Below are positions 1 to 42,521 of a stretch of 42,521 nt of DNA, one piece after another. Under the pieces are notes generated by a model. That model was not told the origin of the DNA. It did no database searches and saw only the letters and a program-made list of their open reading frames with translations. Each line of letters starts with the position of its first letter. The first letter of the stretch is position 1. Where the stretch lies: the NCBI GenBank assembly GCA_947630285.1, contig CANRHD010000016.1:1-42521 (forward strand), written 5' to 3'. The translations under genes and the position numbers were made by a program. The DNA comes from an uncultured Clostridia bacterium. Its GTDB lineage: Bacteria; Bacillota; Clostridia; Oscillospirales; Acutalibacteraceae.

Positions 1-779
1 CACGCTATTATAATCCCGAATGGGGTCGTTTTATCAACTGCGATGATACAAATATCCTGCTCGCAACTCAAGGCGAAGATCATGGTGCAAACTTATTTGC
101 CTATTGTGATAATAACCCTGTTAATAGGGTGGATTATAAAGGCAGAAACTCAAACAAGCTAGTTGTCGGAATAGCTCTTACGCTCTTGGTATTAAGTGCT
201 TTAGAGCGTGTGCATAAAACATATGAGGAAATAGGAGAAATTTATTTTTATAGTAGCTATTACGATATAAAACAACATAAAGAGATAAAAAATTTATTTG
301 TAAATGATTGGAACTATTCTATTGCATCAAGTGGTGATGCATGTTACATTAAAATTCAAATGGAATTAGCTATGAATCCTATGGTGCGTTTTTGCGAGTA
401 TTATATAGAAATAAGAGATAATACAAATTGGGAAATAATAGAAAACTATGGTGAAAAAATTGGCAAACAATACTTTTCTATTGTTAATAGCGAAATGTTC
501 TTTGTGACAGATTGGGTGTTAGGAGATATGTTTCCAACTCTTGCAGCCGTTAGTGCTTTAAGAATCTTTGCTGAATCGTCTTTTATGAATCATAAAAGAG
601 CAAAATATATAAATTACGAGAAAAACAAACAATCAAAAATCTATGAAGATAATTATACTGCATTATTAAATAAATACTGCACCTATAACAAGAAAAAAGT
701 TGGTGTAAAATTTATAAATGTGAATTATAAAGAACATGATTGTGTAAAAGAGTATTCCAAAGTAAATCCTTCAAAATAG
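1..779 (+). CDS. RHS/YD-repeat protein, C-terminal part (5' end outside window)
   Basis: The reading frame is open from base 3. Its first 42 codons carry the typical end of an RHS-repeat-associated core: RYYNPEWGRFINCDD, then NLFAYCDNNPVNRVDYKG. RHS proteins form a hollow YD-repeat shell that holds a variable C-terminal toxin, released by cleavage after this core. The roughly 215 residues after DYKG begin with a hydrophobic stretch (GIALTLLVLSAL) and continue as an AT-rich, lysine- and tyrosine-rich domain that I do not recognise. Because the gene begins before the window, the GTG at 129 should not be taken as the start. A membrane protein gene follows 15 bases later, as expected for an immunity gene. 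RHS identity is well supported; the toxin activity is unknown. Confidence 0.85.
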   Translation, partial: RYYNPEWGRFINCDDTNILLATQGEDHGANLFAYCDNNPVNRVDYKGRNSNKLVVGIALTLLVLSALERVHKTYEEIGEIYFYSSYYDIKQHKEIKNLFVNDWNYSIASSGDACYIKIQMELAMNPMVRFCEYYIEIRDNTNWEIIENYGEKIGKQYFSIVNSEMFFVTDWVLGDMFPTLAAVSALRIFAESSFMNHKRAKYINYEKNKQSKIYEDNYTALLNKYCTYNKKKVGVKFINVNYKEHDCVKEYSKVNPSK

Positions 780-794
780 AACCAAGGTGATAAT

Positions 795-1655
795 ATGAAA
801 AAACAGCGCATTTCCGATGATGTTTTGAATGAGGTTATAAAAAGCATATTTTTTATAAGTGTCTTTACAATTTTACTTGTAATCGGATTTTTTATGCTTA
901 AAGGGTCGTCGGTCAGTATAATCACAGAACTCGTGCATATTCCTGTTTTCATATACATTCCGTTTATTATATCAATACTTGCCGGAATAAGTATGCTAAT
1001 TTGCAAATTCAAATGCAAATTGGAATTAATACCTAAAATCGCATTTATCGCATTTGTAATATTGGTAACTTATTATTGGATTGCACTTTCATCTACTTCG
1101 GCTGTGGCTGTCAGGCGTTCAAAAGCACTTAATGTGGTAGAAGAAGCGGCAAAGCTTGAAAATGTTTTCCCACCGCAAATTAATAAGGTTAATTTTATAA
1201 AAAAGGATAGTGTTGAAAGGCCGTTTACTGTTTTCGGAAAGCTTTCTTATGAAGAAAATTTTGAATATGAAGAAAAAGCAGAAGACACATCAAAAATTCT
1301 TAACCTTATCCATCAAGAGGTTGTTTGCTTTGAAAACACTCCTTTATTAAACGAGGACAGGCTGATTAATTTCTTAAAAGCAAATTTTAAATCAAATATG
1401 TATTTCGGCAGCTATATAGAAAATGAGGATATAATATCGGGTGAAATTAACAACATTAAATACCAATATGTTTTTAAGCGAATTTACGAGGAAAGTGTGT
1501 TTAATTATGATTACTGTTACTCTTTGTTGATGTATAATGAAAATGCGGTATTGGCAATTTCCAACTATTATCTTCTGAATGACGATTTTGAGTTTGACCC
1601 TTTAGCCAATATCCGGCAAGTTGCGGATATAACCAAAGATATATTTATAAAATAA
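795..1655 (+). CDS. Multi-pass membrane protein, candidate immunity protein for the RHS toxin
   Basis: This is a 286-residue protein starting at ATG behind an AAGGTG ribosome site. The N-terminal 100 residues contain about three hydrophobic segments (roughly 15-35, 45-68 and 78-98). They are followed by a soluble region rich in Asp, Glu, Asn and Tyr. I do not recognise a family. Its place directly after the RHS toxin tip, on the same strand and with similarly AT-rich codons, is the main reason to suggest immunity: such genes usually sit just downstream of the toxin they neutralise. A membrane immunity protein would fit a toxin that acts at or enters through the membrane. The function is an inference from position only. 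Confidence 0.6.
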   Translation: MKKQRISDDVLNEVIKSIFFISVFTILLVIGFFMLKGSSVSIITELVHIPVFIYIPFIISILAGISMLICKFKCKLELIPKIAFIAFVILVTYYWIALSSTSAVAVRRSKALNVVEEAAKLENVFPPQINKVNFIKKDSVERPFTVFGKLSYEENFEYEEKAEDTSKILNLIHQEVVCFENTPLLNEDRLINFLKANFKSNMYFGSYIENEDIISGEINNIKYQYVFKRIYEESVFNYDYCYSLLMYNENAVLAISNYYLLNDDFEFDPLANIRQVADITKDIFIK

Positions 1656-1960
1656 CACGGCGTAAGTTAAATTTTATTAATTTCTGAGGGTGAAAATGGC
1701 GAAAAATATATAAAAGCCATTTTAACGGTTATCAATTATTTGTATTCGGTGGATATTAAGTGTATTTCAAGGAATTTCTTCATTTTTTAAATTGGTGTTC
1801 TATTACTTCTGCCTATCGCTTCCTATATCGGTTTAGGCGATTTGCTGTATGCATCGTTTTATGATGATGGGCAGGGATTTGCAAAACAGATTTCTGCCAT
1901 ATTCGCATAAATCATCTTTCAAGCATTGCAAGAAGCGACAGAATAAGATAAAGGTGTGGT
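1656..1960. other. Gap with a possible gene remnant
   Basis: No intact gene is seen in these 305 bases. On the plus strand, codons 1791-1907 read as a hydrophobic 39-residue stretch (IGVLLLLPIASYIGLGD and onward) ending in TAA at 1908. It is preceded in frame by a TAA at 1788 and has no good start. It may be the tail of a decayed membrane protein gene or chance. AAGGTG at 1951-1956 is the ribosome site of the next gene. Confidence 0.3.
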
Positions 1961-2821
1961 ATGTTTTTATTCATAATTGGAAACGGATTCGATATAGGCA
2001 ACGGTATTCAAACCGAATATAAGCATTTTTATCATTTCCTCAAAAATAATCATGAAGATTTTTTTAAATCTGTAGCATCCCTCTTTTTGGCCGATTTTGA
2101 AACAGACCCTTTTTGGTGTGATTTTGAGGAATGTTTAGCTGATTTTACCCCCGAATATTTTATTGACAAAAAACTATCTCCTCAACAGACATCGGAAACT
2201 GTTTTAGATTTTCAAGAACTTTTGTGCCAATATTTTAAAGAATGGATTTGTAGCATTGCCATGCCGCAAATCAATAACTTAAGTACATTCACTTCAAATT
2301 CATTATTTATAAATTTCAACTATACAGATACACTTGAAAAAATATATAATGTTCCATTTGACAAGGTTATACATATACACGGTCAAGCAAGCCATCCCAA
2401 AAGCAAAATAATTATCGGTCACAGTAGCAGGACCACAATAGATGATATGTGTAAATCCTATGGAATAATAAAAAATGATAGTCTTGAATGCACTCCTGAA
2501 GAACTGAATTATTTAATAGTGGCAGAAATGCTGTTGTTTACGCTTAAGAAGCCAACCGAGGAAATAATGGAGCATAAACTTCAGCCTATAGATTTTCAAC
2601 AAGTATCTGAAATTGCAGTATTAGGACACTCGTTAGGAAATGTTGATTGGCCATATTTTAAGTTTATTAAAGAGCATTTGACCCGATCTGTTCATTGGAA
2701 TTTCAGTGCATATTGCGAAAGGGATAGAACGCAGATTCTGCTTTTCGTAAAAAAATTTCAAATAACTGACTATTCTATTGATTCTCTACAAAATTTAATT
2801 TCTCAATATTCACACAATTAA
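1961..2821 (+). CDS. AbiH-family abortive phage infection protein
   Basis: This 286-residue protein starts at ATG four bases after AAGGTG. The N-terminus FLFIIGNGFDIGNGIQTEY matches the AbiH hallmark, a hydrophobic strand followed by GNGFD and then a short Tyr/Phe-rich helix (KHFYHFLKNN). Further AbiH-like features are the FINFNYTDTLEKIY and IHIHGQ segments in the middle (about residues 120-145) and a late AVLGHSLGNVDWPYF segment. AbiH proteins were found as plasmid-borne phage-abortive systems in Lactococcus; their mechanism is not established. It lies in the AT-rich accessory segment beside the RHS toxin genes. The family call is firm; anti-phage activity is by analogy. Confidence 0.85.
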   Translation: MFLFIIGNGFDIGNGIQTEYKHFYHFLKNNHEDFFKSVASLFLADFETDPFWCDFEECLADFTPEYFIDKKLSPQQTSETVLDFQELLCQYFKEWICSIAMPQINNLSTFTSNSLFINFNYTDTLEKIYNVPFDKVIHIHGQASHPKSKIIIGHSSRTTIDDMCKSYGIIKNDSLECTPEELNYLIVAEMLLFTLKKPTEEIMEHKLQPIDFQQVSEIAVLGHSLGNVDWPYFKFIKEHLTRSVHWNFSAYCERDRTQILLFVKKFQITDYSIDSLQNLISQYSHN

Positions 2822-3063
2822 CTGTATATACTTTAAAAAACAGAAAGAATAAGTGGTTACGAAAACAAGAACAAGAACCGAAAGCTTAATAATATCACTC
2901 AATAAATATAACTATTATTACTTTCTGTTGTAATATATTTTCAAGTGTGTAGTTCGCTTCACCTATCAACGAGACAGGCGGCACCTGTTTCGTTGCCACA
3001 AACTGCGTATCTATCATCTTAGCCTTACGACAAAAAACTCGCTCACTGTGAGCTCCCCTCTCT
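2822..3063. other. Gene-poor region with consecutive hairpins
   Basis: No convincing gene is seen. Two inverted repeats lie in a row: 2968-2978 pairs with 2984-2994 (AACGAGACAGG against CCTGTTTCGTT, 11 pairs with one G-T), and 3041-3053 reads GCTCACTGTGAGC. They are followed by the terminator at 3064-3101. The series could be a structured RNA or a dispersed intergenic repeat. The minus strand of 2895-3077 is open for 60 codons but does not resemble a protein I know. Confidence 0.35.
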
Positions 3064-3101
3064 CCCCAAAAAGTCAATTCAGACTTTTTGGGGATTTTTT
3101 T
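3064..3101 (+). terminator. Rho-independent terminator
   Basis: CCCCAAAAAGTC (3064-3075) pairs perfectly with GACTTTTTGGGG (3082-3093) around a 6-base loop and is followed by ATTTTTTT. It could end transcription from the accessory genes on the plus strand. Confidence 0.85.
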
Positions 3102-3238
3102 GCAACCGCTTTGCCATCATTGCTTCTGCGGTGAATTTATTGGTGTTATGTTTTATTGATATAAGCTATTTTGTTGCTCTCGTCACCGAGCGTGTAAGAT
3201 TTACTGCCGTTGTCGATTAGTGAAAAGTGAAAAAGTAA
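3102..3238. other. Short region, possible minus-strand gene remnant
   Basis: There is no gene here. On the minus strand, just after the tRNA terminator, one frame reads LIDNGSKSYTLGDESN and then KIAYINKT before a stop at about 3150-3152. It has no start and may be the scar of an element or gene lost at the tRNA locus, or chance. Confidence 0.2.
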
Positions 3239-3273
3239 CCCCCGGCAAGGTTCGTGAGAACCTTGCCGGGGGT
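3239..3273 (-). terminator. Terminator of the tRNA-Ser transcription unit
   Basis: CCCCCGGCAAGGTTC (3239-3253) and GAACCTTGCCGGGGG (3258-3272) form a perfect 15-base stem around a GTGA loop. Read on the minus strand it directly follows the CCA end of tRNA-Ser(GCT) and is followed by TTACTTTTTCACTTTTC. Confidence 0.85.
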
Positions 3274-3364
3274 TGGCGCGGAAGGAGAGACTCGAACTCT
3301 CGCGCCGGTTTCCCGACCTACGCCCTTAGCAGGGGCGCCTCGTCACCAACTTGAGTACTTCCGC
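3274..3364 (-). tRNA. tRNA-Ser(GCT)
   Basis: Read on the minus strand, the acceptor stem GCGGAAG pairs with CTTCCGC, followed by discriminator G and an encoded CCA. The anticodon stem CGCCC/GGGCG carries the loop CTGCTAA, giving anticodon GCT for AGC and AGU serine codons. A long variable arm (GTCGGGAAACCGGC region) marks it as a class II tRNA. The T arm reads GAGAGTTCGAGTCTCTC. The length of 91 is normal for tRNA-Ser. Confidence 0.95.
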
Positions 3365-3440
3365 ATTTGGTAACTTGTTTAAAGCTGTTATGTTTTCCAA
3401 CAAAGGCTATACAGCCGCCGCCGTATAGCTTTTGTTGTTC

Positions 3441-3529
3441 TGGCGGAGAGAAAGGGATTCGAACCCTTGTGAGTTTGACCTCAAACGGTTTTCAAGACCG
3501 CCGCGTTATGACCACTTCGCTATCTCTCC
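3441..3529 (-). tRNA. tRNA-Ser(TGA)
   Basis: Read on the minus strand, the acceptor stem GGAGAGA pairs with TCTCTCC, followed by G and an encoded CCA. The anticodon loop CTTGAAA between GCGGT-type and ACCG-type arms gives anticodon TGA for UCA and related serine codons. It has a class II long variable arm and the T arm AAGGGTTCGAATCCCTT. It is the first gene of a two-tRNA unit; the second tRNA starts 76 bases downstream with no promoter in between. Confidence 0.95.
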
Positions 3530-3542
3530 GAATAGCTTAATA

Positions 3543-3571
3543 ATGTTACCATATTCATACCGTTTTGTCAA
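3543..3571 (-). promoter_or_regulatory. SigA-type promoter for the tRNA-Ser pair
   Basis: On the minus strand TTGACA (3566-3571) and TAACAT (3543-3548) are separated by exactly 17 bases, 14 bases before the first tRNA. Confidence 0.8.
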
Positions 3572-3627
3572 TCATAATTTATAATTATTATGCTTGAATT
3601 AGCCGCATTTTCTCCTTGCCAAAACCG

Positions 3628-5070
3628 TTAAAGCGTTATTCCGTCTTTGAAAATTGCTATTTCCTTAACGCCCGTTTTTTCGGACTTCGTTTTTGCTTCT
3701 CCGCTTGCTACGGATATTACAAAATCGGCGAGCTTGTGAGCCTGCGCTTCGTAATCCTTTGTTTTGAGAAGATCGCCCGAATTATAGTCTATCCAATTTT
3801 TCTTCTTTAAGTAAAGGGCGGTATTTGAAGAAATTTTTACCGTGGGAACGGGTGCGGAATATGGCGTGCCTCTGCCGGTTGTAAACAAAATGATATTGGC
3901 GCCGGCGGCTGTCAGCAGGGTGCAGGATACCATATCGTTCCCCGGACCGCAGAGCAGAGAAAGACCGTCCTTTTTGCAAATTTCACCCATATCCAAAACA
4001 TCGGTTATTACCGCCGAGCCGCCCTTTTGAACGCAGCCGAGCGATTTTTCCTCAAGCGTTGTGATACCGCCTGCCCTGTTCCCGGGCGAGGGGTTTTCGG
4101 AAACCGGCTGAGAGTGCGAAGTGAAATACTTTTTAAATCCGTTTATCATACCGACGGCTTTTTCAAATACCTCCCTGTTCTGCGCCCTGCCTAAAAGCAA
4201 ATTTTCGGCTCCGAACATTTCGGGGACCTCGGTGAGCACGGCACGCCCGGAATTCTTTGTGAGAATGTCCGTAAAACGGCCGCACAGAGCGTTTGCGGTT
4301 ATGCCCGAAAGTCCGTCCGTGCCTCCGCATTTAAGCCCCACCGTAAGCCTTGAGAGAGGCAGTTTTTTGCGTGTGTCATGCTTCATAAGCCGAGCAAGCT
4401 CCCTGACCTTCAAAACTCCGGCCTCTATTTCGTCGTACTCCTCCTGGCAAACCATAGTCCTGAGCCTTGACTTATCAAAGCCGTCAAATTCGGGCATAAT
4501 GTGCGAGAGGTTATTGTTTTCACACCCGAGCGAAACAAGTAAAACTGCGCCTGCATTTCCGTTCTTTGCGATGCCGGCGAGTATTTTTTTCGTGTTTTCG
4601 AGGTCTTCCCCCAACTGCGAGCAACCGTAGGGGTGGGAAAAAGCAAAAACGCCGTCGCCGATTTCGCCGATTTCCTCGTTTGCCCTTTTAGCAATCAGAG
4701 CGCACACCGAATTTGCACAGCCAACGGTGGGGATTATCCAAATTTCGTTGCGTATTCCCACCCTTGAGCCGCTTCGCTCATAGCCGTAAAAGTATAATTC
4801 CTCGGACGAAGAACCGTTTTCCGTAAAATCGGGCTTATATTCGTATTCGCCGCTTTCGCTAAGCGCTGTTTTCAGATTGTGGGTATGTATATGCTCACCC
4901 TTTTTTATATCCGTAATCGCCGTGCCGATGGGAAAACCGTATTTTATAACGGGGCTGTTTTGCCTTATGTCCTCGAGCGCAATTTTATGCCCGAACGGAA
5001 TATCGGCATTTTCGTTTATAACAACGGCGCAGTTGTCCCTTTCGTGGATTTTTATGTAATCATACTTCAT
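3628..5070 (-). CDS. uxaA: Altronate dehydratase
   Basis: UxaA removes water from D-altronate to give 2-keto-3-deoxygluconate (EC 4.2.1.7) in galacturonate catabolism. The 480-residue protein has the expected two parts: an N-terminal SAF-like domain (about residues 1-75, including HIHTHNLKTAL) and the large altronate/galactarate dehydratase domain, with VGCANSVC, HPYGCSQLGEDL, VSLGCENNN and LKCGGTDGLSGITANA, whose cysteines and histidines match the family's metal-binding regions. I place the start at ATG 5068-5070 (MKYDYIKIHERDN) behind GAGGCGG; the frame is open further upstream but only inside uxaB. It overlaps the end of uxaB by 11 bases, so the two are probably translated together. The cytosolic location is inferred from the lack of a signal sequence. 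Confidence 0.93.
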   Translation of the reverse strand: MKYDYIKIHERDNCAVVINENADIPFGHKIALEDIRQNSPVIKYGFPIGTAITDIKKGEHIHTHNLKTALSESGEYEYKPDFTENGSSSEELYFYGYERSGSRVGIRNEIWIIPTVGCANSVCALIAKRANEEIGEIGDGVFAFSHPYGCSQLGEDLENTKKILAGIAKNGNAGAVLLVSLGCENNNLSHIMPEFDGFDKSRLRTMVCQEEYDEIEAGVLKVRELARLMKHDTRKKLPLSRLTVGLKCGGTDGLSGITANALCGRFTDILTKNSGRAVLTEVPEMFGAENLLLGRAQNREVFEKAVGMINGFKKYFTSHSQPVSENPSPGNRAGGITTLEEKSLGCVQKGGSAVITDVLDMGEICKKDGLSLLCGPGNDMVSCTLLTAAGANIILFTTGRGTPYSAPVPTVKISSNTALYLKKKNWIDYNSGDLLKTKDYEAQAHKLADFVISVASGEAKTKSEKTGVKEIAIFKDGITL

Positions 5071-6520
5071 TTTTGACCGCCTCTTCAACGGCTTTTTTAA
5101 TTTGGCCGTTTTTAATAAGATTGTAAAAATGCTCTGTTTTTTCCCTGATACGGGGATCGCCTGCAAGGTTCGTTCCCCAAAGCTTTTGGGCGGACAGCAC
5201 GCCGTAAACAAAGCCCTGCGGATTTTTTTGAGAATTTATCACCGTTTCGATAAAGCTTTCGTCGTCCTTGATTTCAAAGCTTTTTTCGTTGTAGCTTTTT
5301 ATATAGCTTCCGTTTCGCTTCTCACAGCGGTAAAGCTCCAAAATGGCCGCAAGACCCAGACACAGGCAGTCGGGCGCAACGCCGAATTCTTTTGTAAACT
5401 CCATAACCGTGTCAAGGTTTCTCGCTTTGAATTTTGAAACGGAGTTTAAGGAAATATCAATGAGCCTGTGATTTAAGAAGCTGTTTGAAAAGCGTTCGAG
5501 CGTATCGTCGGCAAATTCCCGCGCGCCGTCCGTATCGCCGAGGACGGGCAGAATTTCACCGTACAGACCTTTTTTTACAAAACGGGAAAATAGCCCGTCG
5601 CTCATCATCTCATACACGGTGTCTTTCCCGTAAAGCAATGCCGCAGCGGCGCACATCGTGTGAACGCCGTTAAGTATTCTGACCTTTCTTTTTCTGTACG
5701 GGGCAATGTTCCTTGTAAAAACCACATTTTTATTGACCTTGTCGGCAGGGAAAATTTCCCTTGCCCTTTCGTCCGCTTCAATCCCCCAAAACGCATACGG
5801 CTCGCAAACATCGCAAAGCCTATCGCCACGGTACATTTCGCCGAGACTTTCCGCATCGGGTCTGCCGGAAACTATTCTGTCAACAAGGGTGGAGGCGAAA
5901 ATGTTACAGCCGAGAAAATCCTTGAAGCCGTCCTCCAAATTCCAAAGGTCGGCGTAATTTAAAACCGCCTGTTTCAGCGACGCACCGTTGTTTTCAATCA
6001 GCTCGCAGGGCAGGATAAGCAGGGCGGCGTTTTTGTCGGCGCCGAAAAATTTGTACCGCTCATACAAAAAAGCCGTGAGCTTCCCGGGATAGGTGTCGGG
6101 AACAGCCCTGACCGTATCGTTCTCGTCAAAAGCTATTCCGGCCTCGGTTGTGTTTGAAATTATAATCCTGAGACTGTCGCTGTGCGAAAATTCAAGAAAA
6201 CGCCCGTAATCCTCCGTAAGGCTTAAATACTCCCTGACGGAGGTGACGGTTTTTACCCTGCTTACGGTACGGCCGTTTTCAACTCCCCTTATGATTACAT
6301 TGTAGTTACAGTTTTGGGATAAAAATATATCCCTCTTTGAGGACGACCTCGGCTGGCAGACGGCAATGCTCGAATTAAATATATTGCGGTCGTTCATATC
6401 GTCTATCAAAATATCCGCAAAAGCACGCAAAAAATTGCCCTCGCCGATTTGCAGAACCTTAACAGGCAGGTTTTTATGGCCGACGGTCTGCGTAAAGGAT
6501 TTTGGAGCTATTTTAACCAC
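5060..6520 (-). CDS. uxaB: Tagaturonate reductase
   Basis: UxaB reduces D-tagaturonate to D-altronate with NADH (EC 1.1.1.58), the step before UxaA. The 486-residue protein is a mannitol dehydrogenase family member: an N-terminal Rossmann region beginning VLQIGEGNFLRAFAD, and the family motif with Lys, Asn and His in KVRILNGVHTM (about residues 278-288). The only available start is GTG at 6518-6520, because an in-frame TAA lies three codons upstream. The purine run AAAAAGGG touches the GTG with almost no spacer, which is unusually close. No uxaC (uronate isomerase) is in the window, so the pathway must be completed elsewhere. It is first of two genes and is divergent from yebC. Confidence 0.92.
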   Translation of the reverse strand: MVKIAPKSFTQTVGHKNLPVKVLQIGEGNFLRAFADILIDDMNDRNIFNSSIAVCQPRSSSKRDIFLSQNCNYNVIIRGVENGRTVSRVKTVTSVREYLSLTEDYGRFLEFSHSDSLRIIISNTTEAGIAFDENDTVRAVPDTYPGKLTAFLYERYKFFGADKNAALLILPCELIENNGASLKQAVLNYADLWNLEDGFKDFLGCNIFASTLVDRIVSGRPDAESLGEMYRGDRLCDVCEPYAFWGIEADERAREIFPADKVNKNVVFTRNIAPYRKRKVRILNGVHTMCAAAALLYGKDTVYEMMSDGLFSRFVKKGLYGEILPVLGDTDGAREFADDTLERFSNSFLNHRLIDISLNSVSKFKARNLDTVMEFTKEFGVAPDCLCLGLAAILELYRCEKRNGSYIKSYNEKSFEIKDDESFIETVINSQKNPQGFVYGVLSAQKLWGTNLAGDPRIREKTEHFYNLIKNGQIKKAVEEAVKNEV

Positions 6521-6577
6521 CCCTTTTTACTGAATTTTAGCATAAATTGCGTTTGTTGTATAGCGGATATAAAAAAC

Positions 6578-6606
6578 TTGATATATTTTTTTACTTGTGG
6601 TAAAAT
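6578..6606 (+). promoter_or_regulatory. SigA-type promoter for yebC
   Basis: TTGATA (6578-6583) and TAAAAT (6601-6606) are spaced by 17 bases, 35 bases before the yebC ATG. It lies in the divergent gap shared with uxaB. Confidence 0.65.
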
Positions 6607-6641
6607 TATTGGCGTAATTTTTATTAGAGGGTGAATTTTTA

Positions 6642-7382
6642 ATGTCAGGACACTCAAAATGGAGCACCATTAAGCGTAAAAAGGAAAAAACGGATAACGC
6701 CAGGGCTAAGGTGTTTACAAAAATCGGCAGGGAAATTGCCGTAGCGGTAAGGGAGGGAGGCCCCGACCCGGCCGGAAACTCCAAATTAAAGGATATTATA
6801 GCAAAGGCAAAGGCCGCCAATGTACCTAATGACAATATTGAAAGAATTATCAAAAAAGCCGCCGGAGAGGGCGGTTCGGACAACTACGAAAGCATCACTT
6901 ACGAGGGCTACGGCCCGTCGGGTATTGCGGTAATAGTAGAGGCGCTTACCGATAACCGCAACCGCACGGCAGGCGATGTACGCCATTATTTTGACAAGTT
7001 CGGCGGAAATATGGGACAGTCCGGCTGTGTTTCTTTTATGTTCAACAGGCAGGGTGTTATCATAATAGATAAAGAAGATATTGACGAAGAAAAGCTTATG
7101 GAGGACGCCCTTGAGGCAGGCGCTGTTGACTTTATAACCGACGGCGATGTTTACGATGTGCGTACCGAACCCAACGATATGGGCGCAATCCGTGACGACC
7201 TTGAGGCGAAGGGCTATAAATTCCTTTCGGCGGAGGTTGAGTATGTGCCCTCCACCTACACAAGGCTTGATAATCCCGACGATATAAACAATATGGGTAA
7301 AATGCTTGAAATGTTCGAGGACAACGACGACATTCAGGAGGTTTACCATAATTGGGAGAACGAGGACGATTACGAGGGTTAA
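6642..7382 (+). CDS. yebC: YebC/PmpR family protein
   Basis: The 246-residue protein begins MSGHSKWSTIKRKK, the family's signature start, and continues with GREIAVAVREGGPDP, NSKLKDIIAKAKAANVP and YEGYGPSGIAVIVEALTDN. The length is standard. Members were described as DNA-binding regulators (PmpR), and more recently YebC and mitochondrial TACO1 have been linked to translation of proline-rich stretches; which role applies here cannot be read from sequence. ATG 6642 follows GAGGGTG. It is a single-gene unit with its own promoter and a terminator at 7430. The very acidic C-terminus (EDNDD and NEDDYEG) is common in the family. Confidence 0.95.
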   Translation: MSGHSKWSTIKRKKEKTDNARAKVFTKIGREIAVAVREGGPDPAGNSKLKDIIAKAKAANVPNDNIERIIKKAAGEGGSDNYESITYEGYGPSGIAVIVEALTDNRNRTAGDVRHYFDKFGGNMGQSGCVSFMFNRQGVIIIDKEDIDEEKLMEDALEAGAVDFITDGDVYDVRTEPNDMGAIRDDLEAKGYKFLSAEVEYVPSTYTRLDNPDDINNMGKMLEMFEDNDDIQEVYHNWENEDDYEG

Positions 7383-7429
7383 TACAATAGGGCAAAATTC
7401 CTGTTTTACATTTTAAATCAAAAACAAAA

Positions 7430-7467
7430 AGCGGTTATACCGAGGTCGTTTTCGGTATGGCCGCTTT
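7430..7467. terminator. Bidirectional terminator between yebC and the VanY-like gene
   Basis: AAGCGGTTATACCGA (7430-7444) pairs with TCGGTATGGCCGCTT (7453-7467) with two T-G pairs. A-rich sequence on the left and T-rich sequence on the right make it usable by both converging genes. Confidence 0.75.
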
Positions 7468-7523
7468 CGTTATTGTTTTCGTTATTGTCAAATTGCACAA
7501 GGCTTAATTTTTTTGCTTTTCCG

Positions 7524-8459
7524 TTAAACAATTCCGAGATATTCTTCAAGGCATTTGTTTTTTTCTTTCATTTTTTTCGCCGCCTCTTCGCCGACATATC
7601 TCCAATGCCACGGCTCGTAATCGACGCCCGTTATTTTAACCTTGTCGGCAGGGTAGCGCAATATAAAGCCGTATTCGTGAGCGTGGTCCGAGAGCCATTG
7701 GTATTCCTTGGTCTTTGCAAAGTCCTCGCTTGCGCTGACTATGTCAACGGCAAGTCCGGCGTTATGCTCCGAACAGCCGGCAGGCAGTACGCTTATACCT
7801 GCCTTGCTTTCCGCTTCCTCCTGGGACAGGCCCTGATTAAGATAGAAATTAACCTTCCTTGTATAGGAGGATTCCTGCAGGGAATAGCTGTGATAACCTG
7901 AATACGGCGTGAGTATGCAGTCGTCCTTTTTGGCGGCTTCATACATTTGCCGATACTTCTCGGTAATCCTTGAATCGGCGGTTATCGAGCTCCCCTCTAT
8001 AATCGGCGAAAGCGAGGGGACATATTTTTCGGGGAGCGGATATTTTGTACCGATTATCGAAAGGTACCAATATTCCTCGTCCGTAGGCTCGATTATTTTA
8101 GCCATAAAGCGAGCCGTTGTTTCGCCCTTGCCGCCGTTCGAGTTTTTGGCATTGCCGTCCTTTTCGGTAGAGTCCTTATTAAGCTGTTTCAGCTGTTCGT
8201 CCGTAAGCACGGTTGTGCTTGCCTGCTGTGCGGTTGTGGTCTCGGCAGGCGGAATAATTACGCTTTTTTCGGGTATCCTGCTGTGTATTGCCGCAAAGCA
8301 TAAAATCAATGGCAGCATTATCGCCGATAGAGCTATAACAAGATATTTTTTAGCCCCCAGAGAATTAAACAGAGCCTTAAAGTCAAGCTTGTTTGAGTCC
8401 CTTTTTGCTTTTACAGGTTTTTTGCCGGCAGTTCTTGTGCGGTTATTGTTTTCCTGCAT
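7524..8459 (-). CDS. M15 (VanY-type) D-alanyl-D-alanine carboxypeptidase
   Basis: The 311-residue protein has a basic cytoplasmic N-terminus (about 35 residues), one membrane anchor (about 37-56, ending in LPLILCFAAIH), a Thr/Lys/Asn-rich linker and an extracellular VanY domain. Visible M15 motifs are the zinc-site region SEHNAGLAVDIVS (His and Asp ligands) and EPWHWRYVG (catalytic and final His ligand). Such enzymes trim the terminal D-Ala from peptidoglycan peptides; some act in vancomycin resistance, but no vanR/S/H/A/X genes are nearby, so ordinary wall maturation is more likely. ATG is at 8457-8459, behind GGAAAGG. It has its own promoter. Confidence 0.9.
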   Translation of the reverse strand: MQENNNRTRTAGKKPVKAKRDSNKLDFKALFNSLGAKKYLVIALSAIMLPLILCFAAIHSRIPEKSVIIPPAETTTAQQASTTVLTDEQLKQLNKDSTEKDGNAKNSNGGKGETTARFMAKIIEPTDEEYWYLSIIGTKYPLPEKYVPSLSPIIEGSSITADSRITEKYRQMYEAAKKDDCILTPYSGYHSYSLQESSYTRKVNFYLNQGLSQEEAESKAGISVLPAGCSEHNAGLAVDIVSASEDFAKTKEYQWLSDHAHEYGFILRYPADKVKITGVDYEPWHWRYVGEEAAKKMKEKNKCLEEYLGIV

Positions 8460-8495
8460 AAAAAATAGCCTTTCCTATATAAAATTTATGCGTAT

Positions 8496-8524
8496 ATTCT
8501 ATGTGTTTTTTTTATAATTGTCAA
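8496..8524 (-). promoter_or_regulatory. SigA-type promoter for the VanY-like gene
   Basis: On the minus strand TTGACA (8519-8524) and TAGAAT (8496-8501) lie 17 bases apart, about 37 bases before the ATG. Confidence 0.7.
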
Positions 8525-8592
8525 ATTTTTTTGTATCGGGCTCTGTTTTCGCCTGCTGTTTTGAATAAAAAATTAAGATTTTTGCCCTTATT

Positions 8593-8635
8593 TTGACAAT
8601 TAATTATCGACATAAAAGTGATAATATGATAAAAT
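8593..8635 (+). promoter_or_regulatory. Probable promoter region for the M28-like gene
   Basis: A consensus TTGACA lies at 8593-8598, but no -10 box sits 17 bases after it. A better-spaced pair is TCGACA (8607-8612) with TAAAAT (8630-8635), 17 bases apart. Which pair is used is unclear. Confidence 0.45.
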
Positions 8636-8694
8636 AACCCAAAGCGCAGTTTTTAATTGCTTCCAGCTTGAAAATTTGAAACGGAGTTGAATAT

Positions 8695-9948
8695 ATGAAA
8701 GCGTGTGAAAGCGTACAAAATTATCCGTCAAGGGTAAGGGAGATGTCAAACTACACGGTGCGTGAGGTCAAAAAGGTCTGCACGCAGACAGGGCCGAGGG
8801 AATCCGGCTCACAGCAGGAGGAAAAGGCTCTGCAATACGCCGCACAGTCAATGGAAAATGTGTGCGACAGCGTTGAAAGCGAGAAATTTTCCGTAAGCCC
8901 CAGGGCTTTTGCGCTTTCGGTTACGGTGAGCGCACTGCTTATTTTGATTTCCGCCGCAGGCTTTATAGCTTGCAGGCTTAATGTTTTGGGTGCGGCAGGC
9001 CCTTATGTGGGGATAGTTACGCTTGTTTTGAGCGTTGCCGCCGCAGTGGTTCTTGCAGGCGAATTTATTTTACTTAAAAAAATTATCGACCCGTTTTTCT
9101 CAAAGACAACGGCGGAAAATGTTATTTTTACAAGAAAGGCTTCGGGCGAAACGAAGAGGAGAATTGTTTTCGCCGGAAATATGGACTCTTCATACGAGTG
9201 GCGGTATTCGGGCATGAGAAACGGCAGGTCGGGTATTGCGCTCATATATGTTTTGCTTGCGGTTGCGGTAATTTATATTATCTTAAATGCGGCAGCCCTG
9301 TTTAATCTTCCCCGGGCGGCAGATGTGATTATGCTTGTTATTGCGGCGCTCGGCATTGTACCCGCCGTTATGGGCTTGGCGTTTATAAACCTTAAATCCG
9401 TTTCACAGGGCGCAAATTCAAATTTAACGGGCGCATTTGCCTGTATGGCCGTGCTTCGTTTTATGGACGCCAACAAAATAAGATTTGAAAACACCGAGGT
9501 TTCGGCTCTCTCAACCGCATGCAGGGAATGCGGAACGAGAGGGGCGCAGGCTTACGCCAAAGAGCATAAAAACGACGGCGTTGAAACGGTAATTATAGCC
9601 GTTGACACGCTTCACGATTTTGATAATATGAGAGTTGCAGTTAAGGATAAGCACACGGGTACGGCGCTCGACCCGAAGGCGGCCGCATTGCTTAAAAAGG
9701 CGGCGGAAAACGCCGGATACAATATTGATATAGGCCCGTCCGTTTTAATGACGGAGTCTGCGGCCTTTAAAGGAGCAGGCATAAATTCAGCCGCTCTGAG
9801 TGCGGCAAACCCCGAAAACGCAGGCTTTTACCATACGGCTCTCGACACGGCGGATAAGTTAAGTCTTAAGGCCGTGGAGGCAGGAATAAGCGTTTTAATT
9901 GAAGCCGCATTTTTGTATGATGAGCAGGGTTTGAAAAACGAATATTAA
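8695..9948 (+). CDS. Membrane protein with a degenerate M28 (aminopeptidase-like) fold
   Basis: The 417-residue protein has hydrophobic segments at about residues 72-93, 102-125, 180-203 and 209-233 inserted in an M28 peptidase frame. The family landmarks can be followed but several zinc ligands are gone: the usual HxD is GNMDS (His lost, Asp kept), the usual GANDN is GANSNLTG (Asp to Ser), and the usual catalytic Glu-Glu pair is Glu-Cys in ACRECGTRGAQAYA. The later Asp (IIAVDTL) and the last His (GFYHTALDTADKL) remain. I infer a non-catalytic or altered protein, perhaps a binding or scaffold protein at the membrane. It is a monocistronic unit divergent from the VanY-like gene. Confidence 0.7.
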   Translation: MKACESVQNYPSRVREMSNYTVREVKKVCTQTGPRESGSQQEEKALQYAAQSMENVCDSVESEKFSVSPRAFALSVTVSALLILISAAGFIACRLNVLGAAGPYVGIVTLVLSVAAAVVLAGEFILLKKIIDPFFSKTTAENVIFTRKASGETKRRIVFAGNMDSSYEWRYSGMRNGRSGIALIYVLLAVAVIYIILNAAALFNLPRAADVIMLVIAALGIVPAVMGLAFINLKSVSQGANSNLTGAFACMAVLRFMDANKIRFENTEVSALSTACRECGTRGAQAYAKEHKNDGVETVIIAVDTLHDFDNMRVAVKDKHTGTALDPKAAALLKKAAENAGYNIDIGPSVLMTESAAFKGAGINSAALSAANPENAGFYHTALDTADKLSLKAVEAGISVLIEAAFLYDEQGLKNEY

Positions 9949-9965
9949 ATATTGTAAAAAAACTA

Positions 9966-9995
9966 TTGTTAAATTCATACAAAGTGTGTTATTAT
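9966..9995 (+). promoter_or_regulatory. Possible promoter for the lipoprotein gene
   Basis: TTGTTA (9966-9971) and TATTAT (9990-9995) are spaced by 18 bases in an AT-rich gap, 32 bases before the start codon. Confidence 0.45.
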
Positions 9996-10027
9996 ATATC
10001 TGATAACTACCAAAAGGGGTTTGAATT

Positions 10028-11107
10028 ATGCAAACTAAAGTCAAAAAAATAATTTCCGCAGTTTTACTGATTTCAATGCTCACGGTAATGTTCTCCTCAT
10101 GCAGTGTTGACAAAATTCTCAATAAGAATGTTGAACAGCCCGTTGCCGTTAAGGTAAAGACCGACCTGAAGGACGCCGTTTTCACATTTACATACGGCGA
10201 GCTCAAGGGAGTTCTGCCCCAGGACAAGCTCGGAGCGCTGTTTGAGGAATATGACAAGCTTGAGGACGACATCACCATTGATATGACATATAACGACCTC
10301 TCAAACAATTTTGAGGAGGGAAGCGATCTTTTCAATTCGGTAATGGCTCTGCTTTCGGAAAAGGAAAAGGCTCAGCTTACGAATAACGCCGAAGATGTTC
10401 TTAATTATTTCGTTGAAAAGATTAACGGCGCCAAGGAAGATAAGCCCATAGTCGAATACAACGAGAGCTTTTGGACGGATTCGGACAGCATTGAGTTTAC
10501 GCAGAACGGCAAGCCGAGCGACGAAAAAATCAAAACGGCCGCAAAATACTTCGATTATTTTGTAACAAAGGGCGTAGGCGATTATTTGAGCAACGGCGAC
10601 AACGGTAAAACGGGCGTTACCGAAGAGGGTACGGACCTTACCGATATTATGTACCTCTACGGCGAGTCAAAAGCGTGCAAGCTTACCATGGACAATGTAG
10701 TTTCGGTATTCAGCTCCGTAAATTACGACACCGTTAAAAATTCGGACGACGAAGATGTTCCCACCGCCGCCACAAGAATTGTAAAAATAGTCTTAAAGGA
10801 CGACGAGGCTTCGGTTAAAAACGCTTTCTCGTTAAGGGGCAAGGAAGACATACTCAAGGAAATGAAAAAAGGCTCCGATTACTTCACGGTTGATGATTAC
10901 AATGTAGGCTTCAACACCTGTACGATAGTGGCTACATTTAATGCCGTTACCGATAATATCCTTACGGTAAGGTATGAAAAGAATATGAAAATTTCCACGG
11001 TCGTAAACGGCGCAGGCTCGCTTGAATATTTGGGCAGTCAGGATTTAAGCTTTAACTGCACCGACTGCGTCGAATATCATTTCGGCTGGGAAGCGGAAGC
11101 AAAATAA
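10028..11107 (+). CDS. Predicted secreted lipoprotein of unknown function
   Basis: The 359-residue protein has a lipoprotein signal: basic MQTKVKKI, hydrophobic core ISAVLLISMLTVMF, and the lipobox FSSC with Cys at about residue 24. The mature part is acidic and Asp/Glu/Asn-rich, with a repeated amphipathic alpha/beta look, and I recognise no enzyme motif. It is likely held on the outer face of the membrane. AAGGGG precedes the ATG. A promoter-like pair lies upstream and a terminator downstream, so it seems to be a unit of its own, although the terminator is short and could let some transcription into the next gene. Confidence 0.75.
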   Translation: MQTKVKKIISAVLLISMLTVMFSSCSVDKILNKNVEQPVAVKVKTDLKDAVFTFTYGELKGVLPQDKLGALFEEYDKLEDDITIDMTYNDLSNNFEEGSDLFNSVMALLSEKEKAQLTNNAEDVLNYFVEKINGAKEDKPIVEYNESFWTDSDSIEFTQNGKPSDEKIKTAAKYFDYFVTKGVGDYLSNGDNGKTGVTEEGTDLTDIMYLYGESKACKLTMDNVVSVFSSVNYDTVKNSDDEDVPTAATRIVKIVLKDDEASVKNAFSLRGKEDILKEMKKGSDYFTVDDYNVGFNTCTIVATFNAVTDNILTVRYEKNMKISTVVNGAGSLEYLGSQDLSFNCTDCVEYHFGWEAEAK

Positions 11108-11116
11108 TGTGTATAT

Positions 11117-11151
11117 AATCACCGATGACAGCGTGCCGTCGGTGATTTTTG
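11117..11151 (+). terminator. Terminator after the lipoprotein gene
   Basis: AATCACCGA (11117-11125) pairs with TCGGTGATT (11139-11147) and is followed by TTTGTTTT. Confidence 0.65.
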
Positions 11152-11167
11152 TTTTGGGGGAGTAAAA

Positions 11168-12436
11168 ATGAAAAATAAAGGTAAAGACTACACAATTCCG
11201 CAAATCGACTTGTCGCTTGAACCGAAGAATGTGAGCGAGGAGTTTAAATATTTGTACCGATATACCGTAGTTGACGGGGGAACGGGCTATCTCGGCCACC
11301 CCGACTCCTGCACGGTGAACGGCGATGAAATCCTCACCTTTTACCCGGAGGGACACGGCAGGGGAAAGGTGCTTGCCAAAAAGAGCGTTGACGGCGGCAG
11401 GTCTTATTCCGATGCCTTTAAAAACCCTCCGAAAAGCTGGGAAAAATCCAAGGAGACGCCCACAATTTACAGACTTAGCTTTACTAAGCGGAATATTAAG
11501 GATAAGCTGATTTTAATTTGCGGAAATCCTAAATGGCCGGACGAAAGGGAAAGCGTCGGCGGCTTCAACTGCTCCGTTTCGGACGATGAGGGCGAGAGCT
11601 TTTCGGAGTTTGAGCTGTTTTTTGCAGGGGAATTTTACCCGATAGTCGCAATGAGCTCCCTTACAAAGTTAAAGGAAAACGGGGAATTTACCGACAAGTG
11701 GATGGGGCTTTTCCACGACAGGAATTTTGTAAATTACAAAACGGTTTTAAGCTTTGACGACAGCGGTAAAATGCACTGGTCAAGGCCGACGCCGTATTTT
11801 TCACGGTACAGGGAAATTGAAAAAAGCACGCAGATGTGCGAGGTGGAGTGCGTAAGAAGCGACGGCGGCAAGGGCGACGAGCTGATGCTAATTACCAGGA
11901 GCAATTCAAAAAAGGTCAATTCCCTTTTGAGCTTTTCAAAGGACGAGGGGGAGACATGGTCTTACCCCGTATTTGCGCCGAGCTCCGTAAACGGCGAAAG
12001 GCATAAGGCGGATTATCTCAACGACGGCAGGCTGTTTATCACGTTCCGCTCGATAGAAAGAGATGCGAAAAAGGTGCGCCGTTACAGCGAAAAACGCTTT
12101 AGAGGCTGGTATTCGGAGGGCTGGATAGCCTGGGTAGGGGAGTATGACGATTTAAAAAACGGCAGAGAGGGCAGGTACAGGATAAAAATCGCCCACACTT
12201 ATCTGCCGGGGCAGAAAGCTCCGAAAAGAGCGGCCAACGCCGACACGGCCTATTGCGGCAATGTTGTGCTCTCCGACGGTACTGTGGTCACATCTTCCTA
12301 CGGAATTTTTTCCGCCGACGAAAAGAAAAACGGAAAATACGATACGGACAAGGGCAGGCTTAAACGAAAGACCTTTATAGCTTCAAAAAGGATAAGAACC
12401 GAGGACATCGAAAAGCTCTTAGAGGAAGAAAAATGA
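11168..12436 (+). CDS. Asp-box (BNR) beta-propeller protein, sialidase-like
   Basis: The 422-residue protein contains at least three Asp-box motifs (S-x-D-x-G-x-[ST]-[WYF]): SVDGGRSYS near residue 75, SDDEGESFS near 138 and SKDEGETWS near 257. This spacing is typical of six-bladed propellers of the exo-sialidase superfamily. There is no signal peptide or anchor, so it would be cytosolic, unlike secreted sialidases. I cannot identify the arginine triad or the Tyr/Glu pair with certainty, so substrate and even enzyme activity are open. The start ATG 11168 follows GGGGGAG. The stop overlaps the ATG of the YdcF-like gene (ATGA), so the two are probably co-translated. Confidence 0.7.
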   Translation: MKNKGKDYTIPQIDLSLEPKNVSEEFKYLYRYTVVDGGTGYLGHPDSCTVNGDEILTFYPEGHGRGKVLAKKSVDGGRSYSDAFKNPPKSWEKSKETPTIYRLSFTKRNIKDKLILICGNPKWPDERESVGGFNCSVSDDEGESFSEFELFFAGEFYPIVAMSSLTKLKENGEFTDKWMGLFHDRNFVNYKTVLSFDDSGKMHWSRPTPYFSRYREIEKSTQMCEVECVRSDGGKGDELMLITRSNSKKVNSLLSFSKDEGETWSYPVFAPSSVNGERHKADYLNDGRLFITFRSIERDAKKVRRYSEKRFRGWYSEGWIAWVGEYDDLKNGREGRYRIKIAHTYLPGQKAPKRAANADTAYCGNVVLSDGTVVTSSYGIFSADEKKNGKYDTDKGRLKRKTFIASKRIRTEDIEKLLEEEK

Positions 12437-12993
12437 TATTTTTATATGTAATAATTACAATAATAATACTTTATTGCGCCGCAGCGTCGGTTTTGATTAT
12501 TAAAGGCGCAGGGGAAAAAAGAGAAATACCGAAGGGTACGCCGGCAATAGTGCTCGGCTGTACGGTCCGCAACGACAAAATGAGCAAAATGCTTGTCAGG
12601 AGGTGCGACAGGGCGCTCGAATACATGAACGGCGATAAAAATGCCGTTGTGATACTTTCAGGCGGCAGGGAGGACGAAATTAACAGAGCGGAGGCGCAGG
12701 CGATGTTTGAGTATCTCACCGAAAACGGCGCAGACTCCGCCAGGCTCATAATCGAAAACAAATCCGAAACCACGCAGGAAAATATGCTCTTTTCAAAGGA
12801 GATTTTGGATAAACTCGGCCTCGGAAGCGAAGCGGTCATAATCACAACGGACTTTCATCAGTTTCGCTCGAAAATTTATGCCGAGCGTGCCGGAATTGTG
12901 CCGTACAGCCTGTCCTCACGCCTTACCGCCGGAGCGTTTTTGAAAAATATCGTCCGTGAATGGATAGTTATTTTGGGGCTTTTGAAAAAATAA
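12433..12993 (+). CDS. YdcF/SanA-family (DUF218) membrane-anchored protein
   Basis: The 186-residue protein has an N-terminal membrane segment (residues 2-22) and the DUF218 domain: AIVLGCTVRNDKMSKML, VVILSGGREDEINRAEA, IIENKSETTQENMLFSKEIL and VIITTDFHQFRSKIYAER. This is the pattern of the YdcF/ElyC/SanA family, linked in E. coli to envelope integrity and vancomycin sensitivity; the reaction is not known. The start overlaps the stop of the propeller gene by four bases. The pairing suggests a common envelope or carbohydrate function, but this is inference. Confidence 0.85.
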   Translation: MIFLYVIITIIILYCAAASVLIIKGAGEKREIPKGTPAIVLGCTVRNDKMSKMLVRRCDRALEYMNGDKNAVVILSGGREDEINRAEAQAMFEYLTENGADSARLIIENKSETTQENMLFSKEILDKLGLGSEAVIITTDFHQFRSKIYAERAGIVPYSLSSRLTAGAFLKNIVREWIVILGLLKK

Positions 12994-13016
12994 TTGACGG
13001 TATGCGCCGAAAACTC

Positions 13017-13045
13017 TTGACAATTTGCCGTTAATGGTGTATTAT
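13017..13045 (+). promoter_or_regulatory. SigA-type promoter of the infC-rpmI-rplT operon
   Basis: A perfect TTGACA (13017-13022) and TATTAT (13040-13045) are separated by 17 bases. Transcription should start near 13052 and leave a leader of about 140 bases. Confidence 0.85.
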
Positions 13046-13051
13046 ACTCAC

Positions 13052-13176
13052 ACAATAAAGAGGAACCTACCGTTCTCACCTGCGATTTTTAATGACACAG
13101 GTCAATACTTTTAGGGCTTTGGCCTTATCTGTGTGTATTGAGCGTGAACGGTTGCTTCACGCTTTAATTTTTATTT
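13052..13176 (+). promoter_or_regulatory. L20-type leader with attenuator upstream of infC
   Basis: The leader ends in an intrinsic terminator: AGCGTGAA (13141-13148) pairs with TTCACGCT (13156-13163), followed by TTAATTTTTATTT. Near its 5' end ACCGTTC (13069-13075) is complementary to GAACGGT (13146-13152), which lies in the terminator's left arm and loop, so the two pairings exclude each other. Between them CAATAC (13103-13108) can pair with GTATTG (13134-13139). This is the logic of the Firmicutes infC leader, in which ribosomal protein L20 binds and promotes termination. Direct L20 control is taken from that family. Confidence 0.75.
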
Positions 13177-13192
13177 ACGGGAGTGATTATCC

Positions 13193-13711
13193 ATCGCTAT
13201 CAAAGAAATGCAGCTCAACGAGCAAATTCGCGACAGGGAAGTCAGGGTCGTTACCGCTGACGGCGAACAGCTCGGAATTATGTCTGCAAAAGAAGCGCTT
13301 AAAAAGGCCGAGGAAAAAAACCTTGATCTTGTTAAAATAGCGCCTACTGCAAAACCGCCTGTTTGCAAGATTATGGATTACGGTAAATTCAGGTTCGAAC
13401 AGGCAAAAAAGGAGAAAGAGTCAAAGAAAAACCAGCGCACGGTGGAAACCAAGGAAATAAGACTCTCTCTCAATATTGACACGCATGACTTTGATACCAA
13501 AGCAAATCAGGCGAGAAAATTCCTTGCCACGGGGCATAAGGTAAAGGTTTCAATTCGTTTCAGGGGCCGTGAGATGGCGCATCCGCAGATAGGCGAACAA
13601 ACCATGAAAAAATTTGCCGAGGCCTTGAGCGAAAGCTGTACCGTGGAAAAGCCTGCAAAGCTTGAGGGCAGACAGATGCTTATGTTCCTTGCCCCGTTAT
13701 CCGCTAAATAA
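13193..13711 (+). CDS. infC: Translation initiation factor IF-3
   Basis: IF-3 binds the 30S subunit, keeps it apart from 50S and proofreads start codons. The protein shows the N-domain ([20 protein letters not shown]), the conserved [19 protein letters not shown] linker region and the C-domain ([19 protein letters not shown]). The first ATG (13208) lies about 24 bases from the only ribosome site, GGGAG (13179-13183). Nine bases after that site is an in-frame ATC (13193-13195), giving [16 protein letters not shown], and an in-frame TGA lies just before at 13184. I therefore choose AUC as start, in line with the non-AUG infC starts (AUU in E. coli) used for autoregulation. The protein would be 172 residues. 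Confidence 0.92.
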
Positions 13712-13740
13712 GTATATTATTCATTCAGGAGGAAAATAAA

Positions 13741-13938
13741 ATGCCTAAAATCAAAACTCACAGCGGCGCTAAGAAGCGTTTCAAGTTGTCAAAGAACGGT
13801 AAGCCCATCAGAGGACACGCTTACAAATCGCACATTCTTAACAAAAAGTCAACCAAGAGAAAGAGAAATCTTCGTAAGACTGCTGTTGCGGATGTTACAA
13901 ACCAGAAGCAGATCAAGCGTCTTATTCCTTATAAATAA
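13741..13938 (+). CDS. rpmI: Ribosomal protein bL35
   Basis: The 65-residue basic protein starts [20 protein letters not shown], the near-universal L35 start, and ends RLIPYK. It is part of the 50S subunit. The start follows a strong AGGAGG 8 bases upstream. It lies between infC and rplT, the conserved order, 29 bases after infC. Confidence 0.97.
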
Positions 13939-13992
13939 TTCTTAAATTTCGTGGTTGAAGCCACTTATTACAAAATTTCGGAGGTAACTTAA

Positions 13993-14349
13993 ATGGCTCG
14001 TATTAAGGGTGCGATGATGACTCGCAAAAGAAGAAATAAAGTTTTAAAGCTTGCTAAAGGCTACTATGGCTCAAAGTCAAGTCTTTTTAAAACGGCAAAA
14101 CAGGCCGTTATGAAATCCGGTCAGTATGCCTATATCGGAAGAAAGCAGAAGAAGAGAGAGTTCAGAAAGCTTTGGATTACAAGAATTTCGGCCGCTTGCA
14201 AAATGAACGGTATGAATTATTCGACATTCATAAACGGTCTTAATAAGGCAGGCGTTACATTAAACCGCAAGATGCTTTCGGAAATAGCTATTTCCGACCC
14301 TACGGCATTTACCGCTCTTACAGAGCAGGCAAAAGCGGCACTTAAATAA
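13993..14349 (+). CDS. rplT: Ribosomal protein bL20
   Basis: The 118-residue protein starts [20 protein letters not shown], with the long basic N-terminal arm that threads into 23S rRNA, followed by the globular domain ([20 protein letters not shown]). L20 is needed early in 50S assembly and, in Firmicutes, represses its own operon through the leader, which matches the element at 13052-13176. The ribosome site is CGGAGG. Confidence 0.97.
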
Positions 14350-14354
14350 GCTAT

Positions 14355-14388
14355 AACCACGCCGAAATTTAGGCGTGGTTAAATTTTT
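14355..14388 (+). terminator. Terminator of the infC-rpmI-rplT operon
   Basis: AACCACGCC (14355-14363) pairs perfectly with GGCGTGGTT (14372-14380), followed by AAATTTTTT. Confidence 0.9.
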
Positions 14389-14400
14389 TGTCGATAAGTT

Positions 14401-15186
14401 ATGAAATATATTGAAATTTCAAGCAGGAATAACGATAAAATAAAATATGCCGCAAAACTCGTTTCCGGCGCAAAGGAGAGAAACGAGGCTTCGCTTTTTG
14501 TCTGCGAGGGTCTGCGCCTTTGCTGTGACGCATTTTACAGCGGATACAGGATAAGGGAGCTTTATGTAACCGAGGAAGCCGTTTCAAAAAACGGTGAAAA
14601 AATCGAGAGCATCGCAAACGGGGCGCAAAGCGTTTATCTTATAAGCGACGGGGTAAAGGATAAGCTTTCCGATACCGTAAATTCGCAGGGCGTTTTTGTG
14701 ATCGCCGAAATGAAACACAGCCAAACGCCCGATATAAGCTTAGGTAAAAAATATATCGCCCTTGACTGCGTTCAAAATCCGCAGAATTTGGGGGCGGCCG
14801 CAAGAACTGCGGAGGCTCTGGGGATAGACGCTCTCATAGTTTCGGGCGGCTGTGATATTTACAATCCCAAGGCGCTCAGGGCGTCGATGGGCAGTCTTTT
14901 GAGAATACCGATAATTAAAACGGACTGCCTTTGCGGCCTGATAGACGATTTCAACAAAATGGGCGGCCTTAGCTTTTCAACCGTTCCCGACGCAGACGCA
15001 CGGGATATTACCTCGCTTGATTTTTCATCGGGAGCTTTGGCAGTAATAGGCAACGAGGGCAACGGGGTCAGCGACGAGGTTAAGGCCGCAACTTCCGTGC
15101 TTGCCACAATAAAAATGGCCGGTAACGCCCAATCGCTCAATGCTTCTTCGGCGGCGGTTATTACTATGTGGGAAATGATGAAATGA
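14401..15186 (+). CDS. TrmH/SpoU-family RNA 2'-O-methyltransferase
   Basis: The 261-residue protein has an N-terminal L30e-like substrate-binding domain (about 1-105, with FVCEGLRLCCDAF) and a C-terminal SPOUT domain with the three family motifs: NPQNLGAAARTAEALG, VIGNEGNGVS and SLNASSAAVITMWEM. It resembles RlmB-type enzymes that methylate a ribose in 23S rRNA using S-adenosylmethionine; the exact nucleotide cannot be read from sequence. It starts only 12 bases after the end of the L20 operon terminator, with no clear promoter or ribosome site, so read-through from rplT is possible. Its stop overlaps the dprA start. Confidence 0.9.
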   Translation: MKYIEISSRNNDKIKYAAKLVSGAKERNEASLFVCEGLRLCCDAFYSGYRIRELYVTEEAVSKNGEKIESIANGAQSVYLISDGVKDKLSDTVNSQGVFVIAEMKHSQTPDISLGKKYIALDCVQNPQNLGAAARTAEALGIDALIVSGGCDIYNPKALRASMGSLLRIPIIKTDCLCGLIDDFNKMGGLSFSTVPDADARDITSLDFSSGALAVIGNEGNGVSDEVKAATSVLATIKMAGNAQSLNASSAAVITMWEMMK

Positions 15187-16415
15187 CAAACTGCGAGTAT
15201 TGGATTTGGCTGCAAAGAACACTCGGCTTTGCGGCAAAAATCGACGATTTAATCAACTACTACGGCTCGGCGAAAACGCTTTACGAGGCAGGGAGCTATA
15301 ATTGGCGTATTTCCGGGCTGTTCAGCGCAAGTCAGATTAATAAGCTTTCAAAGTACAGCCCGTCCGAATCCGGCAAAATAATGAAGGCCTGCTCGGAAAA
15401 CCACTGGGATATTATTACTCCCGACGATTCGGAGTATCCTCCGCTCTTAAGAGAAATTTGCAATTTTCCGGCGGTGCTTTATGTTGACGGAAACAGCCGT
15501 CTGCTGTCGGACAGAATGTTTATTTCAATGGTGGGTACCAGAAAGGCCTCGGCATACGGCGTCAATGCGGCGAGACTGCTTGCCGCAGAGCTTTCAAAAA
15601 CGGGTCTTACCGTTGTTTCGGGTGCGGCGCTCGGCATTGACAGCGCTTCGCATATGGGAGCGGTCAATTCCGGCTTCAAGACCGTTGCCGTGCTCGGCTG
15701 CGGCTTCGGAACAGGCTATTTGAGGGAAAACGAAGCGCTAAGACGGGAAATAGCCCGTAACGGTGCGCTTATTACCGAATATCCTCCGTTTTACGAGGCG
15801 GCAAGGCACACCTTCCCCACAAGGAACAGGATAATATCGGGTATGTCGCTGGGTACGGTGGTCATAGAGGCAGGCGAGCGAAGCGGCTCGCTTATCACCG
15901 CAAGGCTTGCGGCAGAGCAGAACAGAGATGTTTTTGCGGTGCCGGGCGATGTGTTTTCATCATCGTTTACCGGTGCAAACAAATTGATACATGACGGCGC
16001 AAAGCCGATTTTTACCGCCGCAGATGTTGCGGAGGAATACGCAGGTATTTATCCCGATAAAATTAAGCTTGAGGGCGCTGATATTCCGCTTTCAAGGCTG
16101 ATGCCCAAAAGCGATATATTTGTGCTTGACGGTATAAATACGCCCGTGCAAGAAAAGGATAAAAAGAAAAAGACCGAAAAAGAAAACAAGCCCGAGCAGG
16201 AAAAATTCGATGAGCAGGGCATTAAGGCTTTGCCCGACGACCTTTCGGCAAACGCCAAAGCCGTTTACGGCGCTATTGACGGCGAAACGGAATTTGACGA
16301 TGCGGTCAGGGCTTCGGGTCTGCCGGCATTTAAGGTGATGACGGCCGTTACGGAGCTTGAAATGCGTGAGCTTATCGAGGTTCTGCCGGGCAGAAAATAT
16401 AAAAAATTAATATAG
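15183..16415 (+). CDS. dprA: DNA processing protein DprA (Smf)
   Basis: DprA loads RecA onto incoming single-stranded DNA in natural transformation and is conserved in many non-competent Firmicutes. The 410-residue protein has an N-terminal helix-hairpin/SAM-like region (1-80), a Rossmann-like DprA core with MVGTRKASAYGVNAARLLA, VVSGAALGIDSASHMGA and the conserved FPTRNRIISGMS and GSLITARLAAEQNRDVFAVPG, a Lys/Glu-rich linker (about 325-345) and a C-terminal winged-helix-like part. I use ATG 15183, which overlaps the stop of the previous gene (ATGA), rather than the GTG five codons earlier. It is followed by topA and trmFO as in Bacillus. Confidence 0.95.
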   Translation: MTNCEYWIWLQRTLGFAAKIDDLINYYGSAKTLYEAGSYNWRISGLFSASQINKLSKYSPSESGKIMKACSENHWDIITPDDSEYPPLLREICNFPAVLYVDGNSRLLSDRMFISMVGTRKASAYGVNAARLLAAELSKTGLTVVSGAALGIDSASHMGAVNSGFKTVAVLGCGFGTGYLRENEALRREIARNGALITEYPPFYEAARHTFPTRNRIISGMSLGTVVIEAGERSGSLITARLAAEQNRDVFAVPGDVFSSSFTGANKLIHDGAKPIFTAADVAEEYAGIYPDKIKLEGADIPLSRLMPKSDIFVLDGINTPVQEKDKKKKTEKENKPEQEKFDEQGIKALPDDLSANAKAVYGAIDGETEFDDAVRASGLPAFKVMTAVTELEMRELIEVLPGRKYKKLI

Positions 16416-16426
16416 GATTGATTGCT

Positions 16427-18553
16427 ATGTCGAAATTAGTTATAGTTGAGTCGCCGTCAAAGGCGAAGACAATTCAAAAATATCTTGGCCAATCGTACAA
16501 GGTCACCGCCTCCGTGGGGCACATAAGGGACCTGCCGGCGGCTAAGCTGAGCGTTGATGTAAAAAACGATTTTGCCCCTAAGTACGCTATAGTCAAGGGC
16601 AAGGAAAAGCTTGTAAAAGAGCTTAAAGAAATGGTTTCGGACGCAGACTCCGTATATCTTGCAACCGACCCCGACCGTGAGGGCGAGGCTATTTCCTGGC
16701 ACCTTGCAACCGTGCTTGACCTTGATATGAACGAAAAAAACAGGGTAAAGTTTAACGAGATAAACAAGGCGAGCGTTACCAAGGGCATTGAAAATCCCGA
16801 AAAAATCGACCTCGATTTGGTAGACGCCCAGCAGGCAAGGCGCATACTTGACCGCATTGTGGGCTATAAGCTCAGCCCGTTTGTTTCGCAGAAAATCAGG
16901 AGGGGTCTTTCGGCGGGACGGGTTCAGTCCGTGGCGGTAAGGCTTATAGTTGACAGGGAAGAAGAAATCAGAAAATTCAATGCGGAAGAGTATTGGACGA
17001 TAGACGCAAGGTTTGCCGCTCCGTCGTCAAAAAAGGCGTTTTCGGCGTCGCTTACCGCAGATGAAAACGGCAAGGTAAAAATCGAAAACAGGCAACAGGC
17101 CGACAGCTATCTTGCAAGGCTTGAAAATGCGGAATATATCGTAGACTCGGTTAAAAAAGGCACAAGAAAGCGCCAGCCGGCTCCGCCGTTTACGACCTCT
17201 ACCCTCCAACAGGACGCTTCGAGGAAGCTCGGCTTCCAGGGCAAAAAGACAATGAAGCTTGCCCAGGAGCTTTACGAGGGCATGGAAATTAAGGGTATAG
17301 GCACAACGGGTCTTATAACCTATATGAGAACGGACTCGCTTCGCATTTCCGAGCAGGCAAGGCAGGAGGGCAACCAATTTATTTTAAGCGAATACGGCAA
17401 AAGCTATCTGCCCGATAAGCCGAGATATTATAAAACGAAGTCAAACGCCCAGGACGGGCATGAGGCAATAAGGCCGACCGTTCCGTCGCTTTCGCCCGAC
17501 AGGGTAAAGGACAGCCTTACGGCGGATCAGTTTAAGCTGTACTCCCTTATCTGGAAAAGGTTTACCGCAAGCCTTATGTCGGCGTGCGTTCAGGACACGG
17601 TTAAGGTTGAAATAAGTGCGGCACGGGAGGAAGACAGGCAAAAAGGCAGAACGCTTGTTCTTTCGGCTTCGGGCTACAGCGTAAAATTCGACGGCTACAC
17701 CAGACTTTACGAGGTGAGCACCGATGAGGACGAGGACGAGGAGAGCGTTCTTCCGGAAATTCACGAAAACGACAGGCTCAAATTAAAGAGCATAGAGGGC
17801 AATCAGCATTTCACACAGCCGCCGGCAAGATATTCGGAGGCGTCGCTTATCAAAGCGCTTGAGGAAACGGGCGTGGGCAGACCCAGTACCTATGTTTCCA
17901 TAGTTTCCACGATATTGCAGAGGGAATATGTTAAAAGGGAGAAGAAACAGCTTGTTCCGACTGAATTGGGCGAAGCGGTGGTAAACCTTTTAAAACAGCA
18001 GTTCCCGAATATAGTAAATGTAAAGTTTACCGCCAATATGGAGTCGGATCTGGACAAGATAGAGGCCGGCGAGGTTGACTATATAGCAATGCTTCACAAA
18101 TTCTACGACGGCTTTGAGGAAACGCTTGACAAGGCCAAGAAAGAGATGTCGGGGGTTAAAATCCAGCTTCAGGAAGATGTCACCGATATTCCCTGCGAAA
18201 AGTGCGGCAGAATGATGGTAGTCAAGGTCGGCAGGTTCGGAAAATTCCTTGCCTGCCCCGGCTATCCGGAATGTAAAAACACCAAGCCGTTTGTTGTTGA
18301 AACAAACGCAAAATGTCCGGTGTGCGGCGGCAAGGTTATCGAAAAGAAATCCAAAAAAGGCTACGCTTTCTACGGCTGTGACAATTACCCGGACTGCAAC
18401 TTTATGACCTGGGATAAGCCGACGGACGAAATTTGCCCCAAATGCGGAAAATCGCTGTTTAAGCGCAAGGGGGGCCTTTTGGTTTGCCTTGACGAAAAAT
18501 GCGGCTTTGAGAAAAAAGCGGAGAGAAAGAAAAGAGCGAAAAAAGAGGAATAA
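16427..18553 (+). CDS. topA: DNA topoisomerase I
   Basis: This type IA topoisomerase relaxes negative supercoils. The 708-residue protein starts with a TOPRIM domain (MSKLVIVESPSKAKTIQKYL, then YLATDPDREGEAISWHL with the metal-binding Asp pair). The active-site tyrosine is Tyr299 in GLITYMRTDSLRIS. The C-terminus carries tetracysteine zinc ribbons from about residue 590: CEKCGRMM with CPGYPEC, CPVCGGK with CDNYPDC, and CPKCGKS with CLDEKC. I chose ATG 16427, about 10 bases after TAGGAT, over the TTG at 16418. It lies 11 bases after dprA and 2 bases before trmFO. Confidence 0.96.
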   Translation: MSKLVIVESPSKAKTIQKYLGQSYKVTASVGHIRDLPAAKLSVDVKNDFAPKYAIVKGKEKLVKELKEMVSDADSVYLATDPDREGEAISWHLATVLDLDMNEKNRVKFNEINKASVTKGIENPEKIDLDLVDAQQARRILDRIVGYKLSPFVSQKIRRGLSAGRVQSVAVRLIVDREEEIRKFNAEEYWTIDARFAAPSSKKAFSASLTADENGKVKIENRQQADSYLARLENAEYIVDSVKKGTRKRQPAPPFTTSTLQQDASRKLGFQGKKTMKLAQELYEGMEIKGIGTTGLITYMRTDSLRISEQARQEGNQFILSEYGKSYLPDKPRYYKTKSNAQDGHEAIRPTVPSLSPDRVKDSLTADQFKLYSLIWKRFTASLMSACVQDTVKVEISAAREEDRQKGRTLVLSASGYSVKFDGYTRLYEVSTDEDEDEESVLPEIHENDRLKLKSIEGNQHFTQPPARYSEASLIKALEETGVGRPSTYVSIVSTILQREYVKREKKQLVPTELGEAVVNLLKQQFPNIVNVKFTANMESDLDKIEAGEVDYIAMLHKFYDGFEETLDKAKKEMSGVKIQLQEDVTDIPCEKCGRMMVVKVGRFGKFLACPGYPECKNTKPFVVETNAKCPVCGGKVIEKKSKKGYAFYGCDNYPDCNFMTWDKPTDEICPKCGKSLFKRKGGLLVCLDEKCGFEKKAERKKRAKKEE

Positions 18554-18555
18554 AG

Positions 18556-19860
18556 ATGAAAGCAGCAGTTATCGGCGCAGGGCTTGCAGGGTGCGAAGCG
18601 GCATGGCAGTTAAATAAATACGGCATAGAGGTCGATTTGTATGAGATGAAGCCCTTAAAACATTCGCCGGCACATAAATCTGACAATTTTGCGGAGCTTG
18701 TGTGTTCAAATTCCTTAAAGGCACAGCGGCGCAATTCCGCCGCAGGGCTTTTAAAGGAGGAAATGCTCGCTTTCGGTTCCGTATGCGTCAACGCCGCAAA
18801 AAAAACGGCGGTACCGGCAGGCGGAGCATTGGCTGTTGACAGGGAACTGTTTTCCCTGCTTGTTACAAAACAGATAAAATCGGCCGGGAAAATTAATGTT
18901 ATCACAGAGGAAGTTTCCTCTTTCCCCGACGCCGACGCCGTAATCGTTGCCGCAGGGCCGCTTGCTTCCGACTGCCTTGCAGAGGAAATAAAAAAAATAT
19001 GCGGCGAAAGCCTTTCCTTTTACGATGCGGCCGCCCCCATAGTTTCCGCCGACAGCATAGATATGGATTTTGCCTTTACCCAGTCAAGGTACGGCAGGGG
19101 CGGAGACGACTATATCAACTGCCCTATGAACAGGGAGGAATACGAGGCTTTTTACGAGGCGATTATAAACGCCGAGAGCGCACAGCTGCACAGCTTTGAC
19201 AAAAAGGCCGTTTATGAGGGCTGTATGCCCATTGAGGTTTTGGCTTCGAGGGGCAGGGACACCATGCGTTACGGCCCGTTAAAGCCCGTGGGACTTGTTG
19301 ACCCGAGAACGGGACACAGACCCTGGGCGAATTTACAGCTTCGCAGTGAAAATTCACAGGCTACCATGTATAACCTTGTCGGATTTCAGACCAATCTGAA
19401 ATTTTCCGAGCAAAAGAGAGTTTTTTCGATGTTCCCGGCGCTTAAAAATGCGGAGTTCCTGCGTTACGGCGTTATGCACAGAAATACATTTATAAATTCG
19501 CCGGCGCTTTTAAATTCCGATTTTTCTTTACGGGAATATCCCGACATTTTCTTCGCAGGGCAGATAACCGGCGTGGAGGGCTATATGGAATCGGCGTCCT
19601 CGGGAATACTTGCCGGCTTAAATGCGGCAAGAAGGCTAAAGGGGAAAAACACCCTGACCTTGCCCGAAACCGTTATGATGGGTGCGCTTTCCCGTTACAT
19701 AAGCGACCCCGGCGTTAAAAATTTTCAGCCCATGGGCGCAAATTTCGGCGTTCTGCCAAAGCTTGGGGAAACAATCAGAGACAAGGAAAAGAGATATACG
19801 GAGCTTGCAAACAGGGCTTTGAATGATTTAAAAGCTTTTAAGGAGGAAAACGGAATATGA
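18556..19860 (+). CDS. trmFO: Folate-dependent tRNA m5U54 methyltransferase TrmFO
   Basis: TrmFO uses methylenetetrahydrofolate and FAD to make 5-methyluridine at position 54 of tRNA. The 434-residue protein shows the N-terminal FAD-binding GAGLAGCEAAWQLNKYG, the catalytic-cysteine region LVCSNSLKAQ, a second conserved cysteine in YEGCMPIEVLASRGRDTMR, the conserved PVGLVDPRTGHRPWANLQLR and the late FAD-contact FFAGQITGVEGYMESA. The length is normal. It starts 2 bases after topA and ends overlapping plsX by 4 bases, so it belongs to the same operon. Confidence 0.96.
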   Translation: MKAAVIGAGLAGCEAAWQLNKYGIEVDLYEMKPLKHSPAHKSDNFAELVCSNSLKAQRRNSAAGLLKEEMLAFGSVCVNAAKKTAVPAGGALAVDRELFSLLVTKQIKSAGKINVITEEVSSFPDADAVIVAAGPLASDCLAEEIKKICGESLSFYDAAAPIVSADSIDMDFAFTQSRYGRGGDDYINCPMNREEYEAFYEAIINAESAQLHSFDKKAVYEGCMPIEVLASRGRDTMRYGPLKPVGLVDPRTGHRPWANLQLRSENSQATMYNLVGFQTNLKFSEQKRVFSMFPALKNAEFLRYGVMHRNTFINSPALLNSDFSLREYPDIFFAGQITGVEGYMESASSGILAGLNAARRLKGKNTLTLPETVMMGALSRYISDPGVKNFQPMGANFGVLPKLGETIRDKEKRYTELANRALNDLKAFKEENGI

Positions 19861-20864
19861 AAATTATAGTTGACGCATTCGGCGGCGACAATGCGCCGCT
19901 TGAAATTATCAGGGGCTGTATCGACGCAAAGAACGAACTCGGCGTTGATATTATGCTTACGGGCAATAAAGAGGCCATAGAAAAATGCGCCGAGGACAAT
20001 TCACTTGACATTTCCTCTTTCCAAATAAAAAATGCGGATACGGTATTTAAGATGACCGATACTCCGTCCGAAATCGTAAAATCAAAAAGGGGTACTTCTT
20101 TGGGAGTGGGTCTGGATTTGCTCGCCGCTTCCGAGGGTGACGCCTTTATTTCGGCAGGAAGCACCGGTGCCATACTCGTAGGCGGCACGCTGATAATAAA
20201 GAGAATAAAGGGGATAAAAAGACCGGCTCTTGCGGCCGTTATGCCCTCGAACGATAAGCCGTTTATTTTGGTTGACACGGGCGCAAACTGCGAGTGTAAC
20301 AGCGATATGCTCTGCCAATTTGCCATACTCGGCAAGCTTTATATGGAAAAGATACTCGGCGTCGAAAACCCGAGGGTTGCGCTTGCAAATATAGGTACGG
20401 AGGAAACAAAGGGTACGCCGCTTGCCGTTGAAACCTACAAAAGGCTTAAGGATAACGGGGATATTAATTTTATAGGCAATATTGAGGCTCGCAGTATTCC
20501 GTTCGGCGAGGCCGATGTTATTGTTTCGGACGGATTTTCGGGCAATATGATAATAAAAATGTACGAGGGAGCGGCAAAGGCTATCTCAAATCAGGTTAAG
20601 GACATATTTAAGAAGAATATTTTAACCAAGCTTTCATATCTCGGCGTAAAATCGGGTATGGACGATTTTAAGGAGAGAATGAACTATAAAAAATACGGCG
20701 GCGCTCCGCTTGTCGGCGTCAGAAAACCCGTGTTCAAGGCTCACGGTTCGTCGGACGCATATGCGATTAAGAACACTATAGCCCAGGCCGTTAAGTTTAC
20801 GCAGTCGGGCTATATAGATATGGTGGAAAACTCTGTCAGAGGTAATGAAGATGAGCGCATTTGA
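19857..20864 (+). CDS. plsX: Phosphate acyltransferase PlsX
   Basis: PlsX converts acyl-ACP and phosphate to acyl-phosphate, the acyl donor for PlsY in phospholipid synthesis. The 335-residue protein has the family's marks: MKIIVDAFGGDNAPLEIIRG, FISAGSTGAILVGG, VDTGANCEC and VIVSDGFSGNMIIKMYEGAA. It overlaps trmFO by ATGA and overlaps the start of rnc. In many Firmicutes acpP lies between plsX and rnc; here the two genes overlap, so acpP must be elsewhere. Confidence 0.96.
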   Translation: MKIIVDAFGGDNAPLEIIRGCIDAKNELGVDIMLTGNKEAIEKCAEDNSLDISSFQIKNADTVFKMTDTPSEIVKSKRGTSLGVGLDLLAASEGDAFISAGSTGAILVGGTLIIKRIKGIKRPALAAVMPSNDKPFILVDTGANCECNSDMLCQFAILGKLYMEKILGVENPRVALANIGTEETKGTPLAVETYKRLKDNGDINFIGNIEARSIPFGEADVIVSDGFSGNMIIKMYEGAAKAISNQVKDIFKKNILTKLSYLGVKSGMDDFKERMNYKKYGGAPLVGVRKPVFKAHGSSDAYAIKNTIAQAVKFTQSGYIDMVENSVRGNEDERI

Positions 20865-21519
20865 AAATGTAATAGGATATGAATTTAATAATAAACAGCT
20901 TCTTGAAAAGGCTTTGACCCACTCGTCATACGCCAATGAGAACCACACTTCGCTGGGCGATAACGAGAGACTGGAATTTTTGGGAGACTCTGTTTTGGGC
21001 TTTGTGACGGCGGAATACCTGTTCCGTAACCATATGAATTTTCCCGAGGGGGAGCTTACAAAGTACAGAAGCTATGCCGTATGCGAAAAATCGCTTTTTG
21101 AGTTTGCAAAGCAAATAGATCTCGGCGCTCAGATAAAATTGAGCCGGGGCGAGGAGCTCACGGGCGGCAGAAGCAGACCGTCCGTACTCTCCGACGCCTT
21201 TGAGGCGCTCATAGCCGCAATTTACCTTGACGGCGGAATAGACGAGGCGAAAAAATTTGTGCTAAGGTTCGTATCACCGTATGTTGAAAAAAAGCCTGAT
21301 TTTAAGGATTACAAGACGACCTTGCAGGAGGTTGTGCAGAGAAATCACGGCGAGGAACTCAAATATATAGTGGTTTCCGAAACGGGACCCGACCACGACA
21401 AGGTGTTTGAGGTGGAGGTTCATCTCAATTCAAATGTCATAGGCAGGGGAACTGCGAAAAGCAAGAAAAAGGCCGAACAGCAGGCGGCAAAACAGGCGTT
21501 GGAGCTGATGGGAATTTGA
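20851..21519 (+). CDS. rnc: Ribonuclease III
   Basis: RNase III cuts double-stranded RNA in rRNA precursors and many mRNAs. The protein has the catalytic signature NERLEFLGDSVLGF (about residues 35-48), a second acidic site in SDAFEALIAAIYLDGG, and a C-terminal double-stranded RNA-binding domain from about 150 (DYKTTLQEVVQRNHGEE to KKKAEQQAAKQALELMGI). Two ATGs are possible (20845 and 20851); I choose 20851 because AGAGG then has a normal 8-base spacer. The start lies inside the plsX end, and the stop overlaps the next gene. Confidence 0.95.
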   Translation: MSAFENVIGYEFNNKQLLEKALTHSSYANENHTSLGDNERLEFLGDSVLGFVTAEYLFRNHMNFPEGELTKYRSYAVCEKSLFEFAKQIDLGAQIKLSRGEELTGGRSRPSVLSDAFEALIAAIYLDGGIDEAKKFVLRFVSPYVEKKPDFKDYKTTLQEVVQRNHGEELKYIVVSETGPDHDKVFEVEVHLNSNVIGRGTAKSKKKAEQQAAKQALELMGI

Positions 21520-22517
21520 AACATGCTAATGTTGCGCTGTTCGTACCGCACGAGGGCTGTCCGCACTGTTGCAGTTTTTGCAATCAAAGAACCATATCGG
21601 GGGCGGTTGATAAGCCCGACCCGAAGAGCGTGGAAAGCGCCTGCGAAATTGCCGTGAAAAGCGGCGGCGCAGATCCCAAAAATTCGGAAATTGCCTTTTT
21701 CGGCGGCAGTTTTACCGCAATAGACGAGGAATATATGATTTCCCTGCTTGAAAGCGCAAAGAGGTATATTGACAAAAAATATTTTAAGGGCATAAGAATT
21801 TCCACCCGTCCCGACTGTATAGACAGGCATAAGCTTGAAATTTTGAAGCGTTACGGCGTAACTTCGATTGAACTGGGCGCACAGAGTATGGACGACGGCG
21901 TGCTTGAACTCAACAACAGGGGCCACAGCGCCCAAGATGTGAGGGACGCTTCGGGGCTTATTAAGGATTACGGCTTCGGTCTGGGTCTTCAGATGATGAC
22001 GGGGCTTTACGGCTCCGATTGTGACAGGGATATTTTTACCGCCGAGGAGCTTATAAAGCTAAGACCCGACACGGTCAGAATTTACCCTACCGTGGTGCTT
22101 GAAAATACCGAGCTTGCAAGGAAGCTTGAAACGGGCGAATACACGGCGCAGAGCCTTGACGAGGCGGTTAAGCTTTGCGCGCGGCTTCTTTTAATGTTTC
22201 GGGACAGCGGCATTAAAGTGATAAGGCTCGGACTTCATTCGGGAGGCACGGTGGAGGACGGCTACATAGCAGGAGCCTATCACCCTGCGTTCAGGGAGCT
22301 GTGCGAGGGCGAGATTTATCTCCAAAAGATGCTTGAGCTTTTACGGGGGAAGGACCGAAGCAGGCAGTATATTATCGAGGTTGGCAAAAAATCACTTTCA
22401 AAAGCAATAGGGCAGTCAAAAAGAAATGAAAAAGCATTGAAAAAAGCGGGCTTTTATTGTAAAATTAAAAGTAACGATTTTTTAGACGAATACGAAATGA
22501 ATGTAAAGGAATTATAA
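21516..22517 (+). CDS. Radical SAM protein, Elp3-like
   Basis: The 333-residue protein has the radical SAM cluster motif C-x3-C-x2-C in EGCPHCCSFCNQRTISG near the N-terminus, then FFGGSFTAIDEEYM and STRPDCIDRHKLE, and an Elp3-type SIELGAQSMDDGVLELNNRGH segment. Members resemble the catalytic part of Elongator subunit 3 but lack the acetyltransferase domain. The substrate is unknown; a tRNA or other RNA is a guess from the family and from neighbours such as rnc and trmFO. It starts at TTG 21516, overlapping the rnc stop (TTGA), with GGAG upstream. It ends one base before smc. Confidence 0.85.
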   Translation: MKHANVALFVPHEGCPHCCSFCNQRTISGAVDKPDPKSVESACEIAVKSGGADPKNSEIAFFGGSFTAIDEEYMISLLESAKRYIDKKYFKGIRISTRPDCIDRHKLEILKRYGVTSIELGAQSMDDGVLELNNRGHSAQDVRDASGLIKDYGFGLGLQMMTGLYGSDCDRDIFTAEELIKLRPDTVRIYPTVVLENTELARKLETGEYTAQSLDEAVKLCARLLLMFRDSGIKVIRLGLHSGGTVEDGYIAGAYHPAFRELCEGEIYLQKMLELLRGKDRSRQYIIEVGKKSLSKAIGQSKRNEKALKKAGFYCKIKSNDFLDEYEMNVKEL

Positions 22518-22518
22518 T

Positions 22519-25500
22519 ATGTTTTTAAAAGCGCTGGAAATGCAGGGGTTTAAATCATTCCCTGATAAAACGGTACTTGAATTTAATAAGGGTATAACCG
22601 CTGTCGTAGGGCCTAACGGCAGCGGCAAAAGTAATATTTCCGACGCTGTGCGCTGGGTTTTGGGCGAGCAGTCAACCAAAAACCTGAGAGGCTCAAAGAT
22701 GGAAGATGTTATCTTTGACGGAACGGATATACGCAAGGCCAAGGGCTTTGCGGAGGTCACCCTGCGCCTTGACAACACCGACAGGGCGCTTGCAAAGGAC
22801 GAAGATGAGGTCTTTGTCACAAGAAGATATTTCCGTTCGGGCGAAAGCGAATATCTCATCAACGGTGAAAGCGCAAGGCTTCGCGATATTAACGAGCTTT
22901 TTATGGATACGGGTCTCGGACGGGACGGATATTCCATAGTCGGTCAGGGAAAAATAGCCGATATGGTGTCCTCAAGAACGGGCGAGCGCCGTGAAATGCT
23001 TGAGGAGGCGGCGGGAATTTCCCATTTCCGTTACCGCCGTGCCGACGCAATAAAAAGACTTGGCCAGGCCGAGGAAAACCTTGTGCGCCTGAGGGATATA
23101 CTTACGGAGCTTGAGTCGAGAATAGGCCCTCTCAAGGCGCAGAGCGAAAAGGCGCAGAAGTTTATAGTCCTTGCAGACGAGAAGAAACAGCTTGAAATAG
23201 GGATTTGGCTCAATACCATTGACAAAACCAACGAAAGACTGCGTGAGCAGGAGCATAAAATTTCAACCGCCGAGGTAAACTACAACAGGGCGGAAGAAGA
23301 GCTTGATGAGATTGAGCGGAAAATGGACGAGGCCGCAAACGGCGTTCGTGAAATAAATGTTAAAATCGAGGAGATCAGGGGTAAATCCTCCGTTTCCGAA
23401 GAACAGCTTTCCGCACTTGAAACGCAGATAAAGGTCGAGGAAAATTCGATTTTACATAATAACGAGGCTATAGAAAGACTGGAAAAGGATAAAAGCTTTG
23501 AAAACGAAACCAAACAGCACCTTGACGAGAGGATAAAGGAAGCTCGGGAAAATATAGAAAACGCCAATTCAAAAATAAATGAAATTGCCGAGGAGACGGC
23601 TCTGCTTGCAAAAAAAGAGGAGGAGTTTAACGCCAGCAATTCGGAGTTTTCCGACAGGGCGCAGCTTTTGTCCTCCGAAATTTCCGCACTTTCGGTTGAG
23701 CTTGCCGATAACAGGGTCACAAGCGAAACCGCAAATTCCTCCACCCGTGAGATAAGTTCGAGAATTAAGTCAATAGACGAGACTCTCGGCGGCAGGCAGG
23801 AGGTCTATAACCGCTACAAAAAGAACAGGGAGGACGCCGAAAACGCCCTTAAAAGCTGTGAGGCAGAGATAAATTCCGTTAAAAACTCCATAGACGGCTA
23901 TACCATGCGCTTCCAATCAAGAGGGAAAAAGGCGCAGGAGTGTAAGGACAGGCTTATTGAAAAGCAGAGAGAATATCAAAACGCCGAGGACAGGATAAAG
24001 ATACTGCGTGAGCTTGAAAAAAATATGGAGGGCTATTCAGGCTCTATAAAGGCGGTCATGAACGAGGTTAAAAGGGGCGCTTTGAAAGGTATAAAAGGGC
24101 CGCTTTCACAGCTTATAACCGTAAGCGAAAAATATTCCACGGCTATTGAAACCGCTTTGGGTGCGGCTGTTCAGAATATTGTTACGGAAAGCGAAAACGA
24201 CGCCAAGAGGGCGATTAATTTCCTAAAGCAGTCACGGTCGGGCAGGGCTACATTTTTGCCTGTCTCCGCAATTAAGGGCAAGACGCTTGCCGAAAAGGGG
24301 CTTGACGACGAATTCGGCTTTATAAACATCGCTTCACGGCTTGTTTCGTGCGACGGCAGGTATTCCGAGATTATAAATTCACTGCTCGGCAGAACTGTAG
24401 TATGCGACGATATGGACTGCGCCGTTCAAATAGCAAAAAAATACAACTACCGCTTTAAGATAGTTACGCTTGACGGTCAGGTTGTCAACGCAGGCGGCAG
24501 TATGACGGGCGGTTCAAGAACGCAAAACGCCGGTATTTTGAGTCGCGGCAACGAGATAGACAAGCTCACAAAGGGGCTTGACGCAATAGGCGTTCAGATA
24601 AAAACCCTTGAGGAGGATTACAAGCAATTAAGCGAGGACGCCGCAAGGGCTTCGGCGGAGCTTGAGGGCGCAGAGGGAGATTTGCTCAGAAAAAACGAGG
24701 AGAAAATCAGGCTTGAGGGCGAGTTTAAGCTTGCCGACGAACAGCTGGGAACCCTGTCGGGCACGGTAAAGGAGCTTGCCGACGAAAAGGAAACGCTTGA
24801 AAAGCGCATTGAGGAAATAAACCTTAGCGCCGCAAAGGCCGCCGAGGAAACAAAAAGGCTTGCAAAGCTGATTTCCGAAAAAGAGGAGGAGCTTGAAAAA
24901 ATCACCGGGCGCAGGGAAGAGCTTGTGTCTTCAAGGGAGGAGCTTTCAAAAAAGGCTTCGCAGTTGAGCTTGGAGGCGCTTTCGCTGAAAAAGGATATTC
25001 AGACCAACGAGGATACATTGCGCCATCTTAACGCCCGTAAAGAGGGGCATACCGATAAAGAGAGCATACTTGACGAAGAAATTTTAAAAATAAAGGAAAA
25101 GAACAGTCAGCTTGAAAAGAATATAGAAAATTTAAGGCTGAATGTTTCTGATTTGAAAAAGGCCTCCGAAAACTCAAGGGCCGATATAGACGCCCTTATC
25201 AAGAACCGAGATGTGTTTGAAAAACAGCAGAGCGATATGAGGGTTCTTGAACGCTCAAAGACCACCGAGCGTGAGCAGTTGGGCAACGAGCTTGCCCGTT
25301 TGGAGGAAAAGAAAATATCCATGCGTAAGGAGTATGACGACCTTTCCGCCAAGCTTTACGAGGAGTATCAGCTCACACGCAGGGAGGCGGCCGCTCTTGA
25401 AATAGTTATCGACGATTATCACGCCGCCGGCAGGCGCCTGACGGAGCTTAAAGCGCAGATAAAGGCTCTGGGTTCCGTAAATGTTTCGGCTATCGAGGAG

Positions 25501-26088
25501 TACAAAGAGGTGGCCGAAAGGTACGAATTCCTGTCGGGTCAGATAGGCGATGTCGAAAAGTCGAAAAATGAGCTCAACAAGCTGATTTATGACTTAACGG
25601 GAAAAATGGCCTCTCAATTCAGAGAGAGCTTTAATAAAATCAACGCCTGTTTCGGCGAAACCTTCAGGGAGCTGTTCGCAGGCGGCAGAGCCGAGCTCCG
25701 TTTGGAAAACGAGCTTGATATTCTTGAATGTAATATTGAAATCAAGGTTCAGCCCCCGGGCAAGAATGTTAAAAACATAGACTTGCTTTCCGGCGGCGAA
25801 AAGGCAATTTCGGCCATTGCGCTTTTGTTTGCGATTTTAAAGGTAACGCCTGCGCCGTTTTGCATTTTTGACGAGGTTGAGGCCGCGCTTGACGATGTAA
25901 ATGTAGGCCGTTACGCAAGCTATGTCAGAAGAATGACAAAGAATACGCAGTTTATCCTTATCTCGCACAGACGGGGCACCATGGAGGAAGCAGATGTGCT
26001 TTACGGCGTTACGATGCAGGAAAAGGGCGTTTCAAAGCTGCTTGAATTAAAGACGGCGGAAATGGCGCAAAAGCTGGGCTTGGCTTGA
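22519..26088 (+). CDS. smc: Chromosome partition protein SMC
   Basis: SMC is the ATPase of condensin that organises and separates chromosomes. The 1189-residue protein has the whole architecture: Walker A GPNGSGKSN (residues 31-39), a first coiled coil (about 165-500), a hinge (about 515-670, with GPLSQLITVSEKYSTAIE and AGGSMTGGSRT), a second coiled coil (about 680-1015), the ABC signature LLSGGEKAISAIALL (near 1089) and Walker B FCIFDEVEAALDDVNV (near 1115). The length is typical. It follows the radical SAM gene without a gap and precedes ftsY. The kleisin partners ScpA/B are not in the window. Confidence 0.97.
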   Translation: MFLKALEMQGFKSFPDKTVLEFNKGITAVVGPNGSGKSNISDAVRWVLGEQSTKNLRGSKMEDVIFDGTDIRKAKGFAEVTLRLDNTDRALAKDEDEVFVTRRYFRSGESEYLINGESARLRDINELFMDTGLGRDGYSIVGQGKIADMVSSRTGERREMLEEAAGISHFRYRRADAIKRLGQAEENLVRLRDILTELESRIGPLKAQSEKAQKFIVLADEKKQLEIGIWLNTIDKTNERLREQEHKISTAEVNYNRAEEELDEIERKMDEAANGVREINVKIEEIRGKSSVSEEQLSALETQIKVEENSILHNNEAIERLEKDKSFENETKQHLDERIKEARENIENANSKINEIAEETALLAKKEEEFNASNSEFSDRAQLLSSEISALSVELADNRVTSETANSSTREISSRIKSIDETLGGRQEVYNRYKKNREDAENALKSCEAEINSVKNSIDGYTMRFQSRGKKAQECKDRLIEKQREYQNAEDRIKILRELEKNMEGYSGSIKAVMNEVKRGALKGIKGPLSQLITVSEKYSTAIETALGAAVQNIVTESENDAKRAINFLKQSRSGRATFLPVSAIKGKTLAEKGLDDEFGFINIASRLVSCDGRYSEIINSLLGRTVVCDDMDCAVQIAKKYNYRFKIVTLDGQVVNAGGSMTGGSRTQNAGILSRGNEIDKLTKGLDAIGVQIKTLEEDYKQLSEDAARASAELEGAEGDLLRKNEEKIRLEGEFKLADEQLGTLSGTVKELADEKETLEKRIEEINLSAAKAAEETKRLAKLISEKEEELEKITGRREELVSSREELSKKASQLSLEALSLKKDIQTNEDTLRHLNARKEGHTDKESILDEEILKIKEKNSQLEKNIENLRLNVSDLKKASENSRADIDALIKNRDVFEKQQSDMRVLERSKTTEREQLGNELARLEEKKISMRKEYDDLSAKLYEEYQLTRREAAALEIVIDDYHAAGRRLTELKAQIKALGSVNVSAIEEYKEVAERYEFLSGQIGDVEKSKNELNKLIYDLTGKMASQFRESFNKINACFGETFRELFAGGRAELRLENELDILECNIEIKVQPPGKNVKNIDLLSGGEKAISAIALLFAILKVTPAPFCIFDEVEAALDDVNVGRYASYVRRMTKNTQFILISHRRGTMEEADVLYGVTMQEKGVSKLLELKTAEMAQKLGLA

Positions 26089-26122
26089 TTTTTAGAATAC
26101 AGTTTTTTTCGGAGGTTAAGCA

Positions 26123-27478
26123 ATGGGAATTTTCAGTAAAATAAATTTCGGACTTACTAAGACAAGAAATAAGATGTCGGGCGCTATTGACGACCTGTTC
26201 GATAACGCAGAGGAAATCACGGACGATTTGTATGCGGAGCTTGAAGAAATACTCGTTATGGCAGATGTGGGCATGGTTACCGCCGTTGATATAACGGAAA
26301 AGCTTAAAAAGAATGTCGCCGAGAAAAAGCTGAAAAATTCACAGGCCATAAAGCAGGAAATGAAAAATATCGTTGCCGATTTGCTTTACGGCGGCGAGGA
26401 TATGGGGCTTATCACCCAGCCGTCGGTCATACTCGTAATAGGCGTAAACGGCGTGGGCAAAACTACTACCATAGGAAAGCTTGCCGCCATGTATAAGGCG
26501 CAGGGCAAAAAGGTGCTTTTGGGTGCGGCGGATACATTCCGTGCCGCCGCAATAGACCAGCTTCAGATATGGGCGGAGCGTTCGGGCGTTGAAATAGTTA
26601 AGCACGCCGAGGGCGCAGACCCTGCGGCGGTGGTGTTCGACTCGGTAAACGCCGCAAAGGCGAGAAACACGGATATTGTAATTATTGATACGGCAGGCAG
26701 GCTTCACAACAAAAAAAATCTTATGGAGGAGCTTGCAAAGATTTACAGGGTTATTGACAGGGAGCTTCCCTATTCGGACAGGGAAATACTTCTTGTGCTT
26801 GACGCTACCACGGGTCAAAACGCCGTTAATCAGGCAAAGGAGTTTAAAGCAGTCGCCGATATTACGGGCATAGTGCTTACAAAGCTTGACGGCACCGCAA
26901 GGGGCGGAGTTGTGCTCGCCATTAAAAACGAACTTGGCATACCCGTTAAATTTATCGGTGTGGGCGAGCAGATAGATGATTTACAGCCGTTTAAGCCGCA
27001 GGCGTTTGCGGACGGGCTGTTTGAGAAAATTGAGTACGAGGAGGAAGACGAACTTGAAAGCGAAAAAATTACTGAAAACATCTTGGGCGGTGTACGAGGC
27101 GCTGACGATGGACACTCAGACGGCGAAGAACAGGCTCAAGGGCTTCCTTCACGGGAAACTGCACCGCAGGAAAAAGCAGAAGCAGGCGAGAATTTCAACC
27201 CCTCGGCAAATGAAAGCGGAGCTTCTCAATTACAACAGGCAACGCAGATGATAGATGAAATAGTAGGGGATTTGCTCGACGATGTATTGCCCGACAGTGA
27301 GCAGGCGCAAGGCTCGGACGGACAGACCGAAAAACCCGAAGAACCCGAAGACTCCGCCGCAGAGCAGACGGAAAATGCAGAGGAAGCGCAGGAGCCACAG
27401 GGCGAAGAGGCAAAGGAAGATAAGAAAGAGAAAAAGGAAAAGAGGGGATTTTTTGGACTTTTTAATCGCCACTCATAA
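26123..27478 (+). CDS. ftsY: Signal recognition particle receptor FtsY with an unusual C-terminal acidic tail
   Basis: FtsY is the membrane-associated GTPase that receives SRP-ribosome complexes. The N domain (about 1-95) and G domain (to about 300) are complete: GVNGVGKTTTIGKLA, ADTFRAAAIDQL, IIDTAGRLHNKKNLMEEL, TKLDGTARGG and the closing GVGEQIDDLQPFKPQAFADG. Most FtsY proteins end there. This one runs on for about 150 residues of acidic, Gln/Glu/Ala-rich sequence and finishes KKEKKEKRGFFGLFNRHS, a basic stretch plus an aromatic amphipathic end like the N-terminal membrane motif of E. coli FtsY. The acidic region is therefore at the opposite end. Bases 27054-27251 are also open in another frame. 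The last 26 bases overlap rdgB. Confidence 0.93.
   Translation: MGIFSKINFGLTKTRNKMSGAIDDLFDNAEEITDDLYAELEEILVMADVGMVTAVDITEKLKKNVAEKKLKNSQAIKQEMKNIVADLLYGGEDMGLITQPSVILVIGVNGVGKTTTIGKLAAMYKAQGKKVLLGAADTFRAAAIDQLQIWAERSGVEIVKHAEGADPAAVVFDSVNAAKARNTDIVIIDTAGRLHNKKNLMEELAKIYRVIDRELPYSDREILLVLDATTGQNAVNQAKEFKAVADITGIVLTKLDGTARGGVVLAIKNELGIPVKFIGVGEQIDDLQPFKPQAFADGLFEKIEYEEEDELESEKITENILGGVRGADDGHSDGEEQAQGLPSRETAPQEKAEAGENFNPSANESGASQLQQATQMIDEIVGDLLDDVLPDSEQAQGSDGQTEKPEEPEDSAAEQTENAEEAQEPQGEEAKEDKKEKKEKRGFFGLFNRHS
27054..27251 (+). CDS. Possible small basic ORF overlapping the ftsY tail
   Basis: A +1-shifted frame starts at TTG 27054, nine bases after a perfect AGGAGG (27039-27044), and encodes 65 residues, including LKTSWAVYEALTMDTQTAKN and a Lys/Arg-rich second half. 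Its codons (GCG, CTG, CAG, AAG, AGG, TAC) look like those of neighbouring genes, whereas the FtsY frame over the same stretch uses codons rare here (CAA, CGA, ACT). Its TGA overlaps an in-frame FtsY ATG at 27248 (ATGA), the coupling seen elsewhere in this operon. Against it, frame-shifted readings of acidic sequence are often Lys/Arg-rich by chance. I do not recognise the peptide. Confidence 0.25.
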   Translation: MKAKKLLKTSWAVYEALTMDTQTAKNRLKGFLHGKLHRRKKQKQARISTPRQMKAELLNYNRQRR

Positions 27479-28046
27479 TATGAAAAAAAGGGCCGAGCTT
27501 GAAAGGATACTTTCACCGCTTGGCGTTTCGGTAAAAACCGCCGACGAGGTCGGTATAGATTTGACAGATGTTGAGGAAACGGGCACAAGCTTTGAGGAAA
27601 ACGCCCGTTTAAAGGCGGAGTCCGGCTGTAGGGAGAGCGGTATGCCCTGCATTGCGGACGATTCGGGGCTTATGGTGGACGCCCTTGACGGCGCCCCCGG
27701 CGTGTATTCGGCAAGGTTTGCCGGCGACCACGGCAACGATAAGAAAAACAATGACAAATTGCTTGAGTGCTTAAAGGGCGTTAAGGCGCAGGACAGAACC
27801 GCAAAATATGTCGCCTGTGTCTGCTGTGTGTTCCCCGACGGCAGAGAATTTACCGTAAGGGGAGAATGTCACGGCCTGATAGGCTTTGAGGAAAAGGGCG
27901 AAAACGGCTTCGGCTACGATCCGCTTTTTTATATCGGCGGCAGGGCGTTTGCGGAATTTTCTCCCGAAGAAAAGGACAAAATAAGCCACAGGGGCAACGC
28001 CCTTCGTGAGTTTGCAAAAAAACTGCCCGAATATTTGGAAAAGTAA
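27453..28046 (+). CDS. rdgB: XTP/dITP (non-canonical purine NTP) pyrophosphatase
   Basis: RdgB/HAM1 hydrolyses ITP, dITP and XTP to monophosphates, keeping them out of nucleic acids. The 197-residue protein begins FLIATHNMKKRAELERIL and has GTSFEENARLKA, CIADDSGLMVDALDGAPGVYSARF, FGYDPLFY and SHRGNALREF, all family marks. The start is TTG 27453 behind AGAGGGG; the upstream part of the frame is only the shadow of ftsY. It overlaps the end of ftsY by 26 bases, which suggests coupled translation. Confidence 0.93.
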   Translation: MDFLIATHNMKKRAELERILSPLGVSVKTADEVGIDLTDVEETGTSFEENARLKAESGCRESGMPCIADDSGLMVDALDGAPGVYSARFAGDHGNDKKNNDKLLECLKGVKAQDRTAKYVACVCCVFPDGREFTVRGECHGLIGFEEKGENGFGYDPLFYIGGRAFAEFSPEEKDKISHRGNALREFAKKLPEYLEK

Positions 28047-28074
28047 TTTTGGTTTTAGGTTTAAAGGAGCAATT

Positions 28075-28371
28075 ATGACAAGCAAAGAAAGAGCGGGTCT
28101 GCGCTCGCAGGCAAATTCGCTTGAGGCCCTGTTTCAGGTGGGCAAGGGCGGAATTTCGGACGCACTTGTTAAGCAGACGGACGATGCGCTGACTGCCAGA
28201 GAGCTTATAAAAATAAAGGTGTTGAGGGAAACCTGCCCCGACCCCGTCAGAACCGTTGCCGAAGAGCTTGCAAAGAGGACAGGCTCGGAGGTCGTTTCGG
28301 TAATCGGCGGCGTTATGATTTTTTACAGATACAATCCGAAGCTTCACGAAAAGAAGCCTTCAAAAAGATAA
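28075..28371 (+). CDS. yhbY: YhbY-family RNA-binding (CRM domain) protein
   Basis: The 98-residue protein consists of one CRM domain: LRSQANSLEALFQVGKGGIS with the conserved GKGG loop, ELIKIKVLRETC and VVSVIGGVMIFYRYNP. YhbY-type proteins associate with pre-50S particles. The start ATG 28075 follows AAAGGAG; the longer upstream reading is not needed. It sits 28 bases after rdgB and 3 bases before nadD. Confidence 0.93.
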   Translation: MTSKERAGLRSQANSLEALFQVGKGGISDALVKQTDDALTARELIKIKVLRETCPDPVRTVAEELAKRTGSEVVSVIGGVMIFYRYNPKLHEKKPSKR

Positions 28372-28374
28372 GCT

Positions 28375-29001
28375 ATGAAAATAGGCATTTTCGGCGGTAC
28401 TTTTAATCCGCCCCACAGGGGACACGAAAGGATATTAAACGATTTTACCGAAAGGCTCGCCCTTGACAGGGTATTAATAATTCCCGACAAGCGCCCCGTC
28501 CATAAGGCGTGGGAGAACCTTGCCGACGATGAAAAAAGATATGAGATGTGCGCCCTTGCCTTTTGCGGCCCGAAATATGAAGTAAGCCGTATGGAAATTG
28601 ACCGAAACACGGACAGCTATACAGTTTTTACTTTAAGGGAGCTCAAGGAAAAATATCCCGACGGTGATTTTTATCTGATTATCGGCTCGGATATGTTCCT
28701 GTGCTTTGACAAGTGGTACAGGTATGAGGAAATTATGCAGGGCTGTACCCTTTGCGTCGCTTCGAGAAATGACGGAGAGGAGCTTGATAAGCTGAGAAGC
28801 TATGCTTTTTCGCACCTTAAAATCGGTATGGCCACGCTTGAGGGGGACGGGATAATTATTTCGCCCTGCGAGCCTTTGGAAATAAGCTCCACACAGCTCA
28901 GGGACATACTTTCCGCAGGCGGCGACGCAAGTAAATATCTTAACGAAAATGTTTTTAAATATATTGAGGACAGAGGTCTTTATGGATACGCAAAGAAATG
29001 A
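28375..29001 (+). CDS. nadD: Nicotinate-nucleotide adenylyltransferase
   Basis: NadD joins nicotinate mononucleotide and ATP to give deamido-NAD (EC 2.7.7.18). The 208-residue protein starts MKIGIFGGTFNPPHRGHERI, with the HxGH nucleotidyltransferase motif at residues 15-18, then LIIPDKRPVHK, YLIIGSDMF and the closing ISSTQLRD motif. The yhbY-nadD-yqeK-rsfS order is common in Firmicutes. It ends 20 bases inside yqeK. Confidence 0.95.
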   Translation: MKIGIFGGTFNPPHRGHERILNDFTERLALDRVLIIPDKRPVHKAWENLADDEKRYEMCALAFCGPKYEVSRMEIDRNTDSYTVFTLRELKEKYPDGDFYLIIGSDMFLCFDKWYRYEEIMQGCTLCVASRNDGEELDKLRSYAFSHLKIGMATLEGDGIIISPCEPLEISSTQLRDILSAGGDASKYLNENVFKYIEDRGLYGYAKK

Positions 29002-29572
29002 CGAATTCCTTGAGGAAATAAAGAAAAGGCTTTCCCAATACCGTTTTTATCACAGCCTCTGCGTTGCCGAGCAGGCAAAAAAGCTTGCAAAAAAATACGG
29101 TGCGGACGAAGAAAAAGCCTTTACTGCCGGACTTATTCACGATATAATGAAAGATACGGATATCAATGTTCAGCGTCGGCTGATTGAAAAATACAACGGC
29201 AAAATGAGCGAAACTCAGCTTGCAAGCGAGCATGTATGGCACGCAGTGAGCGGCGAGTTGTTTTTGGAACATGAGCTTGGCGTTACGGACGGCGAAATAC
29301 TTTCCGCCGTGCGCTGTCACACAACGGGAAAGGCCGGTATGAGCCTGCTTGACAAGGTGGTTTACATTGCGGATTTCACTTCCGCCGACAGGGATTATCC
29401 CGATGCGGATATTATGAGGGAAAAGGCCGAAAAAAGTCTTGACGAAGCCATGCTTTACGGCTTGCAGTATACATTGGTAAAAACGGTTAAACGGTCGGGC
29501 GTGCTTCACCCCGACAGCCTGTTTGCATATAATGAAACCGTACTTAAAATGAAAGCGAGAGAGGAAGTTTAA
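28982..29572 (+). CDS. yqeK: YqeK-type HD domain bis(5'-nucleosyl)-tetraphosphatase
   Basis: The 196-residue HD-domain protein shows the metal ligands in order: RFYHSLCVAEQA (His), AGLIHDIMKDT (His-Asp), EHVWHAVSGE and RCHTTGKAGMSLLDKVVYIADF (His, Asp). YqeK proteins hydrolyse Ap4A symmetrically to ADP. I choose ATG 28982 behind AGAGGT rather than upstream ATGs that lie inside nadD. The stop is one base before the rsfS start. Confidence 0.92.
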   Translation: MDTQRNDEFLEEIKKRLSQYRFYHSLCVAEQAKKLAKKYGADEEKAFTAGLIHDIMKDTDINVQRRLIEKYNGKMSETQLASEHVWHAVSGELFLEHELGVTDGEILSAVRCHTTGKAGMSLLDKVVYIADFTSADRDYPDADIMREKAEKSLDEAMLYGLQYTLVKTVKRSGVLHPDSLFAYNETVLKMKAREEV

Positions 29573-29573
29573 A

Positions 29574-29930
29574 ATGCTTACGGTTGAAATAGTTGAAAAT
29601 ATCGTTAAAACTCTTGACGCAAAAAAGGCGTCGGATATTAAGGTGCTTAAAATTACGGATTTAACATCTATCGCCGATTACTTTATAATAGCCGGCGGTA
29701 CATCTTCAACGCATGTAAAATCGCTTGCCGAGGAGGTTGAGGATAAGCTTTCGAGCCTCGGCACGGAGCCTAAGAATATCGAGGGCAGGACTACGGGCTG
29801 GATACTTTTGGACTATGCCGATGTCGTTTGCCATATCTTTACTCGGGAAAACAGAGAGCTGTTTAACCTTGAAAAGCTTTGGCAGGATGCGGAGGTCATT
29901 GATATTTCCGCCTGGATAAGTGAGGATTAA
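29574..29930 (+). CDS. rsfS: Ribosomal silencing factor RsfS
   Basis: RsfS binds uL14 on the 50S subunit and blocks joining with 30S when nutrients are low. The 118-residue protein shows TDLTSIADYFIIAGGTSSTH and the family hallmark EGRTTGWILLDYADVVCHIF followed by FYNLE-like LFNLEKLW. The length is normal. It is the last small gene before leuS. Confidence 0.95.
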   Translation: MLTVEIVENIVKTLDAKKASDIKVLKITDLTSIADYFIIAGGTSSTHVKSLAEEVEDKLSSLGTEPKNIEGRTTGWILLDYADVVCHIFTRENRELFNLEKLWQDAEVIDISAWISED

Positions 29931-29970
29931 ACAGATAAAAATTAACTATAATATACAGAGGGACACAGCT

Positions 29971-32379
29971 ATGGATTACAATTTCAAACAAGTCGAAAAA
30001 AAATGGCAGGACAGATGGGAACAGCAGGGCGTTTTCCATGCGCAGGATAATTCGGATAAGCCGAAGTTCTACGCCCTTGTAGAATTTCCGTATCCGTCGG
30101 GCGCAGGTATGCATGTAGGCCATATCAAGGCGTATTCCGGCCTTGAGGTGGTTTCAAGAAAGAGAAGGCTTCAGGGGTACAATGTGCTTTTCCCGATAGG
30201 CTTTGACGCTTACGGCCTGCCCACCGAAAACTACGCCATAAAAACCGGAGTTCACCCGAGAAAAGTAACGGATACGAACATCGAAAAGTTTACCTCCCAG
30301 CTTAAGAGGGTCGGCTTTTCGTTTGACTGGACAAGAGTTATAGACACCACGCAGGAGGACTACTATAAGTGGACCCAGTGGATTTTCCTTAAAATGTTTG
30401 AAAACGGTCTTGCGTTCCGTGACAAGACCCTTGTAAACTATTGCCCGTCGTGCAAGGTCGTTCTTTCAAACGAGGACTCTCAGGGCGGAAAATGCGATAT
30501 ATGCCACAGCGATATAGTTCAGAAGTCGAAAGATGTATGGTATCTAAGAATTACGGAATATGCCGACAAGCTCCTTGAGGGGCTTGAGGAGGTTGACTAT
30601 CTCCCCAATATCAAGCTTCAGCAGGAGAATTGGATAGGCAAATCGAGGGGCGCATTCGTAACCTTTGCGGTAAACGAGGTCAGCGAAAGCTTTAAAATTT
30701 ACACCACCCGTCCCGACACTCTTTTCGGCGTAACCTTTATGGTTATGGCGCCGGAGCACCCCATGATAGACAAATATTCCGATATTATCAAAAATATGGA
30801 CGAGGTTAAGGCATACCGTGAGGAATGTGCAAAGAAAACCGAGTTTGAGCGCACACAGCTTGTAAAGGACAAAACGGGCGTCAGGCTTGAGGGCTTTACC
30901 GCCAAAAATCCCGTAAACGGCAAGGATATACCCATATACATATCCGACTATGTAATGATGGGCTACGGCACGGGAGCTATTATGGCGGTTCCGGCTCACG
31001 ACCAGAGGGACTATGATTTTGCCAAAAAATTCGGTATAGATATTATCGAGGTTATTAAGGGCGGAGACATTTCCGTTGAAGCATATACGGGCGACGGCGA
31101 AATGGTTAATTCCGGCTTCCTTAACGGTATGACAAATAAAAAAGATTCAATAGCCAAGATGATAGATTATCTCACCGAAAAAGGCATAGGCGAGGGCGGC
31201 GTTCAGTACAAGATGAAGGACTGGGCGTTTAACCGCCAGCGCTATTGGGGCGAGCCTATTCCGATAGTGTATTGCCCCGATTGCGGAATGGTTCCCGTGG
31301 ATTACAAGGACCTTCCTTTAAAACTGCCGGAGGTTGAAAACTTTGAACCCGGTCAGGACGGCGAGAGTCCGCTTGCAAAAATCGAATCGTTTGTAAACTG
31401 CAAATGCCCCAAGTGCGGTAAGGACGCAAAGCGTGAAACCGACACCATGCCGCAGTGGGCAGGCTCAAGCTGGTATTTCCTCAGATATATCGATCCGCAC
31501 AACACACAGGCGCTTGCCGGAATGGATAAGCTCAATTACTGGGGTCCTGTAGACTGGTACAACGGCGGTATGGAGCATGTTACAAGGCACCTTATTTATT
31601 CAAGATTTTGGCACAGGTTCCTCTATGACATCGGCGCAGTACCCTTTAAAGAGCCTTATTTAAAGAGAACGGCTCAGGGACTCATTTTAGGCCCGGACGG
31701 CGTTAAAATGAGTAAATCAAGGGGCAATGTTATCGACCCCAACGAGGTTGTCGATGTGTACGGCGCAGATGTTCTGCGTACCTATGTTTTGTTTATGGGC
31801 GATTACGAGCAGGCCGCACCCTGGAGCGAATCGAGCGTTAAGGGCTGTAAGAGGTTTATAGACAGGATATGGAAGCTTCAGGAAATACTCACCGACGGCG
31901 AAGAGTATTCAAAAGAGCTTTCTTCCTCTATGCATAAGACGATTAAAAAGGTTACGGAAGATATAGAAAGTATGAAATTCAATACTGCGATAGCCTCCGT
32001 AATGACCCTTTTAAATACAATTTACGACAACGGAAAAATCAACCGTGCCGAGCTTAAAAGCCTGTTGCTTATCGTAAACCCGTTTGCCCCTCATTTAACC
32101 GAGGAGATGTGGGAACAGCAGGGCTTCGGCAAAATGCTTGCCGCAGACGGCGAGTGGCCGGAGTTTGACGAGGCTAAGTGCGTTGACGATACGGTTGAAA
32201 TTGCAGTTCAAATCAACGGTAAAATCCGTGCAAAAATAAATGTGCCTGCTGATATTTCCGACGCAGACGCCGTTTACGCCGCAAAGCAGGACGAAAAGGT
32301 AAAGGCGGAAATTGCCGGCAAAAATATCATCAAGGAAATTTTCGTTAAGGGCAGACTTGTCAATATAGTTGCAAAATAA
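29971..32379 (+). CDS. leuS: Leucyl-tRNA synthetase
   Basis: LeuS charges tRNA-Leu (EC 6.1.1.4). The 802-residue class I synthetase has the HIGH motif in PYPSGAGMHVGHIKAYSG (near residue 50), the editing domain with TTRPDTLFGVTF and GTGAIMAVPAHDQRDYDFA, the conserved WYFLRYIDP and YNGGMEHVTRHLIYSRFWH segments, the KMSKS loop in GVKMSKSRGNVIDP and a C-terminal domain ending IKEIFVKGRLVNIVAK. Zinc-ribbon-like cysteines occur at YCPSCK and CDICHS and again at YCPDCG and CKCPKCG. The start ATG 29971 follows AGAGGGA; the longer frame upstream lies partly in rsfS. Confidence 0.96.
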   Translation: MDYNFKQVEKKWQDRWEQQGVFHAQDNSDKPKFYALVEFPYPSGAGMHVGHIKAYSGLEVVSRKRRLQGYNVLFPIGFDAYGLPTENYAIKTGVHPRKVTDTNIEKFTSQLKRVGFSFDWTRVIDTTQEDYYKWTQWIFLKMFENGLAFRDKTLVNYCPSCKVVLSNEDSQGGKCDICHSDIVQKSKDVWYLRITEYADKLLEGLEEVDYLPNIKLQQENWIGKSRGAFVTFAVNEVSESFKIYTTRPDTLFGVTFMVMAPEHPMIDKYSDIIKNMDEVKAYREECAKKTEFERTQLVKDKTGVRLEGFTAKNPVNGKDIPIYISDYVMMGYGTGAIMAVPAHDQRDYDFAKKFGIDIIEVIKGGDISVEAYTGDGEMVNSGFLNGMTNKKDSIAKMIDYLTEKGIGEGGVQYKMKDWAFNRQRYWGEPIPIVYCPDCGMVPVDYKDLPLKLPEVENFEPGQDGESPLAKIESFVNCKCPKCGKDAKRETDTMPQWAGSSWYFLRYIDPHNTQALAGMDKLNYWGPVDWYNGGMEHVTRHLIYSRFWHRFLYDIGAVPFKEPYLKRTAQGLILGPDGVKMSKSRGNVIDPNEVVDVYGADVLRTYVLFMGDYEQAAPWSESSVKGCKRFIDRIWKLQEILTDGEEYSKELSSSMHKTIKKVTEDIESMKFNTAIASVMTLLNTIYDNGKINRAELKSLLLIVNPFAPHLTEEMWEQQGFGKMLAADGEWPEFDEAKCVDDTVEIAVQINGKIRAKINVPADISDADAVYAAKQDEKVKAEIAGKNIIKEIFVKGRLVNIVAK

Positions 32380-32443
32380 CCGCTTTTCACAGCTTTTGTA
32401 CGGCGGCTATAAATCGGTTTTTTTAGAAAGGATACGGCTTCAA

Positions 32444-32566
32444 ATGAAAACCTTGGGCGATTACCTTGACAAAATAACAGATATTTTCAGGAACACAAGA
32501 ACATCGGATATAGTTATGTATATTGCGTCCTGTGCCGCATCGTTTTTCAGAGGTCATAAAAAATGA
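32444..32566 (+). CDS. Small ORF (40 residues) coupled to the alpha/beta hydrolase gene
   Basis: The frame from ATG 32444 encodes MKTLGDYLDKITDIF and continues to a possible short hydrophobic segment (IVMYIASCAASFF) and a basic end (RGHKK). AGAAAGGA lies about 10 bases upstream. Its stop TGA overlaps the ATG of the hydrolase (ATGA), as at many junctions in this window. I do not recognise the family. It may be a real small membrane-associated protein or a leader peptide that couples translation into the hydrolase. Confidence 0.45.
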   Translation: MKTLGDYLDKITDIFRNTRTSDIVMYIASCAASFFRGHKK

Positions 32567-33879
32567 AAAAAAGCATAAACAGAATTGTCAGTTTGTTGCT
32601 TATCGTTGTTCTTACCCTGGGAATATGCCGTCAGACCAATGTTTTCGCAAGGAGGGCGGATTTTGCAAGAACCGTGGAGAGCGCAAACGAGCCTGAAATC
32701 GAATACGGAAACTACGGCGAAATAGAAAAGGAGTTTTTCTCAAAAAAAGAAACCCTTGACGCCCTTATAGAGTCGGCGCAGCTGTCCGGCGACAGGGAAT
32801 TTTCACAGAGCGTAAAAAGCATTTTTACCGATTTTTACAATTTGCTTAAAGACATAATAACAAACGGCGAAAATGAGAAAAATGTTCCCGACGCCGAAAA
32901 AAGATTTGCCGAAATATTCAACAATCTTTTTAAGCTTGATACCAGGCTCAACGAAATGGACCCGAAGATTATGGGCGAGCTTACCAACAAGGGCTTTGTC
33001 ACGGCGGCCATCTCGATAGTTTGGGATATGGTGACGGTGTTTGACCGAAACAGGGTCAATTCGCAGACTATGGAGCCCGGCGTAACAAGGCTTGAGGACA
33101 TACCGTATATAGACGACGGCACAAACGAGCATATGCTTGACATTTTCTATCCCGAAAAGACCGAAGCTCCGCTCCCCGTAATCATTGATATTCACGGCGG
33201 CGGACTTATGATGGGCGATAAGGACTCGAACAGGGTTTACGCTTCCGTGCTTGCCAAAAGAGGCTACACGGTTGTTACGCTCAACTACAGGCTGTGTCCC
33301 GATGTGCTTTATCCGTCACAGGTTCAGGACATTATGGCGGCGTTCAAATGGGTGCGCCAAAATGCCGATAAATATTATATAGACCTCGGCAAGGTATATG
33401 TTACGGGCGATTCCGCAGGCGGAAACCTTGCTTACTATGTTCCGCTTGTCGAATCAAGCAAAAAATTACAGCAGATATACGGCGTTGAACCCTCCGGTCT
33501 TTCGATTGACGCTCTCGGCCTTGTTTCGGGTATGTACGATATGAAAAACGGTGTAAATTCTCCCCTTATTTCCTCATATTTGGGGTTTGACTATAAAAAT
33601 GCGGAGTGCTATAATTACTTACAGCCGCAGGAGGCTTTGCCTTTGGGCGAACTGCCTGCTTGCTATGTTGTGACTTGTGCAAGGGATTTTCTTCACTCCT
33701 CCGCCTCGATGTTTGTTGACGCTTTGGCTGAAAACGGCGTTGAGTACGAATACAGGGACTGGGGACTTACGGTGAACAAATCCTCGGGGCATATTACAAG
33801 CGTTGCCTATCCCGAGCTTGAGGAAAGCAAGCGGACAATAGACGAAATGCTGGCCTTTTTTGAAAGCCACACAAAATAA
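32563..33879 (+). CDS. Secreted alpha/beta hydrolase (HSL-type esterase/lipase)
   Basis: The 438-residue protein has a signal sequence (KKSINRIVSLLLIVVLTLGI, likely cut near FA at about residue 28), an unfamiliar helical region (about 35-165) and an esterase domain. The domain shows the oxyanion-hole HGGG (near residue 210), the nucleophile elbow GDSAGGN (Ser near 284), an acid in TCARDFLHSSA (Asp near 374) and the final His in SGHITSV (near 409). This is the hormone-sensitive-lipase family, which often removes acetyl or feruloyl groups from plant polysaccharides; the substrate here is unknown. It is followed 27 bases later by a secreted dockerin protein, suggesting a shared extracellular role. 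Confidence 0.85.
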   Translation: MKKSINRIVSLLLIVVLTLGICRQTNVFARRADFARTVESANEPEIEYGNYGEIEKEFFSKKETLDALIESAQLSGDREFSQSVKSIFTDFYNLLKDIITNGENEKNVPDAEKRFAEIFNNLFKLDTRLNEMDPKIMGELTNKGFVTAAISIVWDMVTVFDRNRVNSQTMEPGVTRLEDIPYIDDGTNEHMLDIFYPEKTEAPLPVIIDIHGGGLMMGDKDSNRVYASVLAKRGYTVVTLNYRLCPDVLYPSQVQDIMAAFKWVRQNADKYYIDLGKVYVTGDSAGGNLAYYVPLVESSKKLQQIYGVEPSGLSIDALGLVSGMYDMKNGVNSPLISSYLGFDYKNAECYNYLQPQEALPLGELPACYVVTCARDFLHSSASMFVDALAENGVEYEYRDWGLTVNKSSGHITSVAYPELEESKRTIDEMLAFFESHTK

Positions 33880-33906
33880 ATAAAAAGTTATTTTGGAGGA
33901 AAACAA

Positions 33907-35217
33907 ATGAAAAATTGCAAGCTGTTAAGCGTGCTTATTGCCGTAATAATGCTGATTTCTTCTTCATCATTGAGCGCATTTGCCATACAGCCCAAGAGCT
34001 TTGTTATACATAACCCGGGCGATAGAACGGGCATATATTTGCTCAATAACGAAATTCGCAAAAACGCCGCCTCGGTTACCCAAAAATTTACAAATGCGTC
34101 ATCTTACAGGCTTTACGACCAGTTAAACGCAACCGAAAAAATAATTTATAACGGCATTGTAAATCAGAAAGCCGGCATAAATACTTCAAACGGAAATTTT
34201 TCCGTTAATATCACAAACGGCGACAGGTTTGACGAAAATGTAGACAAAATGCAGGAGTCATATTTAAGGGTGTTGGCGGCGATTATTGACGATGTTCCGG
34301 AGCTTTATTGGCTGTTGGAGGAGCCTTACGAGGTCGAGGTTAAAGAAATAACCGTAGGCGGAAAACTAAAGATTGACTTTACCTTTGACGCCGTTTATAG
34401 TCATGTCAACAGCTTTGCACAGTTAAAAAAAGAGTACAACGACACTGTCAGCGCCGCTAAGAATTTCCCGGTTGAGGGCGTTACAAGATACGAAAAGGTA
34501 AAAAGCATAGCGGACGGAATTTGCGATATGGCGTCGTATGCCGAGGTAATATATGAAGGAGAGACTCTGTATTTTTACCCGTCGGGCTGTCTGCTCGCTC
34601 CGCATGAAACCGTTTGCGACGGCTATTCAAAGGCATTTAAAATGATTTGCGATTTTAACAATATACCTTCGATAATAGTGGTTGGCAAAGCGTACACATA
34701 CGACTATGACGGCAATTTCACAGAGGGCGATCACGCATGGAATTATGTTCAGATGGACGACGGCAAATGGTACGCCGTTGACACCACATGGATGGACGAC
34801 AACCCCATTGAGTCGGAGTTTTTCCTTGTCGGCGCCAATACCGAGGACTCGTTCCTTGACTCGTTCTCAAAAACCCATGTTGCGGACGGATGCAGATTTT
34901 ATCTTGAAGACACGCATACGGGAGAAATAGAGCTTATATCCTTTAATTATCCTCGGTTAAACGACGGAGCCTATGTTCCGAAGTCGGTTATTAAGACCCT
35001 GCTTTACGGCGATGTAAACGGCGACCAAAAGGTAACTATTTCGGACGCCAAACTGGTATTGATGCACATTGTCGGACGAAGCTTCACCGAAAATCAAAAG
35101 AAGCTTGCAGATGTCAACAAAAGCAATAATATTTCCATTACCGACGCAAAATGGATATTGCAGAATGTCGCTAAGCTAAGGGAATTGGGCACCGTAACCC
35201 AAACCGTTTTACAGTAA
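33907..35217 (+). CDS. Secreted transglutaminase-like protein with a type I dockerin
   Basis: The 436-residue protein has a signal sequence (LLSVLIAVIMLISSSSLSAF, cut near AFA), a helical N-terminal part, a transglutaminase-like core and a dockerin. The putative triad is Cys237 in ETVCDGYSKAF, His276 in GDHAWNYVQM and Asp292 in WYAVDTTWMDD. The C-terminus (about 367-425) has two dockerin repeats: GDVNGDQKVTISDAKLVLMH and ADVNKSNNISITDAKWILQN, with the Asp/Asn calcium ligands. Type I dockerins bind cohesins of cellulosome-like scaffolds or cell-surface proteins. Whether the core cuts, cross-links or only binds peptides is open. GGAGG precedes the ATG. Confidence 0.88.
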   Translation: MKNCKLLSVLIAVIMLISSSSLSAFAIQPKSFVIHNPGDRTGIYLLNNEIRKNAASVTQKFTNASSYRLYDQLNATEKIIYNGIVNQKAGINTSNGNFSVNITNGDRFDENVDKMQESYLRVLAAIIDDVPELYWLLEEPYEVEVKEITVGGKLKIDFTFDAVYSHVNSFAQLKKEYNDTVSAAKNFPVEGVTRYEKVKSIADGICDMASYAEVIYEGETLYFYPSGCLLAPHETVCDGYSKAFKMICDFNNIPSIIVVGKAYTYDYDGNFTEGDHAWNYVQMDDGKWYAVDTTWMDDNPIESEFFLVGANTEDSFLDSFSKTHVADGCRFYLEDTHTGEIELISFNYPRLNDGAYVPKSVIKTLLYGDVNGDQKVTISDAKLVLMHIVGRSFTENQKKLADVNKSNNISITDAKWILQNVAKLRELGTVTQTVLQ

Positions 35218-35248
35218 TGTGACGGCAGTTTGGATCGAAAAATAAGTA

Positions 35249-35286
35249 AAAAAACGCTATGCTGTGAAAACAACATAGCGTTTTTT
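35249..35286. terminator. Bidirectional terminator between the dockerin gene and the phage-derived cassette
   Basis: AAAAAACGCTATG (35249-35261) pairs perfectly with CATAGCGTTTTTT (35274-35286), with the stem extended by TGT/ACA. A and T runs on both sides allow use in both directions; it lies 35 bases from the holin stop. Confidence 0.88.
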
Positions 35287-35320
35287 ACCGTTTGTCGATG
35301 AAAATGCCCTTATAAGGGCG

Positions 35321-35575
35321 TTATTCCTCCTTGGTAAGCTGTTTTTTGATCTGATTGCCGTAGACGGCGGTGCCTGATATGAGCACGCCCTGAATTGCGG
35401 AGTTTACGCTAAAGCCCAAAAGCGCAAAACAGCCTGCAATTCCGAAAACCAAAATAATCAGCGGAATATATTTATCGGGTATCTTTTCGGTGCGTTTTAT
35501 TATCATTCCGATAATATTGAGAGCCGGTATTAAAATAAGCGCATTGCTTACCAGATAATCCATTATATTTTCCAT
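35321..35575 (-). CDS. Phage holin (Firmicutes small holin family)
   Basis: The 84-residue protein has two hydrophobic segments (about 10-27 and 36-65) with a short charged turn, RTEKIPDKYIPLIILVF, between, then FSVNSAIQGVLISGTAVYGN and a charged tail (QIKKQLTKEE). This is the pattern of holins that sit beside lysins in Firmicutes phages. Holins open the membrane so that the lysin reaches the wall. Its ATG shares one base with the stop of the lysozyme gene, so the two are made together. It is the last gene of the cassette. Confidence 0.85.
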   Translation of the reverse strand: MENIMDYLVSNALILIPALNIIGMIIKRTEKIPDKYIPLIILVFGIAGCFALLGFSVNSAIQGVLISGTAVYGNQIKKQLTKEE

Positions 35576-36471
35576 CAGTTCACCTGCTTTATGTCGGCTT
35601 TTCTTATATAGCCGGTCACCTTTTCGTCTATGGGCTTGGCGTTTACATATTCGGGCTTTGTGGTAATTCTGTATCGGGAACGGATTTCCACACCGTCGTA
35701 AATATAAAATATTCCCGTCTTTTTGCCTGCCTGCTTATTGGTTGTTGACGAGGCGTATATGGGCGCATTGTCAAGCCTGATTTTTGTGCCTGCCTTATAG
35801 GAGGGCTTAGGCACAGCAGGCTTTGGCGCCGGAGTTACTGGCTTTGCGGTTTCGCCGCTCTTATAGCCGTTGAAGCCGCCCTTTACAATTATCGCCGGGT
35901 AATCCTTGTACGAGGTATCGAGGTCAACGCTTGTGCCGATACCCTTTACCTTGCCCGTTGCGGAGTACTGCCACATTCCGTAACTGCCCTTGTATGTGTT
36001 TTTCTTTGCCCATTGTGCCACCCAGCAGGCGTATTTCTTTTTACATTCGTCGTCGATGTAATTGTCAAACCAGTTTTTGTTTGCATACACCCCGACAAAG
36101 TAGCCTGCCTTTTCCATTTCGGTGCAAAAGGTTTTTATAATTTGCGACACAAAGGCTTTTCCCTTTTGCGCCTGGTTATTTTCCTCAACATCATAATACA
36201 CGGGCATATCGAACTGTTTTCCCTTAATCCATTTAAGGAAAATTTGCGCCTCTTTTTTGGCGTCGTCGGTTGATTTTGCGTAGGAATAAAGATATGCGCC
36301 GAGCTTTAAACCGACATTTTTGGCGGCGGTATAATATTCCTCAAATCTCTCGTCCTTCTGATTATCGTAATGGCCGTAGCCGGCACGGATAATGGCAAAA
36401 TCTATGCCGCTGTTTTTGACCTCTTTCCAGTTGATTGAGCCGTTGTATTTTGATACATCAATCCCGTTCAT
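35575..36471 (-). CDS. GH25 lysozyme (phage endolysin) with SH3-like wall-binding domain
   Basis: The 298-residue protein begins with a GH25 muramidase domain (1-195): NGIDVSKYNGSINW with the conserved Asp, the catalytic pair in PVYYDVEENN, and the closing WQYSATGKVKGIGTSVDLD. A Pro/Lys/Ala linker (about 205-230) leads to a C-terminal SH3-like domain that probably binds peptidoglycan. No signal peptide is present, as expected for a lysin released through a holin. It overlaps both neighbours, the XhlA-like gene by four bases and the holin by one. Confidence 0.92.
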   Translation of the reverse strand: MNGIDVSKYNGSINWKEVKNSGIDFAIIRAGYGHYDNQKDERFEEYYTAAKNVGLKLGAYLYSYAKSTDDAKKEAQIFLKWIKGKQFDMPVYYDVEENNQAQKGKAFVSQIIKTFCTEMEKAGYFVGVYANKNWFDNYIDDECKKKYACWVAQWAKKNTYKGSYGMWQYSATGKVKGIGTSVDLDTSYKDYPAIIVKGGFNGYKSGETAKPVTPAPKPAVPKPSYKAGTKIRLDNAPIYASSTTNKQAGKKTGIFYIYDGVEIRSRYRITTKPEYVNAKPIDEKVTGYIRKADIKQVN

Positions 36472-36692
36472 ATTGTTTCATTCCTTTCCAAATTATCTAT
36501 TCTTGTTTCCTGCGCCCTTACCTTTTCTTCTATAACGGGGATACGCTCGGCGAAGCTGTTGTGCTTGTCAACCTTTTTTTCGAGCAGCTCAAGCCTGTAG
36601 TTTGTCAGCTTTGCGCTTGTGAGTATGCCTCCCGAAGTCCCGATAAGAGTGCCTAAAAAGGATAACAGAGCGATAATTGATTCGCTGTTCAT
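36468..36692 (-). CDS. XhlA-like phage lysis-associated membrane protein
   Basis: The 74-residue protein has one N-terminal hydrophobic segment (SIIALLSFLGTLIGTSGGIL), followed by KLTNYRLELLEKKVDKHN and a coiled coil to the end. This is the layout of XhlA-type proteins found just before lysin and holin genes in Bacillus PBSX-like and related phages, thought to help lysis at the membrane. It overlaps the lysin start by ATGA. Confidence 0.75.
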   Translation of the reverse strand: MNSESIIALLSFLGTLIGTSGGILTSAKLTNYRLELLEKKVDKHNSFAERIPVIEEKVRAQETRIDNLERNETI

Positions 36693-36765
36693 TAAATATC
36701 ACCTGTTAATTCATTATATTGCGGTGCGCCGCTATAATTTACAAACTCTTTTTGCGGCCGTTTTA

Positions 36766-38004
36766 TTACTCGCTTTCCAAAACGCTTTGTGCGGCAGAGC
36801 GCACCTGTTCGAGCGTTGTCGCCTTTGACAGTCCGTCGGCAAGAGCTTTAACCGTTTCCAAGACTCTGTAAACGGCGTCCGAAGAAATGGGCATGGCGTT
36901 GCCCTCTTCGGCCTTGTCCGCTATGCCGAGCCTCTCGTTCGGAATAATTCCGTTGCGGTCCAAAAGCAAATAATTGCGTACCTGAAAAGAATAGGCCGTC
37001 TCGTTTGTACCGCCGCCTAACTGAATAGCTCCTACCTGCAAAGCTTTCGCATGGTCACCGATGGCTACGGCGTTCTGACCCTTGGTGGTCGCCGAAAATC
37101 CTATGGCGGTGCTTACATTTGAAGCGGAGCTGTCCCTGCCTATGGCAATGGAAACCGCCACTTTTGCGCTTGCGTTAAGACCCAGGACCGTTTTTGATTT
37201 ATCTGCCTTTCCGTCTTGAAGCTCCGTTATTGCTGTATCGACCTCGTTAAATTTTTGGTAAACGGCTTTGTTTTGAACCGGGTTTTCGCTCAAATCCGAA
37301 AGCTCCCCGTCAACCTTTGTGTTGTTGGCGTTATCCTCAATCATCTCAAGCTTGTTTTTCAATAAATCCGTAAAGTCGTTTGACGAAAGCTCTTTTCCCT
37401 CGGCCTTGTCAACCTTTGAATTAAGGGCGTTTGTCACAAGCATGTTTTGTACGGCGTTTTGGCTCGTTTGGCTCAGAGAGCCGTCGATAACCGCATCTTT
37501 GCCGGGGTCACCTTTTTCGCCCTTGTCGCCCTTTACGCCCTGCGGCCCTCTGTCGCCCTTGTCGCCTTTAAAATCTCCGTTTTTAATCGCTTCAAGCAGG
37601 GCGTTTACCGAAAAATCATAGCTTTCGGCAAGCTCTTTTGAGTCCCCCTCGACGCAGGCAAAGTTGAGCTTAACCACTACGGGCTTTATGACAAGCTCGG
37701 TATCGTATGTTTCGGCGTTGATTTTTATAATGTTAAGACAGCACAGCACGCTCATCTGCCCCGTTATTGCGGCAGGCAGGGAATAAGAAATTGTTCCGTC
37801 GGAATCGGGCGTAAGGTAATCCGTTCTCATAGGGCCGGAAACGGTCGCAAATTCAAGATAATATTTATACGAGCTGTTTATAAGCTGTGAAGAAAGCTTG
37901 AAATTTATTTTTGTTGCGTTATGCTCAAGCATAAGCCCGGCGTCATAGACTTCCTCGGAATTGCTATTTTCAGCGGGATCGACATTTATCTGTATTTCTT
38001 TCAA
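36766..38004 (-). CDS. Phage tail fibre/baseplate receptor-binding protein with collagen-like repeat
   Basis: The 412-residue protein has a BppU-like N-terminal domain (about 1-125), a collagen-like Gly-X-Y stretch (147-169, with GDKGDRGPQGVKGDKGEKGD), two related repeats ending SKVD and NEVD (about 177-199 and 234-256, each with NxVQN), and a YadA-head-like repeat region (about 283-330, AIGRDSS, AIGFSAT, AIGDHAK), then a helical C-terminus. Collagen-like and AIG repeats both point to a trimeric fibre. Such proteins recognise the cell surface in phages and tailocins. No other tail genes are present. The last part is a spacer to XhlA. Confidence 0.8.
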   Translation of the reverse strand: MKEIQINVDPAENSNSEEVYDAGLMLEHNATKINFKLSSQLINSSYKYYLEFATVSGPMRTDYLTPDSDGTISYSLPAAITGQMSVLCCLNIIKINAETYDTELVIKPVVVKLNFACVEGDSKELAESYDFSVNALLEAIKNGDFKGDKGDRGPQGVKGDKGEKGDPGKDAVIDGSLSQTSQNAVQNMLVTNALNSKVDKAEGKELSSNDFTDLLKNKLEMIEDNANNTKVDGELSDLSENPVQNKAVYQKFNEVDTAITELQDGKADKSKTVLGLNASAKVAVSIAIGRDSSASNVSTAIGFSATTKGQNAVAIGDHAKALQVGAIQLGGGTNETAYSFQVRNYLLLDRNGIIPNERLGIADKAEEGNAMPISSDAVYRVLETVKALADGLSKATTLEQVRSAAQSVLESE

Positions 38005-38402
38005 AATAAATTCCTCCTTTTAATGTTTGAAATAATTTCTTCAAAATTTTCAGGAGGATTTATAAGCGTGAAACCGCAGCAATACACATATTTAAGGCAG
38101 TTATACAGCTTGTCCGAGGCCCTTTGCAGGCTTCTGTAAACGGATTGGCGGCTGACGCCGTATTTCTTTGAGATTTGAGAGACATTCATCAGGTTAAAAA
38201 ATTTGTCCGAGATGTAATCTTGCTCCGTTTTGTTAAGCTCTTTCTCTATTGCCAGGCGTACAATCCGCTCGCAGTTGTCGTTTTTTGTGTTTATGATATA
38301 AGAGGGAAGCTCCTTTGCCTGCGCCGCCGACATAAACTCGAATTTTTGCGTCAAAAACAAATATTCGCCGAGACTCAGCTCTATAGGTTCTTTCTTTTTC
38401 AT
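38001..38402 (-). CDS. Sigma-70 region 4-like phage regulator
   Basis: The 133-residue protein starts at ATG 38400-38402, six bases after GGAGG. The C-terminal half has a helix-turn-helix of the sigma region 4 type: NVSQISKKYGVSRQSVYRSL, followed by QRASDKLYNCLKYVYC. The N-terminal half is a helical region with LSLGEYLFLTQKFEFMSAAQ. It resembles small sigma-like regulators of late phage genes but lacks sigma region 2, so it is more likely a DNA-binding activator. It is the first gene of the cassette and overlaps the tail-fibre start by ATGA. It may control its own operon. Confidence 0.65.
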   Translation of the reverse strand: MKKKEPIELSLGEYLFLTQKFEFMSAAQAKELPSYIINTKNDNCERIVRLAIEKELNKTEQDYISDKFFNLMNVSQISKKYGVSRQSVYRSLQRASDKLYNCLKYVYCCGFTLINPPENFEEIISNIKRRNLF

Positions 38403-38430
38403 ACAATCCTCCGAAAACAGTATAAATTGA

Positions 38431-38468
38431 AACAACACCCAAGAAACCGAGGCTTCAGAGGTGTTGTT
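38431..38468 (-). promoter_or_regulatory. Leader hairpin of the phage-derived cassette
   Basis: AACAACACC (38431-38439) pairs with GGTGTTGTT (38460-38468); an inner GAA/TTC pair extends the structure. On the minus strand it falls between the promoter and the regulator gene, and is followed by TCAATTTATACTG rather than a T run, so it is more likely a regulatory or stabilising leader than a classical terminator. On the plus strand it is followed by a T-rich run, where it might stop antisense transcription. Confidence 0.5.
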
Positions 38469-38493
38469 TATTTTTTATTCACTCGCAATTATA

Positions 38494-38522
38494 ATTTTAG
38501 ACGAAAAATTGTTACTTGTCAA
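38494..38522 (-). promoter_or_regulatory. SigA-type promoter of the phage-derived cassette
   Basis: On the minus strand TTGACA (38517-38522) and TAAAAT (38494-38499) are spaced by exactly 17 bases. This is a vegetative-type promoter, about 95 bases before the regulator's ATG. Confidence 0.75.
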
Positions 38523-38631
38523 CACAAAATGCGGAGAATGATAAATCAGTACGCTTTTTATGAAATAAAACAGCAAGCGACAAATTTTTTGTATGGCATA
38601 ATATAAAATCAAACTGAAAGGAATGAGAAAA

Positions 38632-38973
38632 ATGCAAACGAAAATCGAAATAAACGGCAGTACCGTTACCGCATATCTTTCGGGGGAAATAGACCATCAC
38701 AGCGCCGCCTCGATAAGACAGGCCATTGACGAGAGCATAATAAGCAGGAAACCGCAGAGGCTTATAATTGATTTTAAAGATGTAAGCTTTATGGACTCCT
38801 CGGGCATAGGTCTTGTAATGGGCAGATACAGGCTTTTGGAAAACACGGGCTGTAAAATGGCGATAGTAAACCTTTCGCCGCACGCATACAGGGTTATGCA
38901 GCTTGCAGGTATGGAGAAGCTTGCGGTTTTAAAAAAGAAAGCCAAGGAGGTAACAAATAATGAAAGCGCTTAA
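38632..38973 (+). CDS. spoIIAA: Anti-sigma F factor antagonist SpoIIAA
   Basis: SpoIIAA frees sigma F from SpoIIAB in the forespore once dephosphorylated by SpoIIE. The 113-residue STAS protein shows the phosphorylation site MDSSGIGLVMGRY and the N-terminal AYLSGEIDHHSA typical of SpoIIAA. I choose ATG 38632, nine bases after AAAGGA, not the ATG at 38623 that touches it. It overlaps spoIIAB by 14 bases. The divergent gap to the phage cassette is only about 230 bases. Confidence 0.95.
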   Translation: MQTKIEINGSTVTAYLSGEIDHHSAASIRQAIDESIISRKPQRLIIDFKDVSFMDSSGIGLVMGRYRLLENTGCKMAIVNLSPHAYRVMQLAGMEKLAVLKKKAKEVTNNESA

Positions 38974-39400
38974 CACGGTTAAAATACAGTTGGAAAGCCG
39001 TTCGGTCAACGAGGGCTATGCAAGGGTTGCGGTGTCCTCGTTCGCTTCGCAGCTCGATCCCACGGTTGAGGAAATAAACGATATAAAAACGGCTGTAAGC
39101 GAGGCGGTTACAAACTGCATAGTCCACGCCTACAAAAACGGGGTGGGCAAAATTTACATAAGCGTAAGCATTTTGGAAAACAGCGTGCTGGAAATTAAAA
39201 TTCGGGACAGGGGCTGCGGCATAGAAGATGTAAAAAAAGCCATGGAGCCGCTGTTCACCACCGGCGGCGAGGACAGAGCCGGTCTGGGATTTTCGGTAAT
39301 GGAAAGCTTTACGGATAAATTGAGGGTGCGTTCAAAGCAGGGCGTGGGCACAACGGTAACGCTTTATAAGCGCATCCGCGGCAGAGCGTCGCTTGTATGA
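38960..39400 (+). CDS. spoIIAB: Anti-sigma F factor (serine kinase) SpoIIAB
   Basis: SpoIIAB binds and holds sigma F and phosphorylates SpoIIAA. The 146-residue GHKL ATPase has the N box AVSEAVTNCIVHAY, the G1 box IRDRGCGIEDV, and the lid and G2 region RAGLGFSVMESFTDKL, ending GTTVTLYKRI. It overlaps both partners, spoIIAA by 14 and sigF by 4 bases, which helps keep the proteins in balance. Confidence 0.96.
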   Translation: MKALNTVKIQLESRSVNEGYARVAVSSFASQLDPTVEEINDIKTAVSEAVTNCIVHAYKNGVGKIYISVSILENSVLEIKIRDRGCGIEDVKKAMEPLFTTGGEDRAGLGFSVMESFTDKLRVRSKQGVGTTVTLYKRIRGRASLV

Positions 39401-40050
39401 GCAACAGCGATTTAATTGAAAAAAATCTTGCGCTTGTCTACTCGTGTGCAAACCGTTTTCGCAATAAGGGGATAGAATACGACGATTTGTATCAGGCGGG
39501 CTGTCTGGGGCTTTGCAAGGCGGCAAACGGGTTCAAGGAGGAGCTCGGCTTTAAGTTTTCCACATACGCCGTGCCGGTAATACTCGGGGAAATCAAACGC
39601 CTTTTTCGTGACGGCGGAACAGTAAAGGTGAGCCGCTCCATGAAGGAAAAGGCACGCCTTGTCTTAAAGGAAAAGGAACGGCTTGAAATAAGCCTCGGCA
39701 GAGAACCGAGCTTACGGGAAATTTCCGAAAGCCTCGGATATGACGAATATGAAACGGCGGAGCTTTTAAATGTATCACTCCCTCCGGTATCGTTGACGCT
39801 TGCAGACGACGACGGGGAAAAGCAGACGGATATACCCGTCGAATCGCAGGAGGAGAACATACAGAATATTTTGGCGTTGAGGGAAATTGTAACGCTTTTG
39901 CCCGTTGACGAGAGAAAAATACTGTATCTGCGTTATTACAGGGGACTGACGCAGACCAAGACCGCAGAAATACTCGGTATATCCCAGGTTCAGGTTTCAC
40001 GCAGGGAGAAAAAGATAATAGAAAAGGTCAAAAATTTAATACTTGAGTAG
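39397..40050 (+). CDS. sigF: Sporulation sigma factor F
   Basis: SigF is the first forespore-specific sigma factor. The 217-residue protein has region 2 (DLYQAGCLGLCKAANGF, FSTYAVPVILGEIKRLFRD), region 3 (REPSLREISESLGYDEYE) and region 4 (RKILYLRYYRGLTQTKTAEI, then SQVQVSRREKKI). It is the third gene of spoIIA. The presence of the operon is good evidence that the organism can sporulate or descends from a spore former. Confidence 0.96.
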   Translation: MSNSDLIEKNLALVYSCANRFRNKGIEYDDLYQAGCLGLCKAANGFKEELGFKFSTYAVPVILGEIKRLFRDGGTVKVSRSMKEKARLVLKEKERLEISLGREPSLREISESLGYDEYETAELLNVSLPPVSLTLADDDGEKQTDIPVESQEENIQNILALREIVTLLPVDERKILYLRYYRGLTQTKTAEILGISQVQVSRREKKIIEKVKNLILE

Positions 40051-40056
40051 ATTTTT

Positions 40057-40086
40057 GTAGAATTTTATCGAAATATATGCTATCAT
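40057..40086 (+). promoter_or_regulatory. Possible promoter for the large lipoprotein gene
   Basis: TTGTAG (40057-40062) and TATCAT (40081-40086, preceded by TGC) are spaced by 18 bases, 33 bases before the start codon. No terminator is seen after sigF, so read-through is also possible. Confidence 0.4.
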
Positions 40087-40119
40087 ATTGTTAATGATTT
40101 TTTGAGAGGGATATATAAT

Positions 40120-42381
40120 ATGGCTTTTCATAAAAGGTTTGCTTTTTTAAAAGCTACGGCTCTTGTTCTGGCGCTTGTTTTGCTTGCGCTCGGCTTTACC
40201 TCATGCGGTAAAAGCAAGGGCGCCGTTTCGGCAAAGGTGGGCGAAATCGCCGAAACTAAGGCAAGCTTTACAAAAAACGAATACCATTTTTCACAGCTTA
40301 AAAACCTCGTTTTCGTTGCGTCTTCGGGGCTTATCGAGCTGTATTTTGACAGCGTAAATTATTCTGTTGCGGTAAGGGATACAAACAACGATAAGTTTTG
40401 GTACGCCCTGCCGGAAATCGAAGAATTGAGCGAAAATTGCGACTGCGCCGTTTTGAGCGTCAGGGTTTCCAAGGACAATAAAATTTACTATCTCAATTCT
40501 CAGGACAATTCCGTTGCGTTCGGTTCCGCATCGTTCAGACCCACAAGCTCCGGTATTCAGATTACTTATAATATGGCGCTTGACAGGGAAACGGCCCAGG
40601 CAGGCTTTGCCGAAAACAGCGGAGAGCTTTATATTTCGGTAAGCGTAAGCGTTTCTCTTTCGGACGGTTCGCTCGGCGTAAAGCTTAACTGCGGCGATAT
40701 AATGCTAAGCGACGGCTATGTTTTGGAAAGCATAGAACTTCTTAATTATTTCGGCGCATATGAAAATTCGGGCAAGGACGACTATATATTTGTCCCCGAC
40801 CGAAGCGGCGCCGTGATAAAAACCGGCTCGGAGGCGGACGACGAATACGGGGTAAGGAATTACAGGGTTTACGGCAAGGATATTTCAATGGGCTCGTTGA
40901 ATAACCTTGACGAAAACGGCTCGGTTGAGTTTGCGAGGGCGCTTGTTCCGGCATTCGGCATAAAATCGGGCGATAACGCCTTTACCGGTATAATTTTGAG
41001 CGGCGACACTGTTTCCACAATAAGCTCGCACAGATATACCCAAAAGGGCACATATAACCGTGTAGGGCCGTCGTTCAGGATTACCGATGTCACCTACAGC
41101 GGAGACGAAACGAAAAAAACAAAATATATAGGCGAAAGATACACGGGCGAGCTGAATATAAGCTACAGATTTTTGTCGGGCAAGAGCGCAGGATATATAG
41201 GCTTTTCCTCCGCCTGCCGTGAGATACTCATAAGAGAGGGCGTTTTGCCGAGCACACAGGTTGAGGCTCAGGCGCATATCCCCTTTGCCGTAGCGGTACA
41301 GGCGGCCTGCGCCAAGAACAGTACGCACTCCTACAAAATACTTTCGGATTATGAGCAGACGCTCGATATGCTTGAGGTTATGAAAGCCAAAAGCATTAAC
41401 AATATCACTCTGCGCTATTGCGGAGCGCTGGACGGCGCAAACAGCCAGGACTTGATTTCAAAGGCCGGCACTATCGGCGCTTTGGGAAACAAAAGGGATT
41501 TTTCACAGCTTAAACAGTATGTTTTAACGCAGAAATTTGATATGTACCTCGATATGAGCATAGTTTCGCTGAATAAAAGATCCCTGTTCTCCGAAAATAT
41601 TGCGGAAAATATGGCAGGGGAGGCCATATCATACAACAGCGAAAACGGCTTTTCAAAAATTTCCGGCAAGGAAAGCCTTAAAGCCTATGCCGTTGCGCTT
41701 TCCGATGTTGAGAAAAATGTTTTAAAATTCCTCAACGGCTCTAAGGATTACCAGTTCGACGCCTTTTGCATAAACGACGCCGGAAATATCCTGTATTCCG
41801 ATTATTCCGACGAGGCGCATAACAGGAGCAATGCCGTCAATATCATTACTCCGCAGGTACAGATGCTTTCCAACAACCATAAGCTTATGGTGAGCGGCGG
41901 ATATTTTTATATACTCAAAGACGCCGACTATGTCTCCGATTTGGCGGAAAAAACAGATTACCCCGAAACGGAGGCGTATGTTCAGGTCCCGTTTGTAGAG
42001 GCGGTGCTTCACGGAATTATGGACTATTCGCTTGAACCCGTCAATTTAAGCGAAGACCCCGAAAAGGCGTTTATGAAAGCGGTTGAGTACGGCGCAATTC
42101 CGTCGTACAAATGGTACTGCACAAAGACGGGCGAGGAGTCCGCAGACAGCGTTTACTATTACGAAAACGCTCTTGACAAGGCGGTTGAAAAATACTTGCT
42201 TGCCGATGAGGCTCTCGGCAGCTTAAGGGACGCCAAGATTACCGACCACAGAGAAATACGCGACGGCGTTTACAGCACGGAATACAACAACAGCACGGTT
42301 ATTTACTTTAACTATAACGACTCCGACGAAACGGTTAATTCCGTAAAGGTAGGGGCAAAGAGCTTTATCAGAGTGGGCTGA
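40120..42381 (+). CDS. Large lipoprotein, probably DUF5696 family
   Basis: The 753-residue protein starts at ATG 40120 behind GAGAGGGA. It has a lipoprotein signal: basic start, core ATALVLALVLLALGF and lipobox FTSC (Cys near residue 29). The exported part begins with beta-rich domains (about 45-390), then a possible alpha/beta barrel-like region with Lys/Asp-rich segments, and ends in a small beta domain (NNSTVIYFNYNDSDETVN). The overall pattern resembles DUF5696 proteins of Firmicutes, often found beside polysaccharide-uptake genes; the next gene is outside the window. The function is unknown. Confidence 0.65.
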   Translation: MAFHKRFAFLKATALVLALVLLALGFTSCGKSKGAVSAKVGEIAETKASFTKNEYHFSQLKNLVFVASSGLIELYFDSVNYSVAVRDTNNDKFWYALPEIEELSENCDCAVLSVRVSKDNKIYYLNSQDNSVAFGSASFRPTSSGIQITYNMALDRETAQAGFAENSGELYISVSVSVSLSDGSLGVKLNCGDIMLSDGYVLESIELLNYFGAYENSGKDDYIFVPDRSGAVIKTGSEADDEYGVRNYRVYGKDISMGSLNNLDENGSVEFARALVPAFGIKSGDNAFTGIILSGDTVSTISSHRYTQKGTYNRVGPSFRITDVTYSGDETKKTKYIGERYTGELNISYRFLSGKSAGYIGFSSACREILIREGVLPSTQVEAQAHIPFAVAVQAACAKNSTHSYKILSDYEQTLDMLEVMKAKSINNITLRYCGALDGANSQDLISKAGTIGALGNKRDFSQLKQYVLTQKFDMYLDMSIVSLNKRSLFSENIAENMAGEAISYNSENGFSKISGKESLKAYAVALSDVEKNVLKFLNGSKDYQFDAFCINDAGNILYSDYSDEAHNRSNAVNIITPQVQMLSNNHKLMVSGGYFYILKDADYVSDLAEKTDYPETEAYVQVPFVEAVLHGIMDYSLEPVNLSEDPEKAFMKAVEYGAIPSYKWYCTKTGEESADSVYYYENALDKAVEKYLLADEALGSLRDAKITDHREIRDGVYSTEYNNSTVIYFNYNDSDETVNSVKVGAKSFIRVG

Positions 42382-42395
42382 AAAAACAAATCAAT

Positions 42396-42448
42396 CCGAA
42401 CTCCGTCTGTACGGTATTGCCCTGCGGACGGGGTTCGGTTATTTTTTG
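42396..42448 (+). terminator. Terminator after the large lipoprotein gene
   Basis: CCGAACTCCGTC (42396-42407) pairs with GACGGGGTTCGG (42427-42438) with one T-G pair, then TTATTTTTTG. Confidence 0.8.
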
Positions 42449-42521
42449 TATGTGTTAAAATGATATGAACCAATAAAAAAGAGAAGCAACTTCAAAATAT
42501 GGTATAATGTAATTACCAAAC

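Follow-up and report, generated by a model that had tools for sequence, protein, structure and literature searches.

Gene Content of the Locus

The window (the whole stretch of DNA analysed, 42,521 nucleotides) is the entire contig C16 of the draft genome G000, from an uncultured Clostridia bacterium. Five minus-strand open reading frames, all intact, form a cassette at positions 35321–38402. The first encodes a regulator of 133 amino acids (38001–38402) with a single sigma-70 region 4-like domain (Sigma70_r4, 7e-4, below the curated Pfam cut-off). The protein shows the helix-turn-helix fold of region 4, and the Pfam matches were confined to region 4 and other helix-turn-helix models. Complete sigma factors of the TcdR/BotR/UviA type contain both region 2 and region 4, whereas the cassette regulator has no region 2; it is a probable late-gene activator.

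The second gene (36766–38004, TTG start) encodes a fibre-like protein of 412 amino acids and of the trimeric type, comprising a conserved N-terminal domain, a collagen-like stretch, YadA-head-like repeats and a variable tip (YadA_head 3.7e-5 and Collagen 1.3e-3, both below the curated Pfam cut-offs). It is followed by an XhlA-like gene (36468–36692; 74 amino acids, a coil and a membrane helix; XhlA 2e-3, below the Pfam cut-off, and phrog_1863 1.7e-13), a GH25 lysozyme or endolysin with a conserved C-terminal domain (35575–36471; 298 amino acids; PF01183 2.3e-35, phrog_291 endolysin 5e-52), and a holin of the Phage_holin_5_2 (Hol44) family (35321–35575; 84 amino acids; Pfam 2.8e-19, phrog_1129 6e-26). 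The cassette proteins showed no toxin domain. A sequence-only reading of this DNA had described five overlapping genes with four tight junctions. The five genes are intact and three of the four junctions do overlap (by 4, 4 and 1 nt), but a 73-nt gap separates the fibre gene from the XhlA-like gene.

The promoter and terminator of that reading were both found in the sequence. A sigma-A-like promoter lies on the minus strand at 38494–38522 (TTGACA at 38522–38517, a 17-nt spacer and TAAAAT at 38499–38494), and a terminator-like hairpin with T/A tracts lies after the holin gene at about 35248–35286, where the cassette and a dockerin gene converge. A further hairpin, attenuator-like and followed by a T-rich tract, is present on the minus strand between the promoter and the regulator start (38431–38468, −18.1 kcal/mol).

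The spoIIAA/AB/sigF genes diverge from the cassette. Thirty further window proteins that were scanned include chromosomal ones (infC, rplT, dprA, topA, trmFO, plsX, rnc, smc, ftsY, leuS and others by Pfam); no phage structural or integrase family was identified among these 30 (Pfam, E 1e-5), of which five gave no family. No integrase or replication Pfam families were found in the scanned window proteins, and the flanks of the head locus described below and of the relatives' loci were read by eye. The tail, integration and replication genes that a prophage would hold beside its lysis genes were thus not seen here, the other scanned proteins being of chromosomal types. The locus is, as first proposed, a free-standing operon of phage-derived lysis and fibre genes that has its own sigma-region-4-like regulator and chromosomal flanks.

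Distribution and Selection of the Cassette

Of the 39 genus genomes, 38 had a single copy of the regulator, and the regulator, GH25, XhlA-like and holin genes were present in all 38 cassettes, with the GH25 gene interrupted in one (G021). The remaining parts were more variable. The fibre N-terminal domain was found in 28 cassettes and was absent from ten; the XhlA-like gene was of the window's type in nine and of a second type (c5) in 29; and the holin belonged to the Hol44 family in 36, the other two having a different holin-like protein. The flanks were constant within subclades. The dN/dS ratios (Nei-Gojobori, one pair, G000 versus G035) were 0.05–0.18 for the cassette genes, close to those of the neighbouring genes (0.07–0.14). 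The cassette is real, intact and under purifying selection, as had been supposed, and the absence or decay in relatives that would have spoken against this was limited to one genome without the regulator and the one interrupted GH25 gene.

No relative of the regulator was confirmed among 86 pattern matches in the viral_contigs collection, using patterns from the window's clade alone. Two records in the phage collection matched the regulator, one over 92% of its length and chromosomal in appearance, the other over a 61-residue part; one weak match was obtained among plasmids. These results argue against spread of the cassette by phages or plasmids. A prophage of genome G227 has, as read by eye, a regulator homologue one gene upstream of its terminase genes. 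Family-level co-occurrence was blurred by unspecific helix-turn-helix matches.

Capsid and Packaging Genes

Capsid, portal and terminase genes are missing from the window, as observed earlier, but the genome does contain them. A free-standing head operon is present on a different contig (G000:C9, about 42.1–48.1 kb), in the order TerS (PF03592 9e-9), TerL (PF03237 8e-13, phrog_2 3e-46), portal (phrog_30703 8e-120), g5, capsid (PF25209 2e-16, phrog_3922 5e-104) and three small open reading frames, followed in G000 by a glgB-like gene. The view that the cassette has no particle is contradicted by this conserved operon.

The TerL cluster was present in 18 of 20 retrieved loci, and the ATPase and nuclease motifs of TerL were intact in 13/13 aligned sequences. 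The capsid was identified in 36 of the 39 genus genomes (all except G005, G009 and G029), although the match in G020 was broken into 58-residue pieces; regulator and capsid occurred together in 35. Genome G009 (96% complete) holds the cassette, and neither TerL nor capsid was found in it. In G022, both loci lie on one contig (capsid at 16.5–17.5 kb, regulator at 25.8 kb). More widely, TerL occurred in 126 of the 200 family genomes, representing 86 of 135 genera, and the capsid in 43 of 295 order genomes from six families, with one match each. Its carriers include R. callidus ATCC 27760 (38% identity), R. albus KH2T6 and C. methylpentosum DSM 5476; it was absent from three of nine named or titled genomes searched (Bittarella, Ruminiclostridium papyrosolvens and Clostridium oryzae). 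In R. albus KH2T6 and Ruminococcus RUI259 (TerL identity of 59%), the head genes, a hub-like gene and a GH25 gene share a strand and span about 9.5 kb at most. Relatives of the capsid were present in 341 viral contigs, and the cassette profiles matched none of 80 capsid-bearing viral contigs.

The dN/dS ratios over the cassette and head operon together were 0.03–0.18 (same genome pair). Genetic distances correlated with those of LexA for the head genes (10–11 genomes), regulator and GH25 (r of 0.59–0.63), and less for the holin (0.37). A decaying prophage remnant, kept by chance, would fit the phage ancestry of both gene sets, the interrupted GH25 gene of G021 and the fragmented capsid of G020, but it is hard to reconcile with a cassette conserved in 38/39 genomes, with lysis-side genes complete in 38/38, low dN/dS ratios and constant flanks, and we consider it very unlikely.

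Only five of the 39 genus genomes, G000 not among them, had the tape-measure family, and a hub profile, in a search with no positive control, matched none of 31 genomes (26 from the genus set of 39, five from outside it). Beside the head operon, neither a tail nor a hub gene was detected in the genus. The search for a set of tail genes elsewhere in the genome, which had been put forward as a check, yielded the head and packaging operon and no tape measure. The suggestion of a tailocin end is not upheld, as the head genes are kept and the tape measure is rare.

Heads may still be released with host DNA as a PBSX-like particle that kills relatives or delivers nothing. The lack of a detected tail or hub gene in the genus would suit a dead end; PBSX itself is described as packaging host DNA and yet acting as a tailocin (PMC12946183), and among relatives with the same capsid L347 retains a sheath and baseplate and L313 a baseplate. 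However, such killing needs a tail, which the genus seems to lack, and the cassette shows no toxin domain. This explanation is improbable, though it deserves some weight.

Regulatory Elements

In 31 of 38 genomes a LexA core (GAACN4GTTC) stands before the cassette, compared to a mean of 1.1 in shuffled sequences. In most relatives the box lies at or just 3′ of the −10 box; in the window it is present in a degenerate form only, and the window's clade (seven genomes) has no LexA core. The 10-mer AACAAATGTT from the cassette LexA boxes was present in 14/14 lexA promoters; the shared part is this 10-mer only, as the strict core was found in 0/14. LexA cores were present at 6 of 18 loci in other genera, and the SOS link is therefore patchy outside the genus.

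The sequence-only reading had proposed a link to sporulation or mother-cell lysis, and a comparison of spoIIA adjacency in relatives as its check. The cassette adjoins spoIIA in only two of the 38 genomes (the window genome and G035, head-to-head with spoIIAA), with the contig ending within about 350 nt upstream in three further cassettes of this count, and the link falls because of this low number. A lysis device coupled to spoIIA would account for the arrangement in those two genomes; set against the other positions, the sigma-A-like promoter and the prevalent LexA core, it is the least credible of the explanations considered.

Neither the LexA core nor the 10-mer was present in the TerS upstream regions of 17 genomes, and LexA control of the head operon was rejected on this basis. 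Co-regulation of the two loci is for the same reason only inferred. The sequence AAACAAATGTTT was noted by eye, without a shuffle test, upstream of TerS in two Ruminococcus genomes. The leader hairpin was detected in 38/38 regulator leaders, versus 2–15 in eight rounds of shuffles, with pair changes on both sides of the stem; the same scan was also positive in 8/17 TerS leaders. An Rfam scan of 38000–38700 returned no known RNA family for the leader.

These data bear on whether the cassette acts by itself, as a domesticated device for stress-triggered lysis (releasing protein, DNA or vesicles) with no functional tie to the head operon. Such a device would be consistent with the separate contigs in the window genome, the G009 cassette without a detectable head operon, the LexA cores before the cassette and not before TerS, and the lack of cassette matches in the capsid-bearing viral contigs; moreover, expression of PBSX xhlAB-xlyA by itself is described as yielding membrane vesicles in B. 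subtilis (PMC5589764). On the other hand, a fibre, as present in 28 cassettes, has no role in plain lysis, and the co-occurrence of regulator and capsid in the genus, the single strand block of head genes and GH25 in two Ruminococcus genomes, and the regulator homologue near a phage terminase also speak against it. We regard independent lysis as an unlikely explanation, on a par with the killer particle.

Related Particle Systems

In PMC12946183, FpGTA of Faecalibacterium is described with two unlinked loci: locus I with TerS, TerL, portal, scaffold and capsid, and locus II with tail fibre and receptor-binding genes, a holin, an endolysin and a baseplate gene. Its particles are reported there to have no identifiable tails, and the system to be spread across a genus of gut Clostridia. 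The window genome shows the same division into unlinked head and fibre-lysis loci. The cassette differs in having a regulator and, mostly, a LexA box, and in having no baseplate gene, which the source lists for FpGTA locus II. Compared through Faecalibacterium genomes and not the FpGTA sequence itself, TerL of the head operon was found in 1 of 31, and the capsid was not found in the single F. gallinarum genome searched for it. A shared family with FpGTA was rejected on the TerL result, so the present system is taken as another lineage.

PBSX is a single contiguous element with a full contractile tail, and its head genes run xtmA-xtmB-xkdE-F-G-H-I-J, an order that resembles TerS-TerL-portal-g5-capsid and three small open reading frames. 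The capsid relative with a sheath and baseplate (L347) adds to the likeness. The window genome differs in its two loci, its GH25 lysin and the lack of a detected tail; instead of contiguous head, contractile tail and lysis genes, a glgB-like gene follows the head operon and the cassette lies on another contig. PBSX of Bacillus subtilis also has GTA-like packaging of host DNA, an XhlA, holin and lysin set and RecA-dependent induction (PMC12946183, PMC5589764), features seen in or predicted for the present system. The likeness drawn here is one of gene order and function. RcGTA of Rhodobacter capsulatus similarly groups its capsid genes in a main cluster and encodes head spikes, tail fibres, holin and endolysin apart from it (PMC6209664, PMC7296036), but it has a tail and is alphaproteobacterial, and it is likened here by organisation. 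No paper was found that describes the present locus in its title or the start of its abstract.

Discussion

The cassette probably encodes one part of a virus-like particle that is inherited, the genes for its shell and for packaging lying elsewhere on the chromosome in nearly all relatives. For this genus, known here from draft genomes, we favour, at a probability of roughly 60%, the interpretation that the cassette serves the release and adhesion of a GTA-like particle inherited with the chromosome. The head and packaging genes are chromosomal, conserved and intact (exceptions G005, G009, G029 and G020); inheritance appears vertical and in single copy, given the capsid counts in the genus, the TerL counts in the family and the correlation with LexA distances; structural and lysis genes are under purifying selection in the one pair compared; and a lysis system for release is present, in Ruminococcus within one strand block with the head genes. 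The genomes show directly that the two loci exist and are conserved and intact, and they also show the relatives' LexA boxes, the hairpins and the Ruminococcus block; packaging and delivery of DNA in the genus are predicted from these.

In the proposed GTA-like mechanism, DNA damage or stress would release the promoter, by way of the LexA box in most relatives and presumably also in the window's clade. The leader hairpin may hold leaky transcription back from the lethal genes. The regulator would be made first and might activate the unlinked head operon in the manner of a phage late activator, after which pieces of the host chromosome would fill the capsids. The producing cell would be burst by the holin, XhlA-like protein and GH25 lysozyme, and the fibre would decorate the particle, its variable tip selecting the recipient.

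In R. callidus, 4.6-kb chromosomal pieces are reported in virus-like particles (PMC12946183); the connection to the present genes is the species name and a capsid of 38% identity. A broader and clearly more tentative proposal is that a vertically inherited GTA lineage extends over six families within one order of gut Clostridia, with a terminase unrelated to that of FpGTA and a tail lost in steps, from a contractile tail through a baseplate alone and a hub alone to none. The genus would retain only a head filled with DNA, a fibre that picks the recipient and a lysis operon of the SOS type, amounting to tail-less, stress-triggered DNA donation, and the same lineage could be the source of the R. 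callidus 4.6-kb particles.

By the count in PMC12946183, just one GTA-like system was known in Gram-positive bacteria before FpGTA. If our proposal is true, a further GTA lineage with another terminase, extending over six families of one order and, in one of these families, found in the majority of the genomes sampled, would make DNA-donating particles common in gut Clostridia, and would name a candidate gene set for the chromosomal DNA in the R. callidus particles. Virome catalogues count such loci as viruses, as seen in the contigs with capsid relatives and in a chromosomal-looking cassette contig filed as phage. As the shell and packaging genes are present elsewhere on the chromosome, the cassette may therefore be part of a hidden system by which genes are swapped in the gut.

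Organization of the cassette

The cassette occupies positions 35321–38402 on the minus strand, as established by reading its open reading frames and by Pfam and PHROG matches, and comprises five genes encoding, in order, a 133-aa regulator, a 412-aa fibre, a 74-aa XhlA-like protein, a GH25 lysozyme and a Hol44-type holin. The sequence-only reading had described the junctions as tight; three overlap (by 4, 4 and 1 nt), but the fibre and XhlA-like genes are separated by a 73-nt gap. A sigma-A-like promoter lies 5′ of the regulator (38522–38494, minus strand), a terminator-like hairpin stands between the two (38468–38431, minus strand), and a hairpin with a T-run was read 3′ of the holin.

The window is the entire contig C16 of a 2.03 Mb assembly of 33 contigs (G000). 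No phage structural or integrase family was matched by the 30 other window proteins scanned with Pfam, and these were of chromosomal types (e.g., infC, topA, smc, ftsY, leuS). The earlier claim that capsid, portal and terminase genes are missing thus stands for the window, but fails for the genome, which carries a head operon on contig C9.

A dockerin and transglutaminase protein is encoded at 33907–35217, convergent to the cassette and adjoining a carboxylesterase-like gene; from this dockerin neighbour, the genus may have cellulosome-type parts. An AbiH-family abortive-infection protein was identified at 1961–2821 (Pfam 9.4e-44), near a tRNA-Ser gene pair (3274–3529).

Conservation across the genus

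The regulator was matched once per genome in 38/39 genus genomes, the exception being G028, which is 85% complete. Cassette profiles, built from the loci of 37 other genomes and run on those loci and the window (n = 38), detected the regulator and GH25 in all 38, an XhlA-like protein of one or other of two types in all 38, the holin in 36 (a different holin-like protein in the remaining two), the fibre N-domain in 28 and the coil protein c7 in 16. The GH25 frame was broken in one cassette of the 38, that of G021 (L045, about 9.7–10.6 kb), where the longest open piece is 176 codons compared with at least 278 elsewhere.

Conservation of the cassette next to spoIIA was not borne out: this adjacency was seen only in the window and G035, of 38 cassettes, with the contig stopping within about 350 nt upstream of the cassette in G011, G015 and G019. 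The other flanks, named by eye, include clpC/mcsB, rimP-nusA-infB and glg genes, and flanks are identical inside subclades. Between the window and its nearest relative, G035, dN/dS was 0.083 (regulator), 0.176 (fibre), 0.082 (XhlA-like), 0.099 (GH25) and 0.053 (holin), and 0.139, 0.070 and 0.098 for the neighbouring spoIIAA, spoIIAB and sigF; these ratios are rough because dS is 0.7–1.5 in these genes.

Among the 12 fibres read, the tips diverge strongly and the N-domain is conserved. One 718-aa fibre (L106:6298–8451) has a tip resembling an SGNH-hydrolase by eye, compared with a YadA-head tip in the window. Twelve genomes encode, upstream of the cassette and in the same orientation, a secreted protein (clusters c34 and c28) whose C-terminal anchor was judged by eye to be of NTGD or DTS type, most of these loci being nusA/infB-flanked (L048, L051, L052, L057–L059, L064, L066–L068, L072, L073). 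In other genera (L188, L195, L187), what follows the regulator and c7 is a lysin of changing type, either GH25 or, judged by eye, NlpC/P60-like or amidase-like; the enzyme is therefore exchanged within a constant frame.

A head operon elsewhere in the genome

A 2026 paper (PMC12946183) describes the Faecalibacterium gene transfer agent (FpGTA) as divided between two loci, one for the head and one for fibre and lysis, and head genes were therefore searched for in the window's genome and its relatives. Terminase_3 matched 35/39 genus genomes, mostly as a single weak match, with strong prophage-type matches too in a few, and also the one Faecalibacterium genome added. On contig C9 of G000, the match is part of an operon (L210) encoding TerS (PF03592, 9.4e-9), TerL (PF03237, 7.7e-13; phrog_2, 3e-46), portal (phrog_30703, 8e-120), g5 (phrog_16951, 4e-97; function not assigned in PHROG) and capsid (PF25209, 1.7e-16; phrog_3922, 5e-104) and ending in three small ORFs; glgB- and glgC-like genes come next. 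The TerL cluster was present in 18 of the 20 fetched loci, with the same neighbour order where contig and ORF picking permit; in L216, TerS and capsid are visible and the middle was miscalled by simple ORF picking, and L228, from Faecalibacterium, is without the cluster.

The capsid profile matched 36/39 genus genomes, mostly at a single place, with two matches in G037 and two in G007, where a contig end divides them. In G020 (99% complete) the match consists of two 58-residue pieces on contigs C15 and C29, a possible interruption or decay. No capsid match was found in G005 (81% complete), G009 (96%), G029 (68%) or the one Faecalibacterium genome tested. G009 (L053) carries the cassette with no TerL or capsid match, and may have lost the head locus naturally.

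Regulator and capsid co-occur in 35/39 genus genomes; by contrast, 5/39 have a match to the tape-measure family typical of ordinary prophages, G000 not among them. Both loci share a contig in G022 (capsid 16546–17547, regulator 25765–26127), with glg genes in between. More widely, the TerL profile matched 126/200 family genomes and 86/135 genera, mostly at E < 1e-140, and the capsid profile 43/295 order genomes in six families, once per genome. The TerL Walker A, Walker B and acidic nuclease motifs were conserved in 13/13 aligned sequences, and head-gene dN/dS was 0.026–0.143. In a prophage of G227, read by eye, one gene lies between a regulator homologue and the terminase.

Pairwise distances correlated with those of LexA for TerL, portal and capsid (r 0.59–0.63; 10–11 genomes), regulator (0.62) and GH25 (0.59), with a lower value for the holin (0.37); head and cassette genes correlated with each other at r 0.34–0.69. 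These values are as expected from shared vertical descent and do not prove a functional tie between the loci.

Tail genes and viral relatives

The genus head operon stops before any sheath, baseplate or hub genes. A hub-like protein is present in Ruminococcus, with a weak match to phrog_177 (baseplate hub, 1.6e-4) in the C. methylpentosum member only; the hub profile, run without a positive control, matched 0/31 genomes (26 of the genus, five others). The gene content suggests either that the tail was lost step by step or that a third locus may exist.

The capsid profile found 341 relatives in viral_contigs (IMG/VR), of which 80 were examined (L273–L352). Several of these 80 are free-standing loci of about 11–17 kb without a lysis-profile match. 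L347 encodes a sheath (PF17482, 3e-7), Baseplate_J (4.7e-42) and Gp48 (2.6e-13); in L313 a sheath initiator (5e-7) and Baseplate_J (5e-48) were matched, with no sheath seen. Cassette profiles gave no matches among these 80 of the 341, so the lysis genes that go with these heads are usually either encoded at a distance, as here, or of other types. Capsid identity to named cultured phages was below 29% throughout, five closer records being unannotated faecal contigs; for TerL, cultured-phage relatives stand at about 49%.

No regulator relatives were confirmed in viral_contigs using patterns derived from the window's clade. Two records of the phage collection matched the regulator, the longer match being MT835647 (‘UNVERIFIED: Bacteriophage sp.’). 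This record (MT835647.1; L185) looks like a chromosomal fragment, because its cassette is followed by host-like genes (AMP-dependent ligase, AraC regulator, cell-wall glycosyltransferases), and the cassette is probably a trigger of false viral calls of this kind. Among the best 80 loci listed in a GH25 scan of genome_contigs, 12 have the regulator, all assigned to genomes of this genus; another, L107, carries fibre, XhlA-like, GH25 and holin genes on a 3-kb contig, with the regulator end missing.

Control of the cassette

The motif GAACN4GTTC, which we take to be the LexA core of Gram-positives, occurs in the 220 nt preceding the regulator in 31/38 genomes (100 shuffles: mean 1.1, maximum 4). 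The strict core was found in 0/14 lexA promoters; the cassette site matches the genus's own LexA site via the 10-mer AACAAATGTT, which lies upstream of lexA in 14/14 genomes tested, the window's among them, and which, or its complement, occurs in the cassette upstream region of 29/38 genomes. The core is absent upstream of the cassette in seven genomes, which make up the clade of the window (G000, G007, G008, G010, G022, G029, G035). Most of their promoters retain AACAA in the −35/−10 spacer, at the position of a perfect box in the related G023. Support for predicted SOS control is thus good across the genus, but does not extend to the window's own cassette.

A terminator-like hairpin was found between promoter and start codon in 38/38 regulator leaders (2–15 in eight shuffle rounds), and in 8/17 TerS leaders by the same scan. 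Its stem pairs vary on both sides between genomes; the comparison covers the 32/38 leaders aligned by core motif and uses pairs picked by folding, and so leans towards finding structure. We read the hairpin as a putative attenuator, which would stop leaky transcription of lethal genes.

Comparison with known systems

The main argument for a GTA-like system is built on the presence and conservation of the head operon; it is unmoved by the GH25 interruption, the lexA promoters lacking the strict core, the TerS-leader hairpins or the one-gene spacing to a terminase. Identity with FpGTA was ruled out by terminase, TerL of this lineage occurring in only 1/31 genomes of F. gallinarum's genus. The likeness is to the working of its two-locus head/fibre-lysis design, as proposed here from the genes. 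For RcGTA, PMC6209664 describes a main cluster with separately encoded head spikes, tail fibres, holin and endolysin, much as the cassette lies apart from the head operon. For PBSX, PMC5589764 describes a RecA-controlled lysis set of XhlA, holin and lysin, and the likeness to it is one of description. Judged by gene content, the cassette and head operon are GTA-like, with the name ‘GTA’ itself kept for systems with demonstrated packaging and transfer, and the system is a further variant beside FpGTA, RcGTA and PBSX rather than an unprecedented type.
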